Shown here piece after piece: positions 1 through 64,000 of a DNA stretch of 64,000 nt. How positions within the stretch are numbered: position 1 is the first letter of the stretch; each line of letters starts with the position of its first letter. A program made the translations under genes and the position numbers. The notes beneath the pieces were generated by a model. The model was given only the letters and a program-made list of their open reading frames with translations, ran no database searches and had not been told where the DNA came from. Source of the stretch: Mariniblastus sp. (lineage in GTDB: Bacteria; Planctomycetota; Planctomycetia; Pirellulales; Pirellulaceae); contig JAKVBF010000003.1 of the NCBI GenBank assembly GCA_022447555.1, forward strand, positions 162,279 to 226,278, read 5' to 3'.

Positions 1-607
1 GTGCAGCGATGGTCCTGCGGATCATGCTCATCGGCTTGACCGTTTCCACCCGCGATCCGTGGAGCTCACTCATTTCCATTTCGTATTCTTCTACCGGATC
101 GGTCGGAGTGGCAACGGCAACGGGAGCGGGGGTCCCACCTGGTTTGAGACCTTTTGCATCGATGTATTTCATGACGTCTTCTTTTAGCAGGCGTCCACCT
201 GGGCCTGTCGGCTGAATCGCATCTGCTGATATCTTATATTCGTTCAACACACGTTCTGCTGCCGGCATGATCCACTCAGTCGCTTGGGCCACTGGGTGCC
301 CTGCAACTTCAGTCGCGGCACTGCCTGAGGTGGCTGTCTGAGATGATGCGTTGTTACTACTCACGGGTTTTTCTCCAGCCTTCATCACACAAAGAACATC
401 GCCCACGTTGGCAAATTCACCGTCGGGAACTTTGATTTCTTGTAGGATCCCAGCTTCGGGTGAGGCCAATGCCTGGGACGCTTTCTCTGACTCCAGTTCA
501 ACCAAGTCTTCATCGAGCTCAACCCAATCGCCGATTTTTTTCAGCCAGGTTGCAACTTGAACTTCCTGAATGGACTCGCCGAAGGCCGGCACTTTAATTT
601 CGAACAT
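1..607 (-). CDS. sucB: 2-oxoglutarate dehydrogenase E2 (dihydrolipoamide succinyltransferase), N-terminal part, cut by window edge
   Basis: E2 moves the succinyl group from E1 to CoA through a swinging lipoyl arm. I read this frame directly. It starts with ATG at 607-605 and stays open to base 1, so about 202 residues are visible. Residues 1-80 form a biotinyl/lipoyl domain with the lipoylated lysine at about K42 (context ELESEKAS). A Ser/Ala/Thr/Val-rich linker follows. Residues from about 117 form a peripheral subunit-binding domain (MPAAERVLNEY, then GPGGRLLKEDV). A second Pro/Ala linker leads to the first residues of the catalytic domain. The catalytic HxxxD motif lies outside the window. 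It sits 132 bases downstream of sucA on the same strand, so the order sucA-sucB is the usual one. A pyruvate dehydrogenase E2 is the alternative, but the sucA neighbour favours SucB. Confidence 0.9.
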   Translation of the reverse strand, partial: MFEIKVPAFGESIQEVQVATWLKKIGDWVELDEDLVELESEKASQALASPEAGILQEIKVPDGEFANVGDVLCVMKAGEKPVSSNNASSQTATSGSAATEVAGHPVAQATEWIMPAAERVLNEYKISADAIQPTGPGGRLLKEDVMKYIDAKGLKPGGTPAPVAVATPTDPVEEYEMEMSELHGSRVETVKPMSMIRRTIAA

Positions 608-739
608 GTTAGGTTCCGTTTGAATCGTTGGATTCGTGGTGCAGTAAATAGGTTAGTCAGAGGGACGTGACGTGATAGTAAAGTCGGCAATCAAGGCCAA
701 TTCGATTGACCGATGTTGGAAAAAATACCGTCGAACTGC

Positions 740-3517
740 TTATTGCGCTTTTGCAATCTTTCTCGCCGGTGCGCCCAAAGCCGCTTTTTTCAATTCTTCC
801 TGTTCGATCAAATGGGTTTTTTTCGATCCGGTCGAGGGACTGGCTGATTCTGGCCGACTGATAACCTCAAGTGGCCATTGGTTGTCTAGCCCGAATTCGT
901 CCCATTTCACCTTCATAAAATACCAAGCCCCCATGTTACTTGGCTCCTCTTGAACCCAGTAAAGTGGTGTCCCCGGAGGATAGGTTTCCAGGATTTGTTT
1001 TATTTGAGGAACGGGTAATGGGTACAACTGTTCCAAACGTACGATTGCTATATCGTCCCGTTTGGTTTTTTCACGCTCCTGAATGAGCTCCACACCAATT
1101 TTTCCATTGCAAAGAAGGATTCGCTTTGGTTTGGCCGAACCCGGAACCAGAGAGTCGGCGATCACGCGTTGGAACGTCCCCGAATAGAACTCGCTCAAGC
1201 CGGACATCACATTGGGTTCACGTAGTAAGCTTTTGGGAGTCAGCACGATCAAGGGTTTTCGCCATTGGCGTTTGACCTGACGGCGTAGCAGGTGGAAATA
1301 CTGGGCGGCAGTGGTTGGGTTGGCGATCTGAATATTGTGTTCGGCTGCCAATGTCAGGAACCGTTCTACGCGGGCGCTGCAATGTTCGGGTCCCGCTCCT
1401 TCGAATCCGTGGGGCAACAGCATCGTTAAACCGCTCAACCGAGCCCATTTGTCTTCCGCGCTGGTAATGAATTGGTCAACAATCACCTGAGCGGCATTCC
1501 AGAAATCACCAAATTGTGCTTCCCAGCAAATGAGACTCTCGGGGGAATCTAGGCTGTAACCATATTCGAAACCGAGCACGCCGATCTCACTGAGCGGGCT
1601 GTTGAAGATATCTACCGGCGCTTGATCATCGCTAATGTGTTGCAATGGCGTGTAGGATTCACCGGTCTCATGATCGGCCAAAACGGCGTGTCGCTGACTA
1701 AACGTTCCCCGTCCGCAATCTTGTCCCGACATCCGAACGCGGTGCCCTTCAACGGCAAGGGACCCAAATGCCGCCAACTCTGCTGTCGCCCAGTCAACAG
1801 GACGTTTGCCCTCGGCAATCTCTTTCCGAATATCGAGAATGCGTTGAAGCTTTCGGCTGACGCCGAATGATGGTGGCAGTTCAGCCAATTGATTAATTAC
1901 GTAGGTTAATTTTCCCATTGGGACGCCCGTGTCGACGTTGTCATCTTCCTGTTCGGGCCCACCGTAATAACCTTCCCAGTAGCCGCCCCCAACCTGAGCG
2001 TCTGACGTGAATTTTTTGACCTTGGCAGAGTCGAATTCTTCTTGCAATTCCTTACGGCGAACATTGGCAATCTCATCGGCTTCGGCCTCGGTAATCTCCT
2101 TCATTTTTAGCATTCGTTTCAAAAACGAATCCCGAATGGTCGGACGGCTATCGATGACTTTGTACATTTCAGGCTGCGTGAATCGAGGTTCATCTGCTTC
2201 GTTGTGCCCCAGGCGTCGGTAACAGTACATGTCGATGACCGCATCACGGTGGAATTCATCTCGGAATTGCATTGCAAGACTGACCACCTGGGCCACGGCC
2301 TCAGGATCTTCTCCGTTTACATGGAAGATCGGTATCTGCAACATCTTTGCAACGTCGCTTGCGTACGTGGTGGAGCGACCGTGCTCGGGATCCGTCGTAA
2401 AACCAACCTGGTTGTTAACGATCACGTGGAGCGTTCCACCGGTTGAATAGGCGGGCAACTGGCTGAGGTTGAGTGTTTCTTGAACCACACCCTCGCCAGC
2501 GAAGGCAGCGTCTCCATGAATCAAAATCGTCATCCCGTGCTCTCGGAGATCGTCTTGGTCACGGTCTTGTTTTGCCCGACAACGGCCGATGGCCACGGGG
2601 TCAACAAATTCCAGATGGCTTGGGTTGAAGCAGAGTGAAAGATGAACTTTTTTTCCGCTGGCGGTTGTCCAGTCGCTGCTGTGTCCCATGTGATAGAGGA
2701 CGTCACCTCGACCACGATTCACTTCGGGATTTGGATCGTCAAAACTCCAAAAGATATTCTGAGCCCGCTTGTTCATGATGTTGGCCAGCACGTTCAAACG
2801 ACCTCGATGCGCCATCCCAATCACCACTTCTTCGACTCCGTGGTCTGCCGCATGTTCTAGAGCAAGATCTAATAGTGGGATTAAAGTCTCGGCACCTTCT
2901 AATGAAAAGGTTTTGGCACCAATGTATTTTTTGCGAACAAACTCTTCGAAAATTACCGCATCGGTCAAGCGAGTTAGAATTCGCATTTGGGTATCGCGAG
3001 ACAGATTGATTCTATTCTGCGAACCTTCCATCCGCGATTGCAACCAGTTGCGAACTTCGTGATCATCGATGTGCATGAACTGCACACCGATTGAACGACA
3101 ATAGGTCTGACGAAGCTGATTAACGATTTCATCTAACGTACGGAAGTTTTGACCAAAGATCGTGCGTGCGGAAAACTTTTTCTGGAAATCACTATTTAGC
3201 AATCCGTAGGATGCAGGATTCAATTCCCGATTCGTTTCGCGAGGTCGTCCAAGCGGGTCAATTTTAGCTTCGAGGTGACCGCGAACTCGAAATCCGCGGA
3301 TCAGCTGGTCCACTCGGTCCTGGAGTTGCGCCACTTGGCGACGATCCGGCTGCCCGCTACTGACGGTTCCAGGTGTGTGAGGAATGGCACTGGTGTCGGT
3401 GTCTGTCGCAGGGTCAAAGTTTTGAAAAAACTCTTGCCATTCGATGGGTAGTGATGTGGGGTCTTGCTGAAAGTCTTCGTAAAGACTGTCAACGTAAGCG
3501 CGACTGTAAACGTTCAT
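740..3517 (-). CDS. sucA: 2-oxoglutarate dehydrogenase E1 component
   Basis: This is the thiamine diphosphate-dependent E1 subunit, which decarboxylates 2-oxoglutarate and succinylates the lipoyl arm of E2 in the TCA cycle. The protein has 925 residues, the usual size for SucA. The N-terminus (SRAYVDSLYEDF) is the E2-binding arm typical of the family. The substrate region GMAHRGRLNVL and the TPP/metal region GDAAFAGEGVVQETLNLS are clear, followed by NNQVGFTT. The transketolase pyrimidine-binding half (FGSLAVEGHRVRMSGQDCGRGTF) and the C-terminal region (LCNGKIGVEL) are complete, so no domain is missing. The next gene downstream is sucB. The E3 subunit gene, lpdA, is not adjacent but lies near 61.1 kb. 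The start ATG at 3517 leaves a 495-base divergent spacer towards the DUF1559 gene. Confidence 0.97.
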   Translation of the reverse strand: MNVYSRAYVDSLYEDFQQDPTSLPIEWQEFFQNFDPATDTDTSAIPHTPGTVSSGQPDRRQVAQLQDRVDQLIRGFRVRGHLEAKIDPLGRPRETNRELNPASYGLLNSDFQKKFSARTIFGQNFRTLDEIVNQLRQTYCRSIGVQFMHIDDHEVRNWLQSRMEGSQNRINLSRDTQMRILTRLTDAVIFEEFVRKKYIGAKTFSLEGAETLIPLLDLALEHAADHGVEEVVIGMAHRGRLNVLANIMNKRAQNIFWSFDDPNPEVNRGRGDVLYHMGHSSDWTTASGKKVHLSLCFNPSHLEFVDPVAIGRCRAKQDRDQDDLREHGMTILIHGDAAFAGEGVVQETLNLSQLPAYSTGGTLHVIVNNQVGFTTDPEHGRSTTYASDVAKMLQIPIFHVNGEDPEAVAQVVSLAMQFRDEFHRDAVIDMYCYRRLGHNEADEPRFTQPEMYKVIDSRPTIRDSFLKRMLKMKEITEAEADEIANVRRKELQEEFDSAKVKKFTSDAQVGGGYWEGYYGGPEQEDDNVDTGVPMGKLTYVINQLAELPPSFGVSRKLQRILDIRKEIAEGKRPVDWATAELAAFGSLAVEGHRVRMSGQDCGRGTFSQRHAVLADHETGESYTPLQHISDDQAPVDIFNSPLSEIGVLGFEYGYSLDSPESLICWEAQFGDFWNAAQVIVDQFITSAEDKWARLSGLTMLLPHGFEGAGPEHCSARVERFLTLAAEHNIQIANPTTAAQYFHLLRRQVKRQWRKPLIVLTPKSLLREPNVMSGLSEFYSGTFQRVIADSLVPGSAKPKRILLCNGKIGVELIQEREKTKRDDIAIVRLEQLYPLPVPQIKQILETYPPGTPLYWVQEEPSNMGAWYFMKVKWDEFGLDNQWPLEVISRPESASPSTGSKKTHLIEQEELKKAALGAPARKIAKAQ

Positions 3518-4012
3518 TGAATATTTGAGCCAGTGTCTGAAATGACGAGCATTTTTCCATAAAATGGGTCATAGATACGAACTGCTACCAGTTCGCCATG
3601 TCGAGGTCGCAGAAGGACTGAATTGATTTAAAACAACGATGGGAAAGCCCTATGTTGCTATCGCTTAACCTTATCGAATTCTATCAAGGGTTCCTATCCG
3701 GTAACCCGAAATAAACCCGAAAATTTAAAGGTGAATTGAGAGGTTATCCGGTTCGTAGGGAGACTCACAAACCGTCCACAAAAGAGCCGTCCGCCGAGTG
3801 CTGGACAAAACAGCTGGGCCGGTATGGAGGGGGGCCGGTTGATAGGGCGCGATTACCGGAGGTTTGACAGGCCTTGCGAAGTGACCGGGGTCAAAACTTC
3901 GTTACCCGTTGAACTAGATCTGCCCTTAAAACCGAACCAAAAACGCCAATTCTTGTGGTTTGAGAACTTCGTTTGCCTTGCACCAGGGGGCGCGCCAGAA
4001 GAAAATTAACAC
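3518..4012. other. Divergent intergenic region between sucA and a DUF1559 gene
   Basis: This 495-base region separates two divergently transcribed genes and should hold both promoters. I recognise no gene in it. The only structure I can support is an inverted repeat at 3877-3901, listed separately. Confidence 0.6.
3877..3901 (+). repeat. Two-part inverted repeat in the leader of the DUF1559 gene
   Basis: CGAAGT (3877-3882) pairs with ACTTCG (3896-3901). Inside it GACC (3883-3886) pairs with GGTC (3889-3892). The result is a ten-pair hairpin with a three-base AAA bulge and a tight loop. No T-run follows, so it is not a classical terminator. It could be a 5' leader structure or a protein-binding site about 110 bases before the start codon. 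Confidence 0.45.
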
Positions 4013-5038
4013 ATGAAGAAATTTCATGCCGAAAAAAAGCTCGGATACACACTTGTAGAATTGCTCGTCGTGATCGCGATCATAGGGATTTTGATCGGGA
4101 TGCTGTTGCCGGCCATGCAGATGGTACGCGAGGCTGCCCGTCGAACGGAATGTGGCAATCACTTGCGGCAAATGGCGATTGGCGTCCATCATTTCGAGTC
4201 GGCTTTGCAGGAGTTTCCAACCAGTTTTGATACGGCTGCAGCCGCAACGGTACGGGGTTCTTGGTCGATCCATGGAAAAATACTGCCGTTGATGGAACAG
4301 GGAAACGCTGCCAATTTGATCGATTTAACTTTGGATTGGCATGACCAAGTGGATTCTGGAGTGCCGCCGCTTGGGGTGCCCGTCTACACTTGTCCGAGCG
4401 ATGCGGCTGCCGGTCTCCGATACAAGAATCAGTCCCCTTATGTCCACTCAACAAGCTACGGCTTCAATCTAGGCAGCTGGTTTCTCTTTGATCCCGTAAC
4501 GGGGGAAACCGGAGATGGCGCATTTCGCGTCTCGGAGGGAACTCGAATGGCAACCATCGTCGACGGTACAAGTAACACCTTGATGGCTTCCGAAGTACGA
4601 TCATTTACAAGTTACCTACGCAACGATACGAACATTAGTTCGCAAATCCCATTGACAGCCAATCATTTTCAATCGGTAGCGCCGACCAGTGTTGAGCTCA
4701 AATTGGGAAACAGCAAATCTGAAAACAGCGGACATACGGTTTGGTGCGACGGAAGGGTTCACCACACCGGATTCACTACCGTGTTCAGGCCAAATACTCA
4801 GGTTTTGTACACCCATGACGGTGTGACCTATGATATTGATTACAATTCTCAGCAAGAGGGACGTGACCTGAATCGACCTACCTACGCGGCCGTCACAGCT
4901 CGCAGTTTTCACCCAGTCGGCGTGAATATAGCTCGGATGGATGGCTCGGTTGCGTTCATTGCTGAGTCAATCGATCTTTCGATTTGGCGAGCTTTGGGGA
5001 CTGCTGACGGCCGGGAAATCAATACAATACTTCCGTAA
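4013..5038 (+). CDS. DUF1559 family prepilin-like protein
   Basis: The 341-residue product has a type III (prepilin) signal. A short basic leader ends at Gly, followed by YTLVELLVVIAIIGILIGMLLP, so a prepilin peptidase would cut before the tyrosine and leave a pilin-type hydrophobic helix. The rest matches the DUF1559 (SBP_bac_10-like) architecture of planctomycetes: a Cys-containing central region (YTCPSDAAA) and a C-terminal domain containing the short ARMDGSV element. These proteins are expanded into large paralogous sets in planctomycetes. They are thought to be surface or pseudopilus components, but no individual function is established. A second copy lies at 11048-11983 on the other strand. 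The neighbours give no clue to its role. The Shine-Dalgarno sequence is weak. Confidence 0.88.
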   Translation: MKKFHAEKKLGYTLVELLVVIAIIGILIGMLLPAMQMVREAARRTECGNHLRQMAIGVHHFESALQEFPTSFDTAAAATVRGSWSIHGKILPLMEQGNAANLIDLTLDWHDQVDSGVPPLGVPVYTCPSDAAAGLRYKNQSPYVHSTSYGFNLGSWFLFDPVTGETGDGAFRVSEGTRMATIVDGTSNTLMASEVRSFTSYLRNDTNISSQIPLTANHFQSVAPTSVELKLGNSKSENSGHTVWCDGRVHHTGFTTVFRPNTQVLYTHDGVTYDIDYNSQQEGRDLNRPTYAAVTARSFHPVGVNIARMDGSVAFIAESIDLSIWRALGTADGREINTILP

Positions 5039-5161
5039 ATTCGATTTCTCACTGATCCTGAGGGCTAGGCACCGCAATCATCTGCCGAATTGCTGTCGGG
5101 GATGTACAATGTTGAGAGCACCTGAATTTTTCGGGGTTAATAAAATTTGGAGTAGATATTC

Positions 5162-6040
5162 ATGCCCATCGTTGTTGCCTGTCCTAAATGCAAAGCCAAA
5201 TACAATTTGCCGGATCATTTGCTTGGCAAGCCGGTTCAATGCAAAGCGTGCGATGCACGGTTTCAAGTAGGGCAGCCCAAAAAGGCATTGGCTACTCGGG
5301 GTAAAGCTGGGGCGGTGGTTGCCAGTTCACTGAGTCCCCAGCAACAAGCGGAAATGAACAGATTGGGGGTTCAAGGGCCTCTCAAGTCTCGGCCGGATCT
5401 TTTTGCAGGCGGCCCTATTTCTCCGGCCGATCCGTTGGCCAACCATGTGATCGAGGATCCGGGCTTTAGTGAGGACGTTGCAAATTCAGTAGACGACGAG
5501 GCAGCACAGCCAGGCGAGGATAATGAATTTGCCGCGATGTTTGATAACCCAGCCATTTCGCAGCCTAAGGAAACCAAATCAAAGGTCGATCCGCTGGCAC
5601 AGTATTTAACCGATGATTATGAAGAAGATTTGGGATCTTCCATTAAGGTTAGAAAGCGGCCTAGCCATGAGACACTGTGGATTAAAATGTCGCTGGTGCT
5701 TCCCGTGTTTGTACTCGGTTTCGTATTGTCTTTTTTTACGAGAGAAGTTTCGATCGCCGTTTTGGGTGGTGGTTGCGTCATTCTCGCGATCGTGCAGTTG
5801 TGGCTGTTAGTCTACGGTGCCCGCCTCGTCTCTAAAAATACGGGGAATACCGGTTTAGCGGTTCTGGCCTTTATCTTTTTGCCTTATCAGTTGTATTGCT
5901 CAATCGTTTATTGGAGTAAGCCTCATCCAATGAAGTGGTTTGTTTTGGCTTTTTGCTCCTTCTTCGTGGTCAGTGGCATCGCGACCGGTCTAGTAATAGC
6001 TGCCTTGACGCTAAATTTGCCGGGACTCTTTGAGGCCTAA
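5162..6040 (+). CDS. MJ0042-type zinc-ribbon membrane protein
   Basis: The 292-residue protein begins with a small zinc ribbon of the MJ0042 type: CPKCKAKYNLP near residues 7-17 and CKACDARFQV near residues 27-36, giving two CxxC pairs. A long acidic, low-complexity linker follows (about residues 40-165). The C-terminal third is hydrophobic with about four transmembrane helices (roughly 175-290). The topology suggests a cytoplasmic zinc-binding head tethered to the inner membrane. Such proteins are common in planctomycetes and I know no assigned function. It follows the DUF1559 gene by 123 bases on the same strand and is convergent with the glycosyltransferase at 6230. Confidence 0.75.
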   Translation: MPIVVACPKCKAKYNLPDHLLGKPVQCKACDARFQVGQPKKALATRGKAGAVVASSLSPQQQAEMNRLGVQGPLKSRPDLFAGGPISPADPLANHVIEDPGFSEDVANSVDDEAAQPGEDNEFAAMFDNPAISQPKETKSKVDPLAQYLTDDYEEDLGSSIKVRKRPSHETLWIKMSLVLPVFVLGFVLSFFTREVSIAVLGGGCVILAIVQLWLLVYGARLVSKNTGNTGLAVLAFIFLPYQLYCSIVYWSKPHPMKWFVLAFCSFFVVSGIATGLVIAALTLNLPGLFEA

Positions 6041-6229
6041 TACTTTTGGTTGAGCAGCCAACACAGGGCATTTGCTACGTCGCGGTGAAAAAGGGTAGAT
6101 GGTATCTGATCCGTGGAATTCTCTCCAGCTTCTGGGGAACCAGTGTGTCGGCTGCATTCGATTGAAGAGAGCCTCCGATGGCTGGTTTAAAGACCAAATT
6201 GTATCGCGGATCAAACCATACTGTTGGTC

Positions 6230-7495
6230 CTAGAGCGAGACTTCTGACTGAACTTGCTCTGGTTCTGTCGCAATCCAAGGGCGGTAGCGGACCATTTTGA
6301 CGCTCGATTTACCCTTTAGTTGATAGGTGATCTGTCTCCATTGGATTTGACGGGTCAATGCGGCGCGAAAGCATGAGACGCAATAAATGAATTGAGCCAC
6401 GGGTGTCAGCACCATGAATCGGAACACCCGTTTCAGGGAAAGACGCTGAAGCGTTTCCCCTCGCATGCTGATGCACTGGGCGACTGCATTTCGGACAACG
6501 AAATAGGAAATACTGGTTAAGACAATCCCGCTCAAAACACCACCGCCAATGACCAGAGCCGATGTCCAGTCTTGGCTGAACAGTGACGTGATGAACACGC
6601 CTAGGGCAGTCAGTAACAATCCAAATGTGATGATGGCGTGAAACACGGTGTTGATGAAGGTTGTTTCGTAGATTCGAGACCAAGTCAGCATTCGAGAGAC
6701 ATAGCGATTCACATAGTTAAAAGTACAGCGATCTCGGTTAACCATGATCAACGAGGGAGAGAAGTAGATGGACAGGCCGAGCGGCTGTAGTGCTCGGCGA
6801 ATGGGGCCGTCATCAACGATGGACTTCCTCCATACCTTTTGTAGTTTCGCGCGACGCACATCTTCCATTCGCATCGCAAAAGAGCCGGCCCACGGATTAC
6901 TGAGTATGGCAGTCGGTACCAAGGAGCCGGCGTTCCACAAACTTCGGAGTACGGAGCCGGCCGATGGTGTTTCTGGTTCGTACCACTGATTGCCGGTGAC
7001 TACCCCAATCTTCTTGTCCGCTAATGGAGCAATTAAGTCTCCCAACCAACTGGAATGGGGTGTCACGTCCGCATCAATCAGTACGAGGAATCTCGAATCG
7101 TTATTGACTTGGTTCAAACCTTGCAAAAGCGAGCTGCATTTAAGACCGCAAGTTTTTAAAGGCTTTCGCATCTCTTGGATTCGAAATCGATTGTTGATGT
7201 CAAATTCACTTTTGATTTGATGGACAAGACTCCACGCCGCATCACTCTTGTCGTCAATAATTAAATGCACTTCGTAATTGTCGTAATCCTGATCGAGTAG
7301 TTGGATCAAGGTTTCTTTCAATCCTGGATCACAACCTCGAATCGATAGCATCACCGAGGCCAGGCCCATGTCGCCTCCGGCGGGTTGCTTGGGGACATGC
7401 AACGCCATCTTGGTACGAAAGTAACAAGCGATGACCAAGTGAGAGAGCGAGGCCCCAACAACAAGGGTGGCGGTGATTGCTGCGTAAATAGACAT
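6230..7495 (-). CDS. Membrane glycosyltransferase, family 2 fold (GT21/HpnI-like)
   Basis: The 421-residue protein has an N-terminal membrane anchor (about 5-25), a cytoplasmic GT-A domain and several C-terminal transmembrane segments (about 275-400). Family features visible are the nucleotide-sugar region SIRGCDP near 51, the metal-binding DAD at 141-143 (LVLIDADVTPH), a DD pair in IVDDGPIRRAL, and an aromatic/Arg element NRYVSRMLTWSR where processive and GT21 enzymes carry a QxxRW motif. The layout resembles ceramide glucosyltransferase and the hopanoid enzyme HpnI, so a lipid acceptor is possible. It is the last gene of a minus-strand glycan block and lies 157 bases downstream of the GT8 gene. 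The donor and acceptor cannot be read from sequence. Confidence 0.8.
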   Translation of the reverse strand: MSIYAAITATLVVGASLSHLVIACYFRTKMALHVPKQPAGGDMGLASVMLSIRGCDPGLKETLIQLLDQDYDNYEVHLIIDDKSDAAWSLVHQIKSEFDINNRFRIQEMRKPLKTCGLKCSSLLQGLNQVNNDSRFLVLIDADVTPHSSWLGDLIAPLADKKIGVVTGNQWYEPETPSAGSVLRSLWNAGSLVPTAILSNPWAGSFAMRMEDVRRAKLQKVWRKSIVDDGPIRRALQPLGLSIYFSPSLIMVNRDRCTFNYVNRYVSRMLTWSRIYETTFINTVFHAIITFGLLLTALGVFITSLFSQDWTSALVIGGGVLSGIVLTSISYFVVRNAVAQCISMRGETLQRLSLKRVFRFMVLTPVAQFIYCVSCFRAALTRQIQWRQITYQLKGKSSVKMVRYRPWIATEPEQVQSEVSL

Positions 7496-7652
7496 GGAAA
7501 ACTGAAAGTGTTGCGGTGGGTAAAAGGTGGAGGAATCAATGGAAGCCGATGACCGGTCTCTTAATCATCGGTAAAATAATTGAGTGATCTTCCCTTATTG
7601 TAAATGGACGCTTGAAAGTTTGGGTAAGAAACAGGCAGGGAGTCGGCAATTT

Positions 7653-9626
7653 CTATTTTGGATAGAGCAAGCGGGCCAATAAACGAGCGAACCGGTGTAT
7701 ATCCACCCAGAACTCACGGGTGGAAAAGCTGCTTGAGGATGGTTGTAGACCGTCTTGTTTTAAGACCCACGTGCTGGTGCAACCCGAGATGAGATGCCGT
7801 CCCCCGCCAAGCTGCTGGTTTTTACGAGCTTCGATTCCTGTGACGTAGCATTCTCGCCGACCTTGCTTTGCGTGTGAGTAATCATGTTCTTGATGAATCG
7901 CGCGGACACTTTGGGTTAGATTCACGACCGGGATATTCTGGACTTTAGCCGAATGCACCATCCAGTTATCCCAATTGCCGCGTCCGACCGCAAAATCAGG
8001 TACTTGAGTAAATAGCCCGCGAGTGAAGACGAAATATTCTTTGCATACGACGGCCGCGGGAACGCCTTGTTCGTCGCATTTTTTCGAAAGGTGTTCGACA
8101 GCGGAGCGATTTTCGAAATCAATCAGCTCCTCGATCAAAATGTCGGTTCGGCGACCGATGCCGATATATTCTTGCAAACGATCCTGAGAGGCTAGTTTCT
8201 CGAAAGTAGTGACTAACTCATCTAAGTAAATAACATCGCAATTGCTGTACATTAAAAGCGGTGTGTCACTGTTTTGATTTGCAATTTTAAATGCGGAGCC
8301 TATGAGTGGGGTACCCAGTTCATTGGTTGCAAGACCCGGTATATGTCGCACGCCCAGTTTGTCAGCCATCTCGGCAACTCCTGGATCATCGCCCAAGAGT
8401 AAAACTTCGAGGACGGGTTCTAGGCTTTTCCAGCTGCGTATTGCATTCTCTTGAATCAGCCCGGTTCGACCCTCAAATGCTTTTGGAATTGCAAATAGCG
8501 TAACCAGAGGTTGAGTTTCGAGACTGGGCCGGGCTGATCTCTTAGCGGGGAGAGTCAATTTTGGGGGGGAGTTGTTTCGGGATCCCAAGGCGACGACTTT
8601 TCGTGTGGTTGTAGTCGACGTTTTAATGACGTTGAGAGCTAGGCGATTCCAGCTGTCTGCCAGTTTGAAGGTCGGCCGCGCGGGACGCCAGCCTTGCCAG
8701 GCTGTTTTATCCAGTTGAGCAAAAAACAACTCGCGACGTGGATGGCGATTGTGATAATGCCACGGTTTCCATTCGGTTGTGTAATGAATGATGGCAGGAT
8801 TATCACGTGCCTCAATAAACTCTTGGTAATCGATAGGGCTGTGTGTTTCATTAGGGAATTCAAAGAAGTGAGCGCCCTGATTCCACCTCGCGGGGATCGG
8901 TTGCCATTGTCCGGCGAACACAACGTTCAGTGCATATTGATCCCAGCACCAAATGTGTTTGCGGTTATCCTTAAGGCACTGGAGTAATTTTTCTTCGATG
9001 GATTCACGACGCCAACGTTCAATATTTAGTACCATCACGCCGCTATTAAAATAGGGGTCGGCGCCGTTCAAGTTCAGCTCCCGCCAGTTTCCAATTGGGG
9101 CCAATGCTGCCATGTACGGGCTTGATCTTCGGAAGTTGCATTCAGCCTGGCGCACGTCAATATGCGGGCAGGCAATGTCTGGAACCGCCAAGCAATAGTG
9201 GTCTCCAATTTCCATTTCCCAGAGTTTTGAAAGATCATCTTGAATCAATAGATCGGAATCCAGATAGATCACTCGGTCGATCGAAGCGGGTAGTAGTTTG
9301 CCCGCGAGCAAACGAAAATAAGCGGTGCGGGTGATGTGGTGCGAAGTCATTAAACCGTCGACCACTGCTGGATCAGGGCGGAGCACACTCAGCTGGATGG
9401 GGTAATGAGCCAAAGACTCTTTGATCATTTGCCAGCTGTTAGCCTGAATTCCCCCGTCCAAAACAATGGCCTGCAAAGAGTTACCAGGTCTCAAATGTTC
9501 TGCAGCGGATTGTAGAGTGACCGTCAGCGATCGTGCGTAGTGATCATCGGCAGCGCACAGCACCACGGGCTCGGACAGAAGAGCCGATGTTAGTGGATTT
9601 CGTTGATAGGTCGTTTTCTGGATCAA
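7653..9626 (-). CDS. Two-domain glycosyltransferase: N-terminal GT8 plus C-terminal nucleotide-sugar-transferase-like domain
   Basis: The 657-residue protein opens with a clear family 8 retaining galactosyl/glucosyltransferase domain (about 18-300). It has the donor site VLCAADDHYARSL, HHITRTAYFRLLAG, and the metal-binding DSD at 123-125 in YLDSDLLIQDD, followed by NSGVMVLN and WCWDQYALN. After a linker (about 325-365) a second domain of about 290 residues starts at LVTLFAIPKAF. It carries its own GT-A-like features (LLMYSNCDVIYLDEL, GRGNWDNWMV) and is probably another transferase. The start codon overlaps the stop of the upstream gene by 4 bases (ATGA), indicating translational coupling. Acting with its neighbour in one glycan pathway is inference. 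Fusion of GT8 with this C-terminal domain is not an arrangement I can name. Confidence 0.82.
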   Translation of the reverse strand: MIQKTTYQRNPLTSALLSEPVVLCAADDHYARSLTVTLQSAAEHLRPGNSLQAIVLDGGIQANSWQMIKESLAHYPIQLSVLRPDPAVVDGLMTSHHITRTAYFRLLAGKLLPASIDRVIYLDSDLLIQDDLSKLWEMEIGDHYCLAVPDIACPHIDVRQAECNFRRSSPYMAALAPIGNWRELNLNGADPYFNSGVMVLNIERWRRESIEEKLLQCLKDNRKHIWCWDQYALNVVFAGQWQPIPARWNQGAHFFEFPNETHSPIDYQEFIEARDNPAIIHYTTEWKPWHYHNRHPRRELFFAQLDKTAWQGWRPARPTFKLADSWNRLALNVIKTSTTTTRKVVALGSRNNSPPKLTLPAKRSARPSLETQPLVTLFAIPKAFEGRTGLIQENAIRSWKSLEPVLEVLLLGDDPGVAEMADKLGVRHIPGLATNELGTPLIGSAFKIANQNSDTPLLMYSNCDVIYLDELVTTFEKLASQDRLQEYIGIGRRTDILIEELIDFENRSAVEHLSKKCDEQGVPAAVVCKEYFVFTRGLFTQVPDFAVGRGNWDNWMVHSAKVQNIPVVNLTQSVRAIHQEHDYSHAKQGRRECYVTGIEARKNQQLGGGRHLISGCTSTWVLKQDGLQPSSSSFSTREFWVDIHRFARLLARLLYPK

Positions 9627-10981
9627 GGTTGTGTTTTTGATTGGTTGCTTGACTTGCCTTTTGGCGAGGCATGTTGGTGATGTGATGAAGAAGGGTGCGG
9701 CTGTTTCATGTCAGAAAGCCACCCTATGATTTTTTCTCGTGTACGAACAACGGGGCCGGCGATAGGATGCTTTTGGATCTGGTCGAAAATGTTATGAGCT
9801 TGTCCTAGTTCGGATTGCAATTGTTCGATTTGGCGATTTAAGTGATCGATTTCACGACGAGCGTGGGCTAATTCAGTCTGTACTTCGATCTCATTTGTTT
9901 GGGTAAACTCCGGTCGATCGGAATACACGGTTTCATGTTTAAATCCGATGATTGGAGCTGTGATGCAAGTGGGAAAAGAGAGCATTCCACTGGGGAATCG
10001 CAGGGGTGTCCCTTGTTCAATACAGATTTTACCTACCGCCAACATCTTTTTTACAAGATCGACCAGTCGGTCGGTCGCCGAGGTTTCAAGATGTAATGAA
10101 TCTCGTAGTAGAAATCTTTGGAAAACTTTTTTTGCTTCACGAGGTTCCGCCAGTTCGGACAGAATCGTTCCGATATGTTCGGCTGCTGAAATCGTCCACG
10201 CCGACGTGACGTATTGAGGGGAATTGGTGTAATCCAAAATAGCGGTTGGGAGATCGAGCAATTGGGCCTCAAGGGCTGCCGTTGAAGGTGTTGAGACCAC
10301 TGCGTCAGAGTGTGTCAGAACGCTTGATAGTTCGGCTCCGGTTAAATCATGCAGTTCGTTGGGAACATCGATTACTTGGTCCAACCCGGCGGTCAATCGC
10401 CAACGGACCTCTACACGTTTTCCGGCCAGAATCGGGTGTTCAGAAATCCATTTCTTGAGATCGATGAGGCTTTGGACCACGCGGTCTCGTTGCTCCTCGT
10501 TGAACGCTGGACATTTAGCAGTCATCACCAACAGGCGGAAAACATCAGGTAGGGCCTCTGAAGTTTTCGCCTGTTTGAGGGAGTCGAGGCGAGGAAGGCC
10601 GACGATTTCGACTTTGTCAGGATTTCCCCAGCTAGTGACGACTCGAGCTTGTGAGGCTCCGATGCAGGCAATTTTGTGGGATAATACCGGTCGCATGGTG
10701 TAAGGGCATGCGGGTTCATTTGGATGATTTTCCCATGCATTGCGCCACTCAAGAATTCCGTCGACCAAATAGAGTGTCGCGATATCACGTTGCCTTAATT
10801 TTTGACAGGCGTCACGGAAACGATCGAAATGTTCCGAATAAAAAATGACTAAGTCACCGGGATTTGCGGCATCGACGATGATTTCAGGGCTGGCCAACGT
10901 GAGATCAAGCCGGTCGGCCAACGGCGCAGCTTGATGCGCTGCTTCGCTAGGTGTTCCGGCAAAAAAGATACGTTGAGGCAT
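9623..10981 (-). CDS. Unrecognised GT-B-like glycan protein with C-terminal coiled coil (paralogue A)
   Basis: I cannot assign this 452-residue protein to a named family. Its fold looks GT-B-like: alternating beta/alpha segments, a central Gly/Pro-rich element WGNPDKVEIVGLPRLD, and a late SDAVVSTPSTAALEA motif that resembles the donor site of CDP-glycerol and related sugar transferases. From about residue 355 it becomes a heptad-rich coiled coil (EIDHLNRQIEQLQSELG), then a basic, Ser/His-rich tail. It is homologous along nearly its whole length to the protein at 26531-27856, with shared elements DGILEWRN, HKIACIG and GLPRLD. It is translationally coupled to the GT8 gene downstream, which supports a role in surface glycan assembly. 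I see no signal peptide. Confidence 0.7.
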   Translation of the reverse strand: MPQRIFFAGTPSEAAHQAAPLADRLDLTLASPEIIVDAANPGDLVIFYSEHFDRFRDACQKLRQRDIATLYLVDGILEWRNAWENHPNEPACPYTMRPVLSHKIACIGASQARVVTSWGNPDKVEIVGLPRLDSLKQAKTSEALPDVFRLLVMTAKCPAFNEEQRDRVVQSLIDLKKWISEHPILAGKRVEVRWRLTAGLDQVIDVPNELHDLTGAELSSVLTHSDAVVSTPSTAALEAQLLDLPTAILDYTNSPQYVTSAWTISAAEHIGTILSELAEPREAKKVFQRFLLRDSLHLETSATDRLVDLVKKMLAVGKICIEQGTPLRFPSGMLSFPTCITAPIIGFKHETVYSDRPEFTQTNEIEVQTELAHARREIDHLNRQIEQLQSELGQAHNIFDQIQKHPIAGPVVRTREKIIGWLSDMKQPHPSSSHHQHASPKGKSSNQSKTQP

Positions 10982-11047
10982 GGTAGGACGAGTGTTTGCT
11001 TCGATTTTGGGTGAAAATTTGCTTATTTGTTAGGCCGTTTGCGACGG

Positions 11048-11983
11048 TCAGTCGTCGATCGAAACGACCAGGCCGTCATTTCGGGAACAGAGTCGTCGAA
11101 GCGTTTCTTCGTCTGTCGAAACCGACAAATTAGCCACATGTCCGTCACCGAAAGCAAAATTGACGATTTGTGGATGGGCGCTTCCAAAAATAGGAATGGC
11201 ACCCGGGCCTGGCGCACCAAATTTTTGGGTGGCGGCTAAGAGAAATCCGTAGCCCCCCATTCTCATGAAGGTTCCCGGTTCATTGCCGTTGTAGATACAG
11301 CCATCTCCCCATCCACCGGGTTGCCGGATGTAGTCGATATTGATTGCTTTTTCTCCCAAGAAGATAGTGTGGCTCAAGCCGTCGGTTACATCCTTAAATT
11401 CATACCGGCCCTTTTCTCCGTGAGCCAACATGCCAGCTTCGATTGGGTTCTCTTTGTAATAGCCCGAGTTGATGACTCCGTTGACCGGGACATCGAAATT
11501 CGCCCAATCGTCGTATGGGAAAAATTCGGAGGTTCCTGCGTTTCCTGCGTAATCACCGACAGCGCCAATCGCTTCACCGTTGACTTCTCGCAAGCTCAGA
11601 TCGGTTCCCGCCCGACGCGAAGGGCAAATCATCATTTCCATTCCGATTTTTACAATTTCCGGATCTTGATCGACATATGGTTGCTCAAGCTCCAATCGAT
11701 TTTGGAGATTTTGCAGTTCCAGATAGGGCATGAGATAGACGGGCCATGTTAAAAATCCGTCTCGAGCCCGGCTGGGAGGAATCTGTTGCTTGGAGTCGTG
11801 ATAATTATGAACTGCCAATCCCAGTTGTTTCAGGTTGTTGGCGCAGGTCACTCTGCGCGCCGATTCCCGTACCATCTGCACGGCGGGGAGCAGCATCCCG
11901 ATCAGAATCCCGATGATCGCGATGACGACCAGCAGTTCGACCAATGTGAATCCGGTGTGGTGGTTTTGATTTCTCGTTTTCAT
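11048..11983 (-). CDS. DUF1559 family prepilin-like protein
   Basis: The 311-residue product starts with a prepilin-type signal: a basic leader (KTRNQNHHTG), then FTLVELLVVIAIIGILIG. Prepilin peptidase would cut between Gly and Phe. The body follows the DUF1559 pattern with CPSRRAG in the middle and a C-terminal VNFAFGDGHV element. I chose ATG at 11983 because GAGAG lies five bases upstream. An in-frame start ten codons earlier would give an atypical leader. It sits between two glycan genes but its family is dispersed widely in planctomycete genomes, so the position may be incidental. It keeps the same type III signal as the copy at 4013 but the mature parts differ strongly. Confidence 0.88.
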   Translation of the reverse strand: MKTRNQNHHTGFTLVELLVVIAIIGILIGMLLPAVQMVRESARRVTCANNLKQLGLAVHNYHDSKQQIPPSRARDGFLTWPVYLMPYLELQNLQNRLELEQPYVDQDPEIVKIGMEMMICPSRRAGTDLSLREVNGEAIGAVGDYAGNAGTSEFFPYDDWANFDVPVNGVINSGYYKENPIEAGMLAHGEKGRYEFKDVTDGLSHTIFLGEKAINIDYIRQPGGWGDGCIYNGNEPGTFMRMGGYGFLLAATQKFGAPGPGAIPIFGSAHPQIVNFAFGDGHVANLSVSTDEETLRRLCSRNDGLVVSIDD

Positions 11984-12154
11984 GATGTCTCTCAGGCTTA
12001 CAGAAAAGATCACTCAGGGTGGAGAAAGGGGACGCAGCGGTATGGGCTGGCCTCTTCATTTTAGAAAGGGAGGCAAGCCGTGACGAAAATTACTGCCAAA
12101 AAATAGCTCTGAATTGACCAATCCGCAAATTTTGCGTGAGCCATAAGTGGTAAT

Positions 12155-13507
12155 TTAAGAGTGAGGGTTCCGATTAGAACGATCAAGCCAGTCTGATAAT
12201 TCGGAATACGCAAACTCAGGTGAAAACTCAGTTTGCGCCAGTTCGGAGGCTAGCCTTTGCATTGGGCGGATGGAACTTAGGTCCTGGGTGAGTGAATTGA
12301 TCGCATCGCCCATTTCATCGACCGATTCTACCACTTTGCAGGCCAGGCGAGTCGATTGGGGCATTCCATCAAACCCCTGCATCGTCGTGATTAATAGCTT
12401 GCCAAAACTGAGTGCTTCGGCATTTTTTATTTTCAATCCGGTTCCGAATTCTACGGGGTTGATGAGTACGTCAATCTGGTCATAAAACTCCTCAATCGAA
12501 CTGACACGACCAATCAACTGGACACTTTGCAAGTGTTCTGTTGTGATCCGTGAGGGTGAGGCGGCATCGGTTGCTGGCCGTTTTTCGATCCACTCACATA
12601 TTCCTCCTGCAATCAACAGTTGACAGAGATCACCATTTTTCTCATGGACATTCGGCCAAGCAGTTTGCAGGAACTTTCGAATAGCTGACCAGTTTGAAAA
12701 ATTCTTGGAGCCGATGTAACCAATTTTGAGTTGTCTTGGCGGTTCCTCCGTCGGAACGCGATCTGAAGACGTCGTCGATTTTACCAGTTCCACCGCATGC
12801 CCAACCGTGATCGTTTCTGAATAGGGTGCCATGGAGCGAAGCTCTTCGGCTTCACGTTCCTGAATCGCCATGATCAGGTCGAATTGATTGAGCACTTCCG
12901 ATTCCTGCTGCCGATCAATCATCAACCAGTGTGGAAAGCCATTGGCAAAAAACTGTTCTGCTCGACGGTGAAGAATGTCATGGGTATCGACAACGCATTG
13001 AATTCTTTGTCGCTCTTCGGGGGATAGGGCTTCCAGCAGGTAACTCATCTTGATGTACTCAAAAACGATAGTGTCTGGCTGGAATTTCGCTACTGTTTCA
13101 CGAAATCGTTGAATGGCCCAAGGCCAACGGAAATCCGAGAGATTTAATGAACGCGGACCTTCGGCAATCAGAACATTGCAAGATTTTCGAGTGATCCATC
13201 TGCGAGCTTGATGCAGGGTGGCATCTGCATACCACTGGATTCGACTGAGTAGATTTTTGGGAGGTTTTCCCGAATTAAAGGCTTGATAATCGACCCCCAT
13301 ATCGCGAGCCAGATCCGCCGATTCGGCGTCGGGCGATCCGAGATAGAAAACCTGACTGACATTAGGGTCTCTCGCAAGGTACCGATAAAGGGATGCAATT
13401 CGTTGATGTGCACCGTCGGACATCCGCCAAAAGGGAATGTCGGTTGCAAACAAGATACGATGGGAGGACTTGGGCATCCCAACATTGTCCGCGTTTAGCT
13501 CATTCAT
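12155..13507 (-). CDS. Glycosyltransferase, GT4/GT-B type
   Basis: The 450-residue protein has a two-domain GT-B layout. The N-terminal half starts with HRILFATDIPFWRMSDGAHQR and contains an acceptor-side region with VFEYIKMSYLLEAL and VDTHDIL. The C-terminal half starts at about residue 255 (LKIGYIGSKNFSNWSAI), contains a donor-binding section with INPVEFGTGLKIKNAEALSFGKLLITT, and ends with a helix crossing back. The GTGLKIKNAEAL segment matches the E-x7-E donor motif region of family 4 enzymes. It starts only 7 bases after the rph stop, so it is probably cotranscribed with rph and argF/argB, an odd coupling of housekeeping and glycan genes. The donor sugar is unknown. Confidence 0.82.
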   Translation of the reverse strand: MNELNADNVGMPKSSHRILFATDIPFWRMSDGAHQRIASLYRYLARDPNVSQVFYLGSPDAESADLARDMGVDYQAFNSGKPPKNLLSRIQWYADATLHQARRWITRKSCNVLIAEGPRSLNLSDFRWPWAIQRFRETVAKFQPDTIVFEYIKMSYLLEALSPEERQRIQCVVDTHDILHRRAEQFFANGFPHWLMIDRQQESEVLNQFDLIMAIQEREAEELRSMAPYSETITVGHAVELVKSTTSSDRVPTEEPPRQLKIGYIGSKNFSNWSAIRKFLQTAWPNVHEKNGDLCQLLIAGGICEWIEKRPATDAASPSRITTEHLQSVQLIGRVSSIEEFYDQIDVLINPVEFGTGLKIKNAEALSFGKLLITTMQGFDGMPQSTRLACKVVESVDEMGDAINSLTQDLSSIRPMQRLASELAQTEFSPEFAYSELSDWLDRSNRNPHS

Positions 13508-13514
13508 GAAAGTA

Positions 13515-14255
13515 TCAAAACGGCCAAATTCGTCCTAAGGCCGTTTTTTGAACCTGCGTCAATTGCTGAATTCCCCGTCTTCCCAGTTTTAAAAGGGCTT
13601 GCAGCTCTTTGTCGCTGAACGTTGCTTCTTCGCCGGTCCCTTGGATTTCGACAAAACGCCCTTTACCGGTCATGACCACATTCATGTCTACATCGGCGGC
13701 AAAATCAAGTTCGTAATCAAGATCGAGAATCGCCGAACCATCAACGATGCCGACGCTAATTGCAGCAAGGCTGTCTCGAAGTGGGTAGCGAGTCGGGTCC
13801 GGCAGAGATTTTCGGATTGAATGGATCGCGTCAATTAAGGCAATGGTGGCTCCTGTAATGCTGGCGGTCCTCGTGCCACCGTCGGCTTGCAACACGTCGC
13901 AGTCCACGGTGATTTGTCGAGGTCCCAAGGCTGCTAGGTTGGTAATGGCTCGAAGACTTCGACCAATCAGTCTTTGGATTTCCGTTGTCCGACCGTCCAC
14001 CTTAGTTCGGTCCCTGCGCTTTCGTGGACTTGTACTACCGGGAAGCATATTATACTCAGCGGTGATCCACCCTTTGCCAGATTCGGCCATCCAAGGTGGA
14101 ACGTTTTCATCAACGCTGGCCGTACATAGCACTACGGTGCCGCCACATTGGTACAGTACACTTCCGGGTGTTTGCGTGGTGAACTTGCGCTTTACTTTAA
14201 CGGGGCGAATTTCGTTTTTTTTGCGTTTCATTCGTTGGGCGCTTTTCATGTTCAA
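13515..14255 (-). CDS. rph: Ribonuclease PH
   Basis: RNase PH is a phosphate-dependent 3'-5' exoribonuclease that trims tRNA 3' ends. The 246-residue protein matches the family over its full length: [33 protein letters not shown] at the N-terminus, [29 protein letters not shown], the conserved [19 protein letters not shown] block, and [11 protein letters not shown] near the end. The usual N-terminal RxDGR is replaced by a Lys/Arg-rich start, and the loop after MLPGST is slightly short. It lies 25 bases after argF and 7 bases before a glycosyltransferase gene, all on the minus strand. Two further in-frame Met codons near the start (residues 3 and 9) leave the exact start open. Confidence 0.94.
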
Positions 14256-14280
14256 AGTTGGTGACGGAGAGCTGGTTAAC

Positions 14281-15204
14281 TCATTTTTGGTTGGCTTCGT
14301 TCAGTAACCAAACGACCAATCCTTTTTGGGCATGAAGTCGATTTTCGGCCTGTTGAATGACCGCACTCGCTGGACCGTCGATGACGTCAGCGGTCACTTC
14401 TTCACCGCGTCGTGCGGGCAGGCAGTGCAGGAATCGCGCTCCGACTCCCGCTCTAGCCAGTAATTCAGCGTTCACTTGGTATTCGGCCAAGTCTTGAATC
14501 CTTCGCTTTGCTTCGGCTTCCTGCCCCATACTGGTCCAAACGTCAGTGTAAATGATGTTGGAGCCCTCGACACCACTAAGGGGATCGACCGTCTGCTCGG
14601 TTTTGGGACCGGTTGCAACAGAGTTCAGTAGTGATAGCGTGTCGGAATCAAACTGGTACTCGCTGGGTGCCGTAATCGTCAGAGGGACTTCGAGTCGATT
14701 GCATACCAACGCAAGACTGAAAGCCACATTGTTGGCATCTCCAATGTAGGTGATTTTTGCATTGTCGAGTGACCCTAGAAGTTCTTGAACCGTCAAAATA
14801 TCGGCCAACGCTTGGCAGGGATGGGAGTAGTCGGTGAGGCCATTGATGATCGGGCATCGGCTGTACTGAGCGGCCGCAACCACGTCCTCATGTCGCTTAG
14901 CGCGAATTACTAAACAGTCCAAATAACTGGTCATAATGGGTACGAAGTCCTGAATTGGCTCACGAGTCCCCCAGCCGACATCCGAGCCCAGAAACAGACT
15001 AGAACCGCCGGCGTGCCGAATTAGCGTTTCGAAACTGACTCGTGTTCGCATCGACGGTTTTTCGAACAACAAACCGAGGACCCGTTGTTCCAGGCTTGTC
15101 GGTCGCAGTCCTTCAACGAAATGTTGCTTTAAATCGGTGCCAATTTTCAATACACGGCGGATCTCTTCGGCGCTCAGATCAAAAAGAGATAGTACATGAC
15201 GCAT
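14281..15204 (-). CDS. argF: Ornithine carbamoyltransferase
   Basis: The enzyme makes citrulline from ornithine and carbamoyl phosphate in arginine biosynthesis. The 307-residue protein has the carbamoyl-phosphate motif SMRTR at 51-55 ([13 protein letters not shown]). It also has the [11 protein letters not shown] region, the ornithine-side segment [11 protein letters not shown], and the catalytic [13 protein letters not shown] loop. These residues distinguish it from aspartate carbamoyltransferase and from acetylornithine-specific enzymes, although substrate cannot be proven by eye. argB ends 9 bases upstream and rph follows 25 bases downstream, so this is an argB-argF-rph operon. No argD lies between them, unlike many bacterial arg clusters. 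Confidence 0.95.
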
Positions 15205-15213
15205 GACGATGCC

Positions 15214-16098
15214 TTAGCTTTCTTTGGCGATAACGGTGCCAATACCATCAGTTGTGAATGTTTCAAGCAGTAAAGAGTGCCTTAGTCGACCATCAATGAT
15301 GTGGACCTTGCGGACGCCGCGTTCGATTGTTTCGAGACAGGCTTCCACCTTCGGAATCATGCCCTCAGATATGGCTCCTTCTCCAATCAGACGTTTAGCA
15401 TCGGTAGCCGTTAACGAAGAGATCGTACTGGTGGGATCGTCTGTGTTAGCCAACACGCCGTTGACGTCGCTCAACATGACCAGCTTGTCAGCGCACAACT
15501 GCTGTGCCACAACCGTTGCCGCAGTGTCCGCATTGACATTTAGTTTCTGACCGGAGTCGGTAACGCACATTGAGGGAATGAATGGGACTTTGCCGGCATG
15601 ACAAAGATTATCAATGACAGGGCGATCCACTTTTGTAACCCGACCGACAAATCCTAAATCAAGACGCTCCCCGCTGGGTGCTTGCATATTGAGTGGTTCA
15701 CCAAAGAGAACAGGTGTTGATTCGAAGTTGAGCGTCATCGCCCGACCGCCGATTTTTTCAAATTCCTTTGCTAGGAATTCATTGGTTTCGTTGGCCAGCA
15801 CGCGTTCCACAATGTCGAGTGTTGCTTTGTCTGTGACGCGTCGACCGTGAATAAAATTGGCGGATATTCCAGCTTGTTCCATCGCTTTAGAGATTCGTTT
15901 TCCCCCACCGTGGACGATGACCGGTCGCATTCCAACCGTCTCCATGAAGAGAATGTCGACCAAGATGTGATGTAGCGATTCGGGATTGTCCAAAACGCTA
16001 CCCCCGAGTTTGATCACGGTGGTCTTGTCGCGAAATTCGCGGATCCAATCCAACGCCTCAACGAGCGTTTTTGCTTTTTCGATCGCCTGGTCAACCAA
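15214..16098 (-). CDS. argB: Acetylglutamate kinase
   Basis: ArgB phosphorylates N-acetylglutamate, the second step of arginine biosynthesis and often the feedback-regulated one. The 294-residue sequence has the amino-acid-kinase fold: [10 protein letters not shown] (phosphate loop), [16 protein letters not shown], the substrate-binding [25 protein letters not shown] and [13 protein letters not shown]. An N-terminal helix of about 20 residues ([18 protein letters not shown]) resembles the extension that in arginine-sensitive, hexameric ArgB proteins mediates ring formation, so feedback inhibition by arginine is likely. That is inference from family knowledge. It is followed by argF after 9 bases. 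The next upstream gene ends 185 bases away. Confidence 0.95.
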
Positions 16099-16283
16099 TT
16101 TAGTTCACGTCATCAATGTCTTGGGGAAGGGTGGGTGCCGACGAAGCGATTTCGATGGCCAAAAGCGAGTCATGGTAAAAGGGGCGAGGCCCGCGTGCAA
16201 TACTTGTCAGCCACTCGCTGCCATTGCGAACTGCCTGGACGTCTCCTAAACCCGAGGGGAAGAGTCGCTTTTTCAAAGGACTT

Positions 16284-19200
16284 TCAAGCAACCGTCTGGT
16301 GTGGCGGGTGCGTCTCATGATCGTTGATTTTCTGCCACTCTTCAGAGATGACTTCCACCGATTGTCGAATCTGCTGCTCGGTGTGACTCGCCGTCATGAA
16401 AATTCGAACACGAGTTTCATTCTCTGGAACTGCCGGATGCAAGATCGGTTGGGCGTTGATTCCACGTTCAAATAATGCTTGAGAAAGCCTCAGGGCCAAG
16501 ATCGAGCTCCGTGTCAACAGAGGGATGATGGGAGAACCATGGCTCAGTCCTGTATCGAGTCCCGACTCCTTACAAAGGTTCAGGAACAGTTCTGAATTTT
16601 CTTTTAGTTGGGTGACTCGAGAGTGATCGTCCCTCAGCAATCGCAATGCTCCTAAAGCGGCCCCTACGTTGGCCGGTGGAGTACCCGCGGCAAATACGTA
16701 CCCCGGAGTTGTGTATCTGAGATACTCAATCAACGATTGCGAGGCGCCAATGAATCCGCCGCAAGACCCCAGCGATTTACTCAGCGTTCCCATCCAGCAT
16801 TCCACATCGTGACGCGGAACGCCGTAAAGTTCTCCGATCCCGCGACCTGTCTCGCCAAGCGTTCCGATGGAATGGGCTTCGTCAACGTATAGCCATGATT
16901 TGTGTCGCTTCTTGATCTCGACGAACTTCGGCAAGTCAGGAAAATCACCGTCCATGCTGTACAAGCCCTCTACCGCGATCAAAACACGACGGTATTCGTG
17001 ACGAATTTCCGTCAAAATACTGTCCAACTGTTCCCAATTGTTGTGATCGAAGGGGCGTCTTCTCGCACCCGATAGTTCCGCCCCCTGAATGATGCTGTTG
17101 TGGGCAAAACTGTCATGGATGATCAGGTCTCCGGGGCCTACAAGGTGGCCGATTACCGATTCGTTACAGGCATGCCCACCAGGAAAAGTAATCACATCAT
17201 CAACACCAAGGAACTCCGATAGCTCTTTCTCAAGTTCCTTATGGATCGTTTTTTCACCGGAAACCAACCGGCTGGCCGAAACGCTGGTACCAAATTCATC
17301 GATAGCATCTTTGGCAAGCTTGCTTACGTCTTCGTGACCCGAAAGGCCTAAGTAATTGTAGCTGGCGAACGATACTAGTTCCCGGCCATCAATGTGGGTT
17401 GTGTCATCGACACGACCTTCGTGAACACTGAAGAACGGATTTCGAAGCCCGGTCGATTCGATCATTTCTCGCATTCTTCGCAGCCGGATAAATTCGGGCA
17501 TTTTCTCGAGATCGTAATAAGACTCGGGGATTTTTCCGGATATCGCAGGCTGCTTTGTTTCGACTGCCCGAGTCGGGGCAACGGGCTCGGAACCAATGTG
17601 CTCTTGAATCGCTAAAGCCACTTCGCGAATGGTTTCGATCTCTTGAAGGACTTCGTCCGGGAAACGACCTCCAAAGGTGTTTTCTAATTCTCTTGCAATT
17701 TCGAGACGTTCGAGGGAATCAAGACCCAAGTCAACGACGATGTTCGTATCCAAGTCCATCTGCTTAGCCCGCTCTTTGGCCACCAATCGGACGTTGTCGA
17801 GAACCGTTTGAACCAAAATCGGATTGAGATCAGAATCAAGTTTATCCTGGAGTGTTGTTTTCTGAAAAGTTTTTGAGTCTGAGGTCGAGGATTCGTGATC
17901 GTCCTTTGCGCTCCATCGGGCTACGGTTAGCAGCGTATTGTTCTCAAATTGTTCGCGACAGGCATGTCTTTGAACCTTTCCGCTTGAAGTCTTTGGAATG
18001 CTGCTTGAGCGAACCAAAACCAAAGCGTCGGGCGGCAGATCATGTTCCGCCGTAATTGCCGACCGGATCTTGTCCAACAGGGGTTCCCACTCGATGCCCC
18101 GCCGCCGCTCAACCTCGCAGACAACGACCAAATGTTCTCGGTCCCAATGATCGACGGCGAACGCGGCTGCCCCACCTGCCCGTAGGCTTTCATCGCAATT
18201 TTCTACCGTTGCCTCGATATCCTGCGGGTAGCGATTCACACCGCGCACGATGATCATATCCTTCAAGCGTCCGGTGACGAACAACTCTCCCCGATCCATG
18301 AAACCGAGGTCACCGGAGCGAACATAAGTTTTTGAGCTGCCATTGTTCAGCCGTGATCGAAAAACTTCTTTGGATTCCTCTGGACGGTTCCAGTAACCCT
18401 GCCCGGTGCTTGGACTGTGGATCCAAATTTCACCGATTTCGTCGTCTTTCAGAGGAACTCGTTTTTCTGGATGGACGATCACGATCTCTTCGGGTTGGAT
18501 GACCTGACCACAACCCGTTAATTGCACGGCTGTTTCATTCTCGACTTGATCGGTTTGAACCCTGTATTGGACCAATTCATCTTTATTAAATGCACGAATG
18601 ATGGGCGCTTGCGACTTTTCTCCACCCGTAACGATCAGCGCGGTCTCCGCCATGCCATAGCAAGGGTAGTGGCTAGAATGGTGGAATCCATACCGTTCAA
18701 ACATATTCGAGAAATCGTTCAACACGTCTGAACGAACCGGTTCCGCTCCGTTGAATGCGACCTCCCAGTGCGAAAGATCCAGTCCTTCTTTTTCACACTC
18801 CTCATGTGTAATTTTTTTCGTACACCAACGATAAGAGAAGTTCGGTCCTCCGCTGATACGTGCTTTGTATTTAGAAATTGCCTGCAACCAGCGGAAAGGT
18901 CGAGTCAAAAACGTGACGGGTGACATTAACGTCATTTGACCGCCAAAAAATAATGGATTTAGGATCCCACCAATCAATCCCATGTCATGGTAAGGGGGAA
19001 GCCAAGACACACCGCTCTTGCACTGATGCGACATCCCGAAAGCCTGCGTGATCATTGAGCAATTGGCCAGCAGGTTTTGATGGGTAAGCAAAACACCCTT
19101 GGGGGTCCCCGTCGATCCTGAGGTGTATTGAATCAACGCCAATTCGCTCGGGTCGATCTTAGGCTTGACCCAGTCACTTGCCAATTCACTGGGAGTTGTT

Positions 19201-19670
19201 TCGCTTGTAACCCAGGCTATTTTGCGAAGAGTTGGCGCATTGGCCAATACTTTGGCCGATTTTAAATTCACGGCTTCGGTCGTTAACGCAACCGCTGCCT
19301 GAGCGTCTTCTGAGATTGCATTGATCCGCCCCATGTTTCGATTTCGCCGCGGGGGATAGGCGGGCACTGGAATGACACCGGCATAATGACATCCGAGAAA
19401 GGCTTCGACGAAATCGAGCCCCGAAGGGTACATCAGCAGGGCCCGCTGACCACGAAAACCCATTCCTACAAGGCGAGCGGCAATCGCCCGAGCACGGCGA
19501 TCTAAATCCTTGTAGGTCAATTCGATCGCTTCTTCGTCACCACGGGGCAAAAATCTTAACGCGACCTGTTCCGGTATCGCGAGCGCCCAGTACCGGATTT
19601 GTTCAACGAAATCGACTTGCGGAGGGGAAAACGGCGCAAATTTTTCGGCAAGTTTGTCTTCAAGATTCAC
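16284..19670 (-). CDS. Trimodular fatty acyl-AMP ligase, acyl carrier protein and alpha-oxoamine synthase
   Basis: The 1128-residue protein joins three modules. Residues 1 to about 580 form a fatty acyl-AMP ligase: ALIQYTSGSTGTPKGVLLTH near 180 is the adenylation P-loop, and YRSGDLGF-like and GRLKDMIIVRGVNRYPQDIE segments follow. Residues about 610-690 are an acyl carrier domain with phosphopantetheine serine S652 in DLGLDSLERLE. Residues about 740-1128 are a PLP-dependent alpha-oxoamine synthase with DEAHSIG and the PLP lysine K965 in GTLSKSLGS. By family logic a fatty acid is adenylated, loaded on the ACP and condensed with an amino acid with loss of CO2 to give an amino-ketone. The amino acid (Ser, Gly, Ala or cysteate) is unknown. 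The start codon is GTG with GGAG about 13 bases upstream. Confidence 0.9.
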   Translation of the reverse strand: MNLEDKLAEKFAPFSPPQVDFVEQIRYWALAIPEQVALRFLPRGDEEAIELTYKDLDRRARAIAARLVGMGFRGQRALLMYPSGLDFVEAFLGCHYAGVIPVPAYPPRRNRNMGRINAISEDAQAAVALTTEAVNLKSAKVLANAPTLRKIAWVTSETTPSELASDWVKPKIDPSELALIQYTSGSTGTPKGVLLTHQNLLANCSMITQAFGMSHQCKSGVSWLPPYHDMGLIGGILNPLFFGGQMTLMSPVTFLTRPFRWLQAISKYKARISGGPNFSYRWCTKKITHEECEKEGLDLSHWEVAFNGAEPVRSDVLNDFSNMFERYGFHHSSHYPCYGMAETALIVTGGEKSQAPIIRAFNKDELVQYRVQTDQVENETAVQLTGCGQVIQPEEIVIVHPEKRVPLKDDEIGEIWIHSPSTGQGYWNRPEESKEVFRSRLNNGSSKTYVRSGDLGFMDRGELFVTGRLKDMIIVRGVNRYPQDIEATVENCDESLRAGGAAAFAVDHWDREHLVVVCEVERRRGIEWEPLLDKIRSAITAEHDLPPDALVLVRSSSIPKTSSGKVQRHACREQFENNTLLTVARWSAKDDHESSTSDSKTFQKTTLQDKLDSDLNPILVQTVLDNVRLVAKERAKQMDLDTNIVVDLGLDSLERLEIARELENTFGGRFPDEVLQEIETIREVALAIQEHIGSEPVAPTRAVETKQPAISGKIPESYYDLEKMPEFIRLRRMREMIESTGLRNPFFSVHEGRVDDTTHIDGRELVSFASYNYLGLSGHEDVSKLAKDAIDEFGTSVSASRLVSGEKTIHKELEKELSEFLGVDDVITFPGGHACNESVIGHLVGPGDLIIHDSFAHNSIIQGAELSGARRRPFDHNNWEQLDSILTEIRHEYRRVLIAVEGLYSMDGDFPDLPKFVEIKKRHKSWLYVDEAHSIGTLGETGRGIGELYGVPRHDVECWMGTLSKSLGSCGGFIGASQSLIEYLRYTTPGYVFAAGTPPANVGAALGALRLLRDDHSRVTQLKENSELFLNLCKESGLDTGLSHGSPIIPLLTRSSILALRLSQALFERGINAQPILHPAVPENETRVRIFMTASHTEQQIRQSVEVISEEWQKINDHETHPPHQTVA

Positions 19671-20018
19671 TAAACTATTTTCTCCAAATTCGCGGTTTGC
19701 CGCGATCGTGGATTGGCAAGCGAGGCGAAATTCGATGATGCCAAACGAGAAGCTTGGCGGTCACTGAGAGCCCACTGAACTCTTTCTAATTATGATCGAT
19801 CCTTGAGGTGCCGGGGGTCAAGTCGAATTCGACCTGAGCCGAAAATCAATGAGGAAAGAAGTGTCCTCGGACCTGTCCGAATTAATTAAAAACCCCTCAA
19901 CCGACTTAACCGTGAGAATCGTCAAATTCTAATCGATTTTCGTTGGTGCGGGCAGCAAAACTGTGTAATGGGATTGACTATTCGGTCCAAATGATAAAAT
20001 AGGGTAGCTTTTCGCTCA
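19671..20018. other. Intergenic region upstream of the trimodular synthase
   Basis: This 348-base region lies between the synthase start and a possible small plus-strand gene. It holds a perfect 12-base palindrome at 19822-19833 (GTCGAATTCGAC), about 150 bases before the synthase start, and a weak promoter-like element at 19974-20000. No further gene is supported. Confidence 0.5.
19974..20000 (+). promoter_or_regulatory. Possible sigma70-type promoter for the small CxxC membrane protein
   Basis: TTGACT (19974-19979) and TAAAAT (19995-20000) resemble -35 and -10 boxes with a 15-base spacer, which is short. It points to the small gene beginning at 20019 or 20133. A chance match cannot be excluded. 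Confidence 0.3.
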
Positions 20019-20369
20019 ATGGTGGGATTTTCCCCCGTTGAGACCGCTTCGGATGGAATCGGAGGGTGGGAGAACTCTATCCTGCATTTATCTCAAACTT
20101 ATCTCTTTCACCCAAAAGTACCCCGTAGAACAGTGACTATTACTAACAACATTTCAGAGTCCAATGAATTGCTGGACCCGGTTTCGAAGTTCGATAAGCG
20201 GGCTTTAGGCAGTTTGAAGCACTGCCGGTCTTGTTGGCGGAAAGAGTTACATTTACCGGTTCCCATTCCACCATTTCTACTTGGTTTTCTGTTCATTTTT
20301 ACTCTGGGTACGGTTTTGTTCTTGCGCCCCAATCGCTGTGTTTGTTGCGGCAAATTGCGTCTTTTTTAA
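20019..20369 (+). CDS. Small membrane protein with two zinc-type Cys pairs (hypothetical)
   Basis: The frame encodes up to 116 residues. The informative part is the C-terminal half: CRSCWRKEL, a hydrophobic helix (about 17-20 residues, FLLGFLFIFTLGTVLFL), then CVCCGKLRLF. A Cys pair on each side of a hairpin-forming hydrophobic segment looks like a small membrane-associated zinc or metal site and is not expected by chance. The start is uncertain. ATG at 20019 gives a long unremarkable N-terminus, while GTG at 20133 gives a compact 79-residue protein. No clear Shine-Dalgarno sequence precedes either. It is divergent from the synthase gene and convergent with the hypothetical gene at 20449. I do not recognise a named family. 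Confidence 0.45.
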   Translation: MVGFSPVETASDGIGGWENSILHLSQTYLFHPKVPRRTVTITNNISESNELLDPVSKFDKRALGSLKHCRSCWRKELHLPVPIPPFLLGFLFIFTLGTVLFLRPNRCVCCGKLRLF

Positions 20370-20448
20370 GCCGGTTTGAAATCACTTTGGGGCCTAAAGT
20401 AGAAGTGATTCATTCCAAAATGGTTCCAAGGGCTCGACCCGCAGAGCT

Positions 20449-20958
20449 CTAGCGAATTCTTGATTTCGCCAACAAAGCCATTTGACGAACCGACATCGGC
20501 TCGTTGAGTTTCATCGCTGGCTGAAATTCCTCACAGCGATAGGCTTTTTTCAGACGTCTACCTGCCGCGCGAAGATAGTAATCTATTTTCCGATCTTGGC
20601 GATTCCAGAAAATATCAACGATCGTCGCAACGAACGGTTTCAGTTTTCCCATTCGGGATTTGACTTCGATTGGGTCTCCCAGCTCATACCCATCTGATTG
20701 GACCTCATACCACATTGTAGGTTTCACGCGAATCGATGTATCGCCATAGCTAAGCAGCGAGTAGGCGGTGTCGATATCTCGTCGGCAAAAAACTCTAGAG
20801 CTTGGGATCAAGACCTCTGCACGATCAATGTCGTCCGGATGGATCCACCCGAGCCCTTTTTCAGGCCACCACAAATAGACGCCGTGCCGCGGTGGGCGAC
20901 TTAACGGTGCAAGTTTTATAGACGGCTGCTTCACAACGTCACCTAATGTACGAATCAA
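20449..20958 (-). CDS. Conserved-looking hypothetical protein, 169 aa
   Basis: The 169-residue protein has no signal peptide or membrane helix. It reads like a compact mixed alpha/beta protein: a WWPEKGLGWIHPDDIDRAEVLIPS segment near residues 30-52, a YEVQSDGYELGDPIEVKS segment near 83-100, and a strongly basic C-terminal helix (RAAGRRLKKAYR). The Gly-Trp-Ile-His-Pro element and the later GDPIEVKS element suggest a small beta-barrel-like binding fold, but I cannot name the family. Codon use is like the neighbours and the frame is complete, so I regard it as a real gene. It lies 135 bases downstream of gap on the same strand. Confidence 0.65.
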   Translation of the reverse strand: MIRTLGDVVKQPSIKLAPLSRPPRHGVYLWWPEKGLGWIHPDDIDRAEVLIPSSRVFCRRDIDTAYSLLSYGDTSIRVKPTMWYEVQSDGYELGDPIEVKSRMGKLKPFVATIVDIFWNRQDRKIDYYLRAAGRRLKKAYRCEEFQPAMKLNEPMSVRQMALLAKSRIR

Positions 20959-21092
20959 TCGAGAATAGGTCCCAAAGAGCGTAACCTAAGCGTATTCGTA
21001 AACGACCGACGGGTCCAGCCAAAACGATGGCTCAGGACCCCGGTTCGATGTCGAAACAGCAAGATGGGTAAGCAACCGAGAGGTTTGCCCTT

Positions 21093-22115
<1,023 letters not shown>

Positions 22116-22257
22116 TCATACTCCTGGAAAAAGTTAGTGGGAAGTTGATTATTCGAGGTTGAGTTGGTCAAACCAAGGCTGGCACGATAACAAATAGACA
22201 TGAAAGGCGACAGGTGTTGGATCTTTTTAAGGCCCACAAACCTCATAAGGGCTCGCT

Positions 22258-23139
22258 ATGACGCAGTCAGGTAAACCTGAAGGATTACGACGATCGAGTG
22301 ATTCGCCCCCAAACTGGCGTTTGCCTACAGGGGTTTCCGATGGAGGTTGGGACTATATTCGGTCCCGGCAAGTGGCGAGCCAATACGACGATTTTGTGAA
22401 GAATAACACCTTAATCGAACTCGATTGGCGTTATATTTTAAATTACCTTCCTGAGGACCTTCAAAACCTAGTGATTGCCGACTTTGGAACTGGGTCGGGG
22501 CGACATGCGATTACTTTGTTGGCTCATGGTTGTCGGGCTGTTCTGGGAATTGACCTTTCTCGAGCGATGCTGCACGAGGCGATAGAAAAAGTTCGTGAAA
22601 AAATGCCCCATTTACGAGAGGATCAGTTCCTGATTCCTGTTTGGGCCAATTTAGTTGAGCTAGAGGGGCTCCCCTCCCAATCGGTGGATTTCGGAATTTG
22701 TATGTTCAGCACGCTTGGCATGATAAGTGGAAGCGACAATCGGGTACGGTTTCTCCGGCACGCTCATCGAATTTTGAAACCGGGCAGCCGTTTCATTTTA
22801 CACGTACACAATTATTGGTATCAGTGCCGATATCCGGGGGGCATCCGTTGGATGTTTAGAAATTGGGTACGGTCGTTCATGGGTAAGAGCGAAATCGGTG
22901 ACCGGCTTTCTGATTACCGTTCCATTAGAAATATGTTTATCCACAGTTTTCGCTATTCAGAGTTGCAACGGGTTCTGGACACTAGCGGATTTGAGGTGCG
23001 TGAGGTCCTCAGTTTGCGAGGGGGTAACTTAGAGCCCAAAAACGGCTACCATATTGCCGATTGCTTTCGCACCGTCGGCTGGATACTGATGTGTGAACGG
23101 ACAAGGGGTTTTGAGGTGCGCGATCAGTCGCGTCGTTAA
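22258..23139 (+). CDS. SAM-dependent class I methyltransferase
   Basis: The 293-residue protein has a Rossmann-type methyltransferase core. Motif I is VIADFGTGSGRHAITLL (about residues 75-91), with an acidic end of strand 2 in VLGIDLSRAML. Motif IV lies in SVDFGICMFSTLGMI, and the post-motif strand is HAHRILKPGSRFILHVHNYW. The substrate is not evident. The N-terminal 45 residues are probably a lid. It is divergent from gap and followed after 24 bases by a TPR protein, so the two may be cotranscribed. Its place beside a glycan block would allow sugar or lipid methylation, but that is only context. Confidence 0.82.
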   Translation: MTQSGKPEGLRRSSDSPPNWRLPTGVSDGGWDYIRSRQVASQYDDFVKNNTLIELDWRYILNYLPEDLQNLVIADFGTGSGRHAITLLAHGCRAVLGIDLSRAMLHEAIEKVREKMPHLREDQFLIPVWANLVELEGLPSQSVDFGICMFSTLGMISGSDNRVRFLRHAHRILKPGSRFILHVHNYWYQCRYPGGIRWMFRNWVRSFMGKSEIGDRLSDYRSIRNMFIHSFRYSELQRVLDTSGFEVREVLSLRGGNLEPKNGYHIADCFRTVGWILMCERTRGFEVRDQSRR

Positions 23140-23163
23140 TTCAATTAAATTGGAGAAAATTGC

Positions 23164-23484
23164 ATGTCGCGCCGGGAACAACTTGAATCGATGTTGGCCG
23201 ATGAACCTAAGGATACGTTTCTGCGGTACGCCCTCGCCATGGAGCTTGAGAATGCAGAGGAATTTGAATCCAGCATAGAGATGTTTCGCGGTTTGATGGA
23301 GGATTCACCGCCGTACGTTCCAGCTTTTTTCATGTTAGGGCAGTTGCTATCTAAAATTGACCGGGTGGCCGAGGCTCGAACGGCGCTGCGTGAGGGGGTC
23401 GATCAGGCTCGGGCCCAAAATGACCTCCATGCAGCAGGTGAGATGAGTGAATTTCTCGCCTCTCTTGGTGCATTGGGAGAGTGA
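23164..23484 (+). CDS. Small TPR-repeat protein
   Basis: The 106-residue protein consists of about two tetratricopeptide-type helical repeats: DTFLRYALAMELENAEEFESSIEMFRGLM and APYVPAFFMLGQLLSKIDRVAEARTALREG-like segments. It has no signal peptide or membrane helix, so it is probably a cytoplasmic protein-interaction module. A strong Shine-Dalgarno GGAG stands 9 bases before the ATG. It follows the methyltransferase gene by 24 bases and is convergent with the glycosyltransferase at 23505. Similar short TPR proteins are common in planctomycetes without assigned function. Confidence 0.75.
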   Translation: MSRREQLESMLADEPKDTFLRYALAMELENAEEFESSIEMFRGLMEDSPPYVPAFFMLGQLLSKIDRVAEARTALREGVDQARAQNDLHAAGEMSEFLASLGALGE

Positions 23485-23504
23485 TTCGTTTGCCTAAAGA
23501 GCCC

Positions 23505-24416
23505 TCAAGAATCGGTTTCTATTCGCCGGGCAAGCTCTTGACGCTGACCTTCGGCTAATCCACTACGAATCAGATGGGAAACCCACGTATCGGCCGATGC
23601 AAACGGTCGTTTTAATTTGGCACACCATCCCTCCCAGCGAGACTCTCTAGCAAGCTGGAGTCTGTCGTGGGTCCAAGGCTTTCCTTTGGCTGCCAGGATT
23701 CTTCCCTGACCGACGAAGTAATTGTGAACGTAACGCATTGTTTGGCGATCAGGTCCGATCACATGAAAAAGACTCGCATCCGGCACCCAACGTCCTGAAT
23801 GACCGTTACTTATGAGTTCGCGGAGCATTGCGAGCTCATCTTCCCCAACGACCCCATCCGCCTTTCTGCCATATTGGGTGTCGAACAAATGGCGTTTTTG
23901 GAGGCTGGTTTGAACAGCGAAATTGGCCCCATAAGGGAGTGTTTCGGCTGTGAATTCAAAAGTGTTCTCCCCTAACTGTCGCTCGGCATAACAGCCTTTG
24001 AGTTTGCTCCAATTGTCCTTGATCCAAGCCGGTGGTTGAGGCTGGAAAGTCGGTACGATGGGGCCTCCAAAAAAGGTGTGCCCCTGCGGGTCACGCATGG
24101 CATCAACATAAGCGTTCAGCCAATCCGGAGTCACTTGGACGTCGTCGTCGGTCCAAATCAGCCAATCACTTTTGGCGTGTTCGATCGCGCGATTTCTGGC
24201 ATGAGTGTGGCCTCTTTTTGGTTCGAGATACAAATAAAGATTGAGTTGGTTCGTGAACGAATTAACCACGTTTTGGGTCTCATCTTTCGAACCATTGTCG
24301 ACGATGAGGAAGCGTAAATCGATCGAATCTGGGAAATTCATTGCGACCATGCTGTGCAGTGTCTGTTGCAATGCGGCTGCACGATTCCAGGTGCAGATGG
24401 CGATATCGATTCTCAT
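23505..24416 (-). CDS. Glycosyltransferase family 2
   Basis: The 303-residue protein is a soluble GT-A inverting transferase: DIAICTWNRAAALQQTL at the start, FLIVDNGSKDET around 36-47, and the metal-binding DDD at 90-92 in WLIWTDDDVQVTPDW. The catalytic acidic region is GVVGEDELAMLRELI. No transmembrane segment is visible, so it probably works at the cytoplasmic face of the membrane on a growing glycan. It is the last gene of the second minus-strand glycan block and lies 45 bases downstream of a GT4 gene. The substrate is unknown. Confidence 0.88.
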   Translation of the reverse strand: MRIDIAICTWNRAAALQQTLHSMVAMNFPDSIDLRFLIVDNGSKDETQNVVNSFTNQLNLYLYLEPKRGHTHARNRAIEHAKSDWLIWTDDDVQVTPDWLNAYVDAMRDPQGHTFFGGPIVPTFQPQPPAWIKDNWSKLKGCYAERQLGENTFEFTAETLPYGANFAVQTSLQKRHLFDTQYGRKADGVVGEDELAMLRELISNGHSGRWVPDASLFHVIGPDRQTMRYVHNYFVGQGRILAAKGKPWTHDRLQLARESRWEGWCAKLKRPFASADTWVSHLIRSGLAEGQRQELARRIETDS

Positions 24417-24461
24417 ATTAATGGTATTGTGTGAAGTCGATTAGAACCTAAGAATCACCCA

Positions 24462-25607
24462 CTACCGCCGAGCGGCCTCCGGGATGATCGATGTGATGCA
24501 GGTAGCAAATTCCTGAATGGGATCCCGCGGGTATCGTTGACGAATGTGTTGTCCTGCAACTTGCCCCATGGCTTGCCAGTTGTCTCTTTTCGCCCATGCT
24601 CGTTCTAGCGCGTCATCCAGTAGTCCAATGATGGCACCATCGGCGGTAAAACCGGTTTCACCTTCTTCGATCAATTCTCGATTTCGGCCAATGTCTGTCG
24701 AGATGGAGACACGATTGCAGAGCATGGCTTCGATCATGACCAATGGAGCGCCCTCATAACGACTGGGCAGTAGTAGTGCATGGTTTTCGGCCCAAATGTC
24801 TTCAACTTTGTCTTTAAAACCACCAAATTTCAACTGATCATGCAGGTCGTGCAGTCGAATGAGATCTTCCAGCTGTTTTTTATTACCTTGATCGTGTCCG
24901 TAGAACGTGATTTCGATTTGCCGGTCTCGCCACTTTGGTTGTTTCATCACATCAACAATGAGGTCTTGGCCCTTCGATTGGAAATGGATTCGACCGACGC
25001 AGGCTATTCGGTAAGTGGTATCCGTGGCAGGCCATTCGGGGTTTGATTCGTAGTCCACATTAAATGGGTTTGCAACAATTTCAGCGTTGTCCAATTGGCA
25101 GGCAATGTTGGTCTCAAGTTTATGTTGATTTTCGGGCGAGACGAAGAAGACTTTGTCTGCACCTCGGTACCAACGACGATATTTTTCCAGCAGGTCGCTG
25201 TGGATGAAAAAAAAGTTGCTCGCGCATTGGACATTAATCGCGTAAGGGATACCATGCTTCAGGCACTCGTCAGCAATCGGTATTTGATCTGGGTGGTAAC
25301 CCAGAGTGACAAGGACCGATTGAGGTTTGGTTTTTTCTAGCCAAGAAATGTTGGATCGATTAATCGTTAAACGACGCTTGATAGAGTCTTTGCAATTCTC
25401 AAAGAATCCTTTGGGTTGATTTCGGGACCAAACGGATCCGCCACTCTCTTCGATCTCTTTCAACTGGCGAGCTTTTTCGGGCCACCATTTGTAGTTCACG
25501 CAGATCTCATGTCCCTGCTGTTGCAGGAGTCTTGCGGCTCGCCACCATAGTTCCTCACTACCGCCCCAGGGCATTCCCGACATGCAAGAATAAAATCCAA
25601 GTTTCAC
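24462..25607 (-). CDS. Glycosyltransferase family 4
   Basis: The 381-residue protein has the GT-B layout. The N-terminal domain begins LGFYSCMSGMPWGGSEELWWRAARLL, where the GGSE element is the glycine-rich acceptor/donor loop seen in family 4 enzymes. The C-terminal domain begins near residue 200 (RIACVGRIHFQSKGQDLIVDVM) and has LLLPSRYEGAPLVMIEAMLCN, which carries the E-x7-E donor motif. It is the retaining GT4 type, with a nucleotide sugar donor that cannot be identified from sequence. It lies between GT2 and a sulfotransferase gene in one minus-strand series. Confidence 0.9.
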   Translation of the reverse strand: MKLGFYSCMSGMPWGGSEELWWRAARLLQQQGHEICVNYKWWPEKARQLKEIEESGGSVWSRNQPKGFFENCKDSIKRRLTINRSNISWLEKTKPQSVLVTLGYHPDQIPIADECLKHGIPYAINVQCASNFFFIHSDLLEKYRRWYRGADKVFFVSPENQHKLETNIACQLDNAEIVANPFNVDYESNPEWPATDTTYRIACVGRIHFQSKGQDLIVDVMKQPKWRDRQIEITFYGHDQGNKKQLEDLIRLHDLHDQLKFGGFKDKVEDIWAENHALLLPSRYEGAPLVMIEAMLCNRVSISTDIGRNRELIEEGETGFTADGAIIGLLDDALERAWAKRDNWQAMGQVAGQHIRQRYPRDPIQEFATCITSIIPEAARR

Positions 25608-25667
25608 GTTATTATTCGATCACTGAATGACCGACCTGAAGAATCGTTGACTCGAGGCAATGATCAC

Positions 25668-26534
25668 TTAACCCGCTTTAGACTGTGTTGTTTGTTCCGG
25701 TATCTCGGAGGTTTTCATCACAGGCTGGCCGTCGATCATACGATAGTTTTCCAACGCGAAATGGTAGATCCGTTTTAATAACGGGTAATCGTGATAAAAC
25801 TTTTCGCGCAGGTAATGAGGCACCATTTCATCGTAGTTGGATACGTTGGTTACCGGTAATTCAAATTTTGGTTTCCCAAGGATTGTGCTTAGATTGTCGA
25901 TGGATTGCTGTAAATCTTCGAACAACCCGATGTAAACGAATTTTTGGCTAAGCCGTTCTTCATAATTATCCAGCGTCACATCTTGGGGCATGTGATTGAA
26001 TAACCAATAGGGATAAGCCGAGACGTAGCTTTCAACGGTAGGGAATTGATCTCGTATGTCTACCTGCTTACCGCGAAACCAAAATTCACCGCGTATGCTT
26101 CGTCCCTTGGCAAAGAAATACATCGAACAGGTTAGGTCAAATGGATCTCTTAGAATCGTGAAGTATTGATCGAGCTCTGAGTAGAAATAGGGTAGCCCGT
26201 ACCCGCGTCCATGATTGAAATGACCGTGAATACATTTGACATTTTCTAACCACTGCCCCTCCTCGTCCTGGGTGTGTACCCGCGGCAGCATGATGTCTTT
26301 GGTTTCGTCTTGATTTAGTTTGTGATACGTATCGCCGAACCAATTGCGCAACAATCGAACCACACTGGTTCCCGCACATTTGGGAATGTGCGTGTAGATG
26401 ATTGGCTTGTTGGGATCGTATTGGCGCATTTCAATATCTGCCTGTTTGGCCGTTTCGTTCGAGCTTGTATTTAAACGTAACTGTTTGAAGGGTGGAAGAC
26501 CGTTTTGAGTCGCGAATCTCCATGTAAAAATCAC
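25668..26534 (-). CDS. Sulfotransferase, carbohydrate (Sulfotransfer_2) type
   Basis: This 288-residue enzyme should transfer sulfate from PAPS to a sugar hydroxyl. The 5'-phosphosulfate loop is YTHIPKCAGTSVVRLL near residues 47-62, with the Lys and Ser expected for PAPS binding. The 3'-phosphate region is FTILRDPFDLTCSMYFF. This spacing matches the sulfotransferase-2 class that includes heparan sulfate 2-O and chondroitin-type enzymes. The first codon is GTG at 26534, overlapping the stop of the upstream gene as GTGA, which suggests coupling. A start at ATG 26429 would remove 35 unconserved residues and is an equally good option. Confidence 0.85.
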   Translation of the reverse strand: MIFTWRFATQNGLPPFKQLRLNTSSNETAKQADIEMRQYDPNKPIIYTHIPKCAGTSVVRLLRNWFGDTYHKLNQDETKDIMLPRVHTQDEEGQWLENVKCIHGHFNHGRGYGLPYFYSELDQYFTILRDPFDLTCSMYFFAKGRSIRGEFWFRGKQVDIRDQFPTVESYVSAYPYWLFNHMPQDVTLDNYEERLSQKFVYIGLFEDLQQSIDNLSTILGKPKFELPVTNVSNYDEMVPHYLREKFYHDYPLLKRIYHFALENYRMIDGQPVMKTSEIPEQTTQSKAG

Positions 26535-27856
26535 GATTTTGGTTTGATCCCGAGCATTTTCCGAAGTTTTTGGATCCTTGCACGCAACTCGGTGATCTTC
26601 AATCTCATCTCGTCTCGCTGTTCCAAGAGTAGTGTGATGTACTGATTTTTTTCAGCTAGATCTCTGGGGAGTGTGTCTAGTCGCTTTATCACCTGAGACA
26701 ATTCAACTTGAAGTTGATGCAGTTCCTGATTTTGGAAGGCGGCGTTTTCCGGGTACAGGCGTGTTGTGTCAAACTCGGATTCGACACGTGTGAACCCTCG
26801 ATCGGGGTCCGAAACGATTCGTTGTGGGAGTTCGATGGGTTTCCCGGAAGCACGGGCATGTTGGCCGTGCTCCACCATGGTTTGGATCAGTTCTAGCATT
26901 CGCGGCTTTGCCGGTGTGTTACATTCCAAGTTGTCATGGAGAACGGTTTTCTGAAACAGCATTTTTGGCGGTGGCGGATCGGCGAGTTCCTGGAGAATCC
27001 AATTCAGATGTTTCGGTGCGTTGAGCATCCAGGCTGCGGGAACAAAGTGTGGGCTGTTATGGAAATCCAGTAAGGCTGTGGGCCGCTGCTTGAGGGCGCT
27101 TTCGAGGTAAAGCGTTGAAGGAGTCGTGATGACCGCATCCGAGGCATCAATCTCTTCTGAAAGGGGAGGGCGCTCGGCCGGTTCCAGGCCCGTATCGTCA
27201 ACAAAAGGCAAGCCGATGGACTGTTCCAAATTGTCCGTTAACCGCCATGTGATTTGGACCGGTCGGTGATTGACCTGCGGGTTCACCGTCAGTCGTTGTT
27301 TGATTTGGCTCAGCGACTCAATGACGGTCTCGCGTTGTTGATCATTAAAAGCAGGTGTGTTGGCCGTAGCAATTAGCAATCGAAAAGGTCCGTCTTGATG
27401 GATCGGGGAGGGTGTCTTATCGAGGTCCTTATCTAGTCTTGGTAACCCAATGACCTCTGCCTTACCCGGATTTCCCCAAGACTCTATGATCCGCGCCTGT
27501 CCCCGACCAATGCATGCGAGCTTGTGACCGATCAGCGGTTGAAACATTGCGCCATCGGCGAGGTCGGGATGTTCCCAAGTGTTGCGATATTCTAAGATGC
27601 CGTCGGATAAAATAAGAACGGGAACGCGACCTTGTTGGTAAATGGCGCGCAGCGCGTGAATCTCTTCCCAACGATAGTGCATATGGGTGATCACAATCGC
27701 CGCGTCCCGAGGGACTTGCCAGTCGGGGACGTAAGTATCGATGACTTCGCACGGAATCGGACAGGCGTCCATCCACGATTGATAGATCTCGCTCTGGCGG
27801 GCAAATCGACAAAGGATGTAAGCCTTCAAACTGGGGTCCTCAGTAAGGTAATGCAC
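26531..27856 (-). CDS. Unrecognised GT-B-like glycan protein with C-terminal coiled coil (paralogue B)
   Basis: The 441-residue protein is a full-length paralogue of the one at 9623-10981. Shared blocks, in the same order and spacing, are DGILEYRNTWE, GHKLACIGRGQAR, WGNPGKAEVIGLPRLD, TPAFNDQQR, VQITWRLTDNLEQ, SDAVITTPSTLYLE and LLDFHNSPHFV. The TTPST element resembles donor-site motifs of GT-B transferases, but no named family fits. The C-terminal 70 residues are a predicted coiled coil (QLQVELSQVIKRLD, then EQRDEMRLKITELRARIQKL). It has no signal peptide. The start codon appears to be GTG and is uncertain. It is coupled to the downstream sulfotransferase gene, which puts it in a sulfated-glycan context, whereas paralogue A is coupled to a GT8 gene. 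Confidence 0.7.
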   Translation of the reverse strand: MHYLTEDPSLKAYILCRFARQSEIYQSWMDACPIPCEVIDTYVPDWQVPRDAAIVITHMHYRWEEIHALRAIYQQGRVPVLILSDGILEYRNTWEHPDLADGAMFQPLIGHKLACIGRGQARIIESWGNPGKAEVIGLPRLDKDLDKTPSPIHQDGPFRLLIATANTPAFNDQQRETVIESLSQIKQRLTVNPQVNHRPVQITWRLTDNLEQSIGLPFVDDTGLEPAERPPLSEEIDASDAVITTPSTLYLESALKQRPTALLDFHNSPHFVPAAWMLNAPKHLNWILQELADPPPPKMLFQKTVLHDNLECNTPAKPRMLELIQTMVEHGQHARASGKPIELPQRIVSDPDRGFTRVESEFDTTRLYPENAAFQNQELHQLQVELSQVIKRLDTLPRDLAEKNQYITLLLEQRDEMRLKITELRARIQKLRKMLGIKPKS

Positions 27857-27965
27857 CTCGGGAATTGAAAGAGGCCTCCACAGATATCAACTATGGGACC
27901 TCGGTGACAATAGGTCTCGGTAATGACGAAGTGCTATCAACCGGTAATAGCATTTCGGAATCGTG

Positions 27966-28913
27966 TTACGTTGCGGGGCGTGTTAGTGACAGGCGTTCGG
28001 GTAACGCGTTGATCCAGGAACCATCAGGGGCGTATCCAAGCGTTTCAAGTTGAGTTCCCGCAATTTTTTGAAACAGTTCGCCGTCTCGACGAGTGAAGTA
28101 GTTTTTCCAATCACCGGAGACTCCTTTACGGGCCTTTTCAGTGGGCCGTTCGTCTCCCCTCTCTCGCCCGGTCAGTTGGCGAAATGTGGTCGCGGCGGCA
28201 CAGGCATCGGCAAGCGTCTGGGATGCTGTCACCTCAAGCGTCTGGAAGATTCGTTTTAGTTCACTCCCCTGCTCTGCTAACAAAGCCTCGTAACGGACCT
28301 GAATGTCAGGGGCTTTGTGTTGGAATATTTCGATGGTGTCACGCCAATCAGTGGCCCACTGCTTGATCGTGGAATCATCAAAAAAACGGTCAAGTTGCAT
28401 TCCCGGAACTTGTTCCACGAAAAAAGCATGCCGCGGTGTGTCCGTTGAATTGAAACGTAGCCAGTCAAAGGTGCCACTCGTTAAAACGTCGCGGCCATCA
28501 CGAACGAGCTGAATGATTTTCGAGCCAGGTAGCCTCGAGCGAATGTTACGGATCACGCGTTCGGACGTTCCCGAATAGGGAGTGATTTTGTCAACGAGTC
28601 GTTTCTTGCCAGATCGCTGCAAGGCAAAATCCGTCATTTGCTGAATAAGAAAATCCTGAAACTCCCGAACGAATTCTCGTTTTTCGAGTTTTAATTCTTC
28701 GAAAAAATAGAAACCCGAGAGGTTCCTGATATAAGCGTCCTGTGTGATTTTGAGCGAATGACCCCCTTCTTTCTGAGGCCATACATCAGTGAAGTCGCCG
28801 AACAACCGCTGCTCGGTCGCCATGATTTCAGGGTGCTGGTTGAGCGATTTTGCGAGCCAGGTCGAGCCGCTGCGAGGCGCGCTAATAAGGAAATGAAGGT
28901 GAGGATATGCCAT
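27966..28913 (-). CDS. Sulfotransferase, Sulfotransfer_1/3 type
   Basis: The 315-residue protein carries both PAPS signatures: the phosphosulfate loop FLISAPRSGSTWLAKSL near residues 8-24 and the 3'-phosphate element IIQLVRDGRDVLTSGTFDWL near the middle. The class differs from the sulfotransferase at 25668, so two distinct hydroxyl positions may be sulfated. I chose ATG at 28913 because it overlaps the stop of the ABC transporter gene as TGATG, a classical coupling. A Met five codons earlier also lies in frame. The acceptor is unknown, and context points to an exported polysaccharide. Confidence 0.88.
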   Translation of the reverse strand: MAYPHLHFLISAPRSGSTWLAKSLNQHPEIMATEQRLFGDFTDVWPQKEGGHSLKITQDAYIRNLSGFYFFEELKLEKREFVREFQDFLIQQMTDFALQRSGKKRLVDKITPYSGTSERVIRNIRSRLPGSKIIQLVRDGRDVLTSGTFDWLRFNSTDTPRHAFFVEQVPGMQLDRFFDDSTIKQWATDWRDTIEIFQHKAPDIQVRYEALLAEQGSELKRIFQTLEVTASQTLADACAAATTFRQLTGRERGDERPTEKARKGVSGDWKNYFTRRDGELFQKIAGTQLETLGYAPDGSWINALPERLSLTRPAT

Positions 28914-30157
28914 CAGTCGAGATCCCATCGGTGAGGCAATTTTACAATCCCGCCCAGCCCTTTGCCGTCACCCAGTAAAGGGGGACCGACGATTCGGAAA
29001 TTTCCTTGGATGGTTTTTCGCTGAAAGAAGTCGGTCTGCTGCGGACCATACAGTGAAATGTTGAAGTGATAAGCACCGATTAGTAAAGGTAGTTTGGGGA
29101 ATTCCAAAGTCACTGTTCGCTGACCGGGTGCTAGGTCGATTTTCAGTTCTTGGTAAGCACTCGACATGGACGCTACTTTGCCATGTACGGGGGAGCAGAT
29201 CGCTGCAATGATCCTAGCACCTTGGATCCGCTCTGTGGCGCTAACGCGGATTTGCAGACGGAGTGTTTCCTCTGTTTCAAATTCCAGCTGAGTTTCTCCA
29301 CGCTCATTCAGAACAGTGATGTCTTCCAACTTGGCTTTACTACTGACCTGTTTTTCATCTCTTTTTTTAGAAGCGGATGACTGCACGTTCATCATTTCTT
29401 CATAGACCGTTGAGCCGGTTGGAAGATCTCCATCGAATACGATTTTTCCATTCCCGAATACGATCGAACGGGTCGCAACACGGCGTAACATGGTGACCGC
29501 ATGGGTAACGACAATGATGGAGACTCCCTGTTTGATCAAGTCCCTCAAATGGGCGAAACACTTCATTCGAAATCCGACGTCACCGACGGCCAAGACTTCG
29601 TCCATGATCAGGAGGTGAGGGCGTAGATTGGCGGCGACTGAGAATCCCAGTCGAACGCGCATCCCCGAACTGTAAGTTTTTACGGGGTCGTTGATCACAT
29701 GCCCCAATTCAGCAAAGTCAATGATCTTATCAATGATACGGTCGACTTCGTTTTTTTTGATTCCAAGCACGGCCGCGTTGACGTAAATATTTTCTCGACC
29801 GGAAAGAATTGGGTTGAACCCGGTCCCTAATTCGATCAAGGCGGCGACTTTTCCTCGGATCGAGATGCGGCCGGCATCGGGGCGGACCAATCCGTTAATC
29901 ATTTTAAGCATTGTGCTTTTGCCAGCGCCATTGGGACCGATCAGCGCAACGCACTCGCCTTGACGCACTTGGAAGTTGGCTTCTTTAATCGCAAAAAATT
30001 CGCCGGGACGTAATTTTGTAAGGGTTCGGTCATGCCCCTGCCCAGTCATTTCTCTGCCCAGATCGCGCACGCCGTACCACATGGCTCGCTTGAGATTGCG
30101 GCAGTAGACTTTCCAGACGTTTTCGACGTCCAACACGATGTCTGACGAATTTGACAT
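28913..30157 (-). CDS. Polysaccharide ABC transporter, ATP-binding subunit with C-terminal sugar-binding domain (Wzt-like)
   Basis: The 414-residue protein has a complete nucleotide-binding domain: Walker A GPNGAGKST at 74-82, signature YSSGMRVRLGFSVA, Walker B LLIMDEVLAVGD and the switch histidine in VVTHAVTML. This is the Wzt/TagH/KpsT subclass used for O-antigen and teichoic acid export, and the N-terminal 50 residues with a gate-helix-like segment fit. Residues about 265-414 form an extra beta-rich domain (RGETQLEFETEETLRLQI, PLLIGAYHFNISLYG), like the Wzt C-terminal domain that reads the terminal modification of the glycan. It is 9 bases downstream of the permease gene. The genes that follow could add the recognised modification, for example a sulfate, which is inference. 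Confidence 0.92.
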   Translation of the reverse strand: MSNSSDIVLDVENVWKVYCRNLKRAMWYGVRDLGREMTGQGHDRTLTKLRPGEFFAIKEANFQVRQGECVALIGPNGAGKSTMLKMINGLVRPDAGRISIRGKVAALIELGTGFNPILSGRENIYVNAAVLGIKKNEVDRIIDKIIDFAELGHVINDPVKTYSSGMRVRLGFSVAANLRPHLLIMDEVLAVGDVGFRMKCFAHLRDLIKQGVSIIVVTHAVTMLRRVATRSIVFGNGKIVFDGDLPTGSTVYEEMMNVQSSASKKRDEKQVSSKAKLEDITVLNERGETQLEFETEETLRLQIRVSATERIQGARIIAAICSPVHGKVASMSSAYQELKIDLAPGQRTVTLEFPKLPLLIGAYHFNISLYGPQQTDFFQRKTIQGNFRIVGPPLLGDGKGLGGIVKLPHRWDLD

Positions 30158-30166
30158 ATGATTTTC

Positions 30167-31111
30167 TTAGGCCATCATTCTTTCGATTAGGACTGGCAAC
30201 GAGACGCGGTAGAAGACGAGGCTGAACAACAAGAGCACCACCGCTGCGATGCCGTAGGGGATCGTCAACATGGCAAATTCAGTGCTTCCATTCAGTAGGA
30301 GGTCTCGCGATACGATCAGTAATGGAGCGACAGGGTTCACCCAATTTAACAGGGAATCAGGGTACTGTGTCGAGGGAACATAGATGATCGGCGTGATGAT
30401 CATCCAAAAGGGCAACACCAACGTGATGAATCGGCCAACATCCTGATAGAGCGAACCGATCGGCATCAGGAGGATACCCATTCCCAGCCCCAACAGGATC
30501 AAACCGAAAATTGCCACAGGGGCTAGCAAGATCGAAGCGTGAAGGGCGATTCCGAACCAGAGGAATGCGGGGATCAACAGGACCATCCGGATCGCGAGAT
30601 TGAATAGCGTTTCACCCACCGCCACCAACAGCAAAGACTCGCGAGGAAATCGCAATTTAGCGATCATATTTTTATTGGCGTTGACGAGTTTACCGGGGGA
30701 TTGAAACGCGTCGATGAAGGCTTGCCAGAGAATCATTCCGGTTAATATATAGACCGTGGAGTTGACTCCCGTATCGCCAATTTGGAATACGTTTTGTGAC
30801 TTCAGAAAAATCCAGACAGCCGTGTTAGCGATCGGAGGGAGGAATGCCCAAAACAGACCTAGCATCGTTTGCCGATAAAGCCCTTTAAGATTGCGGACGA
30901 ACAACCGCCAAGCCAGTTCTCGTCCCGCCATAAAGTCGTGATAGATTTCCCGGAATAGCTTGACAGGGGTCCGGATTTCGGACATCGACGAGTAGGTCAC
31001 GCAAGGTTCATTAGCCAGATCGATCGATTCCATACTCAGTGCTACTGACGAATCCTCCGACAAGACGTCGGCGTCAGGTTGCTCTTGCGATGAAGTGGAA
31101 TTCTCAGTCAA
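30167..31111 (-). CDS. Polysaccharide ABC transporter permease (Wzm/ABC-2 type)
   Basis: The 314-residue integral membrane protein pairs with the ATPase encoded next. A cytoplasmic N-terminus of about 60 residues is followed by an amphipathic coupling region (FREIYHDFMAGRELAWRLFVRNLKGLYRQTMLGLFW) and then about six transmembrane helices. The ABC-2 family pattern LGLFWAFLPPIANTAVWIFL and the hydrophobic PFWMIITPIIYVPSTQYP segment are typical of Wzm/KpsM-type permeases. These move a lipid-linked polysaccharide across the inner membrane. It is encoded 20 bases downstream of the sugar-phosphate isomerase. Confidence 0.9.
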   Translation of the reverse strand: MTENSTSSQEQPDADVLSEDSSVALSMESIDLANEPCVTYSSMSEIRTPVKLFREIYHDFMAGRELAWRLFVRNLKGLYRQTMLGLFWAFLPPIANTAVWIFLKSQNVFQIGDTGVNSTVYILTGMILWQAFIDAFQSPGKLVNANKNMIAKLRFPRESLLLVAVGETLFNLAIRMVLLIPAFLWFGIALHASILLAPVAIFGLILLGLGMGILLMPIGSLYQDVGRFITLVLPFWMIITPIIYVPSTQYPDSLLNWVNPVAPLLIVSRDLLLNGSTEFAMLTIPYGIAAVVLLLFSLVFYRVSLPVLIERMMA

Positions 31112-31131
31112 GGTTTGGCTGTCCTGTAATG

Positions 31132-32130
31132 CTAAACGAGGCCCGCACGAATCAGGTCGTGAAGGTGAACGGCTCCGACTAGTCGATGTTCCGCATCAAC
31201 GACGGGAAGGGTGGTGATTTTCTTGGATTCCATAACCTTGATTGCATCGACCGCCAGCGATTCGGCTTGAATGGTCGTCGGTTCCGAACTCATCCAGTTG
31301 GCGACAGTTTCCGAGAGCGGTGTTTTGCAACGCTCCAGTGTTCTCCGCAGATCGCCATCGGTGAGTATGCCCTCTAATCGATGTTCATCATCGGCGACGA
31401 TTGCCGCACCCAGTCGTTTTTCACTCATGATGACAATCGCCTCGCTGAGGGAGGCTGTTTTTTGAACGACCGGTAAATCGTGGCCCGAATGCATAAAGTT
31501 TTCGACAGTCGCCAACAGCCGTCGACCGAGGTTGCCGCCAGGATGAAAAAGGGCAAACTGTTCTCGGGTAAAACCTCGTAATTGCATCAGTGCTACGGCA
31601 AGTGCGTCGCACATGGCCAACGCCACTGTGGAACTACTCGTAGGTGCTAGTTCAATGGTGTCCGCTTCGGACTGAACCGAAACATCGATCGTCACGGTAC
31701 TGCGGCGAGCCAATTCGCTGTGCGGAGAACCGGTCAAACAAACGATTGGGATATCAAACCGATGCATGTAGGGAAGAACAGAATTGACTTCCGCCGTCTC
31801 GCCACTTTTGGAGAGGGCTAAAAGAACGTCACCCTGAGTGACAATCCCTAAATCCCCATGGGCCGCCTCACCAGGATGGAGGAAGACCGCTGGCGTTCCA
31901 GTACTGCAAAAGGTGGCGGCCGCTTTGCGAGCGATGTATCCCATTTTACCCATTCCGGTAATGATTGCTCGGCCTTGGCATTGGAATAATAAATCGACTG
32001 CCTGCTGGACTTGATCGTCGATACGATCCGCCGTCTGCGCAATGGCCGCTGCCTCGGCACGCAACACATTTTGGACCGTGTCGCGGGTCGACTTTGAATC
32101 AGTCGTCTTTGGATCTTCGTTCGGAGGCAT
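31132..32130 (-). CDS. KpsF/GutQ/KdsD-type arabinose-5-phosphate isomerase
   Basis: The enzyme interconverts ribulose 5-phosphate and arabinose 5-phosphate, the first step to Kdo. An N-terminal SIS domain (about 30-170) has GMGKMGYIARKAAATFCSTG and HGDLGI with the active-site His-Gly-Asp, then ALSKSGETAEV. Two CBS domains form the C-terminal part (about 200-332), with ILTDGDLRRTLE and VVDAEHRLVGAVHLHDLIRAGLV. I chose ATG at 32130, giving 332 residues, the normal size of KdsD. An in-frame opening to 32334 only adds an unconserved N-terminus. Its position in front of the ABC transporter genes is that of KpsF in capsule loci. Confidence 0.92.
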   Translation of the reverse strand: MPPNEDPKTTDSKSTRDTVQNVLRAEAAAIAQTADRIDDQVQQAVDLLFQCQGRAIITGMGKMGYIARKAAATFCSTGTPAVFLHPGEAAHGDLGIVTQGDVLLALSKSGETAEVNSVLPYMHRFDIPIVCLTGSPHSELARRSTVTIDVSVQSEADTIELAPTSSSTVALAMCDALAVALMQLRGFTREQFALFHPGGNLGRRLLATVENFMHSGHDLPVVQKTASLSEAIVIMSEKRLGAAIVADDEHRLEGILTDGDLRRTLERCKTPLSETVANWMSSEPTTIQAESLAVDAIKVMESKKITTLPVVDAEHRLVGAVHLHDLIRAGLV

Positions 32131-32458
32131 GCAGAGTCCGGAGAAAGTACGGTTTGCTGTTTGATTATAGCGCCTTTTTAGGGGCGAGATGGAATGGGAA
32201 ATGGGCAACCCCAAAACGTTGTCGTTCGGGCTGCCAACGGACTGAGAAATCCGCACATTAGAAAAAACCCGACGTTCGCCAATCGAAACAGTCGGTTTAA
32301 TCCACCTCTTCACACAAAACCGCAAATCTCGCATACGAGTCAGAGCGATGGATTGAAGCTGTCTGAGAAACGGATTGTCAGCCGAGACCGTACCAGGTCG
32401 CGGTTTCGCTCGATTAGATTGCGGGGTTTGGGGTTCTTCCCGGGGTTTGGGTCCTTCC
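32131..32458. other. Intergenic region between pgk and the isomerase/ABC transporter genes
   Basis: This 328-base region should contain the promoter of the kpsF-like operon on the minus strand. It starts right after the pgk stop with an imperfect direct repeat at 32421-32458 (two copies of CGGGGTTTGGG followed by TTCTTCC or TCCTTCC). No hairpin with a T-run is present. I see no gene in it. Confidence 0.5.
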
Positions 32459-33658
32459 TTAACCGGACACTACTGTTTTTTGATCCAGAAGTTCGACTGC
32501 GGGAAATGATTTTCCTTCGAGCATTGCAAGGCTAGCGCCACCGCCGGTGCTGACATGGGTTACCGCATCTTCGAATCCAAGCTGTGCGATCGCCGCAGCG
32601 CTGTCCCCTCCTCCAATGATGCTGGTACACGACGCATTGGCAATCGCCTGCGCGACCACTTTGGTCCCTTCGTCAAAGGGAGGCATCTCAAAGACGCCCA
32701 TCGGTCCGTTCCAAACTACCGTTTTAGAATTTGCGATGATGGCCGCAAATCGTTGAGCCGTTTCTGGTCCGATGTCCAGACCCTCGAAACCCTCTGGAAT
32801 GTTGCCGGCCTGAACGATTTTTTTATTGCAGTTAGCGTCGAATGCATCGCCGCAATGTGTGTCGATCGGCAGAATTAATTTTTCTCCACCTCGCTCAATC
32901 AGTTCTCTGGCCAGTTCCACTTTATCGGGTTCCACCAGACTGTCACCCACGGTACCGCCGGTGGCCAAAGAAAAAGTGTAAGCCATGGCCCCACCAATCA
33001 AAACGTGGTCGCAGATTCCCAACAAGTTGTTAATCACATTGATTTTGTCGGAAACTTTGGCTCCACCAAGAATGGCCACAAAGGGTCGCTCAGGAGTCGA
33101 GATTACCGAGCTGAGATATTTGATTTCTTTTTCGACAAGGGAGCCGACCACTTTCGGTTTTCCGGTCATCGCCTCGGGGACTGCAACCATTGAAGCGTCC
33201 GAGCGATGACAGGTCCCAAAGGCGTTGTTGCAGTAGATATCAGAAACCTCGGCGAGTGCTTTGGCAAAGTCGACATCCCCTTCTTTTTCACCGGGCTGAA
33301 AACGGAGGTTTTCTAAGACCAGGATCCCACCATCCTTCAGTGAAGCGACCTTTGATTGCGAATCACTTCCGACTGTATCGGCAGAGAAGGCCACTGGAGT
33401 CCCAACCATACGGGCCAGCTCGTCGGCAGCCGGTGCAAGGCTCATAGCGGGATTTGGGTGCCCCTTTGGACGTCCCAAATGACTGATCAGAATCAGGCGG
33501 CCGCCCCGATCGATCACGCTTTTGATACTAGGCAACGCCATTTCAATTCGGCGGTTATCGGTGATCTCACCGACATCGTTAAGCGGGACATTGAAGTCGA
33601 CGCGCATCAGGACTCGTTTTCCGGTTACCTCAACATCGTCAATCGTCATCTTGCTCAT
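32459..33658 (-). CDS. pgk: Phosphoglycerate kinase
   Basis: The enzyme makes ATP and 3-phosphoglycerate from 1,3-bisphosphoglycerate. The 399-residue protein has the usual start ([16 protein letters not shown]), substrate-binding ISHLGRPKG, the [13 protein letters not shown] hinge region, the nucleotide site [10 protein letters not shown] and the C-terminal GGGDSAAAI and [14 protein letters not shown] chose ATG at 33658, where AGGT lies upstream, rather than a start 16 codons earlier that adds an unconserved tail. It is followed on the same strand by the surface-glycan transport genes, with a 328-base gap. Confidence 0.96.
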
Positions 33659-33740
33659 GGTGTTACCTGTTTTTTTGGAAAGCAGCGTGGGGGTGTGTCG
33701 GAACAACCAATGGGCATCATCAGCTGCGTTGGTAATTGAT

Positions 33741-34055
33741 TTACGACTCGCTAGATTCTGTAGACTTTACCCTTTTTTGGACGTCCGTTTCAATGGGGCC
33801 GAAGACTTCTTCGTGCCGTTGAATCGAAACGTGCAAGGCGTGTAACAGCCGTTTGGCAGTGTAGAAGTTCAGTACGGTGCGCTGCTGTATTTCCACCGGC
33901 TTGTCGTTGGACCCCATCGGCTGGGAGTTCATTCCAAAGTCGATAATGAGTTCCTCGGGCGATCCGGTCACGCGACAGAAATTTGCATAGCAACTCTTGG
34001 CATTAGATTCATCAACGGTCAGGGGGGAGGGTTGTTTTCCTGCTTCTTTCGCCAT
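33741..34055 (-). CDS. DUF3467 family protein
   Basis: The 104-residue protein fits the DUF3467 pattern: an N-terminal [23 protein letters not shown] strand region and ending helix [21 protein letters not shown]. Proteins of this small family are widespread and their function is unknown; the fold suggests a compact protein-protein interaction domain. I placed the start at ATG 34055, where AAGGT lies upstream. A longer in-frame opening would run into the divergent asparaginase gene and lacks family similarity. It lies 82 bases upstream of pgk on the same strand and may share its transcript. Confidence 0.8.
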
Positions 34056-34218
34056 GGTGGATACCTTAAACTGTTGGGAACGTGGGGTAGATAAAAAGAG
34101 CATCCCCCAAATCGTCGTGATCGTCAATATAACCGAGTTATAACCCAGTGCGACTCGATGGAGCATTGTTGCGGTAGGAAAGGTTTGTGGTTGAATCACC
34201 AACGGGATTTGAGGCCAG

Positions 34219-35238
34219 ATGAAGAAGATTTGTATTATTAATACGGGGGGTACGATCGGGATGCGGGCGGGTCCAAATGGTTTGCGACCGGAACCGGGAT
34301 TCATCGAATCCCAACTCGCTCTAATGCCTGAACTGAGCAGTCCCTTGATGCCCGAAATCACGGTGAAAGAATACGATCCGGTGATCGACTCGTCCAATAT
34401 TAGCATTTCAGATTGGTTGAAATTGGCGAACGACATTCAAGAGTCGTATGATCGGTTCGATGGATTCGTGGTGTTACATGGAACGGACACGATGGCGTAC
34501 ACGGCTTCGGCTCTTCCTTTCATGCTGCGAGGTTTGGGCAAGCCGGTGGTTTTGACGGGCTCTCAGTTGCCATTGAGTGAAGTCCGGAATGACGCTCGTG
34601 AAAATCTTAAAACGGCCATCATCCTCGCAGCGGGATATGAGATTCCAGAAGTCTGCATCTATTTTGGAGATCTCTTACTGAGGGGTTGCCGGGCCACTAA
34701 ATTTAGTGCGACCAGCTTCAAAGCATTCGTCTCTCCTAATTATCCACCTCTCGGTTCGGCCGGTACTCGGATGGAGGTATTCGAACACCGTATTCTTCCA
34801 GTTCCTAAAGGAGACGGTCCCGTTGTCGAGCCTTTGAAATCTCAGGAAATAGCGACCTTTCGTTTATTTCCCGGCGTGTCAGTTGAGGTACTTGAGAATG
34901 TGCTCCGCCGACCCCTGAAGGCGCTGATTCTGGAATCGTTTGGGGATGGGAATGGACCATCGCAAAACATCGCATTCGTGGACTGCATTCGCAGGGCCTG
35001 CGACGATGGTATCTTGATTTTGAATCTATCCCAATGCAGTCAAGCAACCATTCATCAAACGGTCTATGAAACCGGTGCGGTAATGGAACAGGCTGGTGTC
35101 ATTTCTGGATGCGACCTAACACTCGAGGCGGCGTTGGCCAAGTTGATGCACCTGTTCACCAAGCCGTTGCCGGTCGATGAGGTCAAGCGATTGATGCAAC
35201 AGAGTCTGGTCGGCGAATTGACCGAACCGAAAAACTAG
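34219..35238 (+). CDS. L-asparaginase, type I (cytoplasmic)
   Basis: The 339-residue protein hydrolyses asparagine to aspartate and ammonia. The first catalytic Thr is in INTGGTIGMRAG, the second in VVLHGTDTMAYTASAL (GTDTMAY). The next structural elements are KPVVLTGSQLPL and NDARENLKTAI. No signal peptide is present, so it should be cytoplasmic, like type I AnsA rather than the periplasmic type II enzyme. GAGG lies four bases before the ATG. The promoter must lie in the 163-base spacer shared with the DUF3467 gene. Confidence 0.92.
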   Translation: MKKICIINTGGTIGMRAGPNGLRPEPGFIESQLALMPELSSPLMPEITVKEYDPVIDSSNISISDWLKLANDIQESYDRFDGFVVLHGTDTMAYTASALPFMLRGLGKPVVLTGSQLPLSEVRNDARENLKTAIILAAGYEIPEVCIYFGDLLLRGCRATKFSATSFKAFVSPNYPPLGSAGTRMEVFEHRILPVPKGDGPVVEPLKSQEIATFRLFPGVSVEVLENVLRRPLKALILESFGDGNGPSQNIAFVDCIRRACDDGILILNLSQCSQATIHQTVYETGAVMEQAGVISGCDLTLEAALAKLMHLFTKPLPVDEVKRLMQQSLVGELTEPKN

Positions 35239-35411
35239 ACCGAGGTCATTTCACGGCCGATCCGGTGAAGATGCTCAATAAATTATAACCGTTCACCCTG
35301 CCCTGCCCTGATTGGAGGTTTTCAGGAATCGCCAATCGAATAATAATGAAAGGGTTCCCTTTTTGTTTTCGCGTTACTGTAATTGTTTTAAATTTAGTTG
35401 TGAATCCATCG

Positions 35412-36671
35412 ATGAAAAATATATATTGCCTTAATTCCATTTTCAGTCTTCTGATTATCGGCTGCCTGACAACTCAATCATTCGCCAACGGCACCGACGA
35501 TGCCTTTGTGGGTAACGTTCGAACATCAGGGGAAATGTCTCACAAGGACGATCTTCCCTTGGGGATCGTCAAGGAGCAGCCCGCCGATGGCCGTTTTGTA
35601 AAAACAGATCAGGGATTCATGGTTCCCTATACGACGACGATTCCGGGAACCGAGGTAGAATTTGAGATGGTTCCGATCCCGGGTGGAACTTTCCTCATGG
35701 GGAGTCCTGAATCCGAAGATGATCGACGCTCAGACGAAGGCCCTCAGTTTCATGTGGTGGTGGAACCATTCTGGATGGGAAAACACGAAGTGACTTGGGC
35801 CGAATACAAAAAGTACATGGAGCTGGACAAACACTTCAAGTCGTTCCAACAGACCAAGACGCGACAGGTCAAAGACGATAACCAAGTGGATGCGATCACC
35901 GCCCCGTCCTCTTTGTACGATCCAAGTTTTACATTCGAAGCGGGGGAAGAGCCGGATGAACCGGCCGCCACCATGACCCAATACGCGGCCAAGCAGTACT
36001 CGAAATGGCTCAGTCTGTTGACGGGTGAATTTTACCGCTTGCCCTACGAATCCGAATGGGAGTATGCCTGCCGAGCCGGGACAACGACCGCTTTCTACTT
36101 TGGCGACGATCCCGACGAGCTGGAGGACCATGCCTGGTTTTATGACAACTCCGATGAACTTCGTCACACGGTGGGTGAACTGGAACCCAACCCCTGGGGG
36201 CTGCACGACATGTATGGGAACGTGGCGGAGTGGGTTTTGGATAAGTATTCCAAAGATCACTATGCCCAGTTCGCAGGAAAATCAGTTCCGGTCGACCAGG
36301 CTTTTGATGCGCCTGACGAAGTTTATCCACGCGTCCTACGCGGTGGCTCGTGGGAACTCGAGCTTGAGGATTGTCGCAGCGCGGCCCGGCTCGCTTCAGA
36401 TGATGAAGAGTGGAAGCTGGAGGACCCCAACTTTCCCAAAAGCCCGTGGTGGTACACCGACACGCCAGGCCTTGGTAGTGGCTTTCGACTGATTCGGCCC
36501 TTGGCCGTTCCAGCTGATCGGCTGGCCAAAGAGGCCTTCTGGAAAGCGGATGTTGAAGAGATTATCGAGGATGCCAAGAACCGGATCACCGATAATGGTC
36601 GGGGTGCTTACGGGATCGTCGATCCTCAGCTTCCTAAAGCGATCGAGCAGATCGACGAGAACGACAAGTAA
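35412..36671 (+). CDS. SUMF1/FGE-fold lipoprotein lacking the catalytic cysteine pair
   Basis: The 419-residue protein has an N-terminal lipoprotein-type signal (FSLLIIGC, Cys at about residue 17), so it is probably exported and lipidated. The C-terminal 300 residues match the formylglycine-generating enzyme fold: MVPIPGGTFLMGSPESEDD, GKHEVTWAEYKKYM, YRLPYESEWEYACRAGT, LHDMYGNVAEWVLD, RVLRGGSW and GFRLIRP. In active FGE two cysteines sit between GGS and the AAR segment. Here that stretch reads GGSWELELEDCRSAAR and has one, so oxidation of sulfatases is doubtful. I chose ATG at 35412. A start 22 codons earlier would hide the lipoprotein signal. Many planctomycete proteins use this fold as a binding domain. 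Confidence 0.85.
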   Translation: MKNIYCLNSIFSLLIIGCLTTQSFANGTDDAFVGNVRTSGEMSHKDDLPLGIVKEQPADGRFVKTDQGFMVPYTTTIPGTEVEFEMVPIPGGTFLMGSPESEDDRRSDEGPQFHVVVEPFWMGKHEVTWAEYKKYMELDKHFKSFQQTKTRQVKDDNQVDAITAPSSLYDPSFTFEAGEEPDEPAATMTQYAAKQYSKWLSLLTGEFYRLPYESEWEYACRAGTTTAFYFGDDPDELEDHAWFYDNSDELRHTVGELEPNPWGLHDMYGNVAEWVLDKYSKDHYAQFAGKSVPVDQAFDAPDEVYPRVLRGGSWELELEDCRSAARLASDDEEWKLEDPNFPKSPWWYTDTPGLGSGFRLIRPLAVPADRLAKEAFWKADVEEIIEDAKNRITDNGRGAYGIVDPQLPKAIEQIDENDK

Positions 36672-36763
36672 CCGATTTTGCCAGAGTGATTTTGCAAGAA
36701 TGATTCTTGGGTTTCTTGGACTAAGCCCTGCGTCCCAGGAAGAGAGTCAGCTAATTTGATGGG

Positions 36764-36795
36764 CGCCGATCTGCCTGATTTTTCTGGGATCGGCG
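36764..36795 (+). repeat. Inverted repeat between two secreted-protein genes
   Basis: CGCCGATC (36764-36771) pairs perfectly with GATCGGCG (36788-36795) around a 16-base loop. It follows the SUMF1-fold gene by about 90 bases. No T-run follows, so it may be a weak terminator or an operator-like site. Confidence 0.45.
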
Positions 36796-36984
36796 ATTAA
36801 ATCGTTGCTTCCCCTCCGAACCCCACCTACGCTGTATTTTGTTAAAAACCAAGAGTAGAGGGGATTTCTGCATCAGGGTTGGCCGTGGTTGTGGGGTGGC
36901 CGTGGTTGTCGTTAATCGACTGGACCGATTGTCCCGAAAAGAGCGAAATCCACTGAGAACCATCAGCAGCAATCCATGAAAAGA

Positions 36985-36991
36985 GAGAAGG
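36985..36991 (+). promoter_or_regulatory. Ribosome binding site that fixes the PEP-CTERM start
   Basis: GAGAAGG lies 8 bases before ATG 37000. The earlier in-frame ATG at 36976 has no comparable site and would place the Shine-Dalgarno inside the coding sequence. The start at 37000 also gives a normal signal peptide. Confidence 0.7.
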
Positions 36992-36999
36992 CGCCTAAC

Positions 37000-38355
37000 A
37001 TGTTACGCAATGTAACGAAAACCTACGCCGGCCTAATCACTCTAGCATACGCCGTGGCTTTGTTGAGCCTGCCGGCCGAAATCCTAGGGCAGGATATTGG
37101 TTTTAAGGATTGGACCTACGATTCTTATGGAACGACCGGGATAAATATTTTCAGAAACTACGGTACGGGTTCAAAAACCGGTGCTCCCGGCATGTCTAAC
37201 TCCTTTAATCGATCCGGGATGAAGCTGGCAGAACCAGGCTGGCAGACGACCCCGGCCGGAAGCAATCACAGAATCAACGCAAATAATGGTAAGACTCAGT
37301 ACAAGATGACTTACAACTTTGGTTACTCCGATGCCACATTTGGAACGGATGGGGTGTATAGCTTATTGGAAAATACAAATACAGGACGCAGTTTGTACAA
37401 TATCACGAGTGACTGGCAAAAGAAATTTCAGGATCCCCAAGGGAATCAGACTTCCAAACCGATAGCCGACGCCAGCTCGGCCTTGAAGGCGGACTCTACG
37501 CCATGGCTGTCTGTGGCAGGTGCTAACAAGACAGGTGATGAGCTCTATCAGTACCTTATGAATCGGTCGGATCAATGGTCGTTGACGAATGACCAAGGTG
37601 ATGTGATTAAACCTTGGGAGGATGGCGATGGTAAAAATCCTTATCGCCGAACCGCCGCCGCCCTTGGCATGAGTTACAACCTCACTCAACATAACCACCA
37701 GCCAACAGATCCTTTCGGAGGATATCATTACTCCAACAATTATGTTGTCACAATGTGGGTTGATGAGGACGCGTTTTATCGGCCAAACGCGAATCAAAAT
37801 ATCCTGAATTTGGACGCAGAGAGTGCCCCGTTTCAAGAAGATGGATTATTACCATCGGGCTGGAATCCCGAACAAGGTTGGGATCCAGCTTGGGAGAGTT
37901 CTTTAGTGGGGGTTAACTGGAAACCTGACGAATCTGGTCCGTACGAATCTTTCGGTGGTTTTTACCATGACTGGTGGAATGGTAATGATCCTCAGGGGAA
38001 TTTTCCTTGGTCAGGGATAGGTTACACCTACGACTGGTATTATCAGAACCACAATACGGGAAAGGGGTGGGATGAGTACTGGACGCAGAAGGGACCTGAT
38101 AGTCCTGATTACGGTGACTATTATTTCGGCCAAGGTATATCAGAATTTGTGCTGTTGCAGAGTAACCCGACGGCATCCCTCAAAGCTCAATTCGAAGTAG
38201 TCGACGTTCAAACGACCTACCAATACCTGGACGGTCAGAACGGTCCGTGGGGTTTTTCTGTGCCCGAACCGACGACGTTGACGATCTTCAGTATGGCCGT
38301 TCTGGCTGGGCTGGGGATCCACCGTCGACGCCGGCGTTCAGCGGACCGAATATAG
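37000..38355 (+). CDS. Secreted PEP-CTERM protein of unknown function
   Basis: The 451-residue protein starts with a signal peptide (TYAGLITLAYAVALLSLPAEILG). It ends with a PEP-CTERM sorting signal: VPEPTTL, a hydrophobic helix of about 17 residues and a basic RRRRR tail, as cleaved by exosortase/EpsH-type enzymes for cell-surface delivery. The mature part is rich in Gly, Asn, Tyr and Trp, with repeated YDWYYQN, WWNGNDPQG and DYGDYYFG-like clusters. I recognise no catalytic domain. PEP-CTERM proteins usually come with extracellular polysaccharide production, which fits the glycan blocks of this window but is not evidence of a direct link. Confidence 0.85.
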   Translation: MLRNVTKTYAGLITLAYAVALLSLPAEILGQDIGFKDWTYDSYGTTGINIFRNYGTGSKTGAPGMSNSFNRSGMKLAEPGWQTTPAGSNHRINANNGKTQYKMTYNFGYSDATFGTDGVYSLLENTNTGRSLYNITSDWQKKFQDPQGNQTSKPIADASSALKADSTPWLSVAGANKTGDELYQYLMNRSDQWSLTNDQGDVIKPWEDGDGKNPYRRTAAALGMSYNLTQHNHQPTDPFGGYHYSNNYVVTMWVDEDAFYRPNANQNILNLDAESAPFQEDGLLPSGWNPEQGWDPAWESSLVGVNWKPDESGPYESFGGFYHDWWNGNDPQGNFPWSGIGYTYDWYYQNHNTGKGWDEYWTQKGPDSPDYGDYYFGQGISEFVLLQSNPTASLKAQFEVVDVQTTYQYLDGQNGPWGFSVPEPTTLTIFSMAVLAGLGIHRRRRRSADRI

Positions 38356-38413
38356 TTGGTCGAATAAAATAGTTGGTCGAATAAAAAACGATTGAAAACG
38401 ATTGAAAACGATT
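38352..38413 (+). repeat. Two short tandem repeats behind the PEP-CTERM gene
   Basis: A 17-base unit (ATAGTTGGTCGAATAAA) occurs twice head to tail at 38352-38368 and 38369-38385; the first copy contains the stop codon. It is followed by about three copies of a 10-base unit (AAACGATTGA) to 38413. A C-rich/T-run stretch (CCGCCCCTTTTTTT) follows at 38418 onwards. This looks like replication slippage in a non-coding spacer. Confidence 0.7.
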
Positions 38414-38564
38414 GGGCCGCCCCTTTTTTTGGTGTGTTGGTGATGCGTGCTGGGGTGAAGTACTGAATCGGCTTACTGCATGGCAGTGTGGTGAGACCGG
38501 CAAAGCGAACCAAGCGTAGCAGCGGGTTGCGCGGCCTCATCATTTGCGTGTGGTCGGTTACCCA

Positions 38565-39221
38565 TTACCGAAGCTGGGTGGTGCACCATAGGCTCGGATC
38601 CTCAGCGATCGGCATCTCGGGACCGGTGGCCAGCGTTTGCCAACCGAGCTCGCGGTCGACGACCGCGTAAAAGAACCCAAGATTGGTATGCTCGTCGGTG
38701 TCCCATCCGTTGAGGCAGCCCGAGGGGATGAAGGCTCGGATAGAATATCCCGTTTTGGTCACCTCGCTGGCGATATTGACTTTGAGGCGGTTGATGGTCG
38801 GCGGATCGTCTTTGGAACGGTTGATTTTCAACATACTGGCAACCGGTGTCTCTTTGTTGGATCCACCACCCTTGGGTGTCAAGACGAACCAGTGACAGAA
38901 TTTTGAGGCTCGATGGATGTTCTGGGTGTCTCGTGTGTCGACCCAAATTTGCAATCCGTCACTCTCCAGCAGCTGTGTCTCACGGCACCAGACCGATTGT
39001 TTTTTTCCGCTGACCGTGGCGTGCAACAGTAGGCCATCGGTGCGCCAACCCATCCGCACATCGGCAAAATGTCCGCCACCCTCTAAGACAGAGAAACAGG
39101 GGAGGCGATGGCTTGCAGGCAGTTCGAATTTGGCGGACCATTTTTCCTTGGATTCCAGACAGGGAAACCGGTACCGAAACAGCAGGTTTTTTGGGATTTG
39201 GGAAACGATCGAATCGGACAT
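38565..39221 (-). CDS. CBM9-like (DOMON-type) carbohydrate-binding domain protein
   Basis: The 218-residue protein resembles family 9 carbohydrate-binding and DOMON-like modules: HFADVRMGWRTDGLLLHATVSG, then SDGLQIWVDTRDTQNIHRASKFCHWFVL, and late ETKTGYSIRAFIPSGCLNGWDTDEHTNLGFFYAVVDRELG-like segments. The DGLQIWVDTRD element is the ligand-facing strand of this fold. No signal peptide is apparent, so it is probably cytoplasmic unless the start is wrong. Its role is unknown. Solitary modules like this occur in planctomycetes. It is encoded 49 bases downstream of the UvrA stop. Confidence 0.7.
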   Translation of the reverse strand: MSDSIVSQIPKNLLFRYRFPCLESKEKWSAKFELPASHRLPCFSVLEGGGHFADVRMGWRTDGLLLHATVSGKKQSVWCRETQLLESDGLQIWVDTRDTQNIHRASKFCHWFVLTPKGGGSNKETPVASMLKINRSKDDPPTINRLKVNIASEVTKTGYSIRAFIPSGCLNGWDTDEHTNLGFFYAVVDRELGWQTLATGPEMPIAEDPSLWCTTQLR

Positions 39222-39270
39222 AGGATTTCAGAGAGGGTTGATGATTGAAACGGCATCGGTTGTCTAAGGG

Positions 39271-42200
39271 TCACTGGGTCAGGTGCTCTAGGTGTTCCTG
39301 CAAAAACTCTTTGAACTTGGGTTGCTTGACTTGATCGGGATGTTTGAAATTGATGCGAACCAGATCTTTCCCATTGACGTTGGTGACGCTGGGGTCGTCG
39401 GCCAGATCGGCCACTCTTCCCAAAGCTACCGTGTTTTGGGGACATGAAAGTTGCAGCCAAAGCGCGTCCGGCTTTTTAGTTTGAATACTGGCCCAAGGAT
39501 CCTTCTGATCGGGCCGGTAGAGGTGGACAACCTGCTTGTTCTTCCACAGGATGCTTCCATCGGGTGAGATTTCCTGAAGTAGATTGTGCAGCACCTCCAG
39601 CACTTCAAAGTCCCACTGAACCTTGCGGCCGGTGGGGAAACCTTTTTGCATAAAGTGCCACTTCTGTCCCAGTTTCGCCCAAGGGGTGTGGTCATCGATA
39701 TTCAATTCAACCCGCTTGATCCGGTTTTGAAAACTGGCGATGGCCTGATCCAAAAATTCCCAGAATGCGGGGATGTTGATCTCCTGCCACGAGTGGGCCC
39801 GAATCTCGATCTCCTGAAAACCGCTTTTGTTATTCAGGACGCGAACCCGGGGAGTGTTCCCGTAGATTGGCAGGTCGTCCATTTCATTGGCTGTTTGTAA
39901 GGGCAGTTGCTCGATCAATTCATCCCGCTTAAAGGTTCTTGGTCGCACGCGGAACTTCATCTTTAAAAGCCAAGCTTCGCCGGTGATCGCGTGAAAGAAC
40001 CAGCCCTGCGACTTTTTGAGACCGGTGATCTCGACCACGGTCCGCTCGCTCCAGTTGGTTTCTCCAAAGCCCTCTTCGCGTTGGATGTAATCGGCGACTT
40101 CTTCCAATATTTTTCCGTCCCAATTAACCGGCTCGCCTTGGCGACCGACGCGGTCTTGAGTGTGCCAACGCCGCCCATCCGATTCCCAAGGCATTTTAGC
40201 CGATTTTCCGATGTCCTCGATGTCCATATCGTTCTTCCGCCATCGGTCGTCTCTGTTGGGATTGTATTCGACCCGCTCTGCGTAAGGTCCTGCTTCGAGA
40301 ACGCTGGCTAGGGCATCTCCCGTGTAACTGGGTGGCTGTTCCGATTTGGGTTTCCGGGCTTGCTTGGCATATTGAACGATCATTTCCGGGGTGCCCTGCA
40401 CCACGATGTGACCGCCGCCCATTCCGGCCTCGGGTCCCATATCGATCACCCAGTCGGCCGCCTTAATGATGTCTAGGTTGTGTTCGATCAAAACCACACT
40501 GTTGCCGATGTCGACCAATCGCTGAAGGACTTCCAGAAGCTTAGCAAGATCGTCAAAATGCAAGCCCGTGGTCGGCTCGTCAAGTAGATACAAGGTTCGG
40601 CCAGTGTCAGGGCGGGCGAGTTCGGCCGCCAGTTTAACTCGCTGGGCTTCTCCGCCGGAAAGGGTTGGAGCGCTTTGTCCTAGTGTAACGTAGTCCAGTC
40701 CAACGTCGCACAAGGTCTGTAGAATACGACGGATTTTTGGGATGTTTTGGAACAGTTGAACCGCTTCGCCGCAGGGCATCTCAAGAACGTCATTGATCGA
40801 ATGGCCGTTGAAACGGACAGCCAGTGTCTCTTCGTTGTAACGCCGCCCTTTGCAAGAATCACACCGCACCCAAACGTCAGGTAGAAAATGCATTTCAATG
40901 CAGATTTGTCCATTACCTTGGCATTCTTCGCAGCGACCACCTGGAACATTGAAACTGAACCTGCGGGCCGTATAGCCGCGCAGTTTAGCGTCCGGCAGAT
41001 GAGCATAAAGATTCCGGATTAACTCAAAGACGCCAGTATAGGTTGCCGGGTTCGAGGTCGGGCTGTTACCGAGGGGTGTCTGATCGACCCGAATGACTTT
41101 ATTGATGTGTTCGATTCCGGTGATACCTCGATGGCCACCGGGACTGGTCGAGGCGCGATGCAATCGTTGAGCCAACGTGTTATAGAGTACGTCGTTGATC
41201 AATGAACTCTTGCCGCAGCCACTGGGGCCGGTGACGACGGTAAGGGTTCCCAAAGGGATTTGTACGTCGATCTCTTTGAGGTTGTTATGATGGGCGCCAA
41301 AGATATTGATTGTGTTGGCCAGCGGCCCAGTGGGGGGCCCCATTTCAGCGGCTGTGGGATTTGATTTTTTAGATTTGGATTTTGTCTTCTTTTTCTTCGT
41401 TGGGCCCGGTGGTGATGGAACGGCGAGGGCAGGGCGGCGATTCGTGGGAATGGGGATCCCCTTCTTGCCGCTCAAGTAGGGTCCGGTCACGGAGGCCCGT
41501 TTTTTGCCAACTTGGGTTGGCGTGCCATGGGCGATGATCTCACCGCCGCCGACTCCGGCCTTGGGACCAAAATCAAAAATATGATCGCTATTTTCAATGA
41601 TTTCGCGATCGTGCTCGACGACGATTAGGGTGTTACCCAAATCTCGCAATCGATGCAGTGCCGATAACAATCGGGTGTTGTCGCGGGGGTGCAGACCAAT
41701 AGTCGGTTCGTCTAAGACGTACAGAACGCCGCACAAACCGCTGCCCAATTGGCTGGCGAGGCGGATCCGCTGAGCCTCGCCATTGGAGAGCGATCCCGCC
41801 GTGCGTGAAAGTGTGATGTATTGCAATCCTACATCGTTCAGGAATTCGACACGATTGGTGATTTCACGAAGGAGTTCTCCAGCAATTTTAGATTCGCGGG
41901 CATCCAATTTCCAACTTTTAATTTCACGGGCCAGCTGTCCAAACGGCATCCGGCACAAGCCGTCAATGACATGGCCACGAAATTGTACAGCGCTGGCATC
42001 ATCTCGCAGGCGACTGCCGCCACAGCTGCCGCATTCGACTTCGCCAATCAGCGATTGCATTTTCATTCGCAGTCCGGGTGATAAGCGAGAGGCTTCCTCG
42101 AGAGTTGGGTAAACCCCTTTAAATTGGAACGAGAAAACGACCTGTTTTTTGTCGACCACGTCGAACCAGCGATCGTTGGTGCCGTAATAGATGATCCGTC

Positions 42201-45200
42201 GATTACGGGCGTCGAGTTGGTTGAAGGGGACGTCCATCGGGATGCCGGTCGCTTCACACAACACCTTCAACATGACTTTGGAAAGCCGAGTATTTTGTTC
42301 CGGCCAAAGCCCAATTGCCCCTTCTTTCAAGGATAGTTCTGGATCTCGCATCACGATTTTGGGATCTGCGCCCGTTTGAGTTCCGATCCCTTCGCAATCA
42401 TCACACCAACCGAGGCGGCTGTTAAAAGAGAAGTTGTGCGGAGAGAGCGCTTCGAAACTACGACCGCATTGCTCGCATGCTAGATGTTGGCTGTGGCGGA
42501 TTGTGGTCCAATGGTTTTCGGGCACGTTTTCCTGTGGGATGGCGACCATCATCACGCCGACTCCCAGTGAAAGTGCCGCTTCGACACTATCGGCAATCCG
42601 GCCGTGTGATTTCTTTTGGACCACGACTCGATCGACTACGACCTCGACGGTGTGCCGGGATCGACGGTTGGGTGAGGGAGCCTCATCGATGGGGTAGGTG
42701 ATGCCATCTAGTCGAACTCGCATGAAACCTTTGGCTCGGATCTCTTCCCACAGTTGATCAAAGGACTGCGACGAATCAAGAACTATCGGAGCCAGAAGAA
42801 TCAACTTTTGACCGCTGGGATGTTGCATGATTTTGTCGACGATTTGATCACTGGTCTGAGTCCCGATTTTGATCGCGCATTCGGGGCAATAGCCAGTGCC
42901 TAGACGAGAAAATAGGATTCGCAAATAATCGTAGACCTCGGTAACGGTACCGACGGTTGAGCGGGGCGTCGAACCAAGATTCTTTTGCTCGATTGCGATC
43001 GCCGGTGAGAGCCCTTCAATCTGGTCGACTTTGGGTTTCTCCAATTGATTGACGAATTGCCTGGCGTAGGAACTAAGGCTTTCGACATAACGCCGTTGAC
43101 CCTCGGCATAGATGGTGTCCATCGCCATTGAGCTTTTGCCACTACCACTGGGGCCACAGAAAACCGTCATCTTATCCCGAGCGATGTCGGCGTCGACTAT
43201 CTTGAGGTTGTGCTGCTCCGCCGCCCGCACTTTGATTTTGGTCGAAATGGTAGGTTGTTTGACGGTCTTCCGTTTGCGAGCCGGCTTGACTTTGGTAACC
43301 GGCTTTTCTCCCATCGCCCGAGCGAGCGCTTGGCCGGTCATCGAGGCTTTGTTCTTGATGATTGTTTCAGGGGGACCCGCACTCACGATCTGGCCACCAC
43401 CGGCTCCTCCTTCGGGTCCGAGGTCAATGACCCAGTCGGCCGTCTTGATCACATCCAAATTGTGCTCGACCACCAGCACTGTATTACCGGCCGCGACGAA
43501 GCCTTGCAGAACATTTAAAAGAAGTTGGATATCGGCAAAGTGGAGCCCGGTCGTCGGTTCATCCAGCAAGTAAAGGGTTTTACCGGTACTGCGTTTGACC
43601 AACTCACGGGCCAGTTTGATCCGCTGAGCTTCACCGCCCGAAAGCGTGGGTGAGGGTTGTCCAATTTTTAGATAATCCAGCCCAACATCCTGCAGTGTTT
43701 TGAGTTTGTCGTAAATTTTAGGAATGTTTTCGAAAAAGACCATCGCCTCAGCAACGTCCATGTTGAGGACATCAGCGATTGACTTGTCTCGGTATTTGAC
43801 CTGCAGGGTTTCACGATTGAAGCGTTGTCCTTGGCACACTGGGCAGGTGACCCAGACATCCGCCAAGAAGTCCATTTCTAGTTTGTTACTGCCGTTCCCT
43901 TCACACGCTTCACAGCGGCCGCCTTTGACGTTGAAGCTGAATCGACCTGGCTTGAAGCCTCGCTTCTTAGCATCCGGTAATTGCGTATAGAGCTTGCGAA
44001 TCTCATCAAATAACTTGATATAGGTTCCTGGGTTACTGCGAGGGGTTCGCCCGATCGGAGATTGATCGATGGCAATCAGCTTATCCATCAACTCGAGGCC
44101 CTGAAGCTCCTTATAATATCCAGGGTCGCCAATCCCGCGGTTTAGTTTTTCTCGCAAGGCTTCGACCAGAATGTCATTCACGAGTGAGCTTTTGCCACTG
44201 CCACTGACGCCTGTTACACATACGAACATACCCAGCGGGATTTCAACATCGATCCCTTTTAAGTTGTTGTGTTCGGCCCCCAAGATGCGGAGCATTTTAT
44301 CCGGGTTTGGAGAACGCCGCTGTTCCGGAATGGCAATCGTTTTATTACCGCTAAGGTATTTCCCGGTGACGCTATCTTGAGAGGAACCAATGTCTTGAGG
44401 TGATCCTTCGTAGACGACATGACCTCCGTGAACACCAGGACCCGGACCAAAGTCGATGATGTGATCGGAGGCTCTCATCGTGTCTTCGTCGTGTTCTACC
44501 ACGACCACGGTGTTGCCGAGATCGCGAAGGTGTTGCAACGTACCAATGAGCCGATCGTTATCGCGCGGATGCAACCCGATCGAGGGCTCATCCAAAATAT
44601 AGAGGACACCCACCAGCCCAGCGCCGATCTGGCCGGCCAAGCGAATCCGCTGACTCTCGCCACCCGAGAGTGTGGGCGCAGTTCGGTCAAGTGTTAGGTA
44701 GTCGAGTCCTACATTCAAAAGGAAACCCAAACGGTTGCGGATCTCTTTGACGGGTTCGACCGCTACCAAAGCACGCGTTGCGTCCAATTCCAGTGAACTG
44801 AAAAAATCAAAAGCCTCGGCGATCGACAATTGACAGATGTCTGGCAAGGCAAGGCTGGCTCGATCCGCAAAGGCCGGATTACTGGACTGTAAACGGAAGT
44901 GCCGGGCCTGTTCATTCAGGCGCTTTCCATCACATGAAGTGCACTTCATTTCGTCCATGTACTGTTCGAGCTGCCGTAATTTTGGAGCGCTTTTTGTGTT
45001 TCGGTACTTTTCGTCCAGTTCGGGGATGATCCCGGCAAATGTGCCCCCGTATTTCATTGGCGAGCTTCCACCTCGCCAAGTGTAAGTGATATGCAAGTCC
45101 CCTGTTCCATAAAGCCAAACCCGTTGCAATTCAGCTGGAAGTTCTTCCCAAGCCGTTTCGAGGAGAGTGCCTTCGGGTAACTCTTTCAAACGCTCGTAAG

Positions 45201-46236
45201 TCCCGGCGACACCCTTGTAAATATGACGACGCCAACGGCCGAGATCTTTCCACTTGCCAACCAGCTGAATGCAGCCTTGCTGGAATGACTTACTCGGATC
45301 TGGGATAAGCAATTCCGGATCAAATGTGAAAACGTCACCCAATCCGTCACAGTCATCACACATACCCTGTGGGCTGTTGAATGAAAACATCTGAGGAGTC
45401 GGGGGGGTAAAGCTGATCCCGCAATCGGCGCATGCGTAGTCCGAGGAATAAACTCGACCTTTCGGTTTTCCACGGGCGCGTGAACGGCTGGGCGCCTCGG
45501 CAGGTTCGGTCTCTTCATCATCGGTTGCGATGATCAGCGTCCGCTTCCCAATTTTCAATCCGAGCTCAACCGCCTCACTCAATCGTGCTCGAATACTAGG
45601 GCCCGATTTAAGACGGTCAATCACGACTTCAATATCGTGACGCTGCTGACGCTCCAGTTGGATATCGCTCGTTAGCGAACGAATCTCTCCATCCACTCGA
45701 ACTCGTGAAAATCCCTGTTTCAATAAATCTGAAAACAGGTCGCGGTGCTCACCTTTTTGGGCTCGAATAATGGGAGCGAGAACGGAGTACTCAGTCCCTT
45801 TAGAGATTTGTAGAATACTACCAATGATTTGGTCGCGCGACTGAGCTGAAATGGGTTGGTCGCATTTGGGACAGTAGCCTTGACCTGCACGAGCGAACAG
45901 GACACGAAGAAAATCGTAAATTTCCGTAATGGTCCCGACGGTGCTGCGGGGGTTATTGCCGGATGATTTTTGAGAGATTGAGATCGAAGGACTTAGTCCC
46001 GAGATCAAATCCACGTCCGGCTTAGGCATCTGGCCTAAAAATTGACGCGCAAAGCTTGACAAGCTCTCGACGTATCTGCGTTGCCCTTCGGCAAACAGCG
46101 TGTCAAACGCGAGCGAGCTTTTACCACTGCCACTCACACCCGTGAGGCAGATCAATTTATTGCGAGGTAATATTAGGTCGACGTCACGCAAATTATGTTC
46201 ACGTGCGCCCTTAATCGTTATGTCCGAAGCTGGCAT
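39271..46236 (-). CDS. uvrA: Tandem-duplicated UvrA excinuclease subunit with C-terminal extension
   Basis: The protein of about 2321 residues contains two complete UvrA units and thus four ABC ATPase domains. The first Walker A lysine is about K39 (GVSGSGKSS) and the second copy begins near residue 1000 with K1034 (GPSGSGKSS). Both repeat the UvrB-binding, zinc-finger and signature regions (CPKCDQ, GGRCEACEGNG, SGGESQRIRLA, LYLLDEPTTGLHF). UvrA senses helix distortion and loads UvrB in nucleotide excision repair. Duplication is also known in Chlamydia, another PVC lineage. The last 330 residues, from about 1990, are an extra region with no recognised family. I favour ATG at 46236 because ITIKGAREHNL starts there; ATG 46260 is the alternative. 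Confidence 0.93.
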   Translation of the reverse strand: MPASDITIKGAREHNLRDVDLILPRNKLICLTGVSGSGKSSLAFDTLFAEGQRRYVESLSSFARQFLGQMPKPDVDLISGLSPSISISQKSSGNNPRSTVGTITEIYDFLRVLFARAGQGYCPKCDQPISAQSRDQIIGSILQISKGTEYSVLAPIIRAQKGEHRDLFSDLLKQGFSRVRVDGEIRSLTSDIQLERQQRHDIEVVIDRLKSGPSIRARLSEAVELGLKIGKRTLIIATDDEETEPAEAPSRSRARGKPKGRVYSSDYACADCGISFTPPTPQMFSFNSPQGMCDDCDGLGDVFTFDPELLIPDPSKSFQQGCIQLVGKWKDLGRWRRHIYKGVAGTYERLKELPEGTLLETAWEELPAELQRVWLYGTGDLHITYTWRGGSSPMKYGGTFAGIIPELDEKYRNTKSAPKLRQLEQYMDEMKCTSCDGKRLNEQARHFRLQSSNPAFADRASLALPDICQLSIAEAFDFFSSLELDATRALVAVEPVKEIRNRLGFLLNVGLDYLTLDRTAPTLSGGESQRIRLAGQIGAGLVGVLYILDEPSIGLHPRDNDRLIGTLQHLRDLGNTVVVVEHDEDTMRASDHIIDFGPGPGVHGGHVVYEGSPQDIGSSQDSVTGKYLSGNKTIAIPEQRRSPNPDKMLRILGAEHNNLKGIDVEIPLGMFVCVTGVSGSGKSSLVNDILVEALREKLNRGIGDPGYYKELQGLELMDKLIAIDQSPIGRTPRSNPGTYIKLFDEIRKLYTQLPDAKKRGFKPGRFSFNVKGGRCEACEGNGSNKLEMDFLADVWVTCPVCQGQRFNRETLQVKYRDKSIADVLNMDVAEAMVFFENIPKIYDKLKTLQDVGLDYLKIGQPSPTLSGGEAQRIKLARELVKRSTGKTLYLLDEPTTGLHFADIQLLLNVLQGFVAAGNTVLVVEHNLDVIKTADWVIDLGPEGGAGGGQIVSAGPPETIIKNKASMTGQALARAMGEKPVTKVKPARKRKTVKQPTISTKIKVRAAEQHNLKIVDADIARDKMTVFCGPSGSGKSSMAMDTIYAEGQRRYVESLSSYARQFVNQLEKPKVDQIEGLSPAIAIEQKNLGSTPRSTVGTVTEVYDYLRILFSRLGTGYCPECAIKIGTQTSDQIVDKIMQHPSGQKLILLAPIVLDSSQSFDQLWEEIRAKGFMRVRLDGITYPIDEAPSPNRRSRHTVEVVVDRVVVQKKSHGRIADSVEAALSLGVGVMMVAIPQENVPENHWTTIRHSQHLACEQCGRSFEALSPHNFSFNSRLGWCDDCEGIGTQTGADPKIVMRDPELSLKEGAIGLWPEQNTRLSKVMLKVLCEATGIPMDVPFNQLDARNRRIIYYGTNDRWFDVVDKKQVVFSFQFKGVYPTLEEASRLSPGLRMKMQSLIGEVECGSCGGSRLRDDASAVQFRGHVIDGLCRMPFGQLAREIKSWKLDARESKIAGELLREITNRVEFLNDVGLQYITLSRTAGSLSNGEAQRIRLASQLGSGLCGVLYVLDEPTIGLHPRDNTRLLSALHRLRDLGNTLIVVEHDREIIENSDHIFDFGPKAGVGGGEIIAHGTPTQVGKKRASVTGPYLSGKKGIPIPTNRRPALAVPSPPGPTKKKKTKSKSKKSNPTAAEMGPPTGPLANTINIFGAHHNNLKEIDVQIPLGTLTVVTGPSGCGKSSLINDVLYNTLAQRLHRASTSPGGHRGITGIEHINKVIRVDQTPLGNSPTSNPATYTGVFELIRNLYAHLPDAKLRGYTARRFSFNVPGGRCEECQGNGQICIEMHFLPDVWVRCDSCKGRRYNEETLAVRFNGHSINDVLEMPCGEAVQLFQNIPKIRRILQTLCDVGLDYVTLGQSAPTLSGGEAQRVKLAAELARPDTGRTLYLLDEPTTGLHFDDLAKLLEVLQRLVDIGNSVVLIEHNLDIIKAADWVIDMGPEAGMGGGHIVVQGTPEMIVQYAKQARKPKSEQPPSYTGDALASVLEAGPYAERVEYNPNRDDRWRKNDMDIEDIGKSAKMPWESDGRRWHTQDRVGRQGEPVNWDGKILEEVADYIQREEGFGETNWSERTVVEITGLKKSQGWFFHAITGEAWLLKMKFRVRPRTFKRDELIEQLPLQTANEMDDLPIYGNTPRVRVLNNKSGFQEIEIRAHSWQEINIPAFWEFLDQAIASFQNRIKRVELNIDDHTPWAKLGQKWHFMQKGFPTGRKVQWDFEVLEVLHNLLQEISPDGSILWKNKQVVHLYRPDQKDPWASIQTKKPDALWLQLSCPQNTVALGRVADLADDPSVTNVNGKDLVRINFKHPDQVKQPKFKEFLQEHLEHLTQ

Positions 46237-46756
46237 CTCTAGGCGACGATTCCCATCCATAGCGCACGTTGTAATCAAAAAACGAACCAAGCATTCTATC
46301 AGCGGAACCGCATCGTCTCTACCGCGCCACCAAGACACCTAGGATTTTTGGGATCGCCGCTGTTGGGGCGATTTAAGGCAGTCATTCGGCCAACCATGCG
46401 ATTCAAGGGGTGCGTGGAGATGGGTACGCGGGGTCGGAAGTCATGACCGACTCAACCAAAAACCTATCTTTTCTATCAATTTGTCTCCTTTTCAAGCCTT
46501 TCTGGTTAGGGAGCGGTGAATTGGGATTTCAGACAATTTGCCACTTGTTCTTTCAGTGCCGATGTGGCGTACCGACCCGAACTTCTTTTTTTTGATAAAT
46601 TCGATTTCCAAGTTCATTCCGAGGGTCCAGTAAATTCCGGAGCTGGGCTGACCTTCGGGTTTCGGGAAGTTAAACTGTTGACGTTGGTCAAAGGCCGATG
46701 ATGCCTAGCTTACGGCCGACCTTTTTAAGTTTTATGTCTCAATATCGGAGAGTTGG
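46237..46756. other. Divergent intergenic region between uvrA and the DUF1080 gene
   Basis: This 520-base region separates the divergent uvrA and DUF1080 genes and should hold both promoters. A short inverted repeat is visible at 46433-46451 (GTCGG and CCGAC, nine-base loop). I find no LexA-like site by eye and no gene. The first 24 bases may be coding if uvrA starts at 46260. Confidence 0.5.
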
Positions 46757-47488
46757 ATGCGTTCGCTTTTTATAGTTAACCGTGGCTTATTATTTTTGCA
46801 GGTGGGTTTGGTCATTGCGATGATCACCCCGTTGGGATGGTCTCAGGATGCCAATCGCTCGGACTCAGCTAAAGCGAACTCGGGAAAAACCGTGGTTTTG
46901 TTCGACGGTGGGTCGTTGGATCATTTTGAGGGATACAAAAGTAAAAAAATTGGGGCCGGCTGGAAAAGTGAAAACGGGGAATTGGTTTTTGATGGCTCGG
47001 GTGGTGGCGATATCGTGACCAAAGAGTCGTTCGATAATTTTGAGCTGACCTTCGAATGGAAGGTCACCAAAGGGGCAAACAGCGGGGTCATGTATCGGGT
47101 ATCGATGGGAGATGGGGCTCCGTATCTAAGCGGTCCCGAATTTCAAATACTGGATGACGCTAATCACAATGATGGTCGGAACGAAGCGACTTCAGCCGGC
47201 TCTTTGTACGCTCTTTACAAGCCTGATGGGAAACAGCTAAAGCCCGTCGGGCAGTGGAATCAATCCAAGATCATTCTCGACGGGAATCACGTTGAGCATT
47301 GGTTGAATGGCAACAAAGTGGTTGATGCCGAGCTTCACAGTGATGATTGGAATGAACGAGTTGCTGGCAGTAAGTTTAAGAATTGGGAAAAGTTTGGCCA
47401 AAATAAAGGGGGCCGAATTTGTTTTCAGGACCATGGCGATGAGGTTGCTTTTCGCGACATCAAAATTAAAAAATTGGGGTCTCAATAA
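46757..47488 (+). CDS. Secreted DUF1080 (3-keto-disaccharide hydrolase-like) protein
   Basis: The 243-residue protein has a signal peptide (LFIVNRGLLFLQVGLVIAMITPLGWS) and a single DUF1080 domain: TVVLFDGGSLDHFEGY, GAGWKSENGELVFDG, FELTFEWKVTKGANSGVMYRV, GPEFQILDDANHND and VEHWLNGNKVVDAELHSDDW. The domain is a concanavalin-like jelly roll; members degrade 3-keto-glycosides or are of unknown substrate. Planctomycetes have many copies. It is followed by an acyltransferase-like gene after 54 bases on the same strand. No partner dehydrogenase for 3-keto sugars is visible here. Confidence 0.9.
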   Translation: MRSLFIVNRGLLFLQVGLVIAMITPLGWSQDANRSDSAKANSGKTVVLFDGGSLDHFEGYKSKKIGAGWKSENGELVFDGSGGGDIVTKESFDNFELTFEWKVTKGANSGVMYRVSMGDGAPYLSGPEFQILDDANHNDGRNEATSAGSLYALYKPDGKQLKPVGQWNQSKIILDGNHVEHWLNGNKVVDAELHSDDWNERVAGSKFKNWEKFGQNKGGRICFQDHGDEVAFRDIKIKKLGSQ

Positions 47489-47542
47489 CCACCAATTTTC
47501 GGTTGTTGATGACTAAGGTTTCTAAGATTTTCTGGCGATAAT

Positions 47543-48904
47543 ATGAAACACTCTCGCAATCCGTGGGAAGGCATTTTCCCACTACCGTTGACGAGCATGG
47601 AGCAGTTTCATTTACTCGACGAACATCCTGAGTACTCCAACAGCACATTTGCCAAGTTCGAACTGGAGGGGATGATTGACCCGATTTTCGCGCAAAAAGC
47701 TTTGGATCTGGCTGTCCAACGTCATCCCATTTTGAACGCTCGGATTCAATGTAAAGGGCGCAAACGGTGGTGGGTATGGGTTCCTGATTCTCGGTTAACG
47801 ACGGATTGGAGTCGTCAGGGGTTGGATCACGGACCTTCCCGAACGTTTGACATGGCCCAAGAACCTGGAGTTCATGTGTATGCCGGCATCAGCCCGACAT
47901 CGACGTTGGTATTGTTTCACGGGCACCATTCCACCTGCGACGGTTTGGGCGGGATTCAATTCACTACGGATTGGTTGCGGATCTATGATAATTTAGTTCG
48001 GCACAGGGAGCCACTCGAAGGGTTGCCCGTCTTGGCTCCAAAAATGCTGTTGCGCCGAAACCATTTGCGTTTGTTCAGTAAGCGTTACTTGCAACATCTT
48101 TGGAAGCAGCCGATCGGTTTGTTCGGAGCCGCCAAATTTATCTTTCGTAAGATCAGACCGCTTTATCCTGTGCCGCAAGAGAGGGAAGGATGGAATGGTG
48201 TGACGCAGCCCGCCATCATCGGACAATGGGTCGAGAGTACGGTGACCGCCCGATTGCGACAGCAGGCACTCGAACAAAACGTCACCTTCAACTCTCTTGT
48301 GATGACGGAGTTTTTTCTGTGTTTGCAGGATTGGAGAAAGGTTGAAATGGGCCAGGATGGCCGCGATTGGATTCGTTTGATCGTTCCAATGAGCATCCGG
48401 GATATCTCGGATCGTCGACAGACCGCGATCAATCGCGCCACGGTCGTGCAGGTCGATCGGTGCGGTCGAGATTTTGAAGAGCCGGTTCGATTGCTGGCAC
48501 GACTCGACCGAGAGATGGAGATTATCCGGCACTGGCAGTTAGGTAAAATATTTAATTTGGCCATTCGCGCAATGGCAGTGATACCGGGCATGTTAGCTCG
48601 ATCCGCGAGAAATCAGAAATGTCGTGGAACGGCGGTTTACACCAATCTTAGTGAACCGGTAGGTCGTTTAGGCCTGACCCCAAACGGAGACTCAGTAGAA
48701 GTGGGACACATGCGGCTCAAGTCCTTTGACTACGTCGGGCCGATCCGCCGGGGAACACCGATATACGTCTCGATTCAAAAGCATCTAGAGCGAATCCGTA
48801 TATCAATGCATTACGATCCCCGAATCATCGATGCTGAACAGGCTCGCGAATTGTTGTCCCGCTTTCGAAACCGTTTAGAGAGACTGTCCGAATCGCCGCC
48901 GTAA
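47543..48904 (+). CDS. HHxxxDG-type acyltransferase or condensation-domain protein
   Basis: The 453-residue protein has the catalytic HHxxxDG motif (HHSTCDG, about residues 128-134, context LVLFHGHHSTCDGLGG) of the condensation/PapA/WS-DGAT superfamily, in which the second His is the general base. The N-terminal PLTSMEQFHLLDEHPEY is the typical start of an N-lobe, and AVQRHPILNARIQ lies before the motif. A later lobe carries IRLIVPMSIRD. It has no carrier or adenylation domain fused to it. The acyl donor and acceptor are unknown: transfer of a fatty acyl chain to an alcohol or glycan is the family's usual reaction. No strong link to neighbours is visible. Confidence 0.78.
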   Translation: MKHSRNPWEGIFPLPLTSMEQFHLLDEHPEYSNSTFAKFELEGMIDPIFAQKALDLAVQRHPILNARIQCKGRKRWWVWVPDSRLTTDWSRQGLDHGPSRTFDMAQEPGVHVYAGISPTSTLVLFHGHHSTCDGLGGIQFTTDWLRIYDNLVRHREPLEGLPVLAPKMLLRRNHLRLFSKRYLQHLWKQPIGLFGAAKFIFRKIRPLYPVPQEREGWNGVTQPAIIGQWVESTVTARLRQQALEQNVTFNSLVMTEFFLCLQDWRKVEMGQDGRDWIRLIVPMSIRDISDRRQTAINRATVVQVDRCGRDFEEPVRLLARLDREMEIIRHWQLGKIFNLAIRAMAVIPGMLARSARNQKCRGTAVYTNLSEPVGRLGLTPNGDSVEVGHMRLKSFDYVGPIRRGTPIYVSIQKHLERIRISMHYDPRIIDAEQARELLSRFRNRLERLSESPP

Positions 48905-48914
48905 AAGTCAGTCG

Positions 48915-49907
48915 CTATTTGTCAGGATTGGCCTTGGAAAGCTGTTCCATTGCCTCTTTGGCTTCTGCCGGGGCATCGCTGACATGCGATTCGATAGCAT
49001 CCAAAACGGCATCCGACTGAAAACCAAGTTTTCCCAGTGACTGAATAAGCCGAGGGATACCCTCGCCACGCGGATCGGAACTGTCCTCAGCAGCCAATAC
49101 TTCTAACAAGATGTCGGCTGCTTCTTCTCCGCCATCCGAAGCGGCAATCGATCGACAGGCAGCCATTCGGGTCACGGCCCGCGCAGAGTCCAGATCCAAT
49201 TCTGCCTCCACTTCGGATTGATCGGCGGCCTCGACGTCCAACAGGCCTTCGAAGGCGACAGCCCTTAGATACGGTAACCCCGCCACGCCAAATCGAGCGA
49301 ACGGTGTCAGTATTTTTGCCGGTTGTTTTTCAAAGGACGAGAGTAACGCCGGATTTCGATTAATTTCATCGACGATTCGCCGGATCGATTGCGGGTTTGA
49401 TTCTGAGATCGCGAGCAAGCAGATGAAGGCAGCCATTCGGGTTCGTTTGTCAGTCGACTTAATATGCGGGTCGAGCTGGATCGCCATATGACTCGCGAGT
49501 GGCCCGTAAGTTTTTAAACGATTGCAGGTCTTGATGATCGTAGCTGGTTTATTGGAGAACAGACCCGTTCCGAGTTTGGTGATTTCAGCCCGTTTGCTTT
49601 TCCTTTTTTTGATTTCTGCATTTTGACGTCGAATCCAGCTCTGCTCGGCCTTGGAAAACTGCTTGAGATTGAACTTCATCTCTTTGCCTTGGGCATTGAT
49701 GATGGCCGACGAGCCTGCCACCGATTGCAACTGGCCGACAACGACAACCGTACCGTCCTCTGCAAGGAATTCATGATCGAGCGTGTAAGACTGATTGATT
49801 CCCCCGATGGGAAGTTCATCCTGAGCAGCTGCCATCGAGATGCAGAGCAAACAGGTGATCAAAACGTAATGTTTGGTTTTTACGAGATTAGAGAAGTTCA
49901 TCAGCAT
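48915..49907 (-). CDS. Secreted SHD1 protein with HEAT-like repeats
   Basis: The 330-residue protein has a signal peptide (YVLITCLLCISMAAAQ). An SHD1 (Sla1 homology domain 1) fold follows at about 45-95: FLAEDGTVVVVGQLQSVAGSSAIINAQGKEMKFNLKQFSKAEQSWI. Planctomycetes use this domain widely in secreted proteins. The remaining 200 residues are alpha-helical and look like HEAT-type repeats (MAAFICLLAISESNP, TRMAACRSIAASDGGEEAADILLEVLA). The start at 49907 has GGAG six bases upstream. No catalytic residues are visible; it is probably a binding or scaffolding protein. It lies 105 bases downstream of the DUF3179 gene. Confidence 0.7.
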   Translation of the reverse strand: MLMNFSNLVKTKHYVLITCLLCISMAAAQDELPIGGINQSYTLDHEFLAEDGTVVVVGQLQSVAGSSAIINAQGKEMKFNLKQFSKAEQSWIRRQNAEIKKRKSKRAEITKLGTGLFSNKPATIIKTCNRLKTYGPLASHMAIQLDPHIKSTDKRTRMAAFICLLAISESNPQSIRRIVDEINRNPALLSSFEKQPAKILTPFARFGVAGLPYLRAVAFEGLLDVEAADQSEVEAELDLDSARAVTRMAACRSIAASDGGEEAADILLEVLAAEDSSDPRGEGIPRLIQSLGKLGFQSDAVLDAIESHVSDAPAEAKEAMEQLSKANPDK

Positions 49908-50012
49908 GGGTTCTCCGGAGTGTTGTAACCAGCCTTAGCTTACCAAAAAAGAACGTGACATATAAACGCCGATATGACCGCCTTGAAAATTCGAGACAAT
50001 AAGTTTCGTTAG

Positions 50013-51284
50013 CTATCGCTCGCTTCCGATAAATTCTTTCGATTTCCTCTCGAGTTTTAAAGGGTCAGCCGATTTTTTCTGTTTCCTGATATTCAGGCGA
50101 TATAGATCAATAAGATACTCTTTGGAGACTTCTTCGCATTTACTGCTGACGTTCTCGACCGTCTGGTTAGAAAAGAAGAGGGGAAGGGAAACGCCCCAGT
50201 ATTCTGAATCATTGTGAAATAGGTCCCAAGATTTGGAGAGTGACGGGATTGAAGTTTCTTGAGTTAATTGTTGCCCCTTCAATGGCCCCGATAGCGCAAT
50301 CCCGGTGAGAGCATCCCAAACTGATTTGGTTTGCGCATCCGTGAAGCCGGCGGAGTGAGAAGAAAATTCAAGTGTTTGATCATTCAACCGACGGTGGAAG
50401 ATGGTGGCCGTACCCGTATTTTCCTGAAAGGCAATCACGATAGGCTCGTCGGCATAGGAGTCGTTCACGATGGGTTCCAATGTCAATTGATCGAATCGCC
50501 AGGCTTTTGGAGGGTAACCTGGTTGGCAAACCCCAACGAGGTACTGTCCGAGCCTTCCTTTATAACACCCCGACTCGTAGAACCTAGACAACGGGGGCAG
50601 CACCATGACCGTAGTGAGGGGATGTTTCTCTTTCCAGCTTTTCCACTGGGTCAGGACCGAAGGTCTGGCTTGCAAGGTCTGTCCATCGAGTTCTCCTTCC
50701 ATCGCCCTTCCCAGCAACTGACTCCATAGTGAACCGGTTGCTTGGTCTTGCATGATCACTCCTCGTTCCCAGAGCATTCCGGACACGTAAAATGTGGGGT
50801 CTTCTTCGCTGTCTTGCAGCCTTCGGTCATACACGATGCCGTTAAAACCGAGCTCTCACCAGGTGACTAAGATCGGTTCGCCACCAAGGTAGTCATTGAT
50901 CAGTTCTCGCTTGGGCCCGGTCAGTTGGTTGATCGGATAGGCTCGATGTTCTCCATTGACTTCGACTCCAAGTACTAAGTCCTCGTCCGCCAAAAAGTCT
51001 TTTTCATTGAGTTCCCCAGTCCGCTTGACCTCAGGCTCGATGATGGGGGTTTGAACCACCCCTGCCATGAGTGGGTTGAATGGTGGGTGCGTGGAAGCGA
51101 CTTCTGATGGTGCCCTTTGGCATCCAGGGAATAGCAGAAATAAGACCATGCACAAAAGCGTTAGAATGGACAAGTTTAACCAGTGGATGGCGAACTTTTT
51201 TTCGGGCTGTATTGGGTTGAGAATGGGCATGCCGATAAGCCTGATATCTTCGATTGAAGGGCTGTGTGGGAATTCGTTATTCAT
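50013..51284 (-). CDS. DUF3179 protein with in-frame TGA, candidate selenoprotein
   Basis: Read through one TGA at 50858-50856 the frame gives 423 residues in a single unbroken phase. The N-terminus has a membrane anchor or lipoprotein-like segment (LCMVLFLLFPGC). Domain DUF3179 follows: LVLGVEVNGEHRAYPINQLTG, then EPILVTW, the TGA as residue 143, ELGFNGIVYDRR and WERGVIMQDQATGSLWSQLLGRAMEG. In DUF3179 proteins the residue after VTW/VTY is normally a conserved Cys of a CPLC motif, so TGA stands at a Cys position. The codon is followed by a SECIS-like hairpin. Selenocysteine insertion is therefore a good explanation. A nonsense mutation is the alternative. AAGG precedes the ATG at 51284. Confidence 0.8.
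50823..50852 (-). promoter_or_regulatory. SECIS-like hairpin just downstream of the in-frame TGA
   Basis: In the mRNA, UCGGU (nt 5-9 after UGA) pairs with ACCGA (nt 29-33). An apical stem ACG (14-16) pairs with CGU (21-23) around a GCAU loop. The loop G lies 17 nt after UGA, inside the 16-37 nt window known for bacterial SECIS elements, and an unpaired U-run lies at 10-12. Position and loop fit SelB recognition; the structure is drawn by eye only. Confidence 0.5.
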
Positions 51285-51376
51285 CTACTAGCCTTTTGTG
51301 ATTCAAGTCCCGATCCAATCTGTGGTTGTCCATTGAGTGGAAAGGCGTGATGGGGGTGGCAGGTCCCTCAATCTTC

Positions 51377-52456
51377 TCAGAGGACCTGTAAAATGTGATT
51401 GATATTCTCGAACGTGACGGGTTGAATAATTCCCTTTTCGGTGATGATTGCGTCGATGTAGTCTGCCGGTGTCACATCAAAGGCCGGGTTGTAGACTTCG
51501 ATTCCGTCGGGTGCCGTTTGCCGCCCGAAACCGTGGGTTATTTCTTCCGGTTGACGTTCTTCAATTGGGATTTGATCCCCGGACTCCAACGACAGATCGA
51601 ACGTACTACTGGGAGCTGCAACATAAAAAGGGATTCCATGAGCTCGTGCCAAAACTGCTACTGAATAGGTCCCGATCTTATTTGCTGAGTCGCCATTTGC
51701 CGCAATGCGATCCGCTCCCGTCACGACCGCATGAACACGTCCCTCTTTCATCACCTGAGCCGCCATGGAATCACAAATGAGCGTGGCCTGAATTCCTCGC
51801 TGCATCAACTCCCAAGCTGTGAGTCGAGCCCCTTGTAATAACGGGCGAGTTTCATCGACAAAAACGTGCAACTCTTTTCCCATATCTTGAGCCGTAAAAA
51901 AAACACTGAGGGCAGTGCCGTATTCGGCCGTCGCCAAGCCACCTGCGTTGCAATGGGTGAGGACGCCATGGACATCTTCTCCCAATAGCTTGGCACCAAA
52001 TTGACCAATTGAACGACACATTTCACGATCCTCCTGATGAATCGTTTGAGCTTCTTCCAGCAGTTTCTGTGTGATCTCGGTGAGTTCAAGTTCGCCTCGT
52101 AGTGAGTGGCAAAGTTGCTGCATGCGATTCAGTGCCCAAAAAAGATTGACAGCGGTTGGACGACTGGATGCAAGGTACTCGGCTGTTTGTTGTGCAACTC
52201 GATAATACTCCCCTTCATCTTCGTGATTTGTTGATTGTAAACCGATGACAAAACCATAAGCGGCTGCGATCCCGATGGCCGGGGCCCCTCGGACCCGCAG
52301 CATCTTGATCGCTTCCCAAACCGTGCTGACATCTCGGCATTCCAAGTATCGCACCTCAGATGGCAGCAAGGTTTGGTCGATCATCACCAAATGTCCTGTG
52401 ACAGCGCAGCCTGACCATGATAGTGTTTCAACGGCGTTATCAGCGGACATGATCAT
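51377..52456 (-). CDS. mtnA: S-methyl-5-thioribose-1-phosphate isomerase
   Basis: MtnA converts methylthioribose 1-phosphate to methylthioribulose 1-phosphate in the methionine salvage pathway. The 359-residue protein has the family's EIF2B-like fold with MLRVRGAPAIGIAAAYG, the catalytic Cys region VLTHCNAGGLATAEYGTAL and the catalytic Asp region VVTGADRIAANGDSANKIGTY. The end (YNPAFDVTPADYIDAIITEKGII) is typical. It could also act on related sugar phosphates, but the motifs are those of MtnA. Two Met codons, at 52456 and 52450, leave the start open. purE lies 32 bases upstream on the same strand. Confidence 0.93.
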   Translation of the reverse strand: MIMSADNAVETLSWSGCAVTGHLVMIDQTLLPSEVRYLECRDVSTVWEAIKMLRVRGAPAIGIAAAYGFVIGLQSTNHEDEGEYYRVAQQTAEYLASSRPTAVNLFWALNRMQQLCHSLRGELELTEITQKLLEEAQTIHQEDREMCRSIGQFGAKLLGEDVHGVLTHCNAGGLATAEYGTALSVFFTAQDMGKELHVFVDETRPLLQGARLTAWELMQRGIQATLICDSMAAQVMKEGRVHAVVTGADRIAANGDSANKIGTYSVAVLARAHGIPFYVAAPSSTFDLSLESGDQIPIEERQPEEITHGFGRQTAPDGIEVYNPAFDVTPADYIDAIITEKGIIQPVTFENINHILQVL

Positions 52457-52488
52457 CCAATCTCAGCGATTTCCGGGCGGCTTCGAAA

Positions 52489-52995
52489 TCAAAGCGAGGC
52501 TTGAAGTTTTTCATTCTTAGCCGCAATCTTACCGACTAGCTTTTCTTTAAATTCAGCCAATGCAAGCTGCAGTGATTCATCCGCAGTGGCCATGATTTGA
52601 ACCGCAAACAGACCAGCGTTTCGGGGACCGCCCATTCCCACGGCCATCGTCGCAACCGGGACATCGCCGGGCATTTGGGCGGTCGATAGTAAAGAATCTA
52701 AGCCGCCTAGATCAGCTGTTGGAACGGGCAATCCGATGACCGGTAGTGTCGTGTGAGCCGCGACCACACCCGCGAGGTGGGCGGCACCTCCGGCGGCAGC
52801 AATGATCACTTCCAATCCTCGCTCACGTGCTGTCAAGGCATACTCAGATACGACATGAGGTGTGCGATGAGCGCTCATCACGTGGACTTCGTAGGCGATA
52901 TTGAACTCGTCCAAAGCCTTAGCAACCGCGTTGATTTTTGGCCAGTCACTGTCGCTGCCCATAACAATACCGACTCGTGCCGATGTAGCATTCAT
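52489..52995 (-). CDS. purE: N5-carboxyaminoimidazole ribonucleotide mutase
   Basis: PurE moves the carboxyl group of N5-CAIR to give CAIR in purine biosynthesis. The 168-residue protein has the phosphate-binding VGIVMGSDSDWPKINAVAKAL, the SAHRTPHVVSEYALTA catalytic His segment, AAAGGAAHLAGVVAAHTTLPVIGLPV and GGPRNAGLFAVQIM. This is the class I (bacterial) enzyme. purK is not next to it. It overlaps nothing and is divergent from the aminotransferase gene with a 331-base spacer. Confidence 0.96.
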   Translation of the reverse strand: MNATSARVGIVMGSDSDWPKINAVAKALDEFNIAYEVHVMSAHRTPHVVSEYALTARERGLEVIIAAAGGAAHLAGVVAAHTTLPVIGLPVPTADLGGLDSLLSTAQMPGDVPVATMAVGMGGPRNAGLFAVQIMATADESLQLALAEFKEKLVGKIAAKNEKLQASL

Positions 52996-53326
52996 ATTGA
53001 AAATTCTCTTAATGGATAATGATTGGCCTAAGACTGGCCGGGACTAAAATGAACGCAGCAAACCAGACTGCATCTCTAATAAACTAAGAGATTTGGAAGA
53101 ATTTTCTATCCCCTTAAAATAGTGGTTTCCTTTTTATTACCGCCTGATTTTTATTCCTGCGTGGAGGCGAGGCCCGGAAATCACGGGATGACCCCAGTAA
53201 ATCGTCTTATCTTCTGAGTTTTGCGTGGCCTTATGTGCATCGTTTCATCGATCGATATAATTAGGTTTCGCCCCCTTCGGGTGTGTCGTGTTAATGCCTT
53301 GCTCCTACACCGTCAGTTTTAACATC
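52996..53326. other. Divergent intergenic region between purE and an aminotransferase gene
   Basis: This 331-base region carries the promoters for purE (minus) and the aminotransferase (plus). It is AT-rich around 53070-53160. I see no gene, no clear hairpin and no riboswitch-like conserved core. Confidence 0.45.
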
Positions 53327-54526
53327 ATGCCAAAATTATCCGATCGCGTTACGAACCTCCCCGCCTCACCGATTCGAAAACTGGTCCCTTTTGCGGATGC
53401 TGCCGAGAAACGTGGGCTCCGAGTTTATTATCTCAACATTGGCCAGCCTGATATTCCCACTCCTCCTGAATTCTTTGCTGCCGTCGATAACAGCGAAATG
53501 GCCGTATTGGCTTATAGTCATTCGGCTGGTAACGAGTCTTTAAGGAAGCAGATATCCAATTACTACGGCCGGTTGGGGTACGATATCAAAACGGATCAGA
53601 TCATTGTGACCACGGGTGCTTCGGAGGCTCTCAATTTTATTTTTGCGTCGATCACCAACCCCTTGGACGAAATCATCGTTCCCGAGCCTTTTTACGCGAA
53701 CTACAATTCATTTTCGTTGGCCAAAGATGCCAGGGTGGTGCCGGTCACCACGCATATCGAAAACAACTTCGCATTGCCTTCCTTGGAAGCATTTCGAGAA
53801 AAGATTAATTCACGGACTCGAGCCATATTGATTTGTAATCCAGGGAATCCAACCGGAATTCTCTATGATCGAAAAGAGCTTGATGGCTTGCGAGACTTGG
53901 CCAAAGAGCATGATTTGTTCCTGATTGCCGACGAAGTTTATCGAGAATTCGCCTATGATTCTTCAGAACATCTTTCGGTTCTAGGCTACCAAGGAATGGA
54001 CCAGAATGTAGTGGTTGTCGATTCCGTCTCCAAGCGGTTTTCGGCCTGTGGTGCTAGGATCGGATGCGCGATCAGTCGCAATGAAGAGTTGATGAATGCG
54101 GTCATGAAAATGGCACAGGCACGTCTTTCTCCACCCACGTTCGGGCAAATGGGAGCCGAAGCAGCTTATCAATTGCCCGAGTCTTATTTCACGGAGGTGG
54201 TGAAGGAATATGCCGGACGGCGTGATGCGCTAAAAGAAGCATTGGATGAGATCCCCGGCGTTGTTTGTCCTGACATCAATGGCGCGTTTTATGCGATGGT
54301 ACAATTGCCGGTTGATAGCGCCGACGATTTTTGTCGTTGGATGTTGGATGATTTTGAGCACGAAGGAGCGACGGTCATGCTGGCGCCTGGGGCCGGATTT
54401 TATGCGACGCCCGGCAAAGGCCTCAATCAAGTGCGGATAGCCTATGTTCTTAAAGAAGATGAATTACGGGCCGCTATGAAATGCTTGGCCGCAGCGTTGA
54501 CCGCTTACCAGGCCCGTAACCCGTAG
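53327..54526 (+). CDS. Class I/II PLP-dependent aminotransferase (aspartate-aminotransferase-like)
   Basis: The 399-residue protein is a fold-type I aminotransferase. It has YYLNIGQPDIPTPPEFF at the start, the pyridine-ring region TTGASEALNFIF, the NPGNPTG motif (CNPGNPTGILYDR), DEVYREFAYD, the PLP lysine in VVDSVSKRFSACGARIGC, and a C-terminal NQVRIAYVL arginine segment. It belongs to the AspB/AlaT-like subgroup; the substrate is not certain. I chose ATG at 53327, which gives the usual length; GTG at 53288 would add 13 unconserved residues. No strong ribosome binding site precedes either. Confidence 0.9.
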   Translation: MPKLSDRVTNLPASPIRKLVPFADAAEKRGLRVYYLNIGQPDIPTPPEFFAAVDNSEMAVLAYSHSAGNESLRKQISNYYGRLGYDIKTDQIIVTTGASEALNFIFASITNPLDEIIVPEPFYANYNSFSLAKDARVVPVTTHIENNFALPSLEAFREKINSRTRAILICNPGNPTGILYDRKELDGLRDLAKEHDLFLIADEVYREFAYDSSEHLSVLGYQGMDQNVVVVDSVSKRFSACGARIGCAISRNEELMNAVMKMAQARLSPPTFGQMGAEAAYQLPESYFTEVVKEYAGRRDALKEALDEIPGVVCPDINGAFYAMVQLPVDSADDFCRWMLDDFEHEGATVMLAPGAGFYATPGKGLNQVRIAYVLKEDELRAAMKCLAAALTAYQARNP

Positions 54527-54573
54527 CTTTGGCGGTTGGGGTTGCAGGCGTTGGCCGATTTCACCGACTCTGC

Positions 54574-55968
54574 TTAGCCCAAGTCTTTGTCTGACTTATT
54601 TTCACCCACTCGAACACGACTTCGGTCGAGTTCGTTTTTCTCGTCCGAAGAACCTCGTTTTTCCAAAACCATCCGAATGGGGATTTCGCCAAAGCTTAGC
54701 GTGTCCCTCAACACGCCCAGTAAGTACTTCCGATAAGATTTCGGAAACGCATTGGGATCGTTGCATTTCAAGACGATGGTGGGAGGCTGAACTCCGATCT
54801 GAGTTGCGTAATAGATCTTGGGACGCCGCCGATTGGCAATTGGTGGTGGGTGATGCTCGAGAGCTGCCTGGACGATCTTGTTTAGTTTTGGCGTCGCCAC
54901 CCGGTCCAAAGATTGTTTGTAAATCATTTGAGCGTGATTCAACATCTTTTTGACATTCCGACCGTCCTTGCCAGTGATGAAAGCAATGGGCGCATTCCAG
55001 AGAGAGCCAAAATTGTCGCGCAAATAATCAGCCCACCTTTCGGTAGCCATGTGGTCGGCCATCAAGTCCCATTTGTTGACTACCAGTATGCAGGGTTTGT
55101 AATAAGACTCAATGTAGGAGCAAAGCTTGCGGTCGACCTTGCTGATGCGTTGGCTGCAGTCAAACATCATTAGGATCACGTCGGCATGCCGGATGGTGCG
55201 ATGGGCACGATGGGTTCCGTAGAATTCTACGTCGGTTCGTACGCTTTTACCTCTTCGCAAACCGGGCGTGTCAATGGCCACGAATGATTTACCATCAATC
55301 TCAATTCGAACATCGACGCTGTCTCGCGTCGTTCCGGCAACTGGACTGACAATCATTCGGTCTGATTCCGTGATCGTATTGATCAACGTACTTTTGCCAA
55401 CGTTACGTCGTCCGACCATTGCCAGCTTCATTTCGGGAGCTTCGATGTCTTTGGCTAGGCGAGCATCGGCTGAAGGGAGGTTCTCGAGGATGGTGTTCAA
55501 CAGGTCCGATTTGTGCCGATTATTTTTAGCACTCACCGCAACAGGTTCGCCCATTCCAATTTTGAAAAATTCATTGGACTGAATTTCCCAATTTTCCCCA
55601 TCACACTTATTGGCGACCAAGAAGACGGGCTTCTCAAGATTCCGTAACCGACGCGCAACGGATTGGTCCAACGAAGTGAACCCATCTCGGGCATCAACGA
55701 CGAACATCAATACATCGGCACCCTGAATTCCGAGTTCAATCTGCTGTTCAATTTCTTCGTCCAATTCATCGACGTCGTTAATGCCAATACCGCCCGTGTC
55801 CACAATCTCAAAATAGCGGTCTTTTTCCTGCAGCAGGAAAGTCATTCGGTCTCGTGTCACTCCTGCCATGTCATCAACGATTGCCAATCGGCGGCCGGCC
55901 AGCCAATTAAATATGCTGGATTTGCCAACGTTAGGGCGTCCGACGATCGAGATTTGGGGTATCGACAT
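54574..55968 (-). CDS. der: Ribosome biogenesis GTPase Der (EngA)
   Basis: Der is an essential GTPase that acts in 50S subunit maturation. The 464-residue protein has two tandem GTPase domains: GRPNVGKSSIFNWLAG (G1, first domain), DTGGIG (G3) and NKCD (G4); then GRRNVGKSTLINTITE, DTPGLRRG and NKWDL. The C-terminal KH-like domain follows (KIYYATQIGVQPPTIVLKCNDP). A charged tail (SSDEKNELDRSRVRVGENKSDKDLG) ends it. It is convergent with the aminotransferase gene, 47 bases apart. Confidence 0.96.
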   Translation of the reverse strand: MSIPQISIVGRPNVGKSSIFNWLAGRRLAIVDDMAGVTRDRMTFLLQEKDRYFEIVDTGGIGINDVDELDEEIEQQIELGIQGADVLMFVVDARDGFTSLDQSVARRLRNLEKPVFLVANKCDGENWEIQSNEFFKIGMGEPVAVSAKNNRHKSDLLNTILENLPSADARLAKDIEAPEMKLAMVGRRNVGKSTLINTITESDRMIVSPVAGTTRDSVDVRIEIDGKSFVAIDTPGLRRGKSVRTDVEFYGTHRAHRTIRHADVILMMFDCSQRISKVDRKLCSYIESYYKPCILVVNKWDLMADHMATERWADYLRDNFGSLWNAPIAFITGKDGRNVKKMLNHAQMIYKQSLDRVATPKLNKIVQAALEHHPPPIANRRRPKIYYATQIGVQPPTIVLKCNDPNAFPKSYRKYLLGVLRDTLSFGEIPIRMVLEKRGSSDEKNELDRSRVRVGENKSDKDLG

Positions 55969-56100
55969 ACTAAATTATGGCGTTTCCTAGGGTGCGGAAA
56001 CTGGAAAAACGGTCGAAGAAGTGCCAAACTGACTGGTCAGCAGCGGGAAGATTTTTTCAAATGATAGCCGAAACTCAAACTTCGGTGACGGGCTAAACCA

Positions 56101-57033
56101 TTGAACATCCCAAAAGAAGACAACAAAACCTTGGAGCAAGAACGGTTAGCGAAGCTGGTGCGGCAGCGTCTTGGAAACCTGCGCCAGTTTGGAGTAACCC
56201 ATCTCCCCCGATCCACGGGTCAGTTTGTGCTCGGCACATCCGACCCAATACCCTCAATTGATTCGGCTGCACCGGCTGCTGGCGAGGTGATCGCGCCCAC
56301 TTCCGAAAGTTCCACTTCGGAGGAGGTGCGGGGTTTGCAGTCCGGGAACCAAGAGCGTGGCCTACGTAACGCAGGCCATCGGGAAGGTGAGGTAGCCGCC
56401 CTCACCGGGGAGGTCTCTGCAAAGAATGGTTCCCCGCTCAAGGTGGAGGCTTATCCGGAATCGATGGAAATATCCGGACGCAGGCGTGAACTGGATATTC
56501 TTTCCCGACAGGTATCGGAATGCCAAAAGTGTGATGAATTAGCTCGTTGTCGAACGCAGACTGTTTTTGGTGTTGGAAACCCGGGTGCCCGTTTGTGTTT
56601 TATCGGAGAGGGCCCCGGAGCGGATGAGGACCGCCAAGGAGAGCCATTTGTGGGAGCGGCTGGGCAACTGTTGAATAAGATCATTACCGCGTCTAAAATG
56701 CGTCGCGAAGACGTCTACATCCTTAATACCGTCAAATGCCGTCCGCCTGGAAATCGAAACCCCTCGGATCAGGAGCTGGAAAATTGCTGGCCATTTGCCG
56801 TTCGGCAGCTGGAGATTATGCAGCCCGAGTTTATCTGTTGTTTAGGCAGTGTGGCCGCTCGAAAGCTCCTCAACACAAAGTCGTCGATTGGACGTCTGCG
56901 GCAGAATTTTCATCAATATCGGGGTAGTCGGGTCCTGGTTACCTATCATCCTGCTTATTTATTGCGTAATCCATCAGCTAAAAAGCCCGTTTGGGACGAT
57001 ATGAAGATGTTGATGCAGGCGATGGGGATTTAG
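56101..57033 (+). CDS. Family 4 uracil-DNA glycosylase with N-terminal extension
   Basis: The enzyme removes uracil from DNA in base-excision repair. The catalytic part covers residues about 130-310: CQKCDELARC provides Fe-S cysteines, IGEGPGADEDRQGEPFVGAAGQLLNK is the catalytic/uracil pocket, NTVKCRPPGNRNPSDQE gives a further cysteine, and VTYHPAYLLRNP is the late His motif. The N-terminal 125 residues are a charged low-complexity region, starting NIPKEDNKTLEQERLAKLVRQRLGNLRQFG. The start codon is TTG at 56101; no ATG or GTG gives the same frame upstream. It is divergent from der across a 132-base gap. The iron-sulfur cluster is inferred from family knowledge. Confidence 0.88.
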   Translation: MNIPKEDNKTLEQERLAKLVRQRLGNLRQFGVTHLPRSTGQFVLGTSDPIPSIDSAAPAAGEVIAPTSESSTSEEVRGLQSGNQERGLRNAGHREGEVAALTGEVSAKNGSPLKVEAYPESMEISGRRRELDILSRQVSECQKCDELARCRTQTVFGVGNPGARLCFIGEGPGADEDRQGEPFVGAAGQLLNKIITASKMRREDVYILNTVKCRPPGNRNPSDQELENCWPFAVRQLEIMQPEFICCLGSVAARKLLNTKSSIGRLRQNFHQYRGSRVLVTYHPAYLLRNPSAKKPVWDDMKMLMQAMGI

Positions 57034-57292
57034 TCGCCTAGGGGGTGAAACCGCTCGGAAACGCTCCATTCGGACATGAGTTCCGAAAGATTAACCTGTT
57101 TTTTAGGTATCGGAACAATCGTCAAATTCCGGATCAGTTCCGCATTAACCCCAAAGATAACGACTAAAAAAGCTAAATTTCTTGCTGCGCTCATAAGCGG
57201 CAATTAACATTAAGAACGGATTCAAATTTAGGTCGAAATAGGTCTGCAACGAGAAACTTGCTGCAGGCTGTTAACAACGGGAAGCGTTACTT

Positions 57293-58720
57293 ATGAACGT
57301 GCGATCAAACGCCTCTGATGGGAGAAAATACCAAATGGCTAGTCGCCCATATCGGTTTGCAATCATGACAATGGTGATTGTTAGCCTTACTTTTATTAGT
57401 TCGGTCGGATTTTGTCAGAACCCCCCTGCTGAACCAGGTTCGGGTGGAATTGAAATCGATCCCAACGGGGTGCTTAGATCCCGAACAGTGATTGACCAAT
57501 CTGGCAAACTAACGCGACAGCGATTGAACGCTGCCAAGCGTGCTTTGAACGAAGAAGTTCAAACCAAAAGCCCAATGCGTAAGATTTCGCTGAACCGACT
57601 TGAGGCGGAAATCAAAAAGCTGAAAGCATCTGGCCAACCGATCCCAGAGGAAATGAAATACATGGCCGGTTTGAACCGGGTGTCTCATGTCTTTTATTTC
57701 CCTGAGACAAAAGATATCGTTTTGGCGGGCCCCGCCGAAGGGTTCTTTGTTAACGGTAACAACCGTGTGGTCGGGATGGAGAGTGGGCAGGCCACTTTGC
57801 AGTTGGAAGACATGATCGTTGCTCTTCGAGCGTTCGGACCAGAGAGTCGACCCGCTGGAATGATTTCATGCTCGATTGACCCGACCCAGGAAGGCCTGCA
57901 AAGAATGAAGGTTGCCATGTCTGAAGTGCAGCGTAACTTTCGACCTGGTGATGAGCGTCAAGTTGTTGAAATGTACAAGAATGCTTTGGGACTCCAAAAC
58001 GTAACCGTGAAGGGAGTTTCACCCAACACCCACTTTGCTCGGGTCATGGTTGACGCGGACTACCACATGAAGTTGATGGGAATCGGTCTGGAGAAGCCTC
58101 CGGTGAGAATCACTAGCTTTATTGAAAAAGCAAAGCCCAACACGGTTGGTAAGAACTCATTGCAACGATGGTACTTCGAGCCCGATTACAGCTATGTCAA
58201 AGTCTCGGCTGATGAGACTGCCATGCAGCTAGACGGTGGCGGAGTCAAACTGGTTGGCGAAGACGAGCGAGTCAGCGCTCAGGGACAGCGATCTGGTACC
58301 GGTGGAATGAACCGAGCGAGTCAGAGTTTCTGTCGCTCTTTCACTAAAATGTACAATTCGCTCTCAGAGAGAAATCCACTCTACGCTGAATTGCGTAATC
58401 TGATTGATATGTCCGTTGCTGCGGCCTTTATCCAAGAAATGGACATGTATCAGGACGCCGGCTGGAATATGGAAGTCTTTGGCAGTGAAGAGGCCTACCC
58501 AGTTGAGAAATACTCGGCGCCGAAACATGTAGAGCCTGCGGTTAACGCGGTTTGGAAAGGCAATTTCTTCATGACCCCAATTGGTGGTGGAGTGCAATTC
58601 CAACCTCGAGTTGCCATCTCTTCGAAACACATGACTGTTGATGAAAAAGGTGATGTGTTAGCCGCCAAGAAAGAGAACCAAGTTGGCGATCTGGCGGATG
58701 GCCAGTGGTGGTGGGATTAA
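57293..58720 (+). CDS. DUF1598-type secreted protein of unknown function
   Basis: The 475-residue protein has a signal peptide ending at about FISSVGFCQ, so it is exported. The mature part is one long unit with KISLNRLEAEIKKLKASGQPIPEEMKYMAGL, VSHVFYFPETKDIVLAGPAEGFFVN, VKGVSPNTHFARVMVDADYHMKLMGIGLE and WMVPDYSYVKV-like segments. It resembles the DUF1598 family known mainly from planctomycetes, whose role is unknown. I am fairly but not fully sure of the family name. Either ATG 57293 or ATG 57335 has a GGGAAG or GGGAG sequence upstream; the later one gives a shorter, more typical signal peptide. A strong terminator follows at 58749. Confidence 0.72.
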   Translation: MNVRSNASDGRKYQMASRPYRFAIMTMVIVSLTFISSVGFCQNPPAEPGSGGIEIDPNGVLRSRTVIDQSGKLTRQRLNAAKRALNEEVQTKSPMRKISLNRLEAEIKKLKASGQPIPEEMKYMAGLNRVSHVFYFPETKDIVLAGPAEGFFVNGNNRVVGMESGQATLQLEDMIVALRAFGPESRPAGMISCSIDPTQEGLQRMKVAMSEVQRNFRPGDERQVVEMYKNALGLQNVTVKGVSPNTHFARVMVDADYHMKLMGIGLEKPPVRITSFIEKAKPNTVGKNSLQRWYFEPDYSYVKVSADETAMQLDGGGVKLVGEDERVSAQGQRSGTGGMNRASQSFCRSFTKMYNSLSERNPLYAELRNLIDMSVAAAFIQEMDMYQDAGWNMEVFGSEEAYPVEKYSAPKHVEPAVNAVWKGNFFMTPIGGGVQFQPRVAISSKHMTVDEKGDVLAAKKENQVGDLADGQWWWD

Positions 58721-59063
58721 TTTCCACAGGATTCGATTAATAAGGAAAAGCGGTCCCCTAGGGCCGCTTTTTTTTTGCGATCGGTCCCCCTTGCTCGCCG
58801 CTTTGACGGGTTCGACCTGGTCGAGCCCGTTTCAGGCTGTTGATTTGACTGAGGCCTGTTTGCTATCAGTTCCTCTGGAGCCGTTATTTGGAGGCCTTCA
58901 AAATAGAACAGAGAGAGATGTGCGAGCCTCCTCCAAATTAGTTGTCCTCAATGGGCTATACTGATCAACCCATTCGGATTCTAATTTTTTCAGAACGCGT
59001 TATCGCTGGAATTGATTGGTTTGATTTCACCGCGCGATGGTATCTGAATAATCTGTTTGCAAC
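58721..59063. other. Intergenic region between the DUF1598-type gene and the App1-like gene
   Basis: This 343-base region holds the terminator at 58749-58776 and otherwise no recognisable gene or structure. The promoter of the App1-like gene should lie in its second half. Confidence 0.5.
58749..58776 (+). terminator. Rho-independent terminator behind the DUF1598-type gene
   Basis: GCGG (58750-58753) pairs with CCGC (58764-58767), and the inner stretch TCCCCTAGGG can extend the stem. Nine T residues follow at 58768-58776. It begins 29 bases after the stop codon. Confidence 0.88.
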
Positions 59064-60131
59064 ATGATCAAATTTGGCGGGTCCAACAACTTGTCTGCAC
59101 AAATCGTTACATATCCCACTTATGGCTTTCAAACGGACGCTAAAGGTTGGCGAATCAACGTAGCCGGAATCGCGTTCCAGTCGCCCCCTTTTACGCTTCG
59201 CCAGCGGATGTTGATCAAGATGCTTGGTAAGACCATGAAGGTCGATGAGCAGACGCTGCGTGGGGAAATTTTTCAGAATCGCGTTTCTCCATTTTTTGTC
59301 GAAGCAGAGAAGGGGCTCGAAATCCGGGTTACCGTTGAGGAAACGACTCGCACTCTCAGAAAACGGAGTCGCAAGAACGGGCATTTTGCCGATTCACCGA
59401 GGTTCCCTGCTTCAGTGATTGAACGCGCGGCCGAAACAGATGAGTTTGGAAGGAAATGCGTTCCTTATACGATTGAAGTGGCTGATCGCTCCGCCGAGGT
59501 GGTACGAGGCATTGCTCACTTGATCCCGAGGTACGGGGTTTCAGTGATTTCGGATATCGATGATACCATTAAGGAATCTCAGGTAACTGATCGCCGCGAG
59601 TTATTGTTCAATACATTTTTACGTGATTTTCGCTCGGTTTCTGGTATGGCGGATGTATACCAGGGATGGCAGGCAAACGGAGCCGATTTTCATTACGTCT
59701 CTTCGAGTCCTTGGCAGTTATTTGATTCCCTCCAGAGACACCAAACCGAAAACGGATTTCCGACCGGTACCATGCACCTTCGAAACTTCAGATTGCGGGA
59801 TCAGTTGTTGAAACCTTTACCGATTGTTCGGCGACGGGGTAAAGCGACTGCTATCCGGAAAATGCTGAAAGATTTACCGGATCGAAAATTCATTCTGGTG
59901 GGGGACTCTGGAGAGAAGGATCCCGAAATATATCTAAAAATGTGCCGGCGTCATCCGGGGCAGATTGCCGGAGTTTTTATTCGGGAAATTCAGGAACGAC
60001 CGATGGTCGAAGAGCGAGTCAGGAAATTACATCGGGAGGCTAAAGGGTTCATCTGTTCGGTGTTTTCCGAGCCCCAGACACTGGCTAACAACGCGTCGCA
60101 GATTTTTGATAAATTACCTCCGGCCATTTAA
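59064..60131 (+). CDS. App1-like phosphatidate phosphatase (DUF2183)
   Basis: The 355-residue protein ends in the App1/DUF2183 catalytic domain. The nucleophile motif is SVISDIDDTIK (about residues 160-170), the DxDxT motif of HAD phosphatases, followed by YVSSSPWQLFDSLQRH, RNFRLRDQLLKPLP, and IRKMLKDLPDRKFILVGDSGEKDPEIY with the late Lys and Asp motifs. Yeast App1 dephosphorylates phosphatidate; bacterial members are less studied. The N-terminal 150 residues are variable. It is 343 bases behind the DUF1598-type gene and 318 bases before rpsD. A lipid substrate is inference from the family. Confidence 0.85.
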   Translation: MIKFGGSNNLSAQIVTYPTYGFQTDAKGWRINVAGIAFQSPPFTLRQRMLIKMLGKTMKVDEQTLRGEIFQNRVSPFFVEAEKGLEIRVTVEETTRTLRKRSRKNGHFADSPRFPASVIERAAETDEFGRKCVPYTIEVADRSAEVVRGIAHLIPRYGVSVISDIDDTIKESQVTDRRELLFNTFLRDFRSVSGMADVYQGWQANGADFHYVSSSPWQLFDSLQRHQTENGFPTGTMHLRNFRLRDQLLKPLPIVRRRGKATAIRKMLKDLPDRKFILVGDSGEKDPEIYLKMCRRHPGQIAGVFIREIQERPMVEERVRKLHREAKGFICSVFSEPQTLANNASQIFDKLPPAI

Positions 60132-60449
60132 ATTGGTTCAGCTTGACGTTTGACCCAACGTTTGAGGAAATTTTAGGAAAAACCGCATTTTGAGGCAGAT
60201 GCGCGGTTACGAGCCCTTTGAGCTGGCTCGTGTCTGGAGAAGACCCAAGATTATTTTTCCCCCTTGTGGAATCCCCACAAATTGGAGAAAATCTATGCCC
60301 GAAATGAACTGACGTCTTTGCCACTGTGCGGCCAACCTGATCGGTATCCGCACGAACTTTTTGCCGAAGTCTCAAGGGACAAGAGCGGCACTGCCAGCAT
60401 CGGTTTGCTGGATTGGCAAAACGCATTGAAGAGAATAGGAACGAATTAA
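60132..60449 (+). other. Possible structured leader of rpsD
   Basis: This 318-base region contains several short perfect hairpins: AACCGC/GCGGTT at 60181-60208, GAGCC/GGCTC at 60211-60229, TTGTGG/CCACAA at 60264-60280 and CCAGCA/TGCTGG at 60394-60411. A good Shine-Dalgarno (GGAG) and ATG at 60295 open a five-codon frame (MPEMN, stop at 60312). No longer gene is convincing. Ribosomal protein leaders are often regulatory; whether this one is, is inference. Confidence 0.4.
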
Positions 60450-61064
60450 ATGGCTCGATATACTGGCCCGAAAGGCCGAGTGAATCGTCGGCTCCAAACG
60501 TTGATTTATGAGAACGGTGGAGCTTCCCGTGCGTTGGAAAAGCGAGGGAATCAACCTCCCGGAATGCATACTCGTGGCCGCCGTCCGTCGAACTACGGTA
60601 TGGCGTTGATGGAAAAACAAAAGATCAAGCATTATTACGGATTGGGCGAACGTCAATTGCGGCGTTACTTTGACAAAGCGACTCGGACCAAAGGCAATAC
60701 AGGTGAAAACCTATTGCTGATCTGCGAACAGCGGTTGGACAATGTCGTTCGACGTGTTGGTTTGACCAAAACACGCCCGCAAGCTCGTCAGGGGATTGCT
60801 CATGGTCACTTCCGCGTGAACGGCGTAAAAGTTGACAAGCCTTCCTATATGTTGCGTCCTGGTGACGTCGTGACGGTTCGTAATCGCGAAAATGTTTTAA
60901 AAATGTATCACGGAATTCGTGAGCAAGGTGTGGACGGCGAATCCGTTGAGTGGGTGAGTTTCGATTCAGAGTCATTGACCGCAACAGTACAGGGTAAGCC
61001 CAGTGGTAGCGACATTAGCTTGCCCGTAGATGCGAACACGGTTGTCGAATTTCTATCGCGTTAA
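60450..61064 (+). CDS. rpsD: 30S ribosomal protein S4
   Basis: S4 nucleates assembly of the small subunit by binding 16S rRNA. The 204-residue protein starts ARYTGPKGRVNRRLQTLIYENG, then GMHTRGRRPSNYGMALMEKQKIKHYYGLGERQLRRYF, and the S4 RNA-binding domain is RLDNVVRRVGLTKTRPQARQGIAHGHFRVNGVKVDKPSYMLRPGD. It lacks an N-terminal zinc-binding Cys cluster and so is the zinc-free form. AGGA lies about 10 bases before the ATG. It stands alone, not in the alpha operon (S13-S11-S4-rpoA), and ends with its own terminator. Confidence 0.97.
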   Translation: MARYTGPKGRVNRRLQTLIYENGGASRALEKRGNQPPGMHTRGRRPSNYGMALMEKQKIKHYYGLGERQLRRYFDKATRTKGNTGENLLLICEQRLDNVVRRVGLTKTRPQARQGIAHGHFRVNGVKVDKPSYMLRPGDVVTVRNRENVLKMYHGIREQGVDGESVEWVSFDSESLTATVQGKPSGSDISLPVDANTVVEFLSR

Positions 61065-61100
61065 TCGTAATCAAGAAAATCGAAGTACATCAAAGAGACG

Positions 61101-61134
61101 AACGGCGAGTCACATGTGGCTGGCCGTTTTTTTT
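61101..61134 (+). terminator. Rho-independent terminator of rpsD
   Basis: AACGGC (61101-61106) pairs with GCCGTT (61123-61128). Between them AGTCAC and GTGGCT continue the stem. Eight T residues follow from 61127 to 61134. It lies between rpsD and lpdA, 14 bases before the lpdA start. Confidence 0.88.
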
Positions 61135-61147
61135 GGGATAATTCAAC

Positions 61148-62569
61148 ATGCATACAAAACTGGTTGTCATTGGTGGTGGTCCGGGTGGCTACGCCGCAGC
61201 GTTTTTAGCGGCGGACGAGGGTATGGAAGTGACGCTGATTGAATCAGCGGGCCGTATGGGTGGGACTTGTCTGCTCCGTGGCTGCATTCCCTCTAAAGCC
61301 CTTCTTCATGTCGCTCGGGTGATCTCCGAAGCGGATGAGATGAGTGAAGATTGGGGAGTCGCATTCGGCAGTCCCAAGATTGAGTTGGATAAGTTGCGGG
61401 GTCGAAAGGAAAAAGTGATCAGCACCCTATCGGGTGGGCTGGGGCAATTGGCTAAGCGTCGTAACGTTACGGTTATCAAAGCGCATGCGAAATTTCTCGA
61501 TTCCAATACCGTATCGCTCGAGGGCGATGACGCATCCATCCCGGAGGGGAATAAGTTAACATTTGATCAGTGCATTGTCGCCACAGGCAGCGTTCCGGCG
61601 ATGCCGGGGGCCTTTGATATTGGCTCAGATCGGGTAATGGATTCCACCGGCGCTCTGGAGCTTGCTGATATTCCTGAAACGATGTTAGTGATTGGAGGAG
61701 GATACATAGGCCTCGAAATGGGGACCGTTTATGCCGGTTTAGGGACTCAAGTCAGCGTGGTTGAGTTGCAGGATGGGTTGTTAATGGGCGCCGATCGCGA
61801 CCTCGTTCGTCCACTGCAGCGTCGACTGAAGCAACTTTTTGACGACCGAATATTTCTTAATACGAAAGTGGGCGGCGTTGCGCTCAGCGGCGAGAAGGTA
61901 GAGGTCGCATTTGAGGGACCGGGTAAGTTTGGTACCGAGCATTACGACCGGGTTTTGGTTTCTGTTGGTCGCCGCCCCAACACCTTCGATCTTGGTTTAG
62001 AAACCATTGGAGTTCAGCTAGATCAGCGAGGATTTATCCTTCACGATGATCAAATGCGTACCGCGGTTCCCAATATTTTTGTGATTGGTGACGCTGCAGG
62101 TGAGCCTATGTTGGCTCATAAAGCGAGTCACGAGGGCCGCTTGGCGGTTGAGGTGATCCACGGACAGCCCGTCCGCTTTGACAAACGGGCCATTCCTGCG
62201 GTCGTGTTTACGGATCCTGAGATTGCTTGGTCTGGGATCACTGCTGAGGAGGCCAAGGCGAGTGGTATTGCTCACGAGGTTTGTATCTATCCATGGGCCG
62301 CAAGTGGGCGCGCCCAAGCATTGGGGCGAACGGAAGGTTTGACCAAATGGATTGTTGATCCCGATACGGAGCGAGTACTGGGTTGCGGGATTGTCGGTCC
62401 CGGCGCTGGTGAATTGATCGCCGAGGCAACCTTGGCGATTGAAATGGGCTGTGTCGTTCGCGACATTGCTGAAACCATTCACGCTCACCCAACACTCAGT
62501 GAAACCATGATGAACGCCAGCGAAGTCTTTTATGGTACGGCGACCGAAATATACAAGCCGAAGAAGTAA
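61148..62569 (+). CDS. lpdA: Dihydrolipoyl dehydrogenase (E3)
   Basis: E3 reoxidises dihydrolipoyl groups of 2-oxo-acid dehydrogenases with NAD. The 473-residue protein has the FAD site VVIGGGPGGYAAAFLAAD, the redox-active disulfide in GGTCLLRGCIPSKALL, the NAD site VIGGGYIGLEMGTVYAGLG, the second FAD segment FVIGDAAGEPMLAHKASHEG and the C-terminal His-Glu dyad region HAHPTLSETMMNA. It serves SucA/SucB encoded at the other end of this window, and probably other complexes. It begins 14 bases after the rpsD terminator, so it needs its own promoter or read-through. Confidence 0.96.
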   Translation: MHTKLVVIGGGPGGYAAAFLAADEGMEVTLIESAGRMGGTCLLRGCIPSKALLHVARVISEADEMSEDWGVAFGSPKIELDKLRGRKEKVISTLSGGLGQLAKRRNVTVIKAHAKFLDSNTVSLEGDDASIPEGNKLTFDQCIVATGSVPAMPGAFDIGSDRVMDSTGALELADIPETMLVIGGGYIGLEMGTVYAGLGTQVSVVELQDGLLMGADRDLVRPLQRRLKQLFDDRIFLNTKVGGVALSGEKVEVAFEGPGKFGTEHYDRVLVSVGRRPNTFDLGLETIGVQLDQRGFILHDDQMRTAVPNIFVIGDAAGEPMLAHKASHEGRLAVEVIHGQPVRFDKRAIPAVVFTDPEIAWSGITAEEAKASGIAHEVCIYPWAASGRAQALGRTEGLTKWIVDPDTERVLGCGIVGPGAGELIAEATLAIEMGCVVRDIAETIHAHPTLSETMMNASEVFYGTATEIYKPKK

Positions 62570-62611
62570 CCGCTGCGAACTCCTGTTTGCGTTGATTTAG
62601 AAAGGCTGTTT

Positions 62612-63463
62612 GTGTCCCAATCCGATGTAAAGCGGGTGCTTCGGTCGCCCCGAGAAATCAGAAAAATGCGTGCTGCGGGTCTGGTTGTCTGGCAAGCGCA
62701 TCAGGCGGCGGCTCGAATTCTCAAACCGGGCGTCTCAACGGAACAACTGAACCAGGCATATCGCGACACGTTTACCCGTTGTGACGCGACGCCCTTGTTT
62801 TTGAATTATGGGGGACCCCCTGGATTTCCCGCCGAGACATGTATCTCGATCAATGATGAAATTGTCCATGGAATTCCAGGTTCTCGCCTTGTTGAGGAGG
62901 GAGATTTGGTCTCACTCGATACGGGATGTCGGTTGAATGGTTGGTGTGGTGACGCTGCCGTTACGCATGCCGTGGGATCGATCTCAGTGTCGCATCAGAA
63001 ATTACTGGACGTGACTCTGGGTGCGTTGAATTTAGCGATCGAGCTGATGGCGACCTGTTCGCGTTGGAGTCAGGTGGCAAAGGAAATGGAACATTTAGTC
63101 AAGTCTGCCGGGTTCTTCGTGGTGGAAGAAATGGTGGGGCATGGGATTGGGCAAAATTTACATGAACCACCTCAAGTCCCAAACTATTTAAGTGAAGCTC
63201 TCCAGGGTTCCGAAGATTTTGATTTGCGGCCCGGAGTGGTTCTCGCGATTGAGCCGATGGTGAATCTTGGAACCAATGCTGTTGTCTGCTTGGATGACGA
63301 TTGGACATTGGTGACGGACGATGGTAAAGCGAGCGCTCATTTCGAGCACACGATTGCGATCACTGGAGAGGGACCTCTCCGGTTGACCGGTCCACCATCG
63401 GAGGAAGAGTTGCGTGAACTCCCCGACTGGCTTCAGGATCGTGAGCAGTGGGTGATTTGGTAA
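62612..63463 (+). CDS. map: Methionine aminopeptidase
   Basis: The enzyme removes the initiator methionine. The 283-residue protein begins at GTG 62612 with AAAGG seven bases upstream. It carries all five metal ligands in order: DTGCRLNGWCGDAAVTHAVG (two Asp), EEMVGHGIGQNLHEPP (His), LAIEPMVNLG (Glu) and ASAHFEHTIAI (Glu). The HGIPG site precedes. This is the type I bacterial form. The long N-terminus (PREIRKMRAAGLVVWQAHQAA) is normal for type I. lpdA ends 42 bases upstream. Confidence 0.96.
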   Translation: MSQSDVKRVLRSPREIRKMRAAGLVVWQAHQAAARILKPGVSTEQLNQAYRDTFTRCDATPLFLNYGGPPGFPAETCISINDEIVHGIPGSRLVEEGDLVSLDTGCRLNGWCGDAAVTHAVGSISVSHQKLLDVTLGALNLAIELMATCSRWSQVAKEMEHLVKSAGFFVVEEMVGHGIGQNLHEPPQVPNYLSEALQGSEDFDLRPGVVLAIEPMVNLGTNAVVCLDDDWTLVTDDGKASAHFEHTIAITGEGPLRLTGPPSEEELRELPDWLQDREQWVIW

Positions 63464-63495
63464 AGTCCCCGGGGGCCTGTCGAAGCCTGTTTGGC

Positions 63496-64000
63496 CTAGC
63501 GTTTCGAATTGGTACCATCAACTTCGGCGATCCGTGATGATTCGGTTTGCTTTTCCGACTCCATCTGAGCAATCCGCTTACGCGTCGCGGTTGCCAATAC
63601 CAATTCCCCGTTAGCTGATTGTGCTGCTGCGAGAGTCTTTAAATTTTCAAGTGTTTCGCCCTGCATTCCGATCGCTTTGTCCACCAGTTCGAGCGCCTCC
63701 TGAGGTCGGGAGTATTTTTTGTCTGGGCAGGTTGCCAACATCCAAGCAGCTTTTCGGTAGGCTGCGGGAAGTGGGTTAACTTTGGTGGCCTGCATATAAC
63801 ACTCGTAGGCGGCTTGCCAATGACCGAGCATACGTTCAGCTTCACCGCAGTTGCATTTGGCCATATGGTTCAGAGGTACCAATTGACGCGCCATTTCATA
63901 ATCAGAGAGCGCGGCTTCATATTCTCCCCGAGCAAACTGGCAGTGCCCCCGTCCTGTGTAAGCCTGCGCGTCGGCGGGGTCGGCCTGAATCACTTTTGCA
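63496..64000 (-). CDS. TPR-repeat protein, C-terminal part, cut by window edge
   Basis: About 167 residues of the C-terminus are visible and the frame is open to the window edge. The N-terminal visible part is a run of tetratricopeptide repeats: VIQADPADAQAYTGRGHCQFARGEYEAALSDYEMARQLVP-like helix pairs, then HWQAAYECYMQATKVNPLPAAYRKAAWMLATCPDKKY, which matches the common TPR variant with tandem Pro. Residues after about 125 are a helical tail ending KRIAQMESEKQTESS. It is convergent with map, 32 bases apart. The start and any N-terminal domain lie outside the window, so the family and function cannot be named. Confidence 0.75.
   Translation of the reverse strand, partial: AKVIQADPADAQAYTGRGHCQFARGEYEAALSDYEMARQLVPLNHMAKCNCGEAERMLGHWQAAYECYMQATKVNPLPAAYRKAAWMLATCPDKKYSRPQEALELVDKAIGMQGETLENLKTLAAAQSANGELVLATATRKRIAQMESEKQTESSRIAEVDGTNSKR

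Follow-up and report, generated by a model that had tools for sequence, protein, structure and literature searches.

The locus and its reading frame

The window analysed here, a 64-kb stretch of a Mariniblastus sp. genome, carries on its minus strand an ATG-started reading frame that runs for 423 codons before it terminates; an in-frame TGA at codon 143 is the sole stop within it (Table 1). The read-through product scores 175.5 bits for the Pfam family DUF3179 (PF11376), where the cut-off is 27, and none of the NCBIfam models matched it at E 0.001. Because the best-matching stretch, residues 82-238, spans residue 143, the two flanks of the TGA share one phase, which bears out the earlier note in describing a single continuous frame that resembles DUF3179 on both sides of the TGA and contains no frameshift. 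A GTG-started frame of 273 aa lies 3′ of the TGA. The mtnA-like gene directly upstream (51377-52456) itself terminates with TGA, and TGA is thus not reassigned genome-wide. Residues 29-55 of the product likely serve as a membrane or lipid anchor, the Cys of the putative lipobox being aligned with a Cys in 10 of 69 rows. Elsewhere in the window (39271-46338, minus strand), a frame of 2355 residues resembles, by eye, two UvrA proteins in tandem.

Table 1. Features of the DUF3179 locus (positions in the 64-kb window).
Feature	Position	Strand	Remarks
Probable DUF3179 selenoprotein gene	50013..51284	-	423 residues, Sec at 143
In-frame TGA, probably read as Sec (U143)	50856..50858	-	TGA at the homologous codon in 89/97 distinct sequences, Cys in 8/97
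GGT = Gly146, partner-Cys position of relatives	50847..50849	-	UxxG instead of UxxC
Putative SECIS hairpin CGGCAU[CGUGU]AUG(A)CCG, one bulged A	50824..50841	-	covariation; alone -3.9 kcal/mol
First half-domain, residues 110-214	50643..50957	-	Rieske-like in predicted model; U143 at strand end
Second half-domain, residues 257-350	50235..50516	-	Rieske-like in predicted model
N-terminal hydrophobic helix and weak lipobox, residues 29-55 (Cys55)	51120..51200	-	helix 29-51 in predicted model; lipobox by eye
AAAGG, ribosome-binding-site-like, 7 nt 5′ of ATG	51292..51296	-	by eye from sequence

Homologues at the TGA codon

The DUF3179 protein was matched in 25 of 60 genomes of relatives, and the genomes of 84,980 species, scanned with peptide patterns that omit the Sec position and allow Cys or Gly at +3, contributed the best 80 of 81 confirmed loci. 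Together the two sources gave 109 loci, with the motif covered in 108, and, with the window included, 121 rows; removal of 10 fragments, 6 rows with neither Sec nor Cys and 8 same-contig repeats left 97 distinct sequences. TGA occupies the corresponding position in 89 of these (87 UxxC, one UxxE and the UxxG of the window) and Cys in the remaining 8 (5 CxxC, 2 CxxG and 1 CxxH), with flanks conserved on both sides rather than the downstream decay that the earlier note would have counted as a refutation. The in-frame UGA is therefore aligned with Cys or Sec of homologues, as is required of a selenoprotein. Among the 70 Sec sequences with named taxa, 40 belong to Planctomycetota, 25 to Verrucomicrobiota and 3 to Candidatus Poribacteria, while 2 are unplaced; since planctomycete sequences supplied the scan patterns, the family spreads at least this widely.

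The closest relatives, L002 (59% identical) and L003 (54-55%), come from the same genus as the window's genome and have TGA at the same codon. They also share the gene order of the locus, in which aminotransferase, purE and mtnA genes, the DUF3179 gene, and HEAT-like, condensation-domain and 3-keto-disaccharide hydrolase genes follow one another. The family's cysteine had been placed in a CPLC motif in the earlier note; Cys does occur here in homologues, but CPLC marks a more distant subgroup, and the nearest relatives carry UHLC, USMC, UQIC or UNLC. The canonical CPLC proteins (L010, L011, L018) belong to the same Pfam family and share the fold region of the window protein, but they are only 29-39% identical to it, have Cys for Sec and lack an insert of two residues that precedes the conserved acidic stretch.

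Further Sec-type members were seen in the survey. A second, more distant DUF3179 subgroup, with the motif UTLC, occurs in nine same-genus genomes (L012-L017, L019, L020 and L027), with TGA at the Sec column and a pairing hairpin of its own, CUGAU[CGUGU]AUCAG. One locus, L058, holds two Sec-type DUF3179 genes (rows L058 and L058.1), and a distant DUF3179 sequence (L029:1501-1893) reads USSE in the motif and is followed by a strong hairpin of -10.4 kcal/mol.

Selenocysteine machinery of the genome

The source assembly (4.19 Mb in 62 contigs, 97.5% complete) encodes SelA (C11:7009-8367; 569 bits, cut-off 267.9), SelB (C62:172533-174428; 357.9 bits, cut-off 242.25), SelD (C3:79091-79999; 273.2 bits, cut-off 125) and a tRNA-Sec (C7:67645-67740; 68.6 bits, cut-off 47) to which ARAGORN assigns the anticodon TCA. 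All four genes whose presence the earlier note had proposed to check, selA, selB, selC and selD, were thus found, and with them the genome is equipped to decode Sec. When the same families were run against 14 control genomes of well-known organisms without Sec use, scores above cut-off were obtained in 2 genomes for SelB, 5 for tRNA-Sec, 1 for SelA and 2 for SelD. The tRNA-Sec family is hence the least specific of the four, and it is the ARAGORN call that settles the identity of the tRNA. A tRNA scan across the 64-kb window detected no tRNA, so that the Sec-decoding genes sit elsewhere in the genome.

SelD lies inside a frame of 733 residues (L136:484-2685, G000:C3), apparently a fusion, the N-terminal part of which resembles, by eye, an FAD/NADH dehydrogenase. 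In a genome of the same family (L047), the SelD gene contains an in-frame TGA, and that SelD may itself be a selenoprotein.

A covarying hairpin downstream of the UGA

The region from the TGA onwards was aligned for every Sec sequence except L029 and the second gene of L058, which makes 87 of 89, and the alignment is free of gaps over 45 columns. RNAalifold, unaided, predicted one helix of five pairs closed by a five-base loop. In this helix 98.8% of 430 cells are paired (86 distinct rows), and four of the five pairs vary on both sides. Two-sided changes amount to 48 cells against 7.7 (sd 2.2) in shuffles, a value that none of 500 shuffles reached, and when the helix is slid by one to three columns merely 19-56% of cells pair.

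The covariation extends to the choice of synonymous codons, as the base that decides between Ile and Val forms a pair with the last base of the Tyr codon located two codons downstream. Ile is accompanied by UAU in 69 of 69 cases and Val by UAC in 19 of 19, that is, in 88 of 88 sequences where the Tyr is present, and one further Val is followed by His CAC, which also pairs. From each gene's other Tyr codons, 35.9 UAC would be expected in the Ile set and 10.1 in the Val set, and base composition therefore fails to explain the coupling. When the Ile/Val and the Tyr-codon traits are mapped on a tree that holds 94 of the 97 sequences (all but L024, L126 and L127), each changes 10 times, and 10 independent pairs can be drawn over all branches; the pairs on supported branches number four, all agreeing, which is too few to be decisive alone (sign test p 0.125).

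In the window gene the hairpin starts 14-15 nt after the TGA, with six pairs and a 5-nt loop, CGUGU, situated 20 nt after the TGA. In the window, as in L002, L003 and L095, G faces A at column pair 20-32, and a single bulged A allows the stem to close. Folded alone, the window hairpin reaches -3.9 kcal/mol, compared with means of -5.6 over the 89 Sec and -2.1 over the 8 Cys sequences. The bacterial SECIS model in the legend of Fig. 2 of PMC13188914 shares with it the loop distance of 20 nt from the UGA, a G at the second position followed by U, and a stem of 5-6 pairs, but gives an energy of -7.5 kcal/mol or lower, which the 60-nt stretch of the window attains (-14.7 kcal/mol) only through another fold. 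The predicted minimum-energy fold of that stretch is a different stem that does not contain the covarying hairpin. A ribosome stalled at the UGA would cover the 5′ arm of this alternative stem, located 5 to 10 nt downstream, and the covarying hairpin would therefore be expected to form in practice.

Single-sequence folding energies were unremarkable against synonymous shuffles (mean z -0.46 over the 89 Sec sequences). Folds fitting SECIS rules were found in 68 of 89 Sec sequences against 48.2 expected, and in 2 of 8 Cys sequences against 3.6. In the close subgroup, three of the four Cys relatives (L007, L026 and L056) have no matching stem, whereas the TGA carriers keep it. Judged by the covariation, the hairpin is a predicted SECIS element under selection, weaker in the window gene than in its relatives.

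The partner position of the motif

The motif of the window gene is UELG. The second Cys is indeed replaced by Gly, as the earlier note had remarked, and the GGT codon is one base away from the orthologous TGT. The UxxG type that the note derived from this is present in the window sequence but is peculiar to it, being found in 1 of 89 Sec sequences, while the syntenic orthologues L002 and L003 keep UxxC (USMC and UQIC). The published DUF3179 motif, UxxC/UxxT, likewise covers these orthologues but not the window. CxxG occurs on a separate branch, in near-identical sequences from two genomes (L007 and L026), and Gly at +3 must accordingly have arisen at least twice. Three other cysteines, or an external thiol, could act as a substitute partner, to judge from the sequences: Cys240 and Cys383 occur in the window and both orthologues but in no other row (3 of 69 rows each), and no other row shares Cys253 with the window.

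It could be that the protein is a selenoprotein whose redox function is being lost through Gly146, or that Gly146 is a base error for Cys in this single genome. The one-base distance to the orthologous codon would agree with an error, and the rarity of UxxG with either reading, as would an exact-pattern scan of 392 genomes of the phylum, which recovered xxxG from the window gene alone, although the scan is insensitive (the same scan for xxxC gave 2). On the other hand, Gly is tolerated at this position in the CxxG branch, and the remaining conserved residues of the domain containing U143 have been kept. We regard loss or error at Gly146 as unlikely, but as deserving more weight than any of the alternatives to selenocysteine itself.

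Alternative readings of the TGA

Were the TGA a true stop, the gene would be either a pseudogene in decay or a pair of distinct genes, as might be suggested by the GTG-started frame after the TGA and by the fact that the DUF3179 gene evolves faster than its neighbours (54-59% identity to the relatives, against 79-89% for mtnA and purE). However, identity is alike on the two sides of the TGA (60% upstream and 62% downstream for L002, 56% and 58% for L003), the differences fall mostly at third codon positions, and the same TGA recurs in sequences from at least three phyla together with a covarying hairpin, all of which makes decay or a split gene highly improbable. For a sequence known from one assembled genome, it might also be supposed that sequencing or assembly turned a TGT or TGC into TGA, but TGA at the same codon in independent genomes, and a stem that is kept in TGA carriers and unmatched in most close Cys relatives, leave such an error hardly any credence. 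Translation of TGA as another residue, Trp for instance, through a suppressor tRNA or a variant genetic code would also leave the frame open, but it is scarcely conceivable given the TGA terminator of the upstream gene, the presence of a UCA-anticodon tRNA-Sec with SelA, SelB and SelD, and the use of Cys as the alternative residue in relatives.

We are therefore confident, from the comparative sequence evidence, that the gene most probably encodes a DUF3179 selenoprotein in which UGA is decoded as Sec by means of SelB and the downstream hairpin. This was also the central proposal of the earlier note, that a Cys has here been replaced by Sec, and the codon counts, the covariation and the Sec machinery uphold it.

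Predicted fold

The AlphaFold2 model of the whole protein has a mean pLDDT of 84.8, with most of the core above 95, and the first half modelled alone reaches 93.1. The two halves match DUF3179 profile positions 15-160 and 37-138, respectively, and as both match the same part of the profile, the protein is an internal duplication. In VIA-align comparisons, residues 110-214 gave a best Z of 7.5 (rmsd 2.9-3.0 over 93-95 residues) and residues 257-350 a best Z of 8.3 (rmsd 2.8 over 91 residues), best Z values of 7-8 being common without kinship. The 50 neighbours listed for each half were, by title, all Rieske proteins, NirD-type proteins or complexes with a Rieske subunit. Foldseek searches with both halves gave nothing at E <= 0.001 and unrelated top rows, comparing profiles with the four Rieske proteins that the genome itself encodes gave nothing (probability 1.7% and 0.4%), and PDB sequence searches found no credible match for the DUF3179 protein.

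The models suggest that the DUF3179 halves likely resemble the Rieske fold, a statement distinct from one of common descent. Each predicted half appears alike in overall fold to Rieske ferredoxins (91-95 of 98-106 residues aligned) and to NirD, a cluster-less Rieske fold. Unlike the Rieske ferredoxins, with their C-x-H...C-x-x-H cluster ligands, the halves have neither these ligands nor detected sequence similarity, and residues 110-214 hold only U143 and His113, with no other Cys. The Sec is the last residue of strand 53-60 (half-model numbering). An equivalence of the CPLC/UxxC motif with Rieske loop 2 (CPxH) was considered and dropped, since the strand order of the models puts the Sec well before the cluster-loop region and the profile comparison was null.

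Discussion

From gene content and covariation, one may propose that SelB with Sec-tRNA-Sec (UCA anticodon) would bind the hairpin 14 nt downstream of the UGA, and that the ribosome would then insert selenocysteine at residue 143 rather than stop. The product would probably reside outside the cytoplasm, held by its N-terminal lipid or membrane anchor, and is predicted to fold as a pair of Rieske-like beta domains, one a repeat of the other, that lack iron-sulphur ligands. The Sec, with which a strand of the first domain ends, would make the attack in a redox reaction of thiol/selenol type, and in most relatives the Cys at +3 would resolve the intermediate. As Gly replaces this Cys in the window species, resolution would presumably proceed via another Cys (Cys240, Cys383) or an external thiol. 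Extracytoplasmic selenol/thiol redox chemistry is thus a likely function for the DUF3179 protein.

A more comprehensive picture is that DUF3179 is a duplicated, cluster-less Rieske fold with a selenol/thiol centre at the end of a strand in the first domain, with a broad Planctomycetota-Verrucomicrobiota subgroup that is almost all Sec and within which the window species has a lone Sec and no partner Cys in the motif. Taken as a whole, we put this forward tentatively, as a possibility that has somewhat less than an even chance of being right.

That DUF3179 selenoproteins had already been recorded was an impression voiced in the earlier note, and it proved correct: two reviews tabulate them with the motif UxxC/T, crediting Zhang and Gladyshev 2007 (Olavius algarvensis symbiont). 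As tabulated there, the published proteins belong to the same Pfam family and have Sec at the first Cys of CxxC, as in the window; the window protein differs in its UxxG and in its planctomycete host, its close relatives being mostly from Planctomycetota and Verrucomicrobiota. The passages of open full texts that name DUF3179 or PF11376 contained no description of a planctomycete DUF3179 selenoprotein, its SECIS or a Rieske-like fold. A full-text search of PMC4807772, which deals with planctomycete selenoproteins and has its candidate table in a supplement, did not find the name DUF3179 in the article itself. The DUF3179 selenoprotein family is therefore already known, and the window gene is a well-supported additional member, without the usual partner Cys.

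Automatic annotation would stop at the TGA and so miss two thirds of the protein, as it would with dozens of relatives. The covariation provides strong sequence evidence for a SECIS in the DUF3179 family, and the coupling of Ile or Val with the Tyr codon is a handy test of genuine Sec sites. The Rieske-fold reading, if true, would for the first time link DUF3179, a family with no assigned function, to structural relatives and suggest a chemistry that can be tested, and this by-product of the analysis may outweigh the selenoprotein finding in importance.
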